Positions 1 through 64,000 of a DNA stretch of 64,000 nucleotides are shown here, in pieces. Positions within the stretch are counted from its first letter, which is position 1. Each line of letters opens with the position of its first letter. The notes beneath the pieces were generated by a model. That model searched no databases, was not told where the DNA came from, and worked only from the letters and a program-made list of their open reading frames with translations. The DNA comes from Melampsora larici-populina 98AG31 (lineage: Eukaryota > Basidiomycota > Pucciniomycetes > Pucciniales > Melampsoraceae), in NCBI RefSeq assembly GCF_000204055.1, contig NW_006768798.1, positions 202,250 through 266,249 on the forward strand. Reading direction: 5' to 3'. The position numbers and the translations under genes are program-made.

Positions 1-1
1 A

Positions 2-1206
2 GCTTCGTCACTACTTGCTGAGTTCAAAAAATTTCAAGGACTCCGGGTGAATTCATCAATCGATATTTACCTGAAGACTTTTTTTACCGCTCCCGATTTT
101 CGTATATTCTCCAGTGAGTTGATCTTTATAAGTTAGATTCTCATGAATAGACTTTGACCGATTTTTCAAATATGTAGAACTCGATTTATTGATTCGACTT
201 CATACTGGGCAGAGGAATTCTTTACGAAATATGAAAAGTTTGCCATGGAGGAAGTGTAAAGCAAAATCAAACCTATCATTCCAGCGCGAGTTAAACTCTT
301 AAAATGATTTCTGTGACTATCTTTGATTCATTAGAGACAAATTGAAGACTTCTTCCAAAGACATGTGAGCTGAGAGAGCTTTCTTCATTTTATCCACTCG
401 CTAAAAGTCTTGACTTGAATCTGACATGGGCTCTGTTCTTTGATTAAGGTCAAGAGGTGAATTCACCAATTCATACCTACCACCCATTCATGGGGTTCGA
501 AAAGAATTTTGGGAATATTTTGAGTAAGGAAAACCTTTGCTACATTGGTTGCAAGTTCATCCAGCTGACTGATTACAAATATCTACGCAGCCGAACGGAA
601 CAACTGTCGAACGGTGGTGAAATCATCCCTACCAATAAACTGATGTCCGCTTATTTACAGTGGGCAAAGCAATACCACATGTAAGCTGAGTCCATTGCTT
701 CTTGACCGTGTTAGATGTAATGACTTACTTAGGGACTTCATCTTGTGCCACATGAATCCTTTGAATCCCGTGCACTCCATCAGCTGGAGGCCTTCGTCAG
801 TAAAGCTCACATTTGTTCAACACTTGGCTAGACCAAAGCTGATTTGATATTTAAATGAAACAGGGACACAAATAGATTCTTTCATTTCAAATTTGGTGAC
901 CCTAAACTAAAGAACTCTTTCATCAAATATCTCTATAAGAAAGCTTCTAGACTAGGATTAACAAAGGAACAAGCATATTTCCGTGGTAAATTTCAATGGG
1001 AATATTCTAGTTTTTTAAAAGAACGAGAAAAGGCTAACTTTGCTAAGAAGATTTATTATAAATTTCAAGATTGGAAATATGATTCACATCAGGCTTGGAT
1101 TGCGTTTAAGCATAAGGTTTTAAAAGTAGACAAATTGAAATCATTCTTTTTGGGAAGTACCATTGGCGAGCTTGGATTATTGATTTCAAAAATATTTCAG
1201 ATGTGA
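2..1206 (+). CDS. Uncharacterised spliced gene, 5' end outside the window
   Basis: I see five exons that join in phase: 2-113, 213-253, 335-364, 457-680 and 864-1206 (stop TGA). Each intron begins GTGAGT, GTGTAA, GTGAGC or GTAAGC and ends in AG. The junction CAC-AT|G-GAC between the last two exons is the strongest support. The visible product is about 253 residues, basic and aromatic-rich, with a Lys-rich C-terminal half (motifs FFHFKFGDPKLK, KKIYYKFQDWKYD). I recognise no domain and no signal peptide in the visible part. The start codon must lie to the left of the window. The third exon (30 nt) and the acceptor at 455-456 are the weakest parts of the model. Codon use looks like that of the real genes nearby, so I prefer a gene to a chance ORF. 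Confidence 0.5.
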
Positions 1207-2555
1207 TCAATATGATTTTGAATCATTTCCAAAAGTTTCAATGCTTGATCTTTCTCAAAGATGAAGTGATGACGGATGATTATGACTAGGGATTGCGATT
1301 TCTCCTGATCATTGTTCTTGTGGCTTGCCTCAAACTTGCTATCCCTTTTCTAAGCTCATAGAACATATATTTATCACTTCTTGTATTATTTGTATGTTCA
1401 TTTTTTTTCAAGGATTTTGACATCGATGATTCTTCATGACGAGATCATCGTTCAAAATGTGAGAAATCTTCATTTAGACTGAATTTCTCGAATACTAGTT
1501 TCAACATATCATCCTTCACCTTCACGTTTCTAATTGGTTGTGAAGATCAAGTGATTTTGGCGGGTGATGGTCCCTCGGATCAGCTCGGATCTCAATCTCG
1601 GGCACCCTTCAGCTCGCGACTTCAATCCAAAGTTCAAACACAAGCACGTTTCGAAGTGGTCGTCTCTGGTCGTCCCCATTGAACTCTCCTTGATCCCTCA
1701 TTGTATCTCTTTACCTCTGGCTCTCTGAAATTTGCAGCATTGGCTTGGTGTCCGACTTTGGGCCTGAACGACTTCACCCCGACTTGACTCGAAATTGGAG
1801 CGTGGGACGTATTACTGCAGGGAGCATGAAGAAACATCTATTACCAGATCAAGACTAGACCAAGGATGTGTGCTGGGTATTTCTGTACTTCACTCGATCA
1901 AAAAGGCAAAAAATAGCAGTTCGATCATTATCTATGCTCCTTAGAATAGATCTTTATAACAAAAACTGATATATGTGGCAACTTTTCATCAGTGAGCTTT
2001 ACTTTTAAGGAAATGTATCTATCTACTCAGACTTGAATTGACCTTTACAATCTCACTGCATCCTCTTCGCTTAGCAAAAATCGTTCATTTTCACCGAGTT
2101 TGGGGTTTAAAACTTTGGCGGTGTAATCATGAACAATGAGCTCGACCGTGACATACGTACATATTCGGATTCCATTGGTTTCTGAAAAAGGCAAAATAGA
2201 AACTCACACGAACTTGAGGTTTCCTTTTTCGATATCAATGTCTGGAGATACGCATTCGAATCTTACCTTGAAAACTCTTTCGATTTGATTCTTTTTGTGC
2301 TTGAAAAGACTTCATGGAACGAAAAAGTCAAATGGAGAATCTACCTTTTTCATCTCACCTTGTATCCATCAAATTATAATCCGAAAAAGATCGTAACTTT
2401 TGGATCATAAATACGATTGACCATAAAAGCTGATGGATAAGATAAAAATCCCTCGCTCTTCAAAATTATTTTACTTCATCTTATCCTAAATCCTGACAAC
2501 ACAAGTAAACCAAGCTTTTTCAAAATCCAACTCAACACAAAAATCAACTTCATCC
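1207..2555. other. Intergenic, no supported gene
   Basis: No spliced or unspliced reading frame with coding character was found on either strand. The ORF at 1634-1837 (minus) has no partner exons and odd composition. The last 100 bases are an A/C-rich leader typical of a 5' UTR for the gene at 2556. Confidence 0.5.
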
Positions 2556-3364
2556 ATGGCAGCTCCTATTAAATTACCCGAAAGGATCACATTAGATTAT
2601 ACATCAAATTATATTGATGAACCTTTATTTTCAAAAGTTCCAAAAGGTATACTACAAGAAGTGATAGAAGAAATACTTTTTTCTAATGCAAGTGATGTTT
2701 TAGAACCTGAAAATCTTCAAAGTTGAGTCAATGTTTTCTTTTCTTTCTTCTTCTTCCTCTTGATTTCAATTAAAATTCCAATCCTAATAAACATTTCACT
2801 TTTTTTGATACCTTACAAATAAATGTACATATAGAAGAAAAATCTAAACCGACTCAAGAATTCAATTTTATTTTAAACTTAGCTCAAGAAAATGTAATCA
2901 AACGCACCAAACATATTTATCAACAAATCATTAACTTTGAAAACTTTGAAAAGAATTTAACCACTAATCCTAATTTCAATTTAATTTTAAAACAACAAGG
3001 AAATTTATTAAAACCAAACGTGATTAATGATGAAGATATAAATTTATTAATTTCAAAAAAACATTTAATCCAACAAATTTCAATTCAAACTTCAATGGAA
3101 GGTTTAATCGATTTTTTGAAATCCATTCATTTACCTAAACTTAAAATCTTAAATGTTAAATTACCTACTTTTGCAGTAGGAGTTAAAAGAATCGAAATCC
3201 CTTCTACTTTATTTAATCATTTACCAAATTTAGAATTCATTCGATTTAAATGTTGGGAATCTTTAACTTATCAATGGTCTTGGGGTATTAGACTTATCAA
3301 AGCTTATGATGATTGGAGCTTATGGATCGAATATGATGGTCCTACTCGTCCTCCTAGTGTTTGA
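2556..3364 (+). CDS. Hypothetical protein with LRR-like stretch
   Basis: Two exons, 2556-2721 and 2835-3364, are separated by a 113-nt intron (GTTGAG...TATAG). The junction A|AA restores a lysine codon and keeps the frame, giving 231 residues. The start is the first ATG after an A-rich leader with no upstream in-frame ATG. The middle of the protein contains evenly spaced leucines (HLPKLKILNVKLP, then LFNHLPNLEFIRFKC about 35 residues later), which resembles degenerate leucine-rich repeats of fungal F-box/LRR-type proteins. I see no F-box at the N terminus, no signal peptide and no membrane segment. The C terminus is Trp-rich (WESLTYQWSWG). The family is not recognised; the LRR assignment is an inference from spacing only. 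Confidence 0.6.
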
Positions 3365-5409
3365 ATCTTTTCTAAGCTTGCATTTCTCAATAAATAGATA
3401 GTTAAGGAACAAAAATGTAAATTGATCATGTACTTTGATATTATATCCCACTTATGGCCTGCTTCATTCGATTGTGACTATTTGTATTGTCATTAATTTA
3501 TAATCCATTTGTATCAATCATAACAAAGGCCCTTTTCATTAAAGGTTATAAAATCATGACATGATGCATTGTGTTTGGATGTCAATGTATCATATATACT
3601 CTTTGAAACAAGGGGGTAATCCACACCCTTCATGTGTAGACTACTTATTGAAATGGATCGAAACACTGATGATCCATCTGCCGCTGATACTCTATCTTTA
3701 AAGCAATCTTTGAGCTCTGTTGAAAACCATAAATACATCTCAAATCTATGATCCTTGAAATGTAGGGGTCCTTTGGATCCAATTTAACTTTTCTTGAGAT
3801 TTTGGTATGAAGATTTCATATCATCAGGCTATCACCAATGTATCACATCCCAAACAAGTGATCACACTGGAGCAAAAATCACAAACAAATTGCCAAAATT
3901 AACTTGTAAGTCCCTCAATGAGCTCTACTGGCCAGCTCAAACAAGAGACTTACGAGTCAAGTCAAAAAAATGACGTGAGATTGGACAGTATTGTTTTGCC
4001 AATTGGCAAAAGTGGTTCCCCTTATGAACTTTTGTTTTGTGATATTAATATGCTTCCACATCAATTATGAAATCCATGTGCTATGATTTTCTCTACATTC
4101 TCCTACTCTCATTATCTCAATATGTTGGATGTCAAAGACATAATGATCCGTTTGCCTTTCAATTTCACCCCAAACCTCAAATCCTTGGGTCCAAAAGCAA
4201 TCCAAAAAAATACATTCATTTTTGACTTTGAGCCTTGAATTACTTTTCTATATATATATATAGAACCATTCAAGTCCTCCAGAAACCAAGAATTCAAACC
4301 TCTACAATACATAGAGAAGATCAAAGGCGCATTATTTTCATAATTGTTGTGGACAGTAGGGGAAAGTTAGGATCCCCCAAAAGAAGTTTTTAAATGGGTT
4401 TTTTTGGCAAAAAGTATCGTCTGAGAGGTATGGTCATCTTGTGAAAATGAATGGATGATGGATGGGCAAGACTTCCATCCTTTTAACACCTCAGAGGCTC
4501 CGAGTCCTAGTAAGAAGTCTGAGAGAGATGTCACAGATCTTTCACATATCTCTTGGAAGCGCTGTATACACCATAGGGTAATCAATATCATCCTCGGTCC
4601 GGATGTTAAGAGACCGCTTGAGTTGGCAGCGTTTCTGACACCGGATGGCTCCGATCCAATCCGGTCGCTACATGAAACCATGTGAATGCCGTCTTCGCTA
4701 TTGCTCGAACTTGTGCCGTAGCGATGACGGTATATGACTCTTCGACAAGTTTTACACCGCGATCGATGCGATTGAAAATTTCAATGGCCTTGATAAGCCT
4801 TGATTCTACACGAACCTCCTCGATGCGATTAAAAATTCAATAAATACTGTGGTCTTTTCGGTCTAAGTAGCCACAAGCCAAAAAATAATCATTGAGTTCA
4901 CACCAATCATTTACTTACAAAATCTTTACTTGAATATCATCTCAAAATCTTCATTTGTCACCAATTTACTTACAAAGTCTCTACTCAAAGATTACCTCAA
5001 AATTTTCATTCATCCCAAATATAAATGCTATAAGTGTAATAAACTTAGAAAGATCCAAGAACCCAAATTCTAAACTGCTATTTCAAGATTCCACTGTTTA
5101 TTTACTTAAACAATCTCCTACTTATTACTTAAAAATTATTCCAAAGTCTTCACTTGTCCCAGATCTAGATGCTATAAGTGTGATACTTACATCAATTCAA
5201 GAATCCACACTCTAAACTTTTATTTTGAGATATACATACTGTTATTTCAACATTTGATACTCCAGCTTCAGAAGAGCCAATCAAGACAAATACATCCTGA
5301 ACCTAAGATTTTCTGTTTGTTCTTAGCAAAACCAAACAATCACAAAAAATGGTGCAGGATCTTCCCCAGTGTGAGTTCAGTGTGTCTATTCCGTAAATAT
5401 ATTGAACAT
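3365..5409. other. Intergenic with short palindromes and simple repeats
   Basis: No supported gene. The overlapping antisense ORFs around 4367-4685 look like chance frames. The stretch holds an 18-bp perfect palindrome near 4004-4021 (TTTTGCCAATTGGCAAAA), a (TA)n run near 4250-4262, and a twice-used TCGATGCGATT(G/A)AAAATT segment near 4763-4840. Confidence 0.4.
4912..5242. repeat. Degenerate tandem repeat, about 135-145 bp unit
   Basis: Two adjacent diverged copies (about 4966-5098 and 5099-5242) share the order TTTACTTA...CTACT...TTCA(T/C)T...TCCC...ATGCTATAAGTGT...CAAGAA(C/T)CC...CTAAACT. A partial copy precedes them from about 4912. The exactly shared ATGCTATAAGTGT anchors the alignment. 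It may be an old tandem duplication or part of a degraded transposon. Confidence 0.55.
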
Positions 5410-6385
5410 CTTGTGACTTGATTGATCATTACACTGATGTACATTTTTTACAGAATGGTCAGATCATGGAACATTTGCTCACATCCCCTTACCCAGCCTT
5501 GTGGAGAGCTTGAGCACAGAGGAAAATGGTTAGACATATCCCATTAACAATGTATAGTGATGATACATCAGGTTCAATTTCAAAGAGGCTCAACAAGCAT
5601 GTGTGCTACATATCAGCTTGGGACTACCTTCAAATCTAGCCAACTTGGAGTACAACATACACTGGCTGGCCACTTCAACCACTGCACATGCTCAATACAT
5701 CCACAAATCTCATCATAATGATACATCTTCTGATATTGGATAGCTTCTTGTCACATGATGGTGTCTCTTCATGCGAGTCTGGCATTGTGCATGATGTGTT
5801 GGTGATGACATTTCAGCTGGCACCCCTGGGAAATTCCCCAATGCATGCTTAAGTAACCAATACTAACATTCCAGACACTACCTGGCACCCTAATAAATCA
5901 GTCAAAAACAGCACATATAAACCCTTTGTCCAGCCTCAAGGCCTTGGAATCCACTCCAAGATGACACTGTCTACAAGGGTGCAAGCTATTGCCTGGATTG
6001 TTAGTATTGGTTATCTCAGTATGCATTGGGGAGTCACCCAGGTGTGTCAGCTGAACTTCCATCACCAATACATCCTTCTGATGCCAGAAGAGTAAACAGA
6101 GACACCCTCACATGACAAGACACTATTAAATACTAGATGTTGTAAAGCTGATGTTATAGTCATTGTTATGTTGTACTCCAAGTTGGCCAGTTTTGAAGGT
6201 AGTCCCAAGTAAGTGAAGTAGTAGCACATGTGTTTGTTGAACCTCTTGGAAGTTGAACCTGATGTGTCGTCACTATACATTGTTAATGGGATATGTCTAA
6301 ACATTTTCCTCTGTGCTTGAGCTCTCCACAGGTTGGGTAATGAGATGTGAGCCACTGTTCTTTGATCAATCAAGTCACAAGATTT
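5410..6385. repeat. Large imperfect inverted repeat of transposon-derived sequence
   Basis: The segment from about 5410 to 5893 is repeated in reverse complement at about 5978-6385, with a central loop of roughly 85-130 bp. Matching landmarks are CTTGTGACTTGATTGATCA at the outer ends, the GTGGAGAGCT...AGCACAGAGGAAAATG block, ATCCCATTAACAATGTATAG, and CCAATACTAAC near the loop. The right arm is still an open reading frame on the minus strand, while the left arm is diverged and broken. A transcript across it could fold into a long hairpin. Confidence 0.8.
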
Positions 6386-6747
6386 GAAATATATTTACAC
6401 AATAGAGTATCCCCATACAAGACCTTCAAAGGATATCCACTTGGCAGAATTATTTTCTCAAAGTGATTCCTAAAATCAGAGATTTTGAAAACACCAACTT
6501 GATTGTAACCCACTCTTCTGTCCTTCATCATCTCCATCTGTGAAACTCTTGGGTCATTGTAAGTGGGTAGATTAAGTGGCAGACATTTTGCTGCCAAATC
6601 ATCTCCCAGATGATAAAAATGAGTGGGTACCACCACTTTTCCCAAGCTTAGCTGGACGGGATCATACAGATAAAAGTGGCCATAAGTGTGGTAGACCATG
6701 GGGACCTCAGATCTGATAAGCTGCCAAACTGTCCAGCCATTTATCAC
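6062..6747 (-). pseudogene. Transposon-associated protein fragment (two offset ORFs)
   Basis: Two minus-strand ORFs abut: 6370-6747 (125 codons) and 6062-6373 (103 codons). Read in order they give one plausible protein with a frame change or intron near 6370. Motifs are PMVYHTYGHFYLYDP, then LTMYSDDTSGSTSKRFNKH, then LGLPSKLANLEYN. The pattern 'D-D-x-S-G-x-x-S-K-x-x-N-K-H ... G-L-P-x-x-x-x-N-x-E-Y-N' recalls proteins scattered in many copies in transposon-rich basidiomycete genomes, but I cannot name the superfamily safely. An inverted, more decayed copy lies at about 5480-5670. Most likely a transposon relic rather than a host gene. Confidence 0.55.
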
Positions 6748-6931
6748 TCTGGCAGAAGAAATTCTTAGTTAATTTTATAATTTGATGGGTCATGTCATTT
6801 TATCTCAATTGATGAAAATGTTTGATGAAGAAGTTTAGTTAATTTTCATGATTTGATAGTTCATTTCATTTCATTTTATCTTTTTTCCTTTTGTTGTCAG
6901 TTTTGTCAATTTGAAATCTAACAATACTTTA

Positions 6932-8140
6932 GGGCCCGTTCGGTAGGATTTTCAATATACTGTTACCAAAAAACGGTATATTGATCTGCCCCTATATCAA
7001 GGGGCAGATTGAAATACCGTTTATCCGGTTATCCAATTTACTGAACACTCGACCAAAAAGGTCAACAAAAGATCAAAATGATTGCTGTTGACCTTTTGAC
7101 CGCCGTTTGAGTGTTTGGTAACGCTCATTTGAAATTGAACATTGAATGAGACTTGAACACCATTTGATGGTTTTTGAGAACGATTGATTCATTCTCAAAT
7201 CCATCCATCGTGGTCATCAACCACCCATTTTGATCAACACTTTGAAATTAATCAAGCCTGTTCAAAAACCATTCAACCTCGTTGTCAACCATCTGTTTTG
7301 TTCAAAATTTATACAGTCAAATCGGAAAAGCTTGACCAATTTTGCCCGCTAAACTCAAACAAATTGGCTGGGAATTTGTGGCAAGCTTTTGTGATTTGAC
7401 TGTAATTCAATCAATTGTACATAAAAATGAAACTTGAAAATGAATCGATTGATTCATTTTAAAAATCATCCAATCTTGTCAACAGCCATCGAATGTTTTT
7501 AAAAATCAATTCGTATTTCAACTCTCATCGGATTGTTGTTTTACACATGTGTTATTGAACAATAACTTCCAATTGAAGTTGTTTTAGATCTTTCATTTTT
7601 GTTTGTTCAATGAAAGCAAACAAAGACAAAGACAGAAGTTGATAACAAAGACAAAAGATCAGAACAAAGACAGAAGTGGATGTTGAAGCAAAAGAAGAAT
7701 TATAACGTGGTGATTGATAAGAAAAGAAGCGATGAAGAGTTGAGAGGATGAGTGGTGATTAAAAGGTTGAAGTCAAAGGACGGTTGAAAGGGTGAAGTCA
7801 AAGAAAAGATGATCGTGTATGGTGAAGGAGGGAGGGTGGTGACAAAAGGAGAGGGTGATCGAAAAGGAAGGGTGAAGGAGAGAGTTGAAGAGAGGGGTAT
7901 GGAAAAGGGAGAGGCTGTGAGAGGGGCAAAAAGTCTTTTTCAGTCTGATATACGGCCAAAAGGCTGTATATTCAAATCGACCAGTATATCGTGTTATACA
8001 ATTTAGATTTTTGTCGAAATAAATTTACCGAACACCGGCAGTTTTTTGAAAATTCAATATACATATATGCCGATATACTGTATATTGGTTTGGTGTAGTA
8101 TATCACGATATACGTATATCGAATCGTACCGAACGGGCCC
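6932..8140. mobile_element. PIF/Harbinger-like non-autonomous DNA transposon
   Basis: The ends are inverted repeats: GGGCCCGTTCGGTA at 6932 and its reverse complement ending at 8140, extended by GATT. Both ends are flanked by TTA (6929-6931 and 8141-8143), a 3-bp TWA-type target duplication. A GGGCC-rich terminus plus a TWA duplication is the known signature of PIF/Harbinger (Tourist-type) elements. A subterminal hairpin with 9-bp arms (ATCTGCCCC/GGGGCAGAT) lies at 6984-7010. The 1.2-kb interior encodes no recognisable transposase, so the element is probably mobilised in trans. It carries a nested MITE at 7314-7402. Confidence 0.8.
7314..7402. mobile_element. Tiny Tc1/mariner-like MITE, copy 1
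   Basis: An 89-bp fold-back unit starts CAGTCAAATC and ends GATTTGACTG. It is flanked by TA on both sides, the standard target duplication of Tc1/mariner elements. The arms continue inward through AAAAGCTTG and a degenerate AATTTTGCCCGC block, leaving almost no loop. It sits inside the Harbinger-like element, so it inserted later. A related copy is at 12094-12184. Confidence 0.75.
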
Positions 8141-8480
8141 TTATCATTTCATTTGTATAATGTTGGGTTTGTTTGTAAGAGAATTTTTCATCAAATCAGA
8201 TTGTAAACAGACAAAAGGAAATTTTTGCTCAAGAGGCTGTATTTGGAATTAAGAAAAATAGAGCCTCATGAGCAAGACTGTACCAGGGTAATATCATGAA
8301 CCCACATAGCTTAAATAAACCCTAGGTGATATAGGCTTTCAGGCAAGATAAGCACCGTGTGTGTATGGAGTTGTCATGTCGATGTGAGCACACAAAGAAA
8401 TTCAGAATGATCTACATCACTTTTTGTTTTGCTTGTATGTAGCTAGGCTCATCATTTCCTTTCACAACAAATAAAGACTG
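8141..8480. other. Intergenic, no gene seen
   Basis: A short stretch between the Harbinger-like element and the next repeat block. No ORF with coding character and no clear repeat boundary is visible. Confidence 0.4.
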
Positions 8481-8539
8481 TGCCCTAGTCACTACTCCAC
8501 TGGTTAGTTCTCTGTTCCCGAGCTCTCAAATTCTTCAGG

Positions 8540-9205
8540 GGGCTTGGCCAGAGTGTAGAGATGTTTTTCAAGCCACAACCCTGGGTCAGAAATGCAGGTG
8601 TTGTGTGCTGTGCTGCGCTTGTGTTGCGGTTTTTCTGACCACACCCCATTTGATTTCCAAGTTGCAGCCTGATTTTCTGCGTAACCAGATGTGGCAAAGT
8701 TGGAGTTTTTTTGGGCCACAACAACATTTGTTGTGTTACTGCCCAAAAAATCAAAATTTGATGTTTTTTTGGTGTTGCACCTTTTGCGTTGCGCGGTGGT
8801 CAAGGCGCTGCGCAACCCAGCCAAACCTTTTGCTGTTGTGGTAATTACTGCAACACGGCATCTGCCGCTGGGTTTTGTTGTGTGTTCCGGAGCAACACAC
8901 CAAAAAACATGCTTTCTGTAGCGCGGTGTGTTGCTGGCACAGGGTTGCAAGCCGCCTGAAGTGTCAGAAGGCTTGGTTCAAGTGTAGAGGTTCCTCACTG
9001 AGGCTGCTATTGCTTCATAGGGCTTGGTAAGAAGTTTTTGACCCCTCTGGGGTGATCAACGGCTTGGTTTGAGTGCAAAGGTTCCTGACCAAGCCCTCTA
9101 TGGCTTTGGAGGGCTTTTCAAATCCTCTCCTTGGAGGCTCCTTTGGGTGCAGACACCTATGACCAACCCTTCTAATGCTCCAGAGGGCTTGGTTGTGTAG
9201 TGATA
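8540..9205. repeat. Degenerate repeat block built on GGGCTTGG units
   Basis: Variants of (A/G)GGCTTGG followed by GAGTG(T/C)A(G/A)AGGTTCCT occur near 8540, 8970, 9060 and 9180, mixed with related TCTGGGG and GAGGGCTT words. The block looks like an old tandem or transposon-internal repeat. It is interrupted by the element at 8576-8947. The overlapping ORFs here (8485-8950, both strands) conflict with one another and are not gene-like. Confidence 0.45.
8576..8947. mobile_element. Short nested DNA element with CAAGCC flanks
   Basis: The segment begins CAACCCTG and ends CAGGGTTG, a perfect 8-bp inverted end pair. The hexamer CAAGCC lies just outside on both sides (8569-8574, one base from the end, and 8948-8953). 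That is what a target-site duplication looks like. The interior is GT-rich with many TTGTG/TTGCG words and no transposase. I cannot assign the superfamily, since 6-bp duplications are not diagnostic. Confidence 0.55.
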
Positions 9206-9224
9206 ACAAAGGGTGTTGGGTCAC

Positions 9225-10045
9225 AAGACTTTAAAACACTAGCAAAAGTGTTTACAAGTTCCAAACCAACTGTTTGGTGTGCTCACATCAATGTGACACT
9301 ACCATACAGAGACATGGTGAAGGAAAATAGTGTGATCCAAAAGGGGTCAAAAAGGATTCAGCAGGAAAGTTTGTGTCAAGTTTTGGGTAAGAGACAAGAC
9401 CATCTTTTCTTGCATAGTAAGCAAATCAAAAGGTCCTTCTCTGGACCTCCTGAATTTCTTACTATTTGGGATCTTCATTCTCTATCAATCAGGATTATTG
9501 ACTCACACCAAACAGCTAAGGTTTTTTATAAGTGATTCACAGCAAGCAAATACATTGTAAGTAAAGGATTTGCTTAATAAGTGAAAGATTCTAAGAGTTT
9601 GAACCTGAGTCTGACCGAATGATGAAGATTTAATAACGGTTTATTGAGTTTATAAGAAGTTTGAATCTACAATATATTTTGATTTCAATACTATACATGA
9701 ACTTCTTCTGAAATTTCTACTTTTCAACTGAAGAACTAGATGATAAAGAATATAAACTTTGATACGTAGTCAAGCTTGATTTGGATCATGAGTTTCTTAC
9801 TTCTTTTTCTCTTTGATACAATGATTTTTATAGAAAAAATAAACGAAAAGGAAATAAAAACAATTTCAATGGTTTGAAGGAAGATGGGGAGAAGTGAGCA
9901 ATGGGAGTAGGAAAGCAAATGAGACGTGAGAAGAGATCAATAAAAGATATGTTTTTCTATCTGATCTGAGTACATACTGAATTTAGTAAAGTTCGACTAG
10001 ATTTCATAAAGCCTGTTGATTCATCTTACAAGAACCAACTCATCA
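9225..10045. other. Intergenic; lone ORF of doubtful status
   Basis: The plus ORF at 9200-9535 (111 codons) contains KGSKRIQQESLCQVLGKRQDH but has no recognisable domain and directly follows the repeat block, so it may be transposon-derived. The rest, up to the zinc-finger gene, shows no coding signal. Confidence 0.35.
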
Positions 10046-11239
10046 TCAATCCTTCTCAAAATCCTCGAGTCGATTGACTGGAGTATTGTTAGCTGGAAGA
10101 CGATTTTGATCGATGTTTTCCAAATTATCATGAAATGATCCTCGATTTCTTTGAAAGAAAAAACGATTTATAACGGTTTAGCAGAACTAAACAAAACTTT
10201 TGAAGATTCAAAGATTGAAATAGAAAAGATCGAAATCGATTGACAAACCTCTGGAGTTTGCGAGAGTTTTCTCCATTGGACTACAAATTCAAAAAAGTAG
10301 ACGTAACCAAATTTAGGGAAGATTAGCTCTATCCAACCTTTCTGAAGTTGATTCCTCTCTTACCTCCACGGGCCTTTTTTTCTGACGGTTCTCAGCTTCC
10401 AAAAACTGCCTAAGCTGTGCTACCTCCTCTCGTGTAGCTGCAAGACTTCGAGCTGTCACATCCGCGTACTTTTTTCATTCAACTTCATGTCAGTGATTGA
10501 AAACTCTCTGCAAGATAATCAAGATAAGCTTACTTCCAAGGAAATACGATGATCTGTACGTGATCTTTCGAGACATTGAGTGGCGTTATCTAGCATCCTT
10601 CTGGTCGACTCGAGCTCGTTGGATAAGTTTCTGACCAATTTTTCATACATCTGATGGAGATCAAAGTTCAAGTTGAGAATGAGATCACTTTGAACAGAGC
10701 ACTTTAAAATCACTGACCTCTCGATCAGCTAATGCATGAGCTTGTAAGTCATTAACAGCCAATTCTTGTAAATGACTTGCATCGGCTTCTTTCTTACGAA
10801 GACAACGTTGTTCGTGAAGTTTGACACCTCTAGAGGTAAACAAGACTTGACAGTACGTACAACGTGTATCTTTAGGAGCCCGACGTGGTTGTTTTTGATC
10901 TTCATGATGAAAAGGAGAAGGGAAACTGATTGAAGGTTCATGACTAGGAAGATGAGAAGAACTACTACTCTCGATCGAACTGTCAGTAATGTTAGAAGGA
11001 TGGTTGAGTAAGCTTTCGGGAGTGTTAGCTAAGATTAAATGATGATCAGTCGTAGCAGTAGTAGCAGTAGAAGTATTGCCAGGTGAATAATTCAATTGAT
11101 CGAATTGATTGGGTGAAAAGGTAATGGATGGTGGTGGTGGTGGTGGAAACTTGATGGAATTAGAAGGAGAGCATTGAAAATCTTGAATCGAGTTCGATCC
11201 CATGATATTCTGATTCATAGTCAAGTTTATTAAACTCAA
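10046..11239 (-). CDS. C2HC zinc-finger / coiled-coil protein
   Basis: Five minus-strand exons join in phase: 11239-10718, 10650-10534, 10468-10364, 10280-10249 and 10148-10046 (stop). They give 292 residues (285 if the ATG at 11218 is used). All introns are 65-100 nt GT-AG. The N-terminal 100 residues are low-complexity, Ser/Pro/Thr-rich, with a run of prolines. At about residue 130-150 lies one finger, C-T-Y-C...H-E-Q-R-C (CX2C, then HX3C). The rest is predicted coiled coil (heptad-like LVRNLSNELESTRRML and AATREEVAQLRQFLEAENR). A single CCHC-type finger plus coiled coil suggests a nuclear or nucleic-acid-binding regulator, but I recognise no named family. The 32-nt fourth exon is small but its phase fits both neighbours. 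Confidence 0.7.
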
Positions 11240-13057
11240 TTAATATTCAATCGTCAACACTTTATATCTGAATTCTAAATGATGTAAACCAAATCAAACA
11301 CATTGAAACTTATATAAATATCAATCAAACACCAAGAGATCAAAAGATAGAGAAATAGCAAGATATATAGATATTGATGAACTCTGAACACGACTTCAAA
11401 CGTAAGAAAGGTAGACCAAACCCTTCATAGTAAATGCAGGAATATTTGTCTTAAATCAACAGCAAGAACAAGAACAAGAACAAGCAGAATAAAATGACCA
11501 AGTAAATCTGAATGAGAAATGAGTTTGAGATAGAAAGAGAGAAATAAGTAGTAGAAAGAGTTGATTTAGATTTGAATGATTATCACTCACTGAATGCTCT
11601 GTACGATTTTTCAAGTTTCAAGTTAAAGAAAGGCTCTCAAAGTTGAATTTACTAAAAACTCAATTTCAATTCAACACGATTTGAGAATGAGATTGGTTCA
11701 AGTTTAAGAGATGAATGATTTGAGAGAAGCTGGTTGTGTCAGTGATTGGCTTTATAGCGAAAAGGCTCAACAACCAAACTTGAATCTCTAATCTGGTGAT
11801 CAGGTGAATAAGCCTAATACAGAAATCGATTAACCTTTAAGAATCCGAATTTCTTTATAATCGAATGATGCCCTCTGATCTCACCTGCTTATCCTCTGTG
11901 AAGAGTGACTCTTGAAAAGCGCTGTCCATTTTAATCTGACTCTTCGTCATCAAACTTGGCTTATTTTCTCTTAGATTTCACAGCTTAAATTGGTTAAAAC
12001 TCTTTGATTTCTTTTCACGTTCACAGCCAACCAATCAAATCTATTCCTGACTGTCTTTTCCTCTTTTCAGATTGATTGTTTACCATTTACTTACAAGTCA
12101 TTCTAAGCAAAGCTTGCTCAATTTTGCCCGCAAAACTCGATCAAATCGGCGGGGAATTTGTCGCAAGCTTTTCTTAAATCACTGTACTTCATCAGCTCTC
12201 TCTCTCTCTCTTGGTCTCTATCCTTTCCCGCTATCTTTGATCTTCATTAACATTATCTCAATCAAATCTTTAATCAATTCTTATTTATCTCTTTCATCTC
12301 TTTACAACCCATCATCATCCTACAGGAATGCTTATCTAACAAAAATAATAATAACAAATCCAGGTTTTATTTTGATTTTTCATTTTCAAAGTCGTTGTCC
12401 AATTGTTTTCTCACTTCGAACCGAATCAGGTAAACAGAATACCCCCTTTGAATATCCAAAAGTTACCTTGTATTCTGAACACGTTTGAACCGCTTCAACT
12501 CATTCTTGTTCTTCTTTTCCATGTTTTCTTCTTCCGTAAACCTTTTCAGACCAGATCCTTTACATTCAAACTCCAATGACCGCTCACATTATCATTTCTT
12601 GAACGATACTCGCTAGTTCTAATATGGTCGCAGACTTGTTTTAATATCCTATCATGTTTTGTCAGACGAAAGGATGAAAGAGGGAGCTTTGTTTAATTTG
12701 AAGCACAGTGAATTCACTGGAAAAATAGTCTTGTAGGTTTTCTGTAAACCTTTTTGAATCAAAAGGTGAGGTTTTGAAATGAATTTGGGACTTTTGATCT
12801 ACAGCATTTTGCGCGATGCAATCAAGGATGCTCATTGCTATCAAGCCAAGTGATATTTCTTCGCAGGAAATATGAACTTGTCGTGTGGATTTGGGAGAGT
12901 GTTGTCGATCCTTGAAAATTTAAACCTTTTTGACTTTAAGTAATACAGTATCATACATAAGAATTTAGAAAAAACTTAAAATTTAACATCAGACACATCC
13001 AAGCCGGGATAATTCAGATCAAATGGTTTCCCCATTTCGCATTGACCAAATCCGAAA
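11240..13057. other. Intergenic between divergent genes
   Basis: It contains the upstream regions of the zinc-finger gene (left, minus) and the mitochondrial-type gene (right, plus), which are transcribed away from each other. An imperfect AAGAAC-type microsatellite lies near 11463-11485 and a (CT)n run near 12193-12210. A small MITE is at 12094-12184. The ORFs at 12072-12488 and 12662-12844 look non-coding. Confidence 0.5.
12094..12184. mobile_element. Tiny Tc1/mariner-like MITE, copy 2
   Basis: A 91-bp fold-back unit related to the copy at 7314. It shares AAAGCTTG, CAATTTTGCCCGC, the (T/C)GGC(T/G)GGGAATTTGT block and GCAAGCTTTT. The right end is CACTG followed by TA, and the left end is a slightly decayed CAAGTCA preceded by TA. 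The stem is stronger than in copy 1 in the centre (GCCCGC...GCGGGG). Confidence 0.7.
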
Positions 13058-14559
13058 ATGTTTTCTATACCTCAATCCACTCAACGACTAACCACAAATC
13101 TATTAACAAATGAAACCATAGCACGTTCGATCATCAATTCCAAAAGGTTTATCAGTTCATCCATCAGTTTACATCAAGCAAGAGAAAGAATCCGACCAGT
13201 TCAACCTGATTTACCAATCTGTCGACCATGTTTAGGAAAAGAAAATCGATATTTACCAGTTTCATCTTTGATTGGTGTGAATCCTAGTTCAGTTTCTATT
13301 GAAGAAGTTCATAGGTATCCTATTCGGATTCCTAGAGCTGCTGTGGATCCTAAACTACTTAAATCAACAGCTTTGGTTAAAACAACTCATCAAGATACTC
13401 TAAGTAAGTCATTTTAATCGATTTGAATCTTACGAAAATTAGCAAAAATGGTTTTGTTGATTTGTTTTTTTCTGACGATTTATTAAATTTTCTTTTGCTT
13501 TGATTGATAGATCCAGAAGAGGTTTTGAAGATACGAGAAATGGGTGAATTAAAGGTGAAGGAAATTGTTGAAGATTGGGTACGGAATGAGTTGAATGTGA
13601 TGGGTACGATTAGAGAAAAAACAATTGAAGTAAGTTTAGTTTAGTTCAGTTTAAAAGGTGAATCAGAAGAGACTAAAAGATTCAAAGATGATCAAACAAA
13701 CTGATTTTGTTCAACTTAAACACTTTTGATGGATTTTTGATGATAGAAATTCATGCTTTTATTACTTAATCCATCCACTTTAGCACCTTTAGCTATGAAA
13801 CTCAAATTAAGAACAGATGGTGAAACGAAATCGAAACAAGCTTCTTTACATGCACCTATCCGAATCGTACCAGCTGCAAGTCTAGCCGACATAGAACTCA
13901 GTCAATTATTTTATTATTTTATCGGTTCATTACATCTTTCATTACCTAATCCGTCCAGTAATTCGATCAGTTCACCACTCTTGAAGAACTATTTGATCGG
14001 TTTATTAAAAACAGGTTTACCACATACCTCTCTAAGTAAATTACTGATCAGATCTACTGAATTGAGTGGTCAATCAGTGATTGGTATTAAGAAAGGACAT
14101 GCTCGTGCTGAGTTAAGAGTCGCATCACTTTCGATTTGGGGAGAGAGAAGGTGTAAGAAATTAAAGAAATTGGTGCCTGATCAGAAAAATCATAGGAATG
14201 CATTGAACCTTAGGAAAGCTGAATTGTTGAAACAGAGATGGAAAGATGAAGAAGAGAAAATGATTCATTGGAGAAGAAGAATGGTGAATTGATGGATCTA
14301 GATAAATTTTTAAAGATGATTTGTTTCTCGATTAAGACTGATGCTGATTTTGATTTTGATTTTGATTTTTCAGTTGGAAGTTACAGCAGCTCATAAAGCA
14401 GATACAGAAGCAGAAAGACTTTCTCGTGAAGATCATGCTAAGGAAGTTACCAAATGGAAATTAGAAAAGAAAAAGAATAAGGTGGTAGCAATTGAATCCA
14501 CTCAGTCTGGGTTTTTGTCTAGGTTTATGGATTTTTGGCGGAAATCGAAATTAACTTGA
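13058..14559 (+). CDS. Probable mitochondrial protein of unknown function
   Basis: Four exons join in phase: 13058-13403, 13511-13629, 13747-14283 and 14374-14559 (stop), giving 395 residues. The first ATG opens an Arg/Ser/Thr-rich, acid-poor N terminus ending ...RFISSSISLHQAR, which looks like a mitochondrial targeting peptide. The mature part begins with a short Cys pair (ICRPC). A conserved-looking middle follows (SVIGIKKGHARAELRVASLS), and then a highly charged C-terminal helix (KLKKLVPDQKNHRNALNLRK...RWKDEEEKM). A basic, helical, matrix-targeted protein could bind RNA or the mitoribosome, but that is inference. I do not recognise a family. Splice sites are strong (GTAAGT twice; polypyrimidine before the last exon). 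Confidence 0.75.
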
Positions 14560-15915
14560 AATGCAAAATTTGAAATTCGAAATTGAACTATAAATTCAAC
14601 ATTTATCAACTTGTTTGATAATTTGATTGAAGCTCTTAGTTAAGGGTATCACGATCGTCTGGTATTTTTCGTAGACGAGATTACCAAGGATTGATGTTCT
14701 GGTAGTTTGTGATAAGGAAATCATGAGTTTGAAAATTGAAAAATGATCAAAGAGTTTTAGATAATTTTGATTACTTCAAGGTAGACTGAGAATAAGTTTG
14801 TTGAATTTCAGATCAAGAGTTTGGATTCCTATCTTTTCATTTCATCATGAGCTTATTTGTTGTGGAGTAAAGGCTTTACTTGTCAATTTTGGTTTATGAA
14901 CTTATCTTTTGTTTAGATAGGTTTCTGTTTTTGTTTATTTGACAGAAATGTATAGGTGTCTAAAGAGCATTGAGTTATTCATTTGATTTTTTTATGGTCA
15001 ATAAATTGGGTTGATGATAGTTGAGTTGTTCTGAAAAATGGATCTTTCAATTCCAGATTTAACAAATGACATGACTTGGTGGGTATGTATCCTTTTATAT
15101 CTCTATTAACATCATGGAGTTCTATATCTTTCCCATAAAATTGATTTCACTGATTAATCAGACTAAGTATTCAACATCATACAGAGTGTTAACTTTTACA
15201 ACAAATCATGCTGTGAAGGCTTCACATCTCAATTACAGAAATCCTACATCAAGATATCATAATAGATTGAGGTTGCGATGAAACATGTGTGTTTGTTGAT
15301 CCTTGAGAGCACTAAAATATGATCTCTGAGGGGGAGTGTTTTTCTAGTTGAGAAAGTTTATGATTCTTCAAATGTTTGATTCTGGAAGAAGATGATGTTT
15401 AAAATCTGGATCCAGTGATCTTGTGGAATTGGCATAAGCTAAGACACTGATGAGTGACACGGATATATTATGATCATAGTACTGTTTAGTAAGAGTTTGT
15501 AATTTTATTTAGAGGTCAAGAGTTGTTTTGTTTTGATAGGACTGGGATTTATCATCTTGTACATTTGATTTCATTCCCGCCGTTGATTGAAAAGAACTGG
15601 TCGGTTTTTGCTGGGGCTATGGAAATAGAATACGAAATGAGAAAAAGTGGTGAGTGCTTTGTCCAATGCTTTGAATATATGATCTTCTCCTTACCATTTA
15701 CAACACCACATGAAAAGCTTCCACCAAGATTTTTGGTGGTACATGCTTCATCTATAATATACAAATAAGTCATAGTAATACAATGAGAATCTTTTCATAT
15801 AAGTCTTTCAAGCTGAATGAATAGAGCTCACCGGAACATAACTGAAGAGGTTGAATAAAATGGGTAGAATGATCAGGATTCAGGGCCAGGAATTTAACAA
15901 ATAAGGAGGTTCAAC
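14560..15915. other. Intergenic, no supported gene
   Basis: This is the 3' flank of the mitochondrial-type gene and of the convergent secreted-protein gene. The opposite-strand ORFs at 15523-15773 mirror each other and have no splice partners. No repeat with clear ends is visible. Confidence 0.45.
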
Positions 15916-16413
15916 TTAATTCCCATCACGGTAGTTGAAGCCAAAAGTGATTCGACTCACATTATTGAGTCGGATACGGATATGAACATCCATCTGGTTG
16001 ATAGCCAGGGTGACTTTGCTCCTTGCGCGGCAACGACCCTCATGATCTCTAACTGAAACATCTTCTGCATGAGTCATGTACATCGTCCATGTCGGATTGG
16101 TGGTCGTAAAAGGTGCTTGGAAGTTATTGTTATTGTCTTTCTTTCCGCAAGCACTCTCTTGTAACAATGAGAGTACTGCTTCACCAGTAGGGTGTGCACT
16201 TCCAGAAGTAGTTCGCCATTTAATGTCAAAGGTTGCAGCATAAAGTTTGCCTGATTGTACCTACATAACATCAACCTCGAAAAAAGTCAGTGTGATATCC
16301 ATGTGCACCAAAAAAAATGAAAGAACTCTTTAACTGACCAGTGTAAGACATATGGTAGCGATGAAAATACATCCGAATAACACTTTGGAAAGAGTTGTTT
16401 GAGAATGTGACAT
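15916..16413 (-). CDS. Small secreted protein, 139 aa, candidate effector
   Basis: Two exons, 16413-16339 and 16260-15916, join at a phase-0 78-nt intron (GTCAGT...ATGTAG). Exon 1 is almost exactly a signal peptide: a short N-region, one Lys, then VLFGCIFIATICLTL. The mature protein of about 115 residues has two cysteines (SACGKK and EGRCRA), an Asn run, and alternating hydrophobic/polar stretches such as MDVHIRIRLNNVSRITFGF that suggest beta strands. No known domain is visible. Size, signal peptide, lack of homologous motif and presence in a fungus with other secreted proteins make it a candidate secreted effector or cell-wall protein. That role is inference. Confidence 0.7.
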
Positions 16414-17639
16414 CTTTCAATTTCAACGTAAGAAAATGTTCACAGAGTTAGACAATCAGATTTGAATCAGTGCAGAAAACCGATTGATGTAACAAGACTT
16501 TTGCGATGATGGGTGGTGAAATGGCGGCCAAGACAAGATTTTTTTCAAGTGGAATTGGTATTTACAAGTTGATCGAGTGAGGAGCAGTATTTTCCGAAGG
16601 GCTGCCGGTAAGAGAGGTCTCTTTTAGGTAGGCATATCAAGATGGCCAAAGTCAGTCAAGGGCGGTGCATAAACCCTTTAGGCGTGGAAGGGCCTCCAGA
16701 GGTGGCAACTGTAGCAGGGCTGGCGTTCGCCACGCCGTTTTTCCTGCGCCGAAAAACCCTTCAAGCTTAAAACCTTTATATGCGTGCTGCTTTCGCGTGA
16801 GGACTATATTTAGCTCGACAAAGCGGCCTTCACTTCCGTGCATAATTTCCAAACTTCTCCAAAGCCAGGCCGTCGGAGCTATCATGAGCAAATAAATCGT
16901 AGCTTTGGTGACCCGACCCATCCTCCATTAAATGCGATGCGCACGTGCGATGTCGCATCTTGTGACGCCCTCATCGCACTGGAGTTAAGATGAGCTGGAG
17001 ACAACTCTCGCGAGTTTGTTTTGTTTATTGGAGTTCAAGATCTTTGCGATATGTATGGCGAATAAGAGTTGTCATACCTTTGGACACCTGGAAAAATCCA
17101 AGATGCCAGATAGCAAATATTTCAACCCTGATTTCAATACATCTTTATGGCCCAAAGGTCGGCAAATGATGACGACGACACACGTAGCCATAGTCTCTCA
17201 GGGCTCTTTTGACCTAGCAAGCTGGGTACACTAGGCACCCGAGCTTGCGAGGATCAGTGTCTGACTGGATGACTTTGTCTAATTACCACATGATGCCCAT
17301 GGTACAGTGCACGGGCGTTGTTTTATCTGCCGAGGTGTATCTGCTGTTGAAATTATTTGCAAAATTTTAAATGTTTTCAAGTGCGGGCTCAAAATGTGAG
17401 GCTCACAATCAAGTGACGCTTTGAAGATATATACTTTGCATTGCTAGTAATGGTATGTGTACCTGAAATGCGATAATCTTATACCTCCTAGAAGCTGGTC
17501 TGCCTTTCCCGAGACAAAACATATGTACCAACTCCTAAAAACTGATCTACCTTTCCTGGGGCAAAGTCAATGGCCTTAAAGCTCCCCAGGCCCCGGGGTT
17601 CCTTGACATGTCCAAGATGACTACAGCGGAAATAAGTGA
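16414..17639. other. Intergenic, locally GC-rich
   Basis: Locally GC-rich stretches near 16660-16780 and 16915-16990 differ from the AT-rich surroundings and may be foreign or repeat-derived. Just beyond the deacetylase stop, a roughly 46-bp unit is duplicated in tandem near 17490-17580 (CTGGTCTGCCTTTCC and CTGATCTACCTTTCC). No gene is supported. Confidence 0.4.
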
Positions 17640-19093
17640 TCAGGAGTCTATGATACACGCGGAGACGATGGAGTGAAAGCGTACATCTGGGGTGCCGGGC
17701 GGGCCTACCACTTCGTACCAATGTCTGGGGTCACTCTCGGATGCTGAATGGCATTCTCCAACCTGTGAAAATACACAACCCATTTATACGCGTGCGTAGA
17801 AAGGACAAAGATTGTCAGATCAGGAATATTTCGATCATATATCAAGTGGAATGACTTACCGAAACCATCTCGAGTCCCCTTTGACGAAGTTGTGGAATGA
17901 CTTCCGGCATAACCTGAGAAGCCGATATATGGGGATGAACTTTCAGTTCCCTGCGTGGCTGTGGATAGACATGAAGTCACATGTATCATAATGATGCACT
18001 GACCTCATTTACAGTTGATTCATGGGATTCATGGTTTAAAATAATTTGTTTAGGTTTGTATTCCTCGTACGTGGTGATTATTTCGCGTGGTGGAGGTGGC
18101 TCCTCCAAAGAGTCTCCGGAATCGTGACTCCAGAGGACCATGGCCCGATATCCACGTTGCTTCAAAACTTGGACCTATACGAACAGTGTGTAAATAAGAG
18201 AATCATTGGGGTCATAACGAGGGTGCTTCAAACTTACAAGCTCCCTATTGTATTCGCCTGGGGACGTATAGATTCTAGAGTCAATACTGGTGTTATGAAA
18301 GATAAATTTCAAAAGGGGAATTGCGTACCATATGGCGGCCGAAAGTACAACGGTTTGACACCCAAAATCTTTATCATCGCCTACAAAGTCTCAGGCTTAT
18401 GAGCTAATTGCGCTTGTACATTTTGCAATCAAGCATACGTACATCTTCAACTCGCCCAATTTGGTCGTGCATCTGCTCCCGATCTGCGGTCTTCATGTGG
18501 ACGTGGCCCCAGCCGTGATTGCTGCATGAGCAGAATGGAAAAAATAGTAGAACGACGTGTGAGGATCTGTAGCAGCAGGTGATCAAAAGCAGTCCAGTGA
18601 GGCGCACCCTATAAGATGACCAGCTTCGTAGCGCGAGCGCAAGTCTTCCGCATGATCGTATATGCATCCGACGTTATTTCCATTCACAAAAAATGAAGCC
18701 TTGGCGCCACTCTGTGCCAAAATTTGGTCGATAGTTTTACTAAACTTGCTAGGACCATCATCGAAAGCTATTATCATAACGGAAAGGCCGTAAGAAACTG
18801 AATGGAAGACAGTGAATGAAAATTTTTGGCAACCCACTGAGTGCCATGCTGTTTTGTTTTTTGCAAGCACTAAAGATGGTCAGGTTTCGAGGAGGTTGAA
18901 CTTGAGGTGAAGTGTTCAATTCCATGGGTATTTGCGGTTGGGCTCGAGGTGAAGTGTTCAATTCCACGGGTATTTGCGGTTGGGCTTGAGGTGAAGTGTT
19001 CAATTCCATGGGAAATTGCGGTTGAGCTTGAGGAGAAGCATACGAGAAAGCAAAGAGTGCCACTTGGCAAAACACAAGAAGACTAGCTTTCAT
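17640..19093 (-). CDS. Secreted chitin/polysaccharide deacetylase (CE4)
   Basis: Eight exons join in phase: 19093-18838, 18767-18608, 18521-18443, 18380-18329, 18257-18238, 18174-18004, 17958-17860 and 17762-17640, giving 319 residues. Splicing rebuilds every carbohydrate-esterase-4 motif: MALTFDDGPS (catalytic and metal Asp), NHGWGH (HX3H metal site), YFRPPYGEYN, VLWSHDSGD and ILNHE. The protein starts with a clear signal peptide (LLVFCQVALFAFSYA) and three 14-residue Pro/Gln-rich repeats before the catalytic domain. There is no C-terminal GPI-type tail. CE4 enzymes of fungal walls remove acetyl groups from chitin; in rusts this chitin-to-chitosan change is linked to growth inside the plant. 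Exon 5 is only 20 nt. The His in the last motif is followed by Glu rather than the usual Asp. Confidence 0.92.
18893..19036 (-). repeat. In-frame 42-bp tandem repeat in deacetylase exon 1
   Basis: Three full copies and one partial copy of a 42-bp unit encode SP(Q/R)AQPQ(F/I)P(M/V)ELNT. They differ at only a few bases. Length changes here would stay in frame and alter the linker between signal peptide and catalytic domain. Confidence 0.9.
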
Positions 19094-20382
19094 CTCGCTT
19101 GAATTATTGACTTTGAAGGACTAACGTTGAGCACAACAGGGATTCGCTGTAGGAGTAAATTATTATGATGGCGTCAAGCCGAAGGTTGTGTCAAGATGAT
19201 ACAAAGGCAAAGAAATAAAGATGGAGGACGAAAGACGAAGACCGCAGCTTCGGTTTATATTCGTTTGACTCAACAAAGGACTCAAAGATAAGAACGGAAC
19301 GAAGAGCGGAAACGGATGTTGCGGCTTGACGATGAGTTAGACTCAACAAACGTAGTCCAGTCTTTATGGTTTTTCGATGGTACCTTGCAATCTTTCCTGT
19401 CAAGAAAGCGTTGGCATGCTTAAAGGCGTGACTCTCAATTTTTATCACGCAAGTGCCACGGAGGTCAGCGTAGGCAAGTACGAGATGAAGTCAGCAAATT
19501 CAACCCAGCGATGGTTTAACTTGTCCTCCCAGTTGGTCGTAAGGTGACATCATATGCAAAGTTGATCCAGTTTAGCTGAATCCAGAACCTCAACTTGCAA
19601 GATTCGCACAAGCTGGGAATCGGTAAGGTGACCTCATTTGTCGACTTTTGTCTTCGAAGGTGCGGTTCATATAGAGAGTGTAAACTTCATTGCCTCTTTC
19701 TTTATACTCTTATTGGTGAGCGGCCAGGTTGTGGGCTGTTCTGATTCTTGAGCTCGAAAACAAATTTGGTTTGGCAGGGGGAGTGTAGTACAGAGTAGCC
19801 TTTAGCTACTGTAGTGCCTGATAGCCTGACAGTCCCAAAAGCACTTTAACTCACTTTAAGCAATGGAAAAAAAATTCCATCACTGCAAAGTTCTCGTGTA
19901 AGCTAATCATCGTCTGGGAGCAAGAGCTGTGCAGTGCACCCCATGTCTCTTCTTCCAGCAGGAGTCAACATCTACTTCCCTTCATCAAAAGGTCCAATTA
20001 TATTCAACTTCTAAAGACCATTGGTCAAAGCCATCAAACACATCAAACATCACTCAGAATTGCTAGGACGAGCTCGCACGTTTACATATGGATACTTTCG
20101 CTCAGGGGTGTTACACAGTCACTGTATGCACTCGCGGGGGAGGTCCTTTGTGACTTTCCGGCGAGGCATTTTTCTACAAGCTGGACTCACAATGACAACA
20201 TTCATGTTTGACGTTATACACCAGCACCAGATGCATTTCAATACAATATCATGTCCTATATAACCCCCCAAGGAGGCTGTGTGATGCAGAGCGGGTGGTA
20301 AAGCAGTCACTTCAATCAATTTTACACGAGGGAATTTTGTAAATTTTGATACTGATGTTTCTAGTTCAATTGAACGTTTTGA
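19094..20382. other. Intergenic, no supported gene
   Basis: This is the promoter side of the deacetylase gene and the 3' flank of cyclophilin. ORFs at 19191-19448 and 20021-20319 overlap antisense to one another and lack coding features. A short run of related CTACTGTAGTG/GTAGTACAG words near 19785-19825 may be a repeat remnant. Confidence 0.4.
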
Positions 20383-21238
20383 TCAGACGGTGCCGCATTT
20401 GACAATCTTGATCTCTTGGCTCGTCTTTCCAGAGGTAGAGCCAAACTTTTCAATTTGTTGGACAATGTCCATGCCTTGGACGACCTTACCGAAGACGACG
20501 TGTTTACCATCGAGCTACAGGGAGTTATGTGGATCAGTGACTCGTACCCACACCAAGGTCAGAGGGATAGACGAGGCTCACCCAGTCAGTTTTAACGGTG
20601 GTGACGAAAAATTGGGATCCGTTGGTATTGGGTCCAGCATTGGCCATGGAGAGTAGACCAGGTTGGGTGTGTTTGAGCTTGAAGTTTTCATCAGCGAACC
20701 TGTCGAAAGTCAATCAGTCAGGTGTGCTCCGATCGGAGGTACACTCATTTGTACTAACTTTTCACCATAGATGGATTTACCACCAGTACCGTTGTGTCGG
20801 GTGAAATCACCTCCCTAACAAAGCCATGCGATACCTTGGAATCAGTAAAAAGGTCGATTTCTATCACAAAGGCATAGGTCATATACCTGAAGCATGAACC
20901 CAGGGATGACTCGGTGAAAAATCGAATTCAAGTATCCGTAGTCATTTTGGCCGGTACAAAGCTCGCGAAAGTTTCGGGCGGTCTTTGGGACATCGGAATC
21001 GTAGAGCTGATCGACAGATTGATGATCAGCACGCCACACGGCCGAGGGCGAGGGCACAGGCCTCAATTCAAAAGCCTGATAATGTATTGCTATCTTACCT
21101 CGAATTCAATACGGCCTAGTGGTTTTCCACCAGCAGTTACCTCCTACAATGATAGATGCATTAAACGTCAGTGAACCCATGTTATCAAAAGTAGCATCTA
21201 TGCGCAATAAAGTCACCCACAAAGTAAACATTGGACAT
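20383..21238 (-). CDS. Cyclophilin-type peptidyl-prolyl cis-trans isomerase
   Basis: Six exons join in phase: 21238-21221, 21143-21099, 21006-20887, 20814-20759, 20699-20582 and 20514-20383, giving 162 residues, the normal length for a single-domain cyclophilin A. The product reads [20 protein letters not shown], then the active-site block [45 protein letters not shown], and a C-terminal [18 protein letters not shown]. Active-site Arg, Phe, Gln, Trp and His are all present. There is no targeting sequence, so a cytosolic or nuclear form that binds cyclosporin is expected. Exon 1 holds just six codons. Confidence 0.96.
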
Positions 21239-22229
21239 CTTGGTGAATAAAGTGAGTCAAACGGTCACTGATTCCAAGATTTGGGAAAGCAAGTAGCGGG
21301 ACAGGAGGAAGAATGTATGCGATCGGAGGTAAAGTCAAACCATTGGCAGTGGAGGCGTAAATCAAGGTGAAGAGCGTTCAAGCAAATAAAGATACGCGGA
21401 TAAAGAAGAGAAGGAAGTGGAAAGTTGAGAATGTCAGCATGGTCAAAGAAAGGAAGCAAGAGGTATGAAAGTGTGATTGAAGCCGGAGCGGAAGCGCTCA
21501 CCGACAGAAGTAGAGGAGAGAGATATAATGGATTTGATAAGATTTTTATGAACTTCGATGTTGGTAAAGAAAGTCAAGGGAAAGAAGGAGACGAAAGAGG
21601 AGGAGCCTTTAAGTAATGATGGATTGTATTACACTAGTCACACTACATTACACTCGATTTACCACACTAAACACCTTCCATCCTTTTCCATTGGTGTTTT
21701 TTTCTCCGTGACTCGGAATTTGGGATATGTAAATTTACAGGTGTACATGTCCATTGTCCACTACATATAGAATGATCCGTTACACGTGACGTGATATCAC
21801 GATGACGTACCTACCTTGAGCGTACTTGATCATCTCTCGTGCGATCGTCACAGTGGCAATTCACTCTTCCTTTTCAGTCCTTTCGCGAGTCCCCCTGTTT
21901 TTGAGAACGTGCTATGCATGTAATCTTGAAATGAGGAACCCTGAAATTTTCTAGCCACAAAAATTAAGGTGAAGAAATTGTAAGAAACATTTATAGAAAT
22001 CTTGTAGGAGGACATCAGCCTGCTGAATGGAGCCACGTATGTACAAGTTTACTTGAATGGAGAGTATGAGGAGTATGATCAACAGCTTAATGTATCAGAC
22101 TGATCAGGCTTCAATTGTCCCCTGATATTGGTATATGCATCCATATTCACATTTCAACAAACTGATAAACTTGAAAGGAAAATCATGGATATCGAATTAG
22201 CTAAGAAACTTACAACAAAATTATTAACT
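21239..22229. other. Intergenic, no supported gene
   Basis: This is the cyclophilin promoter side. The ORFs at 21265-21616 run antisense to each other within a purine-rich GAAAGG-type leader, probably the cyclophilin 5' UTR and promoter. Nothing else is recognised. Confidence 0.4.
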
Positions 22230-22782
22230 TCATGTATTAACTCCTGGCCGGAATTTCTTCAACTCTTTATCAAGTCTTTGACACATTCTTTCTACTAGTC
22301 TTTCCTGTGATCCTAAAAGCCCGTGCAACTTTAACATTCTAGGAATCAAATAATTCATAAACCTTTCATAACCAATCTTAAACGCTTGATCTTTATCAAG
22401 TAACAATGCTTGAAGCATTCCATTACTATATTCTTTAAGTGTGTCTTTCATTTTATACTTTCTATAGTCCCCTTCCCACAAAGTTGTCATGTCATTGAAC
22501 CTCTTAATTTTCAAATCATAATGTCTTTTTGGAAGAAAGATAGGCTTTGTATATATCTTTGGAAGGGTTCTTCCCCATTCAGGTATCTCAATACCACGTT
22601 GGATCGTATTCCAAGAGATTTCTGTGATTCCAATTGCCACTTTGAGTGAAAGATAACCTGTGGGATTTGAAAAGTTGAAGAAAATCTGAACAGATCTTGA
22701 TGAGATTATGGCATCACTACTGACTTTTGAACCCGTACTCCTTGGCCATCTTTTTCATATCTTCTGAGGGTGCTTCACCCAT
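22230..22782 (-). CDS. Hypothetical protein, 161 aa
   Basis: Two exons, 22782-22725 and 22657-22230, join across a 67-nt GTCAGT...CACAG intron and keep the frame (K-S-Y-L-S-L). The product starts MGEAPSEDMKKMAKEYG and is basic and helical, with RFMNYLIPRMLKLHGLL and a charged tail LDKELKKFRPGVNT. I recognise no domain. The start is uncertain, because another coding-looking exon (22966-22868, other phase) lies just upstream and the gene could begin further out. Its neighbour 22929-24211 is on the same strand. Confidence 0.5.
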
Positions 22783-22928
22783 GTGCGGTATATAAAAAAG
22801 ATATTTTCAATCAAAAATTGAGATTGAGATCCAAATTTCCTTTTGATGATCATGTTTGCATAAGCTTACCATTGAAATGAAGAAAGCAATTCCGAGTTTC
22901 TGCTTTCTTGTCTGTCCATCACAAGCAA

Positions 22929-24211
22929 TTAAGTTCTTGTTATATCCAAGAAATCTTTTATCAGATCTGATTTGTCAACAAGGAGCTATCTCACTCTGAA
23001 ATATTGGCACGGACAGTGTTTGTACCCTCAATTCGGACGACTTTTCAATTTTGGGACTCCCGCTTGCAATCAAAAAGCCCATCTTGGACTTATAAAGATG
23101 TGGATGGTCTTGTTCAATAAAAACAACTTACTTGTCTCTTTATCAACGGTGTCTTCATGATTCCTGTCAAGAAATAGGACTGGACCTGTTTCGATTTCCT
23201 TGACCGGATTTTTCGTTTCAAGTAGTTCAGATGGGAATACACTTGAGGTTTCTTGTGAACAGATACAAATTGAAGACTTGACTCGTCGAGGGCAATTCAT
23301 ACCACTTTTGATGGCAGTTTTTTGTCCAGAGTTCTAAAGGAAATGTTTGCTTTAGTAAACTTTAATTGTACAGAATACGCGAGATTTCATCAAAGTTCTT
23401 ACTTGCGTCTTAAGACATGATGATAAATCAGGCGATGCTCCTGGAGTATCACGCCACGCTTTTCTGCATATTTGGTCCAAAATTGAGCTTGTGGAAAGTG
23501 AGGCGGTGATTTGACGTAGTATCTTTTCGTTTCCTGAAAAATGGGCACAGATACCCTTGAGAGGAATAGGATTTATAGAAGGTTTGTTTCCCCAGAACCA
23601 AGAGACAAGTTCGGTTCTGTATAAAATAAGGATGGTGTTGTCATATCCTGTTCGTTTGATACCAAATTAGATTCTAGTCCACCCGTGCCACGCGAGTTTG
23701 TTGGTATGATCATTGATGATTTCGAGGTTTCAACCTTCTTTGAGAACTCCATTGGATAAGCTAGAAGCTCTTGCTCTTGCACGGAGACCAACATCATCCA
23801 CCATAGCTGGAATAACCTCAGCCGGACTCGATGTATCGTCTAGATCAAATTTGCAAGGGAGGTGAAGAGGGGTTGAAATTGAAAACATATGATCAATTCC
23901 AAGAGCTTCAAAAGTTCCTGGAGATCTTCATCCTAGTACTAGGCAGTCGAAGTTTGACTCGAACAACGTACCTGGAGACTTTAACGCAGCTGAAACTGAA
24001 GTGACAGTAGGCAGCTGCAAGAATTTGCGTAATCAACTTCGGGCACAATGATCCAAGAAACTACAAGTAAAACCTTTTATGAATTTTTTTTCTGATCCAA
24101 CAAGTCGATGTTCAAGAAAATCCCGGTACAACACTCTCTGGAACTCAAAGCAGATAGAGAAGTATCACCACCACCACCACTGACACCATGACCCTTGCGA
24201 TTCATGATCAT
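22929..24211 (-). CDS. Hypothetical spliced gene, about 207 aa
   Basis: The six exons that fit in phase are 24211-24185, 24014-23972, 23917-23735, 23533-23403, 23333-23132 and 22966-22929 (stop). Each boundary has a GT and AG, and junctions such as G|GA-AAC keep the frame. The product has TFEALGIDHMFSISTPLHLP, a Ser/Ala-rich part, then ITASLSTSSILDQICRKAWRDTPGA and an acidic-basic C terminus. No domain is recognised, and no signal peptide or membrane segment is seen. Exon 1 (nine codons) and the 201-nt third intron are the weak points. The gene may share exons with, or be continuous with, the next gene downstream. Confidence 0.42.
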
Positions 24212-25677
24212 GTACGTTTCTCCTATCTTGCATATCTTGTCATGCATAGCAGTTGTTATCTAACTTTCACAATAACCTTTCAAGAAATTGTCGCATCACA
24301 AATGCATCTACACAGCTAATGAGTAAAACAACCTGAATCAACTTTACATCAAACACTGTACATACCGGATTTTCGATCAATACCAATTCAAATTGATCAA
24401 AGTGTTCGTTTTTATTGACTCTTTTACTCAAGGCTTTTGAATTGAATCAGAAATTCTAACCAGTTTTATGGATATATCTTCACATAAGAACAAGGATCAT
24501 CAAGGAAATTGTATTGATTTATGTCATATATGCTTGGTCATCGGAAATAAGGTGAAAATCATATGACATCAGCTGATGGTGGTCTTTTTTGGTATTGACG
24601 CAGCTCATGGATCTGAAGGCCGAAATTATTGACCAATTTCTTGAACACAGGCAGGATGAATGTGTACCCCAAAAAAATGTTGATTGTCACTATAGGGGTC
24701 AGGTGATCGACTCGGCGCGGTTGTCCCTCCGGAAGGTAATATTTCACTTCATGTTTGCTTCTCTTCTTGTATAATCACGCTAAAGAGCAGAAGTAGGGAT
24801 AAGCTAATTGGATTTCATACAACCAACAACGTCAAAGGATTTCATGATGGTTCTTTGGCGCAAGAAGGGGTAGAAAGGGGAGAAATGATTGATTTACTGT
24901 ACCCAATATTGATGCTGAGGAGGTTTCCACCAAATGTTTTTTGGATATCTCTATACCTTCAAACCTATTGAAGCTGGCTTCAGTCTCAGACAAGAACATA
25001 AGTCGCCATATGCTGGTATGGATATGCAGTCTTTCACCGCGTTGGGACGTGGAGAAAGTTTTCTTGTCTAAATACGCGCTAATGAAACTCAGCCTGGGAT
25101 TGCCAGTACATATTGAGTTTGTTTGTCAAGTGTCTTATTTGATCAGATAGACAAACACTTTCCTCTTTTTGAAAAAGAAGTTTTGCTCTTGGCGCGCGGC
25201 CACGGCGGACCTGCCGGAAAATAGGTGGTTCCAGGATGTGGGGCGGTGCGCATCCCACACCGCCTCCTGTCACTGTGGCAGCAAGATACAGTTTCGATAT
25301 AAGGATATCAGGATGTAATATGATTATAGCGATAGATAGTAGGGTTTGGAACATTCTTTTGATTCTTTTTGGATTGTGTATTTCAAGTGGTGTACCCCAC
25401 CCAAACTGTTCAACGAAGTGAGTGGTAAAATTGACGACGTGGCAGGTTTGAATTGTGTAAGCTGAGTGTCACAGCTCTTTCCTATAAAACCATTCGACAT
25501 TTCAACCATTTTGAAAAACTATTCCACGAAACCTCATCCTCATCCTCACCCTGACCCTCACCTCAACTTCTTTTTTCATCTAGCTTTCGTTTATCCCTCA
25601 ATTTGGTTCATTCATTCCCTAGAGGCAAGACTCTCGATACTCTCCAACAGTTTATATCTCCAAAACCTATCCATCTC
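24212..25677. other. Intergenic between divergent genes
   Basis: No gene supported. A GC-rich island near 25185-25275 contains the palindromic words GTGGGG...CCCACACCGCC. The calnexin upstream region holds a CT-rich tract with repeated CCTCATC/CCTCACC words near 25533-25565, a likely core promoter or 5' UTR feature. Confidence 0.4.
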
Positions 25678-27934
25678 ATGCGATCAACCTGTGTGGCGGC
25701 TTCATTGGCCGCCCTGTGTTGCTCGATCGCTCGAGCAGAAGAAGTTTCATCTACTGTGCTAGAGAAACCTAAATTCGCGGTATGCTTACTTACTCATTTG
25801 AGTGATCTATAGTTACTCATATCAACTCTCATCATTTGTAGCCTACTTCGATCAAGGCCCACTTTATTGAGCAGTTTACCAGTGATTGGTCATCTCGATG
25901 GAGTCCTTCAGAGGCTACAAAGGAGACAAGCACAGGAGGCGAAACTTTCAGTTATGGTACGCATCGCTTTATTTCTATCTGCTATCTCTCCTCATTTAGC
26001 TTTGTTTTAATTGGAATATTTCATTTGGTCTGAAACAGTGGGTAAATGGGAGGTGGAGGAAGCCACAGTCTATCCGGCTATCGAAGGCGACGAAGGACTT
26101 GTAGTGAAGAGCCCAGCAGCTCATCACGCCATCTCTGTTCCATTCACAAAATCATTGGATAATACCGACAAAACACTTGTAGTACAATATGAGGTTCGTT
26201 TATGTTTCACTCATCTACCATACGTTATGTCCTTGCTCAACAGGGCCTTGCATTGAATCGCTACACGACCATAGGTCAAACTTCAAAAAGGTCTTGAATG
26301 TGGAGGAGCCTACATTAAGTTGTTAAAAGAATCTCCCACTGGTATCCAAGCTCAAGGTCCGTTTTTCATTTTTCAAGCCTTTTGGCAATCACGATATATG
26401 CATGGCTGCGAAACTAAAACAATGTTGATAATTTTGGCCGACAGAATTCTCTGACAAGACCGAATATACGATCATGTTTGGACCCGATCGATGTGGATCA
26501 ACCAACAAGGTTCATTTCATCTTCCGTCACAAGAACCCAAAGACTGGCGAGTATGAAGAGAAGCATTTGAAATCGCCCCCGATGATCAAGAACGTCAAGA
26601 CCACTGCACTCTACACCCTTATTGTCAGACCTGATCAAACATTCAGCATCAAGATCAATGACGAGGAAGCTACCAAGGGAAGTCTTCTGGAAGACTTTAC
26701 ACCTGCTGTCAACCCTTCTAAGGAAATTGGTAAAGTTGCTTTTATCAAGGTCATCGATAATTATTTTCGTGGAATCTGACATGCCTATGATCTGTACTTA
26801 GATGATGCCAAAGATACGAAGCCCGCAGATTGGGTCGATGATGCCAAGATCGTTGACCCTGAAGCCAAGAAGCCAGAAGATTGGGACGAGGACGCACCAC
26901 GCGAGATTCCTGACGATGAAGCTGAAAAACCATTTGGCTGGCTCGATGATGAACCTCTGACCGTTCCTGATCCCGATGCCCAAAAGCCTGAGGAATGGGA
27001 CGATGAAGAGGATGGAGATTGGGTACCACCAAGCGTTCCTAACCCGAAATGTGAAGATGTACCTGGATGCGGTCAATGGGTCCGACCAATGAAGTCCAAC
27101 CCTGCCTACAAAGGAAAATGTAAGGTCAATGATCTATCGTATCGCAAGCGGATTCTGACGTGTGATTCGAATTCAGGGACTGCACCTCTTATTGACAACC
27201 CAGCCTACAAGGGTGTCTGGGCTCCTCGAAAGATTCCTAACCCAGACTACTTTGAGGATAACACTCCATCGAAGTTCGAACCGATCGCTGGAATTGGAAT
27301 CGAGTTGTGGACCATGCAAGAGAACATTCTATTTGATAACGTTCGTGAAAGTCGTACAGTGTTTGCGTTGATTCATTTTTCCTGATGTAGTCTTGTCCGT
27401 TTCTTAGATCTACATTGGTCACTCCGAAGAAGATGCCACCGCATTCGCCAAGGAAACATTCCACGTCAAATCAGCTATCGAGAAGAAACTTGAGGATGCT
27501 GAGAAGCCTGCAGATGATAAGGCTGACATCAACACTGATGATATCCCGGCCCTCATGGAGGACCCTATCCAATTTGCCAAAGGTCACACCAAGGCTTTCA
27601 TCAGTCTTGCACTTATTGATCCCTCCCGAGCGATCAAAGAGATGCCAATTGCCGCTTTGGCTATTGGTGGGGCCCTTGCTAGTATTCTCGGAACTCTATT
27701 ACTTCGTAAGCATCTTCTTTTGCACCTTCAATTCGAGGCTCTATATATCTGACTTTTTGGCAATTTTCAGTATTGACTGGTTCATCAACACAACAAGTCA
27801 AGAAAGTCAAGAAGACTTCAAGTAAGAAGACTGATGCAGCTAGCGCAGATGATAAGGGTGCAGCAGAAAAGGTAGCTGATGCTCCAATTGCAGGTGAAAA
27901 GAAAACAGATGGTGAAGTAAAGAAACGAAAGTAG
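25678..27934 (+). CDS. CNE1: Calnexin, ER membrane chaperone
   Basis: Nine exons join in phase: 25678-25779, 25842-25956, 26039-26193, 26275-26356, 26445-26729, 26802-27119, 27177-27340, 27408-27705 and 27771-27934, giving 560 residues. There is a signal peptide ([14 protein letters not shown]), the lectin domain ([33 protein letters not shown]), and the P-arm with motif-1 repeats ([24 protein letters not shown]) and motif-2 repeats ([26 protein letters not shown]). A single membrane helix follows ([19 protein letters not shown]), then a Lys-rich cytosolic tail ending KKRK, a dilysine ER-retrieval signal. Calnexin holds monoglucosylated glycoproteins for folding in the ER. The intron at 27120-27176 restores the Trp of the motif-2 GKW, which supports the model. 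Confidence 0.97.
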
Positions 27935-29099
27935 TGAAAGCAAAGAAGCCCGTGTAATCCAATACCAAAAATGCTCTCTCTTTGTGCGTGTTTGTGCGTG
28001 TTGAAGGTTAAGAATCTAGAGATAGAAAAGTGAATTAGAAAGATTTCAAGGAGGGTGGACAAATGATGATGTTTTTCTCTCTATCAGAGTCGAGTTGGAG
28101 AAAGTAAATCATGGGTTAAAGAACAGTTGACGATGGGCTTATATTGTATATCTTCTCACTCAAAACATTTTTTCTTTCTTTTTTTTGCCTTGTTTGATGA
28201 GATTATATCAATGAATTTTTTTGACTGCAAATAACACGATCACAAATGAGAGAACCTGGATTGCATGCAAGATCTGGGGCCTGGGTATGCACATCTTCCT
28301 TACCACGTAATGCGTCTTTCAGTTACAGTTCACATGACCTCTAATCACTGGGCAGCCTCTGGCCAACCCTAGCCTATGCAACATAGCTATCCTTTGACCC
28401 TTCTTCCTCAATCACCTTTGCACTCATTTTGTCTGCATGTCCTTTTTGCCACCCATGCAGAGTTGTAGTGCTATCACCAGTACCAAAGGACTACTTGTAG
28501 ACATGTTAGAATTTTTCCTTGCCCTTTCGTCCATTGGCTTTATTGGAGGGGCACGTATTTACAACCTAATCCTAGTGCCCCCTAACCTCAGAAGTCGCTT
28601 GAAACAATCCATTGAAAAAATCACAATGGTGACAAAAATTTATCCACCAGAATGTTGGCCTTGTTACAAGTCTCATCACAAGTCCTGGAGGGAGTGGTGG
28701 TGGTGTGTAGCCAGTGATTCAGGGAATGTGTTGAGTTGGGGTAATTATGTATATCTTGGCTCTTGAAATGCTAGGAAAGATCAAATCTTTGATACAAAAC
28801 TAGATTGCTTGCTTCCACATAATCCATTTACCAATTCTATTCTTATTCCCAACACAAGGTACAAGTTCAAGTGTCAATTACACTACCCAACTCGTTGCGC
28901 AGGCCGTGCTTTTGCGCCTCGCACAGGGCTATTAGAATTTTTAGAGCGGAGATTCGTTGTGAGTTCCCTCATCGAAGTGAAGTATTGTCATCCTGATATG
29001 CGCGGTTTCAAAGCGCATGCATGCAACAATTCATCGTGACTGGGAAATCGTGTGCGGCTAGCCTCTGCGTACATTCAAGAACGCGACTAAAATACAATA
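27935..29099. other. Intergenic between convergent genes
   Basis: This lies between the 3' ends of calnexin and the PEBP-like gene. The ORF 28437-28766 contains a WWWC run and no known domain. I regard it as chance or repeat-derived. Confidence 0.4.
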
Positions 29100-30327
29100 C
29101 TAAGAATATTCAATAAGAGAAACGAATGTGGCGAGCAGGAACATGTAGGTCGTCGAAGGAAACGAGAGACAACTGTGGTCACTTGAAGTACTGCTAGCAG
29201 TCTGTCCGGGGCTTCCGTGAGAGCTTGGCGCTGAGGTTGAATTGGTAGCTGAAGTAGTAGCTACCTCAGGAGAAAGTGAAACATTGGTGAAAGATACATT
29301 CGAGGCTGTTTGAAGTCATTGCGGTCAGTCTCAAATGTTAGATTATCAGATCAGCCGTGTCAGAAGTGCAAGTGACCCACAGGAGGATGAAGAAGTGCCT
29401 TTGCCAGTCTGTGTGATTCCTTCGTACGCGGAGAATTTCTGGCCGTCGTATGCTGACTTGAAAACTGGAAAACAGGGAAGCGGATGAATTGATAGTCTAC
29501 AATCTATCTTTCGAATATTTCAAAGGTCAGGTCACTGACAGCTACCAGCCACCAATTCTCCATTCAAGTTAGACTTTGTCAAAAACTCTTGAAGATTGAA
29601 ACTCGTGGAGGTTACATCAATAGTCGATATTGCTCCGGTTTCTTGGTATACCAGGATGACGTATTCGTGTGTCCCACTACCTAGAGATGGGCTTGGACTT
29701 TGATAAGATAACAAAGGCTTTGTATCAAGAGGGAAAGCACATACAAATCAATTTGTGTACCAAGAGCCGAACTGTGTTTTGATAGAGTGAAATCATTGAA
29801 GCTTACTGATCTTGCCGAACTCAACAGACCCGTTTTTGAGTCTTCTTGAAGTTCCTCTTGTAACCAAAAAAGCCTTGTGGAGCTGTTCTGAGTCTGAAAA
29901 TCGAGACCCAAGACAAGAAATGTGTTCAAACCTGAAGAGGTTTGATTTAAGAGTTCAAGTCGTAAACTTGGTGGTCTGTTGACACGAGAAGGTGAAAGTT
30001 GTTGTGCTCCTCCTACGACGACGTTTCCATATTGCACGTAAAGGGATCCTAGTGGTTTAAAGTCGGGCAGAACCTGAACAAACAAAATCAAATTTTTACT
30101 TACATGCTTCCTTCTTTCTTCAAAGTCAATCCAGTCAATCCAATTTCGGGAAATTCAAGACGAACCTGGGGGAAAACTGAACTGCCTCCAAATGCTTTCT
30201 TCATACTACATGCATCATTCGCCACATCATTGTTATCCCATTCACATACATCAATCACTTTCCCGAGTTGAGTGCATCTGACCAGATGAAACGTCAACTT
30301 CAAAAAGTAAAGAATAAAGATGACCAT
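29100..30327 (-). CDS. Secreted PEBP-like protein with GPI-like tail
   Basis: Five exons join in phase: 30327-30166, 30073-29807, 29717-29540, 29464-29381 and 29305-29100, giving 298 residues. A hydrophobic N terminus (VIFILYFLKLTFHLV) suggests secretion. A Cys pair region follows (VCEWDNNDVANDACSMKKAF), then the PEBP-like core: DFKPLGSLYVQYGN, VVVGGAQQLSPSRV, GTHEYVILVYQET (the usual G-x-H-R-Y-x-x-L-V-Y block with Glu in place of Arg) and ELVAGSFFKSAY. The C-terminal 90 residues are Ser/Thr-rich and end in a hydrophobic segment (YMFLLATFVSLIEYS), as in GPI-anchored wall proteins. The family binds lipids or other small ligands elsewhere; here the substrate is unknown. It is a paralogue of the gene at 31126-32962. 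Confidence 0.8.
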
Positions 30328-31125
30328 CGTTTGTCAAATATTCGGATTTGCCACGATATAATTCGAGCGTGATGGAATCTGTTTCGAATGTGGAAGAATA
30401 AGGATTTGGACCGAAACCTCCTTCAATGAGGAAGCAGAGTTTGATTCAAGGAGAGATTTGTTTGATGAATTAAGGGAGTAAAGCAAGAAAAATGTGGAAG
30501 GGTGATGGTACCAGATTCTAAGGGATATTGGACTCCCGCCCAAGCTTTAAAAACACCTCAATACTTGTCGTATTCCCGCGTGGACGCAAAGGCTCTGAGG
30601 CTCAAGCTTTTATGGGATTCCGATTTTAATCTTCTCTTTTGGAAGAAAAGAAATCCTCAACAATCTTGATTTCAAAAACTTTGAGAAATGATTTCATCCA
30701 GCCTCAAGTCCTGAAATCCCGAAACATTCAACGTTTCGAATGAATAGAAGACTGCCAGAGAGAATAGAAGATTGCCAGAGAGAGCGAAATGCCTTTGATC
30801 GATCTAGCCACAGCCATGCACAATTCTATCAAAATCATCTTATTGATATTTGATAATAATTTCATGTCTCAATTGCTCAACCATCTCGCCTATCTCTCAA
30901 ATTCAATGCGTAGAACCAATACTCATGATGAGGATGAATTACACGCAAATTTAACAACAACAAAAAGCTGTAAATACCAAACAAAAATCCCAACTCCCAA
31001 GAAAAACGAAGAATTCAATATTACTTGAAAAAAGGGATATATGAAGAGATGAAACAACCACCATGCTAAAAGGATATCACTGTAAAGATTAGTCAATCAA
31101 TAAATTGTGGACCACCACGTTATAA
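30328..31125. other. Intergenic between PEBP-like paralogues
   Basis: This is the promoter side of the left paralogue and 3' flank of the right one. A short tandem (AGAGAGAATAGAAGATTGCC) appears near 30750-30782. The ORF 30789-31028 is not gene-like. Confidence 0.45.
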
Positions 31126-32962
31126 TCAAAGATCTAATTTGAAAACTGCGCCCATGAAAATCACAAAGAGGCACAAATCAGATCTTAAGTTTGAATGAAA
31201 AAATCAAGAGAGATATAAAAAAACCACTCACAGCTTCCAGCAATCGGACCTTTCAAATTATGTAATCCCACAAACTTTCCAAGATCAAAGAAAACTTTAT
31301 CATGATTCGAAGCATTAACAGACCCAAACAAAGTACGATATTCTTTCGAGATATTCAATGCGTTATTAGGAAGTTCATAGACTAAAAAAACGTATTCACG
31401 TTCTGCAGGTTTAGAGTGTGGAGGAATATAACCACAAAGAATTTGATTTGGAGTGAGGTTCATTTGATGAGAGTTTGAATCGAATGAAATTCCCCAGAGA
31501 GCCCAACTAAGGTTCACGATTGAGGTGCCTTTTGAACTATCAACCATGAGGACTACATATTTCTTTCCAATCACGTTGTAATTGTTTGTAGCTATCTTTA
31601 ATGATAAAGTTGGATGAACGTTAGTTCTGGAAGGTGTTAATTGTTGAGCTCCTCCTACTACGATATTTCTATATTGAACGTAAAGTGCACCTAAAGGATG
31701 GAAATTAGGGATAATCTACCATACGATAATAGCAGATTAGTTTCTTCAAACTCATTGTACTTAGTTCTCAATTGGACAATCTGAGATCTATATACGTACA
31801 TGGGGGGCAACTAAGCTACCTGCAAAGGCCTTTTGCATTTGACACCCATCAGAAGCTGCATCACCATTGAGGTTGCAAAGATCAGTGATCGAACCGAGAG
31901 ACCTGGGGCGGACACGTAAAGCTTCCTTGATTGGTGAACTTTGTACTGCTTTTAGAAAATAATATACAATTGTTTCAGTGAAGCTCAGAAGCTGCATGAT
32001 GTCTGGTTTAAAAGATAAAAAATTCAGATCGAAACTTACATTTGGTTGCAGTAGAGACTGATCTAGGGTGCATCTGAACATCGTAAGTAGACTTGAAGAC
32101 TGAAGAAAGAAAACAAGTTCAAGAAGTTATAGTAATATCAGTATTGAAATTACATTTCTTTTGTTTGATAAGAATAGTACTTACAGCTTCCAGCTATCAA
32201 ATGACCATTCAACCCGAATCTTGTTACGAAATTCTTCAAATTGAAAGGTGATGAATTCCAATTACGAAATTGATCAACTTTGGTTTGTTGATAAACAAGA
32301 ATGACATATTCATGTGTTCCAGTTCCTTTAGGTGGATTTGGACTTTGGTAAGGTAATAAAGCCTGATACCAAAGGGAAGTAGGTTAAGTGAGTCAATCTA
32401 TCAGTTTCATGATAAGTCAATGAAAAAAACTAGATACTGACCCGCCTTGAAGATGCCAGAAGATGAGTCTTTGCATTTAAAGCGAGTCCATCTTGAAGCC
32501 AAATAAGTTTTGTATAACGGTTATTGGGTTGGAAATCGATACAAAAAGCCACGTATTTAGTTGAAGAGAGTTTTGCGTCTAAGAGAGCAAGTGATAAGAT
32601 AGGTGATGTTTTGACTCTAGTGGGTGAAAGTTGTTGAGCGCCACCAACGACGACGTGACCATATTGAGCATAAAGTGCTCCTCGTGGTTTAAAGTCAGGC
32701 ATTACCTATGATCAAAAGAGCAAGCAAGATAAGTCATCATGGAGAAGAAGGATACTTATTATTTGCGTTTTGCAAACAGGTGTTTGCAAAGTGAAAAACA
32801 AACCTGGGGGTAAACTGAGCTACCAGCGAACGCCTTCTGCATCCCACATGCATCATCAGCTACACCATTACCACGAATATCGCAAACATTTGCTGATGCC
32901 TTAATAGTAGTTAAGCACGCCAGGTACCCAATGACCATCAGGGATTGAACTGAAGTAAGCAT
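31126..32962 (-). CDS. Secreted protein with two PEBP-like units
   Basis: Seven exons join in phase: 32962-32804, 32705-32442, 32362-32185, 32099-32040, 31948-31800, 31715-31232 and 31145-31126, giving 437 residues. A signal peptide (SLMVIGYLACLTTIKASA) leads into unit 1: VCDIRGNGVADDACGMQKAFAG, VVVGGAQQLSPTRV, GTHEYVILVYQQT, LIAGSFFKSTY. Unit 2 follows without a new signal peptide: LCNLNGDAASDGCQMQKAFAG, IVVGGAQQLTPSRT, REYVFLVYELP, PIAGSFFKLDL. In unit 2 the LVY block lacks the His. The last exon has 20 nt. The alternative is two genes, the second starting at an in-frame ATG near 32001; I prefer one gene because exon 4 to exon 5 joins in phase and a second signal peptide is poor. Confidence 0.72.
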
Positions 32963-34323
32963 ATTCGGACGCGGCTTGAATCTATCAAGGAATTCAAATG
33001 TAAGATGTAACTGAAGGGCATTTGTTAGCAATTAGCAAAAAGGAAACCATCAATAGAAAAGAACCCACTTAGAAATAAAAATGACAGTAAAATGATATAT
33101 GATATAGTAATTTGAATTGAATGCTTTTCAAAAACCAAAGATCGTACGAACACTTAAATACTGCAGAAAGCCAATACCAACGTTCTCGTCTTTCAAGTAA
33201 AGATGAAGCTCAAGAAATTTGTTACCAATTCATCACTTTTAATTCTCCCCATCGGTTTATTTCTTTCCAATCAAAACAATTAAAATCGGTTCAACTCAAC
33301 CCAAGATTCTAAATTTAGGCTGTTTTGATGATAATTCATCTCTAGTTATATCCTTTTCTTCACTTACTTATTTTGCGTGCTCTGATTTTTTTTCACGCCT
33401 TGACTTTCATTCTGCTCAAACTCTCCCGCAAGTTGGAATTTTTATGGGAGCATCATCAATCAAAAGCGCAGGTGCAAACTAGATCACGATGACGAGTCAG
33501 CTTTCTTCGCTGGTTTTCCTATGATATTCATCAATCTCTATTAGAGGTCAAGTTCGAGTCTTTTGCGCAAGGGCAGCGCGGTCTTGAGCAGCTATCTGAC
33601 CTCACGCACCGATATCAATCCTGCTGATATCGAGCCTGCGGGATACCGGTGGTCAACGTGATTAAGGATTAGAAGAAGTGTCCAAATTGCTACCAAGAGA
33701 GATCGAGCCTACCTTGATCATGAGCACAGCGCGCCTTCGTACTGACCCTCAAGTTCCGTGAAGTGTGCTGATCTTGATCAGAAACCAAAGACGAACATCC
33801 ATGTGATTTACGCACTTCCTTCACATCAGCTTTTTGATCTGAAACATTACCTAAGCAAAACAATCTATATAGTGAAATAAATTGCCTTCAATAAATTATT
33901 GTATATGTATCTAGATCGAAATAAGAACAAATTATTAAGATCCTTGTCTGATAGATATGTTAACAAACATGATGTTTTAAATTATTTGTTCTACGGTGTA
34001 CCAAACACATAAAGAAAAAGATGATGATGATAATGAACACAAAAGAATTGGTGGAGACAACCGATCATTATATGTGAATCACTTCCTCATCTTCAGAAAA
34101 TCAAAGAAATGTAAATTAAAAAAAAGTCCACTTTAAAAACCTAATAAAAACCCCTCATCAATCCACTTTCCCTCAAACCAAAATTCCTCCAACAACTCAA
34201 TAAATGAATTTCTTTTTGAAGAAATTCTAAATAATTGTAATCTTTTTTCTCCCTTTTTGTAACTTCTTGTTTCTTGAGAAAGATAGAACAAAGGTAAACA
34301 GTTTCAAAGTAAAGAACGTTTAA
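32963..34323. other. Intergenic, no supported gene
   Basis: This is the promoter side of the two-unit PEBP-like gene and the 3' flank of the epimerase gene. A GC-richer patch near 33570-33790 carries repeated GATATC(A/G) words but no reading frame. Confidence 0.4.
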
Positions 34324-36264
34324 TTAATTTGTAACATATCCTAAACGATCAAAAGTAATTCAGAAACAAAGGAATCAATGGTCCATTTACAACCCAATTC
34401 AAGGAGATCAAAGAAAGAATACCTTTAGGATTTTGACTTTGCCAATTCCAAAGATCACGACACATGGTATCCAAATCACGCTAAACGCCCCCCCAAAAAC
34501 ATATCAAAAGGTCAGATTTCCAAAACCTAACCAAGAGTCATACCAAAGAAAGATTCAGGGAAAAATACTAACAGAAGCATCGAATCCAAGTTCTTTTTTA
34601 GCAAGTGAAGGATCAGCCGTAAGATCAGGTACATCACCAAGTCTTCTACCAATGATCTCATACTTATAATCAAATCCAGTAGCTTTTCTCATAGCTTCAA
34701 TCACTTGAACAAAATAAAATAGAAACAGATTAAACTGTAATTCCTAAAAAACAAGATAGATTCATGAAGGAATGAAATTTACTAACTTTCAAAAACACTT
34801 TGACCACGACCTTTACCCAAGTTGTAAGCTTTATATTTCCCACCACTTGTTCCGAAACCTGATTTGAAACCTGGACAAGGTGTTTCCCAAGTAGTTTCTT
34901 TTGATAATCCATCTAAGGCATTAATGTGACCACCAGCAAGATCCATGACTAGAACGCAAACAATCAATTCAATCAGATCCAAGGATTTCAAAAAACTTTA
35001 TAAATGATATAGAAACGAGATAAAAAAGGGAATCATACCATGAATATAATCACGTATACAAGCTCCATCTCTAGTAGGATAATCATTTCCATTGATTTTC
35101 AAATCATGAGGAATCTTACCAACGGCCATTTGAGCCAACAAAGGTAACAGATTCCCCGGTTTCCCAACCGGATCTTCACCAATCATACCAGAAGGATGTG
35201 CTCCAGCAGGATTAAAGTAACGTAAGGAGATCGATTTCCATTTGGTAGGTTGTGAATCACATAAATCTTTGATGATCAATTCGCTCATCATCTTTGTTCG
35301 TCCGTAAACTGATTCAGGTGTTAAGGGAGATGATTCGGGAATCGGGATCTCTGTTGGGGCTCCGTATACTGTGGCTGATGATGAGTAAACTAAATTATAA
35401 CATCCGTTTCGGTTCATGACCTGAAATCGATCGGGAAAACAAAAAGATGATTCAGTGATATAGAAAAAAGATCAAAACGAAACGGTTTGGAGAAACAATC
35501 AACTTACATCTAATAAATTAATAGTAGCCGTTATATTATTTTCATAATATTGAATAGGTTTCTCACCACTTTCACCAACAGCTTTATGAGCCGCAATATG
35601 AATGACACCCCAAATCTCTTCAGATTTAAATATGTTTTCAATATCTGATTTATTGGTGATATCTCCTTTATAAACTTTTACATTCGTATCTAATTTATCT
35701 TGATCTGATGAATTAGTTGGTAATTCATTTAAAGCGATTTTAGAAACTCTTTTAATGGCTTCTGGAAATGAATTGTGAAAGCTTTTTTGTTGTTGTTTTT
35801 GTTTTGGTAATGAAAGAAAGGAATTGAATTAGACGTTCGAATTAGAAATCGTACAATTTGGAAAATCAATCAGTTTGATTAGGAAGTTTCTTATGTTCTA
35901 GAAAGATTTCTTAGTATGATAAGTTAAACTTACTTATCGATAGTGACAACTTTATATTTTCTAGTTAATAAACAACATAAGACCACATGTGATCCAATAT
36001 AACCAGCTCCACCAGTCTGAAACGTTTTGATCGGGAAAAAGGACAGAACATCAGTTTTACCAATTCGATCGAGACTAAAGAAAAGCTTCTTAAAACTGAT
36101 ATCGATCATCCTGAAGTGATTTGACTTACAACTGTCAAGTTTTGTCATTCAACATGTCACAAGAAATAGATCAGTCAGTTCATGATAGTGATCGATAGAT
36201 TGTATTGAGTTTCTCTCAAGTTTGATTAGATAAACTCACCAAGGATAGTTTTCTTTTCTGGCAT
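34324..36264 (-). CDS. GAL10: UDP-glucose (galactose) 4-epimerase
   Basis: Nine exons join in phase: 36264-36240, 36131-36130 (2 nt), 36016-35934, 35781-35508, 35420-35039, 34948-34787, 34703-34573, 34480-34423 and 34340-34324, giving 377 residues, typical of a single-domain epimerase. The N terminus becomes [14 protein letters not shown], the NAD-binding Rossmann motif. Further motifs are [34 protein letters not shown] (catalytic Ser), SVYGRTK (catalytic Y-X3-K), [13 protein letters not shown] and [13 protein letters not shown]. It interconverts UDP-glucose and UDP-galactose in the Leloir pathway. There is no C-terminal mutarotase domain, unlike the yeast Gal10 fusion. The 2-nt exon supplies the TT of the Val codon in ILVTGG. 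The 17-nt last exon encodes the final residues. Confidence 0.95.
36130..36131 (-). other. Predicted 2-nt micro-exon of the epimerase gene
   Basis: On the minus strand the sequence reads ...AACTTGACAG|TT|GTAAGTCAAA.... Exon 1 ends ATC-CTT-G and exon 3 begins ACT-GGT-GGA. Only two extra bases restore both frame and the conserved valine ([13 protein letters not shown]). No other splice choice I tried in the interval 36016-36264 gives this. Confidence 0.7.
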
Positions 36265-38951
36265 GATGATGCTGATGATGATGACGAAGAAGGTAGTGGT
36301 GATATGACTGTGAATGTGAATATGAAAATGTGAAAATGTGAAAGATGAAGGAAAGTGATCTGAGTTGAGAGTCGATCAAGAAAACTTTTACTATGTCCTG
36401 TTCCTTTTGTTAAAATCAGTTATGAGTTTTGATAATTTCTTCTGCAGTTATCCTCAACTGTAAAGTGATAGTAAACTCACCTTCCTTAAATCTTACCCTA
36501 TCTCTCTCGACTCCACCTCCACCCATTTTTTCATCTTTTCTTCAACTTTCTCCCTCGCACACGTCATCATAAACTGACCCCGCATTCTCCATCACTTCGG
36601 GTCACATCACTCAACGGTGACATCACCAGACATCACCTCTCTCACGTTTCAAACCTGGCTCAGCCGCTCAGCGTTGCTTCCAGTCAAGCTCATGTGACCT
36701 ATGATGACAATCAAAATGATGATTCCACTGCAAAAACAAACCAAACTCCAATTGATACCCTCAGTCCTTCACATGTGCGTGATCAATTGCCATTGGTAAG
36801 GATCTTACATACACACATAGGTAACCGTAGGCCATCAGTAATTGGCTTGAAGACCAGTTCAAGGTTGCGGCCAAACTGAAGTCCCTTGATCACTCCTTAC
36901 AAGGCCTTGAGTAAGGAATTTATCACATAAACAAGAATTCTTGCCAAAAAAAATAGCTGTATCCAGCTCAAAATCACTATATTTCATTCCTTGTTTTGTG
37001 GCTCAATGAACAACTGTTGATGAAAAAGAAAAAGTGAATGCAAAGGTCCTATTACATGTGCAAGCCCTTCACACTCTCCTGTACCTCTTTAAGGACTTTC
37101 ACTTTTAGGTGATCTATGATTAGAGATTTTCGTTAGTGTTTGAGACATGTAGGCTTTGAGTGGGTTCAATGCTCAGGAAACAGTGGAAAAGTCTAATCAT
37201 AGATCAACCAGAATTAAGATTTTCTGGAAAGCCTTGGAGGTGCTTGGATTTGAAGCATATCTAATGAAGAATTGCTATTGTCCATTTGCTTTGCATTGAG
37301 CTGGGTTTAATCAGTAAAAAATGGAGGAATGTATGGATATTTCAAGCAATACAGATTACTTCCCTTGACAAATTTCCTGTTTATGTGACAAGGACCTCAC
37401 TCAAGGCCTTGAAAGGAGTGAAGGACTTGAAGTATGTGTAACCTTTTTTGTGTATCAACCACATTGTAGTTGGAAAGAGCCTGTGGATGGTAGTGATGCA
37501 AAACATCAGATTTTGACCAAAATATAGGACCAACCAGGTTGGTGACCTAAAAGTTTGGAATTGAGTTATTGTTTTGTTTGGCAAATACATTAATAAAATA
37601 AAAAGCTTGGGATTTTGATTTTATGACCAAATCTCAAAACATCTGTGAAATGAAAGCTTGGAAAAGGGTAGCAAGAGATCTCATATCATCCCTGTCATCA
37701 TCTCTTTCTCTTTCTGTGAATTGCACTTCAATTCAATCATATGTGACTGTACTTGAGATAGGGAACCTGTGAGAATCAGGGTTGTCACCTTAAAAGGGAA
37801 TATGCATACTGATTGAACAAAATGAAAAAACCCAATAGACAGAATATTGTAAAAGAATATGTGTAAGTGAGATAGGAGAACAGGGATATTGACATGGAGA
37901 ACAATTCAACCTTCTAGATAGATAGCTACATCATATGATGTCAGGTCATCTTAACACAGGTAAAATGAGCTAAGTAAAGAAAATCTATGTGTATAATGAC
38001 ATCTTGATTATACACTGTGCTTTATTAATACCAATTGCTGCAAGGCTCTTGATTGTATGTACTTCATTATGATCAGATCTTTTATACAAAAGAGATGTCA
38101 AAGGTAGTTTTATATGATCTTGGTAAGTAACTTGTGTACATACATGTGATTTATTGATGACATCCTTCCAGATTGCTGACATTCCTTTATATACATCCCC
38201 AGCTTACACTGATTCAGAACCTCTAAACCTTCTGATCAGTCATATAATCCTGGACTGAAGTCTTTAATAACTCATTAAACATCAGGGACTGACCATGAGG
38301 CTCTCCTCATGATGCCTACCTTGTTGGCCAGATTGATTGTCAATCATATTTTCCAGATGTGAATCAGTTCAGGTCAATCCAATACATTCCTTGTTTATAA
38401 TAAGGCTATTCAAAGTTAAACAAAAGTCAACACAACCAGTGCATATGTGCATGAGTTCAAAAGATGAAAAATACCATTCAAGTTTTTGAATGAAAGTCAT
38501 TCTTTAATCTCGACTTGGGTACCTTCACGTCTGAAGTTCAGTATTCCCCAAAAGCCTGGATTAAAGTGATTGAAAAACATGTGTTTGAAAATTTGTATAC
38601 TTCAAGTTTGACCGTATCATCAAAGTGTGTGAGACTTAGTGTGAGACTTTGATCAGACCAAATTCAGACTATGATCTCATATGGTAGAATGTAAAAAAAT
38701 TTACAGGCAGATAAATTTAAGCTGCAGAAGTTTCATCAGTGGAAAGGTAATGTAACTTTAAGTCACATGACAATTGATAATCCCCAGTTCTTACAAACTT
38801 CTCAATATATATAATCCTTTTCAATTAAATTTGAAAGGATTTACATGTTCTCTTGACCAACAATATGTTTGCATGTGGTCAGAAGTTTTTTGCATGGTGC
38901 TGACGCTAACCTGTAACGGTCATACTCGTAAAACACGTAAACGATGTATCA
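36265..38951. other. Intergenic, no supported gene
   Basis: The epimerase promoter side contains a GATGATG microsatellite near 36262-36290. A 14-bp inverted pair (GATCTATGATTAGA / TCTAATCATAGATC) lies near 37111 and 37192. The remaining 2 kb has low-complexity AT-rich DNA and isolated ORFs (36694-36879, 37381-37590, 37985-38182) that do not look like genes. Confidence 0.4.
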
Positions 38952-39041
38952 GCCCGGCTAGCTCAGTTGGTAGAGCATTCGACTCTTACAAGGGTTCTTC
39001 ATTGCATCGAATTGTCGTGGGTTCGAGCCCCACGTTGGGCG
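38952..39041 (+). tRNA. tRNA-Lys (CTT) with 17-nt intron
   Basis: The acceptor stem GCCCGGC pairs with GTTGGGC (two G-T pairs). The D arm GCTCAGTTGGTAGAGC and the T arm GTGGG-TTCGAGC-CCCAC are canonical. The anticodon loop CTCTTA(A) with CTT at 38985-38987 is closed by TTCGA/TCGAA. A 17-nt intron (38989-39005) sits after the base 3' of the anticodon, the standard position for nuclear tRNA introns. Mature length is 73 nt including the discriminator G; CCA is not encoded. Upstream AT-rich DNA and the CTTTTG just downstream fit Pol III transcription. Confidence 0.95.
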
Positions 39042-39970
39042 CTTCCTTTTGCACATGCTCAAACCCACGACAACTCGTTTTTGGCCCAGGCATAATTGAT
39101 TTTTGCCACAAATAAATAAATACAATTTTGGTCATTGAGATCATTTGAATAAAGCTGATCCTGTTAGATTTTTTTGCTTGCAAATTCTTATTTCTTGCAG
39201 AATATGTAGGAATCAAGGGTGGTGAGCTATGTGCAATTGTGAATGTTATAGTGTATATATCAAAGAGACATGATTTTGAACAACCTTTTTCCAGAGAGAA
39301 ATTTCTGGACTGTTCTTGTACTGATAATTGCAACCTGAGACTTCAGCTTGGATCGAATTTTTCAGAAAGACCCCTGAATATAGTGAGTTCAACTTGAGGG
39401 GTTTGATTACCATGGCCTCAGAGTGAGGGTAAGAAGATGGAGAGGTAGCAAAAATACAACAAAACAAGCCACATTGTGATCAATCCTGTTTGCAGGCCAA
39501 ATTTTATTGTGTTTCTGTGAAAAAGGTGGTATACATTACAATCCTATGTCACATCATCCTGATCACCCATCAAGTACCACTTCCCTCACTATGTAGTACC
39601 ACACAGAAGACCTGTGACATGAGCCATATATAAGGTTGTTTGTATTATGCTTGTACTAAATGTTGCACTCAGTTAGAGGTTAACTCATGGATGGCCTGTG
39701 CATCCTCTACAATTCAAATACAAATACAAGAGGACCTTTCACATACCTTGCATACCATCCCCACCAAGGCTCCGCACTCAAATCAAGGCACAAAAAGGGA
39801 GTGTACAGGGAATATTGTTGACTCGTATTTCAATTCCATGTGTATGAAAATCTAAACAAAAAGTTTCATATGCTCTAAGAGCTGACTAAGAAACTTCAGA
39901 TGGTTATAAAAGGAAGATAAAAGACTCCAATCTTTAATTCTACATGGATTTAAAAAGGAAACAAAACAAC

Positions 39971-40077
39971 AAGGGTACACAAACATTAAAAACCCATATG
40001 AAAAACCTGTTCCAACCCATTATTCAAATGGGTTTGGATAGGTTTTTCATATGGGTTTTTGATGTTTGTGTACCCTT
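39971..40077. repeat. Near-perfect 107-bp hairpin
   Basis: The left arm begins AAGGGTACACAAACAT and runs through CCCATATGAAAAACCT to CCAACCCAT. The right arm is its reverse complement, ending GTTTGTGTACCCTT. Roughly 47 of 51 arm positions match by eye, with only a few loop bases. No convincing target duplication flanks it. It may be a fold-back MITE or a small-RNA precursor-like hairpin. Confidence 0.85.
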
Positions 40078-41409
40078 AATTTGACTATTCAATTATATAT
40101 GGGAATCCAATAAGTTAATTTGCCTTTTTTATTTTGGGATCCAGCTCTTGAGACAAACTTGAACCAAAGTTTTGGGGGGTGAAGGAAGCACAGTGGTTGC
40201 TCATAATCCTCAAAGCGCTAGAGAACAAGCTTTCTGACGGAGCACTGGTGGATGGCACAGAAATCAGCTGCATCATATGTGATAGGATGGGCCAGTGACA
40301 TCAAGAAATTATCCAGTAGGCAAGGACCTCACAGCGCTTGTATTCTTGAGCCACAGAGAGATGATTTGTGCCTTCATGTTCCACTGGGACCGTCTTACAG
40401 TGCTTGATAAAATGTTGAGGAAGATTGGGGTTCCAGGTTGGTTTGTTCAACCATTTTGATATTGGGGTTGGGAGGAACAAATTTGCCAGCTCAAGTAATG
40501 AAATACTCAGCAAGGCCTTTGGGTCCACAACCTAACAATTCCAAAATCAAACCTTGGACCACCATGATTTTCAGCCAAGGGTCAAGTATTCCAGCACAAA
40601 TGTAGACAGCCTTTTCCTGGACTGCCTCTTGATATTGCATGAACTTCCTCAACATTGGCATGACTGATGCTTTTGGGTCCTTACAAGTGGAGTCATTCCA
40701 GGCCTATGAAAAATATACATTGGATCAGTGAACAGTTTGAAAAGTCAAAGATTGAAATGAAGACTTGACTTTTCAAGTTGTTCTACCAATCATTGATAAT
40801 CAGGCATAACTCAAGAGAATGTGGGGTACTTGTACCCTTTGATCTCCCTGATAGTTGTAGCAAGAGGAGCTAATAACTTGACAATAGTACCTACTGTCTC
40901 CATTTCATTATTGCTGAGTAAGAATGCTTCAAGTGATGTATTCATGTGTCTGATATTTGAAAGACGCCTGGTGATAGCGTCTTGGCTGGCTCAATAGTTG
41001 GCCAAAATCCCATTGGTGATGCACAATCTTTTAGAAAGGATGGACAAAGCACTTGGATTGAGCATGGTGAGGAGCTCTTGAAACTCCTTGGTGTCCACAA
41101 AATAAATTGGAAGTTCTCAATTAACTATAAGATGAAGTAGAGTGACCTAGGCTGACTCTGTTGAGGGGCCGAACCTGATGAAGAATCATGAAACGAAAGA
41201 ACAATAAAATAGTCCATTGAGATTTTATAGCACAATATACAGAAAATTGCTCACTTTGCCAACCTTTCCATTGATGAAGTAGATCAAAAGAGTATCTTGC
41301 TTGGTGGTCACAGGCTGGGTCTTTTGTCACTATCATCAAGTTGGGTTTCAATGTCTCAGGGCATGTACTGTCTAGCTTGCTAATAGTGTTGAGAAGAGTT
41401 GGCTGGCCG

Positions 41410-41456
41410 GGGTTGGGGTTGGGTCACAGCCTTGGCTGTAACCCAACCCTGTAGCT
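41410..41456. repeat. GC-rich palindrome, GGGTTGGGT type
   Basis: GGGTTGGGTCACAGCC is followed after two bases by GGCTGTAACCCAACCC, a strong 16-bp-arm palindrome with one bulge each side. GGCTGGCC and GGCTAGCC flank it as an outer pair. It may be a transposon terminus or a stem-loop terminator-like structure. No function can be assigned. Confidence 0.6.
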
Positions 41457-43331
41457 TTGTGGCTAGCCCTGGATTGACCCATAAGCCTTCAAAATCAATC
41501 AGGACCTACCAAGGCACACCCTTAACCTTATAAACCTAGGGTGTGGCTTGATTTGGGTCCAAAAGACAAACAAAAGAGAGTTCTTGTTCTATACTCATTT
41601 CTGGACCTGCCCTTGAGACAGACATAACCCTCACAATTGAGGCAACTTGAGGAAGGAGCACAGCAGTATTCAGATGTATCTTGAGAAAAATCCACGGGCA
41701 CCCCAGCAACCCAGTCAGTTGATGTGCCCATAGGGCCTTTGAGGCTTGCATCATTAGGTTTCCAATGGTTGGGGTACATACTGCCAACCTCCAAAAACTC
41801 TGTGGGCAGTGCAGGGCTGGGAGGGACCAGTTCATAGCCCTGATTCCCACTGACCTGCTCCTGAAATATTGTAGTGTCTATCTCAAGGGATCCAAGGAAG
41901 CCAAAAAACTGAAGAAATTTACACTTCAAGGTTCAAAGAAATCATCCCACAAGATGATCTTTCAAGATAATTAAAGTTAAAAGTTGAATGTCAGTATTAG
42001 AAATTGAGGATCTACAGCTATGAAGCCAACAACACAAGCACCAAAGTTTAAAAGTTCAAAGTAGTTCATCACACCACCAACTTCCCATGTGATCTACACC
42101 AAAAACCTGGAATACATGATTACAGAGTCAGACAGCCCAACTTTGGCTGGTACAACACTGGAATGCTGTGCTGCACTGCATTGCAACCCGTTGTGCTATG
42201 TTACAGTTAAGAAATAGGTTTCTCTAAATTCTGACAGTGCATCACAGCCATGAATTTTGCTTCCGGAATCCAAGGGAGGAGAGCACCAGGTATTTGGCAG
42301 CATGGACCTGTAAAGACAAAGGTCAGTAAGACACAAACAATCAGCAGCATCCAACCGTGACTGACCTTCCAGCAGAACAGGATCTCTTTTGGATCCCCAA
42401 TCTTCTTGGGATCAGCATAGTCAACACTCTTGAGGTACCTATCCAGCTTGTTGACTACTTGGGACAAGACACCAGCCCCAAATTTAAACACAACTGCACC
42501 CAATGGTGCAATTTGATCAATTTACCGTACCATGTCAGGCTTGGATGTAGGAGTGTTGATCAATTGAGCTTGCAAAATCTCACAACCATGAAAAAATTCA
42601 AAAAAAGTGGATTCTCAGAAAGAGCCAAAACCAACATTAATTTGTGGTTTTGTAGCTTATAAAAGCATTGCTTAAGCTACCAAACATATGTTTTGAAGCA
42701 TGTTTTATTTGACTACTGACTGTGTGGTCAAATCCACAGTCAAACAAGGCCTAAATATTTTCTTACATCTTGACAATCATGAGCAAGATAGCTTCATCCA
42801 CCACCTTAGTGCTCCATTCCAAGTGAGCAGTGATGTCATAGTACTATGGATTCACTTGGAATATTACCTTCTATCTACTCTGTAAGGTGTAAAAAGATCT
42901 CGGGACAAGATTTTCAGCTTGTTGTTGCTCAGAGTTGACTTCCTCAATAGCATCCCAGTTGCTTGGCAAGAAAATAGCCGCTACATTGAGCTTTTTCAAG
43001 ATCACCTTTAATTTTGAAAAAATCAGAAGCTTTAAAAAATCCAGTCAATTTTTAAAATACCTCAACTTTTTTTCTCTTCAAAGTCAACAATTATGCATAG
43101 GGCTGTAAGAAAGGACTCAAAAATTGAATTCTATGAATCAACTGTTTTTGAACTTTCAAATATTACACAAACACAAATTTGATTCTCAATGATATCTTAC
43201 ACTCAAAACTAAAAAAAATACTTCAAATTAAACCTATTTCCAAAACCAAGAATCATCCAAAACAATCACAAACCAAAACATCTTCAAAAACCCAAATCAA
43301 TTCAATCCAATTCCCAACCTTTGACTTTTCT

Positions 43332-44651
43332 TTAAGGAGGACTAGGTACAGTTCCAATCACTTCACCATTCGATTTCGGAAGATCCATCAAAAGCTCACC
43401 ACCGATACCTAAGTATCCAAACCAAAGTATCAAACAAAAGATCCCATGTAAAACGACTACTAAAGCCAACAAGATCTGAGCCGATTTGTTTTCCGAAGAT
43501 TTAATGATCGGATAAAGGTTTCTTAATAAAAAGAAACAAGAGACTCCGAAAGCTATGAGAGACATGAAACCTCTTAAGAGAGGGATCGGTGGAATCGAAA
43601 GTAACGAAACCGGTATGAAGATCGTTAATCCGTAACCATATAAATTGATGATTTCAGGTATCGTTCGGCTCTCAATGGTTGCCCAATACCTCATGGCTGC
43701 CCATATACATGTTGGTAATCCTAAGGCATAGACATAGACTAGTCCAACGGCTAAGGTGAGTTTCGTGAAATCATAGTCATAGGTTTTCGAGTTTAGATAA
43801 GCGGTTAAGGCTCCTGAAAGTGATGATGCAAAGAAGAGAATAAAACTTGTTTGTTTGTTTTGGAGAACAGTTCAAGAAATGTAAACGAAAATGGATTAGT
43901 CTTTGAGTTCTTTAGATTTAGATTTAGATTAGAGATTGAAAGAAAAGAAAACTTACATAAGTGTAGTTGGAAGCCAAAATGGACCTTTTGAAAAGAAAAC
44001 CAAAAGAAAGAATTAAGTAAGGATTCTTGACAAATAGATTTGCAGAATGGATTTTTCTAAATTTACCATAAAGATCAGGTTGACCAGCCAAGATCACTTC
44101 AACATAATCTTCTTTAGGATACATAGTTTTCCAACACCTTTCCAAAACCGTTTTAGTTTCCTAATCAACATCAGATCACGTCCAATCAACGAAAAAAAAT
44201 AAGATTCTTGTTTTGTTTTTAAAACTTGTAGGGATCAACTTACTACATCAAAGTAGATTGTATAAGCATCAAGACTTAACCAAGAATTAGAATTAGATAA
44301 TCTAGGTTGTGATTCGAGTCGATCTGGATCATAAACTGTTGATCCTATATTTCCTTTGGGTTGTGATGGGTTTGTAGAAGGATTTGGATGATGTGTATCT
44401 GGTGTAACACTTGTTGAGAAATCTAGTTGAATTTTCATCATTCATTTAGTTAGTTTTGATTTGATTTGTGTGATTTGTGATGGTTTAGTTATCGTACCTT
44501 GGAATGATAAATCGTCAGATTGAACTGTTTTGTTTTGAGCTTCTTCTGCATCAAAAACGGTGACTGAACTGATCCAAATCAAGATCTAGATTAGTTTTTT
44601 TCAGGTTCGTTTTGATGCTGATTTGTTAACTTACCTATATTGATTTGACAT
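43332..44651 (-). CDS. Yip1-domain Golgi membrane protein (YIPF1/2-like)
   Basis: Six exons join in phase: 44651-44635, 44568-44498, 44422-44244, 44160-44067, 43984-43957 and 43845-43332, giving 300 residues. The N-terminal half is soluble and polar (MSNQYSSVTVFDAEEAQ...), then FDVETKTVLERCWKTMYPKEDYVEVI, the conserved lead-in of YIPF proteins. Five hydrophobic segments follow: FWLPTTLIFILFFASSL, LTLAVGLVYVYALGL with ATIESRTIPEIINLYGYG, FIPVSLLSIPPIPLL, SLIAFGVSCFFLL and ILLALVVVLHGIFCLIL. The DLYGPFW and GYGL motifs mark the Yip1 domain. Members bind Rab GTPases and organise ER-Golgi vesicle traffic. The 28-nt exon 43984-43957 is needed to keep the first membrane helix in frame. Confidence 0.9.
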
Positions 44652-45866
44652 TGTTCTCTTTTTTCTAAAGTTGATGGTTGTTTCTGATGTTTTGAATGTG
44701 GTGGAACGGTTTCTACTTTTGGAAGTGATCGATGATTCGATTGAAATTTAAAACCACAAAATACATTATTTAAAACACTGTTTTTGAGAAAGCAAAACCA
44801 TTCATCAAAGCTCAGAGACCAAATGATAAAACGTCATAAATCATCAAGGGATTGAAGTTCCATCAGCTTCAAAAATTCTCAAGCCGTGCTGGCCATCTTG
44901 TTTTACAAAACAGGAGAGTTTCTTATGGTACTTGACTGTCAAGAATTTCCCCGGTTTTTGAAGAAAAGACTGAAAATCTTGACCTGAGCCCGCTTGCTAT
45001 GGGCCTGTTCTGCACTTGTGGTTGCCACAACTGCATCACATTTTGCATCATACTTGTTCAGATCTACAAAAATGGTTTATTGGATCACTTGACACATCAA
45101 ATCGGTCAACAAGTGCATTTATTCAGAACCTCAACTTCAAAACTTCAAGACTTCAAGACTTCCACTTTTAAGCTTCAACTTCCTGGTTTCTGAACCCAAA
45201 ACTGGCCGCGTATATGCAAGTCATGATATTTTCAAGCATAGGTCTTTGCTCATCTGAAATCGAGGTTCAAACTCAAGGTGCAAAATAGTCGTTGTAAAGT
45301 TGTTGACTGCGAGCAACACGGTCTCGATCTATGCGTATACGGGTATGAGGACGTGAAGGAGGTAGAGGGAGCCTGTTGAAGAGGCAGCCAAACACCAATT
45401 CAGTCACAATCCTCTTGTTCCTAATCGTTGTTTGAAGACTTCAAAAGGGTGTTGACTTGTGTTTTCCAGGAACTTGGAGCAGGCATCAAGACGTGATGGA
45501 AACTGTCTTGGATGGAGGTCAACAGAAACAAGATGTTTCAGTTCAAACTCATACTACTGTGGATCTGGTTGATTGACTTGATTGTTGGTAAAGTCTCATT
45601 AATGGATTTCATGTGTTTACCAACTTGGATATCACAGAGGCGCATCATCCAATTTCGCGATCAGGAACCCAAATCTAATTACTACGATCAAACACCCTCA
45701 ACATAGTGGATGGTCTTACGATTCTATCATTCTAATTCGACATTGTAAATCGATTGTTTCAAAGTGATCGATCTTTTCAAATCACATTTCCTAGTTTACC
45801 AAGATCGGTTTACAAAGTTTTCTTTCGAGATCTTCTGATTTGTAAATTCATCTTAAAACTTAAGAA
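44652..45866. other. Intergenic between divergent genes
   Basis: Shared promoter region of the Yip1-domain gene (minus) and the aldo-keto reductase (plus). A run of CTTCAA(A/G)A(C/T) words near 45130-45180 is a simple-sequence patch. ORFs at 44999-45193 and 45512-45706 lack coding support. Confidence 0.45.
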
Positions 45867-47571
45867 ATGAATCACGACAGTGGCACTAATACGAACGTAA
45901 GTTTCTTTCTTATCAATCAAAACCTTACAAATCACTCAGTTTGATGATTCCTTTGTATTGATAATTCTAATTTCTTACCAGACTTCAAATCCGAACGGAC
46001 CACTTCCATTCTCATCAATCATCTTTGGAGCTGCAACTTTCGTAAGTCAAAACCATCAATGATACGAACAAACCACTCTGAACTCAGAAAACAAAAACTA
46101 ATCAATTCTTGTGATTTACCGGGTTGGTGTTGTTTGTTTACAAAAAGAGTGCAAGTTATAATGATTCAAGTAAATTAAAAAGTGAAATTCCAGAAAAGAC
46201 TTTACTAAAAGCTCTTAGATCAGGTATTAACGCAATCGATACAAGTCCTTATTATTTGTAAGTTCACTTTGAATTTCCTCATCTTTCTTCTCCCACTCCA
46301 GAAAAAGAACTGATTTATTTTGTTTGGTTGGTTGGGTTTAGTGGTAGTGAAGCTATTCTAGGTAAAATTTTATCAAAACCCGAAATCCAATCTGAGTTTC
46401 CTAGACAGTAAGTTTTTCTCGCAATATCTTTTAAAAAATTCAATGTTCTTCTAAAATCTTGATGAATTCATGTTTTTTGATTTTTTCTTCTTCATAAAAA
46501 TCAGTACTTATCATCTTTTGACGAAATGTGGAAGATATGGTCCAAAAATTCAAGATTTTGATTATAGTCCTGATCGAATCCGTAAATCAATTCAAGAAAG
46601 CTTCAAATTAATGGTAAGTTTTCAATCGATTTTAAAAATTGATGAACCCTAGATGATAAATAATATATAATAAATGAATCCAATCAAACTTGATTTTTCT
46701 TTTTTGGAGGATTTCTTGTAGCACACAACATATTTAGATGTAGTTTATTTACATGATATTGAATTTATTGCAGAAAAACTTGATGAAATCGATTTGAATC
46801 AAGTTCATGATCAAGTTATAAGAAATCCAATCAAACCTTTAGGATCTGGTGATCAACTCATTCTTAAAGCAATTCAAACTTTATTCCAATTAAAACAAGA
46901 AGGTAAAATCAAAAAAGTAGGCATCAGTGGTAAGTCTGCTTCACCCTTCCAAAAAATTCACTCATATAACCGATTTCTAACTCGATTCCTTCTTTATTAT
47001 TCTTATTGAAAAAAATCTAATAGGTTATCCTCTTCCAACCCTCTTAAGAATCTCTAAATTAATTCACCAAGAATTAAAGACCCCATTAGACATCATCATG
47101 TCATACTCAAATTATACACTTCAAAACCAAAGCTTAAGACCATATGTTGATTTATTTCATCAACAAGGAATCCAACAAATCATTAATGCTTCACCATTTT
47201 CCATGGGACTTTTAACTACTCTTGGTCCTCAACTTTGGCATCCAGCTTGTGATGAATTAAAACAAATTTGTCAAGAGATTGGAAAGATTTGTCAAGAAAA
47301 ATATCAAAGCAGATTGGAACGTGTTGCATTAAAGTTTGGAATTCAAACTGTTTTGAATCATCAACAAGAAGAAGAAGGTAAGATTGATGCGTTGGTAGTG
47401 GGATTTTCGGGTGTTGAGGAAGTTGAAGAATTCGTGGAGATTCAGGATGAACTTTTGAAGCAAGATCGTGTTCAAGTTGAACGTACGAAATTCATTGAGA
47501 TTGGAATTCAAGAGTTCTTTAAACAATCTGGTTATCTTAATTGGTGTTGGCCTACTACTTATTTAAGATAA
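45867..47571 (+). CDS. Aldo-keto reductase, D-arabinose/L-galactose dehydrogenase type
   Basis: Seven exons join in phase: 45867-45896, 45982-46041, 46148-46257, 46342-46407, 46505-46613, 46722-46929 and 47024-47571, giving 376 residues. Motifs are SSIIFGAATFSASY, GINAIDTSPYYFGSEAILGK (cofactor Asp and catalytic Tyr), LLTKCGRYG (catalytic Lys), YLDVVYLHDIEF (catalytic His), KIKKVGISGYPL, IIMSYSNYTLQN and INASPFSMGLLT. This is the pattern of the NAD-dependent D-arabinose dehydrogenase (yeast Ara2) and plant L-galactose dehydrogenase group. In fungi these feed the synthesis of erythroascorbate. There is no targeting signal, so it is cytosolic. A split inner exon codes for the Tyr-Phe-Gly junction (TT|T). 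It converges with BRO1. Confidence 0.93.
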
Positions 47572-48512
47572 TCATTTATGATTTTTTGAAAAAGTTTTGT
47601 TCAACAGAAGAGAAGGTCATAGATAAGCATTTAGTTGATTGTACATATGTATGTAGGAATTAGATCAATTCACTTTAGTTTGTGTCAAAGGATTTCTATA
47701 TAGATTTCATACTTTTGTTTTGTATCACTATCATATGCATATCAATTTTTGATTTTCTTTAATGTAGGAAAAAGAACTACCATGACTTTTTTGATTGATT
47801 GAGTTTGAATGATACTTGATTGAAACAAGTTCAAAAATGTTAAAACATTTGGAATTTTAAACAAATCGCTTGTTTCTTTTCAAAGTTTGGATGCATTATA
47901 ATTTGTTCAATTGTTGGGTTATTTTGTTCATTTTTGGGTTGTTTTCAGTTTTTATTTCAATCTATGTATATTTTATGACCATACATCTGAAAGACATCAA
48001 ACATCAGACTCCAAAGCATGATATCTTAAGAGCCCTGATAAGGGGGGGTTAGGTAGAGATACATCCATTCCAAATCATTTGAAAAAGGACAATTGACTGT
48101 TGGATTTCAATTCTGATCCCCATACCCCTTTGCTGTGAGAAGAATCAATCAATTTTCTAAACCATTCGTCTTTAATTACAATCTCTATCTCATCTCACAT
48201 CTTTCAACTCTTTTTTCTTTTTTTTCTCAATTTCATTAACAACTTCATTTTTACATTCAAAAAAAAACACTGGCATAAAAATAAAAAAAAAACTCTTTCT
48301 TATATATATATATATGAACAACAAATTTAAACCATCAAATCATTTACAAATCATTAACCACAATCACTCACACTCACACTCACATCCTTCAATCAATGTT
48401 AAAAAAACTTTTATCATCAAGATTCATCACTTGCTTTAGATTGATTCATAAACTTGACTTCTTCTTTCTTGATCAAGACATCAAAGAGGAACAAAAAAGT
48501 ATCATGAAAGAG
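47572..48512. other. Intergenic between convergent genes
   Basis: 3' flanks of the aldo-keto reductase and BRO1. It contains poly-T and poly-A tracts near 48205-48290 and a (TA)n run near 48301-48315. The ORF 47870-48052 is T-rich and not gene-like. Confidence 0.5.
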
Positions 48513-51500
48513 TTAATAAGGATTCCTAGGAGGTTGGTTTGGATAGGGAGCTTGATTCATAGGAGGTAGATAGTGTTCATGTGGTCGTCCACCCTGTGGC
48601 GGTGGTGGTGGTGGTACTCCTTGCCATCCTGGTTGAGGAGCGTATGGAGCTCCATGAGGCGGTGGATAATGTGAAGGACTCGTAGAAGGGTAAGCTGGAT
48701 GTTGAGATGATGGTGGGGCTGGTGATGGACGCTGTGACGTGTGTTGTGGATGAATGGGGCTTTGATTGGGCGGCCAAGGGTAGGATTGGGAATGTTGAGG
48801 TGGTGGAGGTTGATAAGGTTGCGGCGGTGGGGGTGAAGGATAGTATTGAGGTTGATCATTGAGGCGATGTGAGGGTGGCAGATGTGGTGGATAGGCATTC
48901 GTAAGGTTGCCAGTAGATTGATAGGAGATGGGTGGGGGCGGAGGTGGTAGTGCTTGATTGGGAGCAGAAGGGGCAGGGTAATTGCTCATAGGTTGGCGAT
49001 AAGACGCGGGGTTGTTGTATGGGTATTGTGGTTCGGAAGATGGGGTTGGATGAGTCTGGCCGAGGGAACCTAGTCCTGCGTAGGGATCGGAGGGTGGAGG
49101 AGGAGGATATTGTGGGACAGGAAGTGGGGTGCTAGCTTGCCTAGCCTGTTGAGGATAACCCGATGGTACCGGTCCGGTGTTTTGAGAAGTCTGCCATCCT
49201 GGGGGTGGAGGTGGAAGAGGCGGTGGGTAGGCTTTAGAATTGTTTAGATGCATCCCAGACACCCGTTGTTCCAATCCATGTAAGTCTGTCGAAGTGCTAG
49301 GAGTTGAAGGCTTTGAGTACCGTTCTTTCGCAGCTTCAGCTTTAGCTGCCATCTGAAGTCGTTCTGCGTTACGGTTGTTCGTGTATGTAGAAACTTGTCT
49401 TTGCATCTCGGAGACCGCCTCTGAGATTTCACGATAAAATTGACTACCTTTCGAAAGACCACTTCGAATCTCTTCATGATTTTCATAAGCTCTTTGAAGT
49501 CGAGCAAGAAGTTGAGTACGATGTTTTGATGCATTAGTCCAATTATCTTGAATTGCTTTGCCACGTTTCCCTTCAACAAGTGCTTTATATTGTGCTACAA
49601 CTTCTTGAATCGTGCTAGTTTGAATATGTAAAGTAGCACTGATCCGACCAGAATGAGCTCGGAACTTTTCAAGTTCGGCAGAAAATAATGCTGGTTCGAC
49701 GTTTTGAACTTTTCGGTTGAGGATCAAGAGTTGTGAAATGTCGTCGGCTTGGATGCGTTCCTTTAAATCGTTTAATACTCCTTGTCGTTCCTTCTTGATT
49801 GCTTGGAGACGATTGAGATTGTCTTGGATAGAGGTCACAAGATTCTTGACTTGAATCAGCTCAGCTTCATCATCTGGAGTATCGACCAAGTCGAGTAGAC
49901 TGGGAGCCTTAGTCGAGTCATGTTGAGAAGAACCTTGGGCAAATAAAGCGCGGATGGACTCCCCCGATCGATCAGCGAGCATCTGAATGTCGGCTTTGGA
50001 CATCGCCCACAAGCCTTCAACTTGGCCATCAGATTGCTTGGCCATCTCAAGCGTTTGTCGGTGAGATTTGATATCTTGTCTCCAAGTCTTCGTGAAATTC
50101 AGAGCGGGTGGTTGATCCCAAAGATGATCGTACCGTACTCGCATCTGTTCACAATCTCGCGCTTCTGTATCTAGAGTGCGCTCAATGTCCTCAAGGTCTC
50201 GATGGGTTTTATTCCGTAGGGCGATCATGTCGCTACACATCTGATCAATCGTTTTACCCGAGTTAGCTTGCTGTATACTATCAGCCCATGCAAGGACTTG
50301 CTCTGGCGGCTCCGAAAGTTCTTTCAATCGAGCCGAATCACCGTTATTTTGAACCAGGTCGTTAAATTTATCTAAACTTGCCGGAAGTCCCAAAAACTCG
50401 AGTGTGGTGGTGAGTTCGGTATCTGCCAGGTCACACTTTTCACCATCCGTACGGACTAGTTTTGCTTTCTCTTCACTATATAAACTCGAGCTTTGATGTA
50501 CACTGAGAGGGACGAGTCGAATAAAGATATCTTGTCCAACCACCTTTTGGACCTCTGGTGCGCCATAAACCTCTTGAATCGGTATGGGTTCACCAACACT
50601 ACTTTTTTCGATCAGAGTAAGAGCAGCTTCAGAGGGTTGCGCTTCGTGATAGATCAGGTCATTGTCTCGTTGCTCAGAAGTTCTGGCTTCTGTGCAAAGC
50701 GTCAAGTGAGTTTTGGTGATCTCCAATAGAGAGACGGCAGCATCGGATGGTAAGGTGACTGATCCAGAGTTTGTGAAGGCGGCTGAGAATGAGTTTGCGA
50801 AACGATTGGCTTCTTTAGCAGCCGTCTCGGCGATTTGTAATCGGGTGAGAGCCTCGCCATGTTTGGATGCTGCAGAGTCGGCCAAAGATCGTTGATATTG
50901 TGCCAGTGATGAAAAATACTTGTGCTTGCACTATATACGTTCGAAAGGATCATGTTAGGAGCCTTGGAGTCTATTTTGAGGTGAAGATAAATATGACTGG
51001 CCTGAACCAACCACATCCAGCTTCGCTCAAAGATGCCTTTGGTGACCAAATCCTTTACATCTTCGAGAATACTACCATAGAGAAATGCCGCCTGAGTGCT
51101 AACCCTTGCCCTCAGTCCGAATGGCTTTTTCTCCTTTTCTTCCGTCATACGCTCTACAAAAACTTCCGTGGCTTGAGCAATCATTAATTGAACCAGCACT
51201 TTGACAACCTCACGACTGAGATCCGTGGAAGGGGCATGGAGGAAGTTGTCATTGATGTATGTAAACATTCCAGCTGCACATCTGAAGTTGTGAAATGCAC
51301 GTCGGATACCCTCAGTAGAAGTACGGTTCTGTTGTGCAGCGAGTGAAGATAGTGTAGCAGCGATGTTGAAGATCACAGATGCCTTTTCATATGCCAAAGA
51401 TAGTTGTGAGATTTCTTTACCCGTGAATGCATCTTTCCTGAAGAGAGTCAGACCTGATGATAAGTTTGAAGTTGATTGATACAGAAAGTTATGATTACCC

Positions 51501-51800
51501 ACCAAGGAAAAGGCACTCTCACTTCCGGAAATCGTAATTCGAGTAACTCTAGTTGACCAAAGTATTTGTAAAGTAAATCCCTCCCTACTCAACCCAAGAT
51601 CAGATACATGCGACAACCCAAAATGAAGAGTATTTAGTATGTGAATGAAAGGATGCGAGACAAGACTTCGAACCTGTGACGTCACTTCCAGCACTACCCC
51701 TCAAAGCATCTTGTCGACATCGATCCAATGATAAGATTTCTTCTTTATAAGTATCAGGAGATTCTTGATAAGTTTGAGTGATAGTTTGTCGAATGGATTG
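48513..51800 (-). CDS. BRO1: BRO1, ESCRT-III-associated vacuolar sorting protein (5' end in gap)
   Basis: Visible exons are 51800-51674, 51584-51503, 51437-51002 and 50930-48513 (stop), together about 1,020 codons. The N terminus, with the start, lies in the run of Ns. Motifs of the BRO1 domain are [72 protein letters not shown] and [21 protein letters not shown] long coiled-coil V domain follows, then about 230 residues of Pro/Gln/Tyr-rich tail. This matches fungal Bro1 rather than Rim20, by the [12 protein letters not shown] and [10 protein letters not shown] blocks. Bro1 binds Snf7, recruits the ubiquitin hydrolase Doa4 and acts in multivesicular-body sorting on endosomes. The intron at 50931-51001 starts GC or uses a GT six bases upstream. 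Confidence 0.93.
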
Positions 51801-51976
51801 NNNNNNNNNNNNNNNNNNNNNNNNNNNNNNNNNNNNNNNNNNNNNNNNNNNNNNNNNNNNNNNNNNNNNNNNNNNNNNNNNNNNNNNNNNNNNNNNNNNN
51901 NNNNNNNNNNNNNNNNNNNNNNNNNNNNNNNNNNNNNNNNNNNNNNNNNNNNNNNNNNNNNNNNNNNNNNNNNNNN
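51801..51976. other. Assembly gap (176 N)
   Basis: A run of unresolved bases that hides the first exon(s) and start codon of BRO1. Any ORF reported across it is an artefact. Confidence 1.
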
Positions 51977-52541
51977 AAAACACATTCCCTCAGTGCTCTC
52001 CAGGATCCTGTCTTGATGATGTAAATTAAGACCGAGATCAGAAGACCCGCCCAGTCGAAAATCATAACCTCCCGGATGTTTTGATTTGAGCACCCATGAT
52101 CTCGTCATCGCTCGGCACACCTCGGCAAGAACACGTCTTGGACTAGTGAGGGCAGAGCAGAGAGGGAAATAAACAGATATGATGGCAAATCTTCAAGTGC
52201 TGTTCAAGGAATCTGCGAAGCTTCCCTAAAAACAGCACATACCCAGATCTTTTCTCTGGTCAAGTATCACCATTCGACCTAAATCTCAAAGATAAAAAAT
52301 AATGCACTGTCGACATCATCTTGTTAGGAGATGATTAATGATTCAATACAAACCATGAATTGAATCACCGTGAATTGAAAATTGAAGTCATGTTGGTCAA
52401 GATTCGACTTATTTTTATAACAAGAATGTTTGCTATCTAATTAGCCCATACATCTCTGCTCATGCGAGGATTAAGTATCTGACTGTGGAACTTAGCTAAG
52501 TTAGCTAACAAAGGGTGATTAATGTACATACAATAACAAAA
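51977..52541. other. BRO1 upstream region
   Basis: No reading frame here resembles the N terminus of BRO1 proteins, so it is probably 5' UTR and promoter. The last eight bases (52534-52541) are the left target duplication of the adjoining element. Confidence 0.5.
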
Positions 52542-53273
52542 GGGGGCTACTAAAAAGCGCCCGCAAATAAAACCTGAGACCGCCCGCTTTTAGAATCCGG
52601 TGGTTACTAAGATTGTTGGACTGAACTGTGGTACAGTCCCGAGGTCCTGATCTGTGTGATCGTTGGAATCCAATCAAACAGAACCGGGCGGTCTTGAAAG
52701 TTATCGAGAAGCCCTCAAAACCTCCCGGTACACACATCTCACAACCTGGATAGCAAGTTGCCACCCGAGTTGCCGAGCTTCTCCCAGAGATCTACTTGTG
52801 TGCAACCAGACTCTAGAGTTCATACAATATTTATAGGGCTCGCTGGTGGGGCTGATGTTAGGAAGGGATCCTGAGTACAAAACAAAAGGCTTTTACACCC
52901 TCCTCCTAGATTCCGACTCGATGAAGCTAGAATTGCCCGTATGTCTGCCAGTCTCTTCATTTGGCAAGTCTTGAAACTTTGACCAGACCAAGTGAGGGAT
53001 CAAACCCCATTAAACTGTTTGAATGGTCACAACAGCTCAGAGCCTTGAGTGTCTTTTGAGCAGAGCTTAACAATCCAGTTGAAGTTAACAATCAATATGG
53101 TGGATGAGATGTGTGTAGCGGGAGGTTTTGAGGGCTTCTCGATAACTTTCAAGACCGCCCGGTTTCATTGGATTCCAACAATCACACAGTTCAGTCCAAC
53201 AATCTTAGTAGCCACCGGATTCTAAAAGCGGGCGGTCTCAGGTTTCATTTGCGGGCGCTTTTTAGTAGCCCCC
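52542..53273. mobile_element. Fold-back MITE, 732 bp, hAT-type 8-bp duplication
   Basis: The element is flanked by a perfect 8-bp direct repeat TAACAAAA (52534-52541 and 53274-53281). It begins GGGGGCTACTAAAAAGCGCC and ends with the reverse complement. The inverted arms extend about 190 bp on each side through GACCGCCCGCTTTTAGAATC, AAGATTGTTGGACTGAA and GAAAGTTATCGAGAAGCCCT. The left arm carries an extra 24-base segment. No transposase is encoded. An 8-bp duplication is typical of hAT elements, but this terminus is not the classical CAGGG, so the class is an inference. Confidence 0.9.
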
Positions 53274-53337
53274 TAACAAAAAAGGCAGAAGGATTGGCCC
53301 AAAAAATACTCATGTTGTGAGTATGTCCATGAAATCA

Positions 53338-54017
53338 TCAAAAAAACCCTTGGTGTTCCCAAGGAGCAGAAGAGCCTTTTAAGGCAGGTTCTTTTTGTGC
53401 ATGATGTCTGCAACCGTTATTACCTAAACTTCTTGCAAGGAGCGAGTGACAACTTTGGTCTATGGATTGCTCGAACCCCCAGATGAGTGGCAGTCGACGA
53501 GGTACATACGTCATATTCATCCAAGGAACTTTGTGGCTTTGAAGAATCATCAAGTCAGCCGGGTTACATAGATCCTTGCTGTCTCGAAGCAATCGGAGAC
53601 AATTTTGAAGGCTTTGGGGGTGACTAGGAGGGTACATGGCGACAACTTCTTGGGCGACGAACTCGGCAACATATGCGATCTCCGTGACAGGATTCAAAGT
53701 GCTCGACGAGAACCAACTCCCGGTACGTAATCCAGTGAGGTGCCCACCGTCGCCGAGCCACATCATTCGTCTTCGGAGACCGCTATGTACTATGTACTTT
53801 AGGTGACGGAGATCGGTAAGGATCGGCATCAACCAGGGTTCAAAAATGGCTCAACCGAATCGGCATTTGCAGCGTTTGGTGTGTAAACACCATGGCGATG
53901 ATCTATCTTTCTGGGCATTAATAGCGCAATTGTATCTTCGAGGGTGACTATTCTTTTTAACAAGATGCTATGCCACTTAAATGAAGACCTATTTCCAAGT
54001 TTTTGAACTTCCACCAC
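53338..54017 (-). pseudogene. Uncharacterised gene broken by a frame change
   Basis: Two minus-strand ORFs abut end to start: 54017-53829 (62 codons) and 53832-53338 (164 codons). Read through the junction near 53830 they form one plausible basic protein with NRSSFKWHSILLKRIV, then DLRHLKYIVHSGLRRRMMW, then TEIAYVAEFVAQEVVAMYPP and LQNCLRLLRDSKDLC. A one-base shift at the junction separates them. A sequencing error, an intron starting at GTTGAT, or a real mutation could explain it. No family is recognised. The 5' leader is shared with the SOD-like gene at 54152 in divergent orientation. Confidence 0.4.
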
Positions 54018-54151
54018 CTCACTTCGTCCATTGATCTTACACAGTCACATCACCAATCAGGATCAGTATCCCCTTTATCCATACTGTCAATTTTCTCATC
54101 TCTTAAAAGTTAGTTACGAGAGCTTTGGTATTCCGACACAAAATCTGAATC

Positions 54152-54661
54152 ATGAGACTGGTTTTCACTTCCTCCTTTCTACTCCTTGTTTTGACATTGT
54201 GCTTGTCTGTAACAGCAATACCTCTTCCGGCCAAGCCCCATCATGATGACCACAAATCAAAGACAGAGGCCAAAACACTGGCAGGGGGCATCATAACTGG
54301 TCTGAACGGATTGAAGATCGAAGGCTATTTCAGATTTGTACAACTCTCCAATAACGCAGGCGTCAGTGTTGACTTTGTTGTTGAAGGGTTGGACCAAAAA
54401 TTCAAGGCCAAAGAGGATATCAACTATCACATTCATGAGAAACCAGCAACCAAAGATTGTTCAGGTTTAGGACCAAAACTCATAGACTTTTCAAAAGATC
54501 ATAGACCACTCAAAGGAGTCAAGACAAACAGACAGTCTTTTATTGATCACACTCTGTCACTTTTTCCTGTTAAAGGCAAGACAAGTATAGTTGACCGGAG
54601 TATCACCATTCATGATGGGGTCACCACCAACTATCTTGGCTGTGCCACCATTCTTGTATGA
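54152..54661 (+). CDS. Secreted superoxide-dismutase-like protein
   Basis: A single uninterrupted frame of 169 residues. The first ATG opens a strong signal peptide (SSFLLLVLTLCLSVTA). A short His/Lys-rich spacer follows (PHHDDHKSKTEAK). The core resembles the Cu/Zn-SOD fold: GYFRFVQLSNNAGVSVDF (strand), then INYHIHEKPATKDCSG, which matches the H-x-H copper ligands and following Cys, and RSITIHDG with the last His. The middle that normally holds the bridging His, two zinc His and the Asp is short, and I see only one candidate (KDHRP). The GCATI end supplies the second Cys. The protein may be a Cu-only or inactive SOD-like secreted protein. In rusts such proteins are candidate virulence factors; this is inference. 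Confidence 0.72.
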   Translation: MRLVFTSSFLLLVLTLCLSVTAIPLPAKPHHDDHKSKTEAKTLAGGIITGLNGLKIEGYFRFVQLSNNAGVSVDFVVEGLDQKFKAKEDINYHIHEKPATKDCSGLGPKLIDFSKDHRPLKGVKTNRQSFIDHTLSLFPVKGKTSIVDRSITIHDGVTTNYLGCATILV

Positions 54662-55759
54662 TAGAGGTACACTCTGACATCCAATTCACTTCAGTTTCAA
54701 ATCATCAGCCATCTTAATTTTGTTGTAATGTAAGCCTTGTTTGACTTTCCTTCAAATATCTATTGCTTAGAGATCCATATCAATACTAAACTATCACCTT
54801 TGCTTATTCAGTGTCAAAAATATCTATTTTGCTTGAAACCCCCTAATGTTACTAAGCCTGGTTTGGCAATGAATATTCTCCAATACCGTTCATGACTTAT
54901 GTTTATACATCTTCATGGACCTCCAGGCGCAATTTTCCGACTCAAGATCCAAAAAGGAGTCAACATGAATACCTAAATTAAATCTGGAAATTTTCACAAC
55001 GACGGTGTATGTGACTCTTTGACTTAGCAAAAGCATAGAATTTTTGCCTCAAATTTTGTGGAAGGCAAAATGGTAAATCATTGAAGTATCTTTGGGGGTC
55101 TTCTGGTGACCACCCCTTCATTCTGCCTCACACATAATTCACATTGAAGTGTACTCAAAATAGTGCAATTAGAGCATCCACAGCCATACTTTAAATTTGT
55201 ATTGTACAGAGGGTTGCACAGATTGTTTAGGGAAGCCTTTGAGGTATGAAATTTGAAACATATACAGCTGTGTTTCCCTACAGTATGACTTGTGGCCTAA
55301 TTGAGGATGTGTGATAGGGGTTAGTTGATCATTGAGGGAGATGATGTGCACAGATTCCAGTTGTGCAAGTTGCAGTACATGGAAGACGTGAGGTACAGAA
55401 GGATTTAGGGTGCAAGCGTAAAAAGAAGGTAGAACTCATAACCCACCAAGGGCTATACAAAGCTTGAAGGGGATAATCTACTAATACAATAAATAGCCAA
55501 AGCTGTCTAAAGATTGCCCTTCTAAAACAAGACAATCATAAAAGAAACTCTGTTGAATTGATTACTGATAAGTTCAAGACAAAAGTGTCTTTAACAGTTT
55601 TAGGAGAACAAAAATCACAAGTTCAAAGCAAAGGTAGCCTTAGAAAGCAATTGATTAGAGTGAAAAGCACCTATTTTAATTATTTCTCAACACTTTGTGG
55701 TGTGATTACAGTCAGATAACAAAATAAAAGCTGATTATCCTCTTGATATTATTCCCAAA
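54662..55759. other. Intergenic, no supported gene
   Basis: 3' flank of the SOD-like gene, then AT-rich DNA up to the hAT-type element. Isolated ORFs at 55169-55351 and 55329-55535 are not gene-like. Confidence 0.45.
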
Positions 55760-58700
55760 CTACTTTAGAAGTCTGCAAACTTCACTCAACACGCAAATCA
55801 AACTGTAGCACAGTGGAAAACAGTCTTGGTGTTGGTACTGTACGGTCAAGCTGTAAAACCTCACTGTAACCGTAGTGGAGTCAATATAATTATCTGGTCA
55901 ATCCTGCACTACGGTGAGGTCAACCTGTAGTGCACCAGACCGTAGTCACTGCAGCAACCACAGTCTACGGTGACTACAATCAAAAAATTAAAGAAGTCGC
56001 AGGTTTGAATTAAATTAATTGTAGAGTAAAAAGAAAGACAAACTGTATTGAAATAGGTGTAATTATAAACTAAATTGATAGGAAAAAAGAAGCAAAACAT
56101 GTTGATGAGAGCAACAAACATTAAAATTATATGAATCATTAAATCAATGAAGGAAACAGAAGAGGGAAAAGGAAACATGCAGAATGATTCAAATCTCCTT
56201 GCTCTTCTTTTTTCCCTCACACAATTCATGTTCTAATAAATAAGTCACTGCTTCCTGAAACTCACCAGAAGGAACTGCTTTGTTCTTTAGCCATTCTCAG
56301 CAAGCAACAGACTGTGAAGCTATTTAAGGCTTGATGGAGCCTCTACTTGAAACTGTGATGTCAGCTGCCGATGAGAAGGTATGCTCAACCGCGCACAAGG
56401 TACCTGGTAAAGATAAGTAATCTCAAGCCATGGTGGCTAAGATTGGGAAACTATTTTCATTACTCTACATCAACAAATGTAATATCAGTAAAGAGCATAG
56501 GAGAAAGTTAAGGCAAAACATCCACTAACTGTCCACCAGTTAAGCGCACTGGTTCCTTTGCCAATTGGATGGGCACCCTCAAGGTAACATTTCAGTTCCA
56601 CCTGGCCATCCTGAACAGTTTCAGTCGCCGGCGCAGCTGGAAACAAGTTATCCTCCTTGTCCTCACTCTCAGGTTGATTTGTTGAGATGATTTCAACTGA
56701 AGGTGCACGTGGTTCTGGAAAGTTTTCAGAATACTGAGAGAATATTGAGTCCAGAGAGATCTTTGCCTGAATAGCCACATTGGGATAGAACTTGTCGATA
56801 TAATTCAATCTGTGTTGAGGTTTAAGGATTTTTGCCATCTGGACAGCCTCCGTTTTTGCCACCTCATTTGTGTACCGTTTGATATACTTGACCATTGTGG
56901 TGATCATTGTGTCCAGGCTGGGATAGGCACTGCTTGGCTGTAGTACCCGCAATTCAGACTGTACCTTGCAAAATTGGACAAGACTTTGCAACCCAAAGCA
57001 AAGTCACCTTCCATTTGTTTAGTAGCACGCTCAAATACCTGGGTCAAACATTCTTCAATTGAAAAAGTTCTATCAACAAAAAGAGATACAAAACATAAAA
57101 GTACACACCTCAAGCACTTTGTTCACGGATTGCACTGCATCCCATTCTTCCTCCAAGATACTTGAACCTTGGAAGAAACAATTAGTCTTTGAGTCTGTGT
57201 GCGGCATTCCATTGATAATATTCAAATACAACAAACGTCAGAGCTATACACACCAAACAATCATTAAGTGAAGTCTTACCTCATGTCCAGCCGCCGCACG
57301 CCTTTGGCTATTGGCCTTTGCATTCCACCTTACTCCCCATCCATGGATGATGCTTTTAAGCCCTTGTTTTTTTGCATGTGTATTGAACCATTTCGGGCCC
57401 AAGGAATTCAAACAGATCAAAGATATGACCTTATCACACTAGAGTGAATTTGATGAAGTAAGCTGCTAGCACACCAAGATTGAAGACCTTATTGACATAC
57501 TGACCTTTAATAAAGCACACTTCACTAGCTCGGTTGTGTCACTTGGGTCACCATCTTCACAATCAATATTGTTAGATGTTGGTACTAAACCAGCATCATC
57601 TTCATCAGAAGAATCAGACAACTGAACTTCAACGTCATCTTCACCGGTATTGAGCACCAAGGTGGGTATTGGAATGGTTGCCCCTGGTCAAGTTGTTGGT
57701 TTTATGCGACCCACTGAGATGTTCATTGTCTTGAGACCGTGCTTGACAAGCAGTGCAAGTTTATGACAATAGCATCTAACATAATTTGAGGAAGAATCAC
57801 AATAGACTGAATTGTCCAAGTTCTTGAACATCTTCTCCAGTTCATCAGCTATTGTTCTGTTCTTGGCACTTGAGTCCGTAGTCCGTGCCAATACCTATTG
57901 GACAATGGTCAGAATTTGATGATAGATAGAAGTTATAAGATTTGAACGTACTTTCTTGTGAAGTCCATGTTTTATCAGGAACTTCCCAACAGGCCTGGCG
58001 AGCAGCACACCACAGTGGTGCCACGTTACCAACTTCAGAGTTAGATGGCTGGATTGAAACTTTGACTTAGAATCGATCCATGTTGCTGTAACACTGATCA
58101 AAGCTAAACAGTTTCCCTTTGTGGTCCATCCATCGTGGATCAGGCATATCTTGCTTTGGTTATTCTGTGTTGATCAAATCAAAACCATGATTAGTTTTTT
58201 TGTTCCAAAGAAAAACAAAATATGACTAACTTTGGTCTTTCTCAATAGCAGATCATACATTCAGAAATATAAATCCTTTGCAGTCATGGTGGCCCAAGTT
58301 GAGCTCCTGATATTAGCAGAAGGTGAGTGAGGTGAAATGCTGCTTGGAGGGTCGGATCTTGAAATCGGACCCATGGCAGGGCATGACACAAGACCCAGAT
58401 GCCCAACAGCACATTCAGGATATCAACACTGAATGGTGGTTGGTTCATGAAAGATTTCATCAATTCCGCTGATGAATTTGTGGCTGATGACTTTGTTGCA
58501 GCCTTGCAGGCCTTCTGGCGCTCTTGATAGGTTGGTGGGAGTCCATGATCTTTCTGTTTCATTGCATTAGCACAGCCCTCACAAGGACCTCAATTCTTCC
58601 CGCCGTCTTGATGGCCATAGAGGTTGCTGGTTGCGTCTATACAGTGTGTGAAGGTCTACGTACACCATTTACATTTGTATCCACGTAGAACTTCAACAGG

Positions 58701-59986
58701 CTGGCAAAAAGGAAGTCAGTTACGGAAGCCACTGTGATGGTAGGTTGAGAAAAACCAACATCCTCCTCCATCTGGACAGGTACCAGTTTATTGTAAGACA
58801 AGAGGTGTGTGACGGCTTTGCTTTGAGTTCGGAAGGGGTTTGTGATAGGTGCATTTGGGCTGCCTTGATCAACATCAATGTCCTTGGGGACAGTAAATTC
58901 CTGATGATAATACATAAGATAAGCATGAGTGGGCACAACATATGTATGGGACTGCAAATGATACCGGAAACTCACAGTGACTTTGGCCTGTGTCGTTTGT
59001 TTCCCCTTTTGAGACTTTTTGACTTTTTTTGATGTGATGTTATTGGTTTGCTGGACACTTCTTTGACAGGGTCTCTGAGGTTTTGGTCTTTGTCTTCAGG
59101 ATCCTTCTCTTCATTGGCTAGATCTTCTTCTGGTTCTGATTGAGCATTGTCTTCATCAGGCTGATATAACATTGACACAAATCTGCTGATATTGGTATGA
59201 AACCAGGCTCTTGACAAGCAGGGCTTGGTTGAGTTGAGCGTTGAGATGGGCCAGGACTAGATGGGTGTGATCCAGAAGATTGGTTAGAAGAGACACCAAG
59301 CTGAGAATTAGGATTGAGGAATGAAGCCATTGCTTGACACTCTTGGAATTTTGCGTGTTTTTGGCGCATAAAATAACAAATAGATAAATGGGGATATGGA
59401 AGTTTTAATAGGAAGTGGAAGCTTGAAGCGTTAAATTGAGAAATGAAAAATGATACAAGGTATTGAAAGAGGATAAGAAGAATGGCAGAACAGATAGACA
59501 ATAACCAAAAACAGGAAGAACAACAAACAAGTGGGAGGAAAGGGATGGGAGGTTGCACTTACCTGTACTTACCAATCCCTTGCTTGAAGGTACCTATTCC
59601 AGAGCCAAAGTGAAGACTTGATTGGGATTTGAAGGTGCTGCAAATGTTGAAAACAAATAAACTGAGAAGTCTCAATTGGAATTTGAAGGTCCTGAAAACG
59701 TTTGAACCAAATAAATAGTGGAAACATTGTGCTGGATTGGGAAGTGAGAATAGTAATAAAAAAGCCGTAGTGACTGTAGGCCACTCCAAACTACAGTCAG
59801 TATCCAAAAATATTGCTGAGCAGTGGTACAGTGACCCTGCCATATGATTTCAGCTTTAACACACTACGGTGCGGTTGGACTGTAGCCCGTCGGACCGCAG
59901 CCTACGGTCTCCAGATTGTACCATACCACACCATTGGCTGTTTTTCTCTGCGGTTTGATTTGTGTGTTGCTTCACCACTAAAGTAG
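55760..59986 (-). mobile_element. hAT-type DNA transposon, about 4.2 kb
   Basis: The ends are related in reverse complement: CTACTTTAG near 55760 and CTAAAGTAG near 59986. Inside the ends, CAACAC(G/A)CAAATCAAAC and several TAC-GGT-rich inverted words (for example CACTACGGTG) lie near 55840-55980 and 59765-59920. The interior encodes hAT-like transposase pieces on the minus strand. No clear 8-bp target duplication is visible at these ends, so the boundaries are approximate. Confidence 0.65.
56485..59558 (-). pseudogene. hAT-family transposase, fragmented or multi-exon
   Basis: Several minus-strand ORFs follow the order of a hAT transposase. 59558-58637 holds a Ser/Pro-rich then acidic/Lys-rich N terminus. 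58101-57895 has ISVTATWIDSKSKFQSSHL. 57891-57688 has RTTDSSAKNRTIADELEKMF and VRCYCHKLALLVKHGL, the 'C-x-x-H-x-L-x-L-x-V-K' block. 56991-56485 ends TSALNWWTVSGCFAL, corresponding to the C-terminal dimerisation motif (A-L-x-W-W). Stops and frame changes between ORFs may be introns in part, but I could not build an intact chain. It is likely inactive. Confidence 0.6.
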
Positions 59987-60625
59987 ATTTCTTGTTGTAG
60001 TTGTATTAAAGGGTGTATTCGAGTGGCCTGGTACTATTAATTTAAGTTTATGATGATAAACAAAATTATAATGTTGTAGAAGATGAGGAGAAAAGGGGAA
60101 CAAAGGCCAAAATCCCTTCCCTCCATTTGGTAAACAGCCTCAAAAACCATTCATTTTTGACAAAAACCCTCAAAATCACCTTCCTGATTCCGAATAATCC
60201 TTTTTTAATTCAACTTTGATCTCATAAAAATTTCAGTATAGCTCCAAATCAGCCACTATGGATTTTCATAATCTATTCTCAAGATGACTGAAGCCTTTTA
60301 ATTGATACCACATGAGATGACAACCAATTTCAAGATTATTAATTTTTATCAATTGCATTACGAAAGCATTTCTTACAAAGCATGTGATTTTGATCAATTC
60401 TTGATGCTACAGTCGGTAACATCAAAGCCGTACTAGGAGGTCTAACAGGGCTTTTGGGGCCAGTACCGGTCCCAAATCTTGGCCAATTGATCACATACCA
60501 TCATAGGTGCATGCATACCTATGATTTTTTGTTATTTTGGGGCTGTCACATGAAGTTCACCTTGTATTTTGAGATATTTAAGTATGTACCATAACATAAG
60601 TACATATGTATATTCAGTGTGATAA
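59987..60625. other. Intergenic between transposons
   Basis: AT-rich DNA with no gene. No clear terminal repeat of the following DDE element could be found in it. Confidence 0.4.
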
Positions 60626-63288
60626 TTGGATATGTATCAAAACACTACATTTGTAACATGGAGCTTTTTTTCTTGTCCAAGATCATCCTCAACACACCAG
60701 CATTCTGGCATCATAAAAAGGGTTGTCAGTAAACTGAAGAGAGCCCAACATGCACACCAATTAGCAGAACATCAAAGAATTGATCAAGAGGCTCAAATTG
60801 TCATGTTTATTGAAAATCAGATTGCGGACACTGAAGATGAAGACAAATTTGATGATCAACTGCAAGAAAGACTATGGCCAGTTTTCAAAAATCGTGATAC
60901 TTCCACCTCCACTTTAGGGAAATGTAGGAACCAGTTTGGACAAGCAATTTGGCACTACAATCAACCTGTGGCACATCTGGATCCATCAAATAATAAGCTG
61001 GTCCCCAAGCCTGAAACCAAGCAGACCCAACATAAACACCAACAGAAGGCTTGACAAGCTGTTGGCAAAAATATCACATTCATGTTGGACTGGGTAATCA
61101 ATAAACCACAAGTTGTAGATCCAGTTCCAGCATATGAACCAGCACCTCTGGATGTTTATGAGATTGGAGATAGTGATCATGAAGAACATAGTGGTGATGG
61201 GATAGACTCAGACATCAACAATGATGGTCAGCATACAGAAGACAAGGCTGAAGCTGCCAATGTCCCTGCTGATGATGGATCTTTAGTCTCAGCTGAAGAA
61301 GATTTGTATAACTCATGGGTAGATGATCAAGTTGAAAGATATTGGTCAAAACCAAATTTTCCAAACATGATTCTTTGATTCCAGAAAAAATCCAGAATAT
61401 CAAACAGAAGATTGGAGAAGATTGGGTGGTATTGAACAAGGCTATTAAAAAGCAACCAAAGAATACAAGTGGTTGCATGAAGAAAGCAAGAAGCTCAAGT
61501 TCCCTTCCCTGAGTGGACAAGCTTTGCAAATACAACAATCAAAAACGTGAGCTAGCAAGGTCTGGTGTGAAGTCTGCTGTGACCAACACCTCAATTCTCA
61601 TGGCTCAGTCCTCATGTTGCTGTCTTCCTTCTCCAAATACACACTTCAGCTCTGGAGTTGGACGAGCTAAGAAGATCAGATTTCAAGCAAATTATCTTCT
61701 CAAGAATGGAGTACCATTGTTTTCAACAATAGGACATGCAACACAACACAAATCTATGCTTAATGACAAGCGTGTGGCTGAAGACCTCATGAGTTGGACA
61801 TCAACCAAAAAGCCTGGCAAGGTGTGTAAAAAGTATTCAATATTTTTAACTCACATCATTTTGACCACTCACTCTCTTTAGGTTACCCCTTGAAGCTTTC
61901 ATGAACACACCAATTCTATCCTACCTAGTTGTGGATATGATCAAACAATCTCACAAATGACAGCTTATTGATGGACGTATAAGTCAGGCTACCAACCTCA
62001 GGAATACTCAAAATCAATATATTGTTATGGCCATGAGTGGGCAGATGTGGTCACATCAAGAAAAGTCTTTATCAAGGAGGTTGCAAAGCTGCAAATGCTC
62101 TCAAGAGAATATAATGGAGATGATCTTGATCAATTCTCTGAGGTAGATCTGGAAGTATTAGGAAATGCCCACAAAACTGTCTTTGTTTATCACGGCAAGT
62201 CTACAGTACATGCACAAGAGTCCCCAACGCTTTCTTGGTCATTACCTGGTGTGACCAAGCTACAATCTAAGAACAAAGGTAGACTGATACACATCTCAGA
62301 ATTTATACTTGAATCAACCAGTCAACTTGTTTTATCCCCCAAATTCATCAGATGTCAATCTTCAACACCATCTGTGACCAATGCTGCAGTGGTCATACAT
62401 CCTGGTACCAAAGGAGATCTGTGGTGGGACATGTCTCAGCTTATTGATCAGATCAAGACACAAGCCCTCCCTATCTTTGATCTTCTCCACCCCTATAAGC
62501 AAGGGGTCTTTGTTTTTGATTGTTCTTCTGCCCACAAATCCTATGGCCCTTTGGCTCTACAAGTACAGAATATGTCCTTGTCCTCTGGAGGAAAGCAAGG
62601 TTTTCTTCAAGATACCATCATTCCATCTGACAATTATCAAATTCCCAAATCTCTACAAGGGAAACCCCAGACCATGGTATTCCCACAAGACCATCCAGAT
62701 CACACTTTATCTGGAAAAGCAAAGGGAATCAGAGTTGTGTTACAAGAGCAAGAATTATGGAAAAATTACAAAGACGAAGCTCAAAACCTTGGAAGGCCAG
62801 CACTACTTCACAAGTGTGCTGAATGTTGTCTTCCAGGAATTGCTCGCAATGCTCAGATTCAATCTCTTTGTATCATGCACAAAGCCAAAGCTTGTAGGTA
62901 CTTTGAGATGGAGACAGCTGATCCATCCACCACCCCACCACCCCTCCCTTGATCCAACTGTTGCTGGTCTAAGATACTCAGCTTACAATTGGATTTTCTC
63001 CTTGAAAAACCACTCTTGCAGATGGCCATTGAAGAAGCCGGGCACCAATGCCTCTTCCTACCCAAAGTTCACTGTGAGCTCAACCCAATCAAGCTGTTTT
63101 GGTCCTTTATCAAAACTGGCAAGTCTTCCACTACCGTTGTACTCCTGCAAACAATGATACATACTCACTTTCATTTGATAGAATTCCAAAAACACAGCCT
63201 CAGTTGCAAGACATTCGAGGAAGCTCAAGCTCTCTTTGAGCAAGTTAGGAAACTCTGTCTGTTGTCAACAATCAGAAACTATTTTTGA
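60626..63288 (+). pseudogene. DDE transposase relic (Tc1/mariner-like DDE_3 type)
   Basis: Plus-strand pieces: 60626-61054 and 61082-61378 (charged, acidic N-terminal part), about 61513-61830 (KKIRFQANYLLKNGVPLF...), about 61980-62952 and 62989-63288. The core matches the basidiomycete DDE family: YCYGHEWADVVTSRKVF corresponds to the usual Y-x-D-G-H-E-R-x-D-V-V block, GKSTVHAQ and WWDMSQLIDQI follow, VFVFDCSSAH holds the second Asp, and LFLPKVHCELNPIKLFW holds the third site. In that last block the expected catalytic Glu (ELNPIE) is Lys (codon 63091-63093). Frame changes, for example between 62952 and 62989, show decay unless they mark introns. I could not find terminal repeats. Confidence 0.7.
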
Positions 63289-63729
63289 AAGATTGATTGA
63301 CAACACTCAGCCTATAATTAAGTCACTGAACCAATCTCTTTCAAAAAACTCTGTGGAGCATCTCTTGACCCTTTTTTCATTTCAGGGCTAGCCTAACTGG
63401 AGCTGCTGCTCATAACATTGTCAAAAAGTATTGATCCCACTGCCAGATCCCAGCAAATGTGTTTCAGAAGGGTTGAGATCTGTATGGAGTGACACAAGGC
63501 TTATGCTAGGTATCTTACAGTCATAAAGAAGCCCACCTGTGTGGGGTATATAGCTCCTAGTGCATAGGATGATACAGCATGCCGTATCATCACATGTGAT
63601 CCGCAGAGTACACGGTTTGTACTTGGTCAGCAGCACCTAGGGTCACCTCCAACCTTCATCAAAATCCGCTAAGTCCCCATTTGCCCAAGGGTACCCCCTT
63701 GAACAAGTTCACGTACATACAAATAATAT
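63289..63729. other. Flank of DDE relic, no gene seen
   Basis: This carries the 3' flank of the transposase relic. The minus ORF at 63421-63636 has no recognisable features. Confidence 0.4.
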
Positions 63730-64000
63730 TACTACCAAAGTGTCAAAATCACCACTACACCCAGAAATATTTCCCCCAAAACTCAAAACTCACCATCAGA
63801 TCAAAAAAATTACCACTCAGATAGACCAGTTACCACTTGAGCCAAAACTTCACCACCACACCATATAAATCACCACTTTGGCAAAATTCTCACCACCCGA
63901 CACCCAAACTCACCACCACAGCAAAAGATATTACCTCCACACTCATAAACCCACCAACCCACCATAGAACCTTACAACCGGAGGTCAAAAGTTACCACCG
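63730..64000. repeat. 20-nt-periodic CACCAC array, runs off the window
   Basis: From about 63730 the motif (T/C)(T/C)ACCAC or a near variant recurs almost exactly every 20 nt for about 13 units. The 12-13 bases between motifs differ from unit to unit and are A-rich. One unit is 21 nt. The array continues to the last base of the window. Constant spacing with variable filler differs from an ordinary minisatellite. It could be subterminal transposase-binding repeats or an old, selectively eroded tandem repeat. Confidence 0.75.

Follow-up and report, generated by a model that had tools for sequence, protein, structure and literature searches.

A predicted two-nucleotide exon in the UDP-glucose 4-epimerase gene of the rust fungus Melampsora larici-populina

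Analysis of a 64,000-nucleotide stretch of DNA from Melampsora larici-populina 98AG31 (hereafter the window) indicates that the UDP-glucose 4-epimerase (GALE) gene on its minus strand (36264..34324) very probably contains a coding exon of only two nucleotides, TT, which would complete the codon for Val9. The explanation as a whole, namely a GALE gene with its ninth codon split over a 2-nt exon, flanking introns removed in turn and a strong donor behind the micro-exon, is one that we hold with high confidence. The nine exons add up to 1134 nt and encode 377 amino acids plus a stop within a start-to-stop genomic span of 1941 nt, and all introns are of the GT-AG type, with lengths of 82-152 nt (Table 1). 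The coordinates, the reading frame and the totals, down to the placing of TT, are those already proposed in a first-pass annotation.

Table 1. Exons of the epimerase gene, the two introns next to the micro-exon, and predicted splicing signals (positions in the window unless a locus is named).
Feature	Position	Strand	Description
Exon 1	36240..36264	-	25 nt, ATG to CTT G; ends ATC CTT G, then gtgagt; product MPEKKTIL plus first base of Val9
Intron 1	36132..36239	-	108 nt, phase 1, gtgagt...gacag
Candidate branch site CTGAC, intron 1	36174..36178	-	A with 43 nt after it; next AG is the micro-exon acceptor; from pattern only
Exon 2 (predicted micro-exon TT)	36130..36131	-	2 nt, second and third base of Val9; ttgacag/TT/gtaagt
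Micro-exon donor GTAAGT	36124..36129	-	complementary at 6/6 positions to the U1 candidates' 5' end (AUACUUACCU); pairing by eye
Intron 2	36017..36129	-	113 nt, phase 0, gtaagt...tttcag
Candidate branch site CTGAT, intron 2	36050..36054	-	A with 34 nt after it; next AG is the exon 3 acceptor; from pattern only
Exon 3	35934..36016	-	83 nt; tttcag, then ACT GGT
Exon 4	35508..35781	-	274 nt
Exon 5	35039..35420	-	382 nt
Exon 6	34787..34948	-	162 nt
Exon 7	34573..34703	-	131 nt
Exon 8	34423..34480	-	58 nt
Exon 9	34324..34340	-	17 nt, ends GYVTN stop
U1 snRNA candidates	L010 1501-1678; L011 1501-1678 and 2102-2279		two close together, in opposite orientation

Judged by its sequence, the gene product is an ordinary UDP-glucose 4-epimerase. 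The 377-aa protein matches the curated galE equivalog TIGR01179 with 373.7 bits against a cut-off of 262.3, solved GALE chains align with it through the first-strand region that holds Val9, and the alignment with relatives places in it both the nucleotide-binding loop and the YxxxK catalytic motif (as YGRTK), presumably with the roles that these names imply. A DNA search of the assembly for a second haplotype or paralogue returned the epimerase gene itself as the sole match. The one match between the gene and a plasmid collection covered 58 bp of exon 5 and came from a Fusobacterium record, and none of 5 pattern matches in viral contigs was confirmed. The 17-nt last exon is absent from P0001, the deposited model of M. 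larici-populina, and from M. americana model P0004, both of which end differently after NPKG.

Exon 1 stops after the first base of a codon, exon 3 begins at a codon border, and the length missing between them is thus 2 (mod 3). In the 223 bases separating these exons, the arrangement AG/NN/GT (slashes marking exon borders) occurs once, as CAG/TT/GTAAGT, so placed that canonical AG and GT flank TT; CAG/NN/GTAAGT is found once per strand within the 64-kb window. Without changing the donor of exon 1 or the acceptor of exon 3, and requiring GT-AG borders, introns of at least 30 nt and an in-frame, stop-free product, we enumerated four internal exons, which scored 10.3 (TT), 9.0 (35 nt), 3.7 (14 nt) and 3.4 (20 nt). 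Five one-intron models were enumerated as well, one deleting VTGG and four translating intron sequence. Among these canonical models, four with an internal exon and five with one intron, TT alone restores ILVTGG without loss or insertion of a residue; the enumeration covered models with one extra exon between unchanged outer sites and models with one intron. Within 1500 nt upstream, a search for an ATG-started single exon that ends in Val or Ile and could be joined in frame straight to exon 3 yielded 0 candidates. The 2-nt exon put forward in the first-pass annotation is thus supported as the sole canonical enumerated model predicted to give an intact enzyme.

Splice sites were scored with matrices built from just the remaining splice sites of the epimerase gene (seven donors, seven acceptors). 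The donor of the micro-exon (8.8) equals the best donor of the gene, and its acceptor is weak (1.5 bits vs 2.9 to 11.1 for the seven other acceptors), with no clear pyrimidine tract. Dinucleotide shuffling of the region, repeated 5000 times, gave some AG/TN/GT in 486 cases, one scoring at least as high as the observed site in 10, and CAG/TN/GTAAGT in 0. When any exon of 2-59 nt in the right length class was allowed, 514 of the 5000 shuffles reached the observed score; the rarity therefore belongs to the exact length, strength and codon fit, and cryptic exons in general are not rare. A structural RNA bridging exon 1 to exon 3 was also considered and rejected, the folding z being 0.88 and 165 of 200 shuffles folding at least as well.

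The residue that TT would complete is strongly conserved. A homologue search scored 7998 proteins. Residues were counted in the best 120 of these, of which 114 carry Val or Ile at the place of Val9: a pattern search picked up 89 with Val and 21 with Ile, and inspection by eye added 4 with Val from the seven proteins to which the pattern had not matched. This bears out the conserved valine invoked in the first-pass annotation. The six exceptions, five rust or rust-like proteins and one from Mixia, are each broken at the place of Val9: P0001 has Gly, P0007 has Trp in a foreign frame, P0009 lacks VTGGA, P0010 starts downstream, P0011 is garbled and P0014 has Arg. Rust or rust-like proteins make up 11 of the best 120 (P0001-P0011, with P0002, P0008 and P0010 placed by similarity of 83-97%), and breakage at this place affects 5/11 of them compared with 1/109 of the others (Fisher p 1.4e-5, the rows not being independent by descent). 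Fifteen of 20 aligned relatives read through the Val9 place without insertion; P0007, P0009, P0010, P0011 and P0014 are broken or shortened there.

Val9 lies where the first strand of the NAD-binding fold ends; it would be assembled from the G of exon 1 and the TT of exon 2, with ACT opening exon 3. The two flanking introns, whose lengths of 108 and 113 nt favour intron definition, are most likely recognised each on its own in this way and most likely removed in turn rather than together, since simultaneous binding of U1 to GTAAGT and of the 3' splice-site machinery to the AG two bases before it is hard to envisage. The strong GTAAGT donor, a full match to U1, would compensate for the lack of an exon body. 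In both introns, the AG used would be the first one after a CTGAY branch candidate. The U1 snRNA candidates of this genome reach 43.2 bits vs the Rfam cut-off of 69.5, yet they keep the exact 5' end. Skipping of the micro-exon shifts translation into a frame with a stop after 26 codons, so that inclusion would be needed for a working enzyme, and skipped mRNA would be expected to decay. The splicing itself, its order, the branch sites and the decay of skipped mRNA are all inferred from the sequence.

The closest relative of the protein is the deposited M. larici-populina protein P0001, which is identical to ours over residues 1-372 except for V9G. Scanning of the possible joins near the two borders showed that Gly9 can be obtained only via a GA-AG or TG-CA intron, and this public model of the epimerase gene therefore very probably carries a false residue. 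The alternative, that one such non-canonical intron does join exon 1 to exon 3 as P0001 implies, would account for Gly9 in a protein otherwise identical to ours over residues 1-372, but we hold it to be very improbable: GA-AG and TG-CA are both non-standard intron types, Gly at position 9 occurs in no other of the best 120 homologues, the sister sequence P0002 has Val, and P0001 is a poor model whose C-terminus also departs from those of relatives. Such a join would be incompatible with a cDNA of sequence CTTGTTACT. Still less probable is a start of translation in the intron region (ATG 36148 or 36109), from which an unspliced first exon would run into exon 3; an open frame does exist, but this start loses the first beta strand seen in 15 of the 20 aligned relatives and does not account for exon 1 and the conserved KKTIL that it encodes. 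The least probable of the alternatives is replacement of TT by one of the longer exons (35, 20 or 14 nt, all within intron 2). All three have canonical sites and are in frame, the 35-nt exon scoring 9.0 vs 10.3, but each would insert residues between Val and the TGGAGYIG loop, where the same 15 of 20 relatives have no insertion.

A further possibility, which we consider rather unlikely and which is compatible with the 2-nt exon completing Val9, is that the micro-exon is real but often skipped, the level of GALE being set by the resulting premature stops. The early stop on skipping and the weak acceptor both speak for this, and P0010 may derive from skipped mRNAs; against it counts that a housekeeping enzyme would usually need steady inclusion.

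Among the other rust proteins, ILVTGG is present in M. americana models P0003 and P0004 and in Cronartium model P0005. P. coronata P0006 has LVTGG, and is counted among the 114, with a preceding N-terminus unlike exon 1. In P. striiformis P0009, exon 1 is in frame and is followed by a jump from TIL to GYIGSH. P0007 (P. striiformis) and P0011 (Austropuccinia) contain peptides that fit M-x(2-3)-[KR][KR]-T-I-L in another frame, that is, exon 1 out of frame, and in P0007 this peptide directly adjoins TGGAGYIG, as if exon 1 had been joined to exon 3 without the micro-exon. These two were the only matches when seven models were read in shifted frames, with none in P0001, P0006, P0009, P0010 or P0014 (exon 1 being already in frame in P0001 and P0009); the control, on the other 118 proteins, gave 41 matches in 89,182 position-shift pairs, and shuffled N-termini matched in 5/1000 cases for P0007 and 20/1000 for P0011. 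The failure of P0007, P0009 and P0011 suggests the same gap in Pucciniaceae, the family of P. striiformis, and in Sphaerophragmiaceae. The expectation that gene predictors miss such an exon thus holds for these models, several deposited rust models failing at the Val9 place.

Two further searches, one with our N-terminus (best 120 of 228 matches, P0009 not among them) and one with the P. striiformis N-terminus (12 matches from 24 candidates), brought up within these matches neither another named rust protein nor a Puccinia protein whose N-terminus is intact. It is possible, although we regard it as doubtful, that the 2-nt exon is rust-wide, predates the split of Melampsoraceae, Pucciniaceae and Sphaerophragmiaceae, has long been kept in a core sugar-nucleotide enzyme and is misannotated in many rusts, with the weak acceptor making inclusion a control point and the skipped mRNA decaying. 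Outside the rusts, the Mixia osmundae model P0014 is broken just before TGGAGYIG, with Arg for Val; from this model, an intron in the Val9 codon may be older than the rusts.

Transcript-like sequences provide a view of the mature codon. P0002 (source label 'lgn') comprises four sequences in two contigs, the longest of 1745 nt, and encodes the full 377-aa protein, which is 97% identical to ours (10 differences) and reads ILVTGG. Given the 1941-nt span of the gene and introns of 82-152 nt, an unspliced gene would hardly fit on such a contig. Another 'lgn' cluster, P0024, encodes a full 381-aa protein on contigs of at most 1260 nt, leaving almost no room for introns, and the 'lgn' source therefore seems to hold spliced RNA. 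P0002 is from a sister Melampsora species and shows the mature Val codon, not the exon. P0010, made up of ten Puccinia-like 'lgn' sequences, lacks everything before the counterpart of residue 33, as if its N-terminus were out of frame; this late start might be due to skipping, to intron retention or to poor assembly.

Exons of this size have precedents in the accessible text of published work. The first-pass annotation placed the micro-exon at the limit of what the spliceosome is known to define, a fair description, but one that does not put it beyond precedent, as 1-nt exons with RNA evidence are reported from Arabidopsis (PMC4674806) and Fusarium (PMC12940212). The closest parallel is the RNA-supported 1-nt exon of Fusarium CYP621A, described in 2026 as the first in a fungal gene and located at the same site in many orthologues (PMC12940212). 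Like the epimerase exon, it is fungal, completes one codon, was found from a frame gap in a conserved motif and poses an annotation problem; it differs in being 1 nt long, in belonging to an ascomycete P450 of unknown function and in being seen in RNA reads (PMC12940212), whereas the epimerase exon is of 2 nt, lies in a primary-metabolism enzyme of a rust and is predicted from sequence. Single-nucleotide exons with RNA support have also been described in Arabidopsis APC11 (PMC4674806) and plant VPS55 (PMC8831610). These share with our case an ultra-short exon between two introns, without which the annotated N-termini are wrong, and VPS55 also shares a conserved donor, GTRAGT (PMC8831610); unlike the exon predicted here, those of the plant genes were confirmed by RT-PCR and RNA-seq (PMC4674806, PMC8831610). 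For the Arabidopsis exon, removal of the introns one after another has been argued, with a 9-nt potato exon as precedent (PMC4674806).

Exons of 2-5 bp, and thus of the same size class in other lineages, are known from Arabidopsis, Drosophila and human (Volfovsky et al. 2003, as cited in PMC12940212). That basidiomycetes also tolerate very small exons is illustrated by the bglA genes of two basidiomycete yeasts, with smallest exons of 5 and 6 bp (PMC9142197), and by a 6-bp exon in Phanerochaete P450 genes (PMC1184071), although these are larger, not from rusts and in different genes. The micro-exon of Trichoderma Xlr2 is likewise fungal and required for the full protein, but it belongs to a transcription factor and its inclusion varies with glucose (PMC11121469). 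Recursive splicing through RS-exons resembles the route proposed here in that the introns on either side of a small exon are taken out step by step (PMC6224609). In the epimerase gene, two bases lie between AG and GT, so that the zero-length AG/GT ratchet is missing; the introns are short, and the two bases would be coding and required. Searches of open-access text found no paper on micro-exons in Melampsora, Puccinia or rust fungi, subscription papers and preprints being mostly outside this text, and those for 2-nt exons and for UDP-glucose 4-epimerase each returned one unrelated paper (the latter on schistosomes).

If confirmed, the epimerase exon would, as far as open-access text goes, be the first exon of 2 nt on record from fungi and the smallest one known from basidiomycetes, and it would sit in a core metabolic gene. 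It would offer a simple test case for how the spliceosome handles splice sites two bases apart. For public rust proteomes, the consequences at the NAD-binding strand would be a false residue in M. larici-populina (V9G) and, elsewhere, N-termini with the appearance of a frame shift or a truncation. More such exons could be uncovered by looking systematically for phase gaps.

Several other features were observed in the window. The sequence at 38952-39042 on the plus strand is annotated by ARAGORN as a tRNA-Cys gene that has an intron and the anticodon ACA. On inspection by eye, its loop CTCTTA points rather to a tRNA-Lys(CUU) with a differently placed intron, so that the ACA call is doubtful. 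A weak hAT-like transposase match at 56488-57003 on the minus strand scores 22.4 bits, under the family cut-off of 27. A calreticulin-family exon lies at 26780-27382 on the plus strand (Pfam, 236 bits), and a BRO1/ALIX-type gene with BRO1 and ALIX V domains occupies 48513-51700 on the minus strand, extending over two overlapping reading frames that are probably split by an intron.
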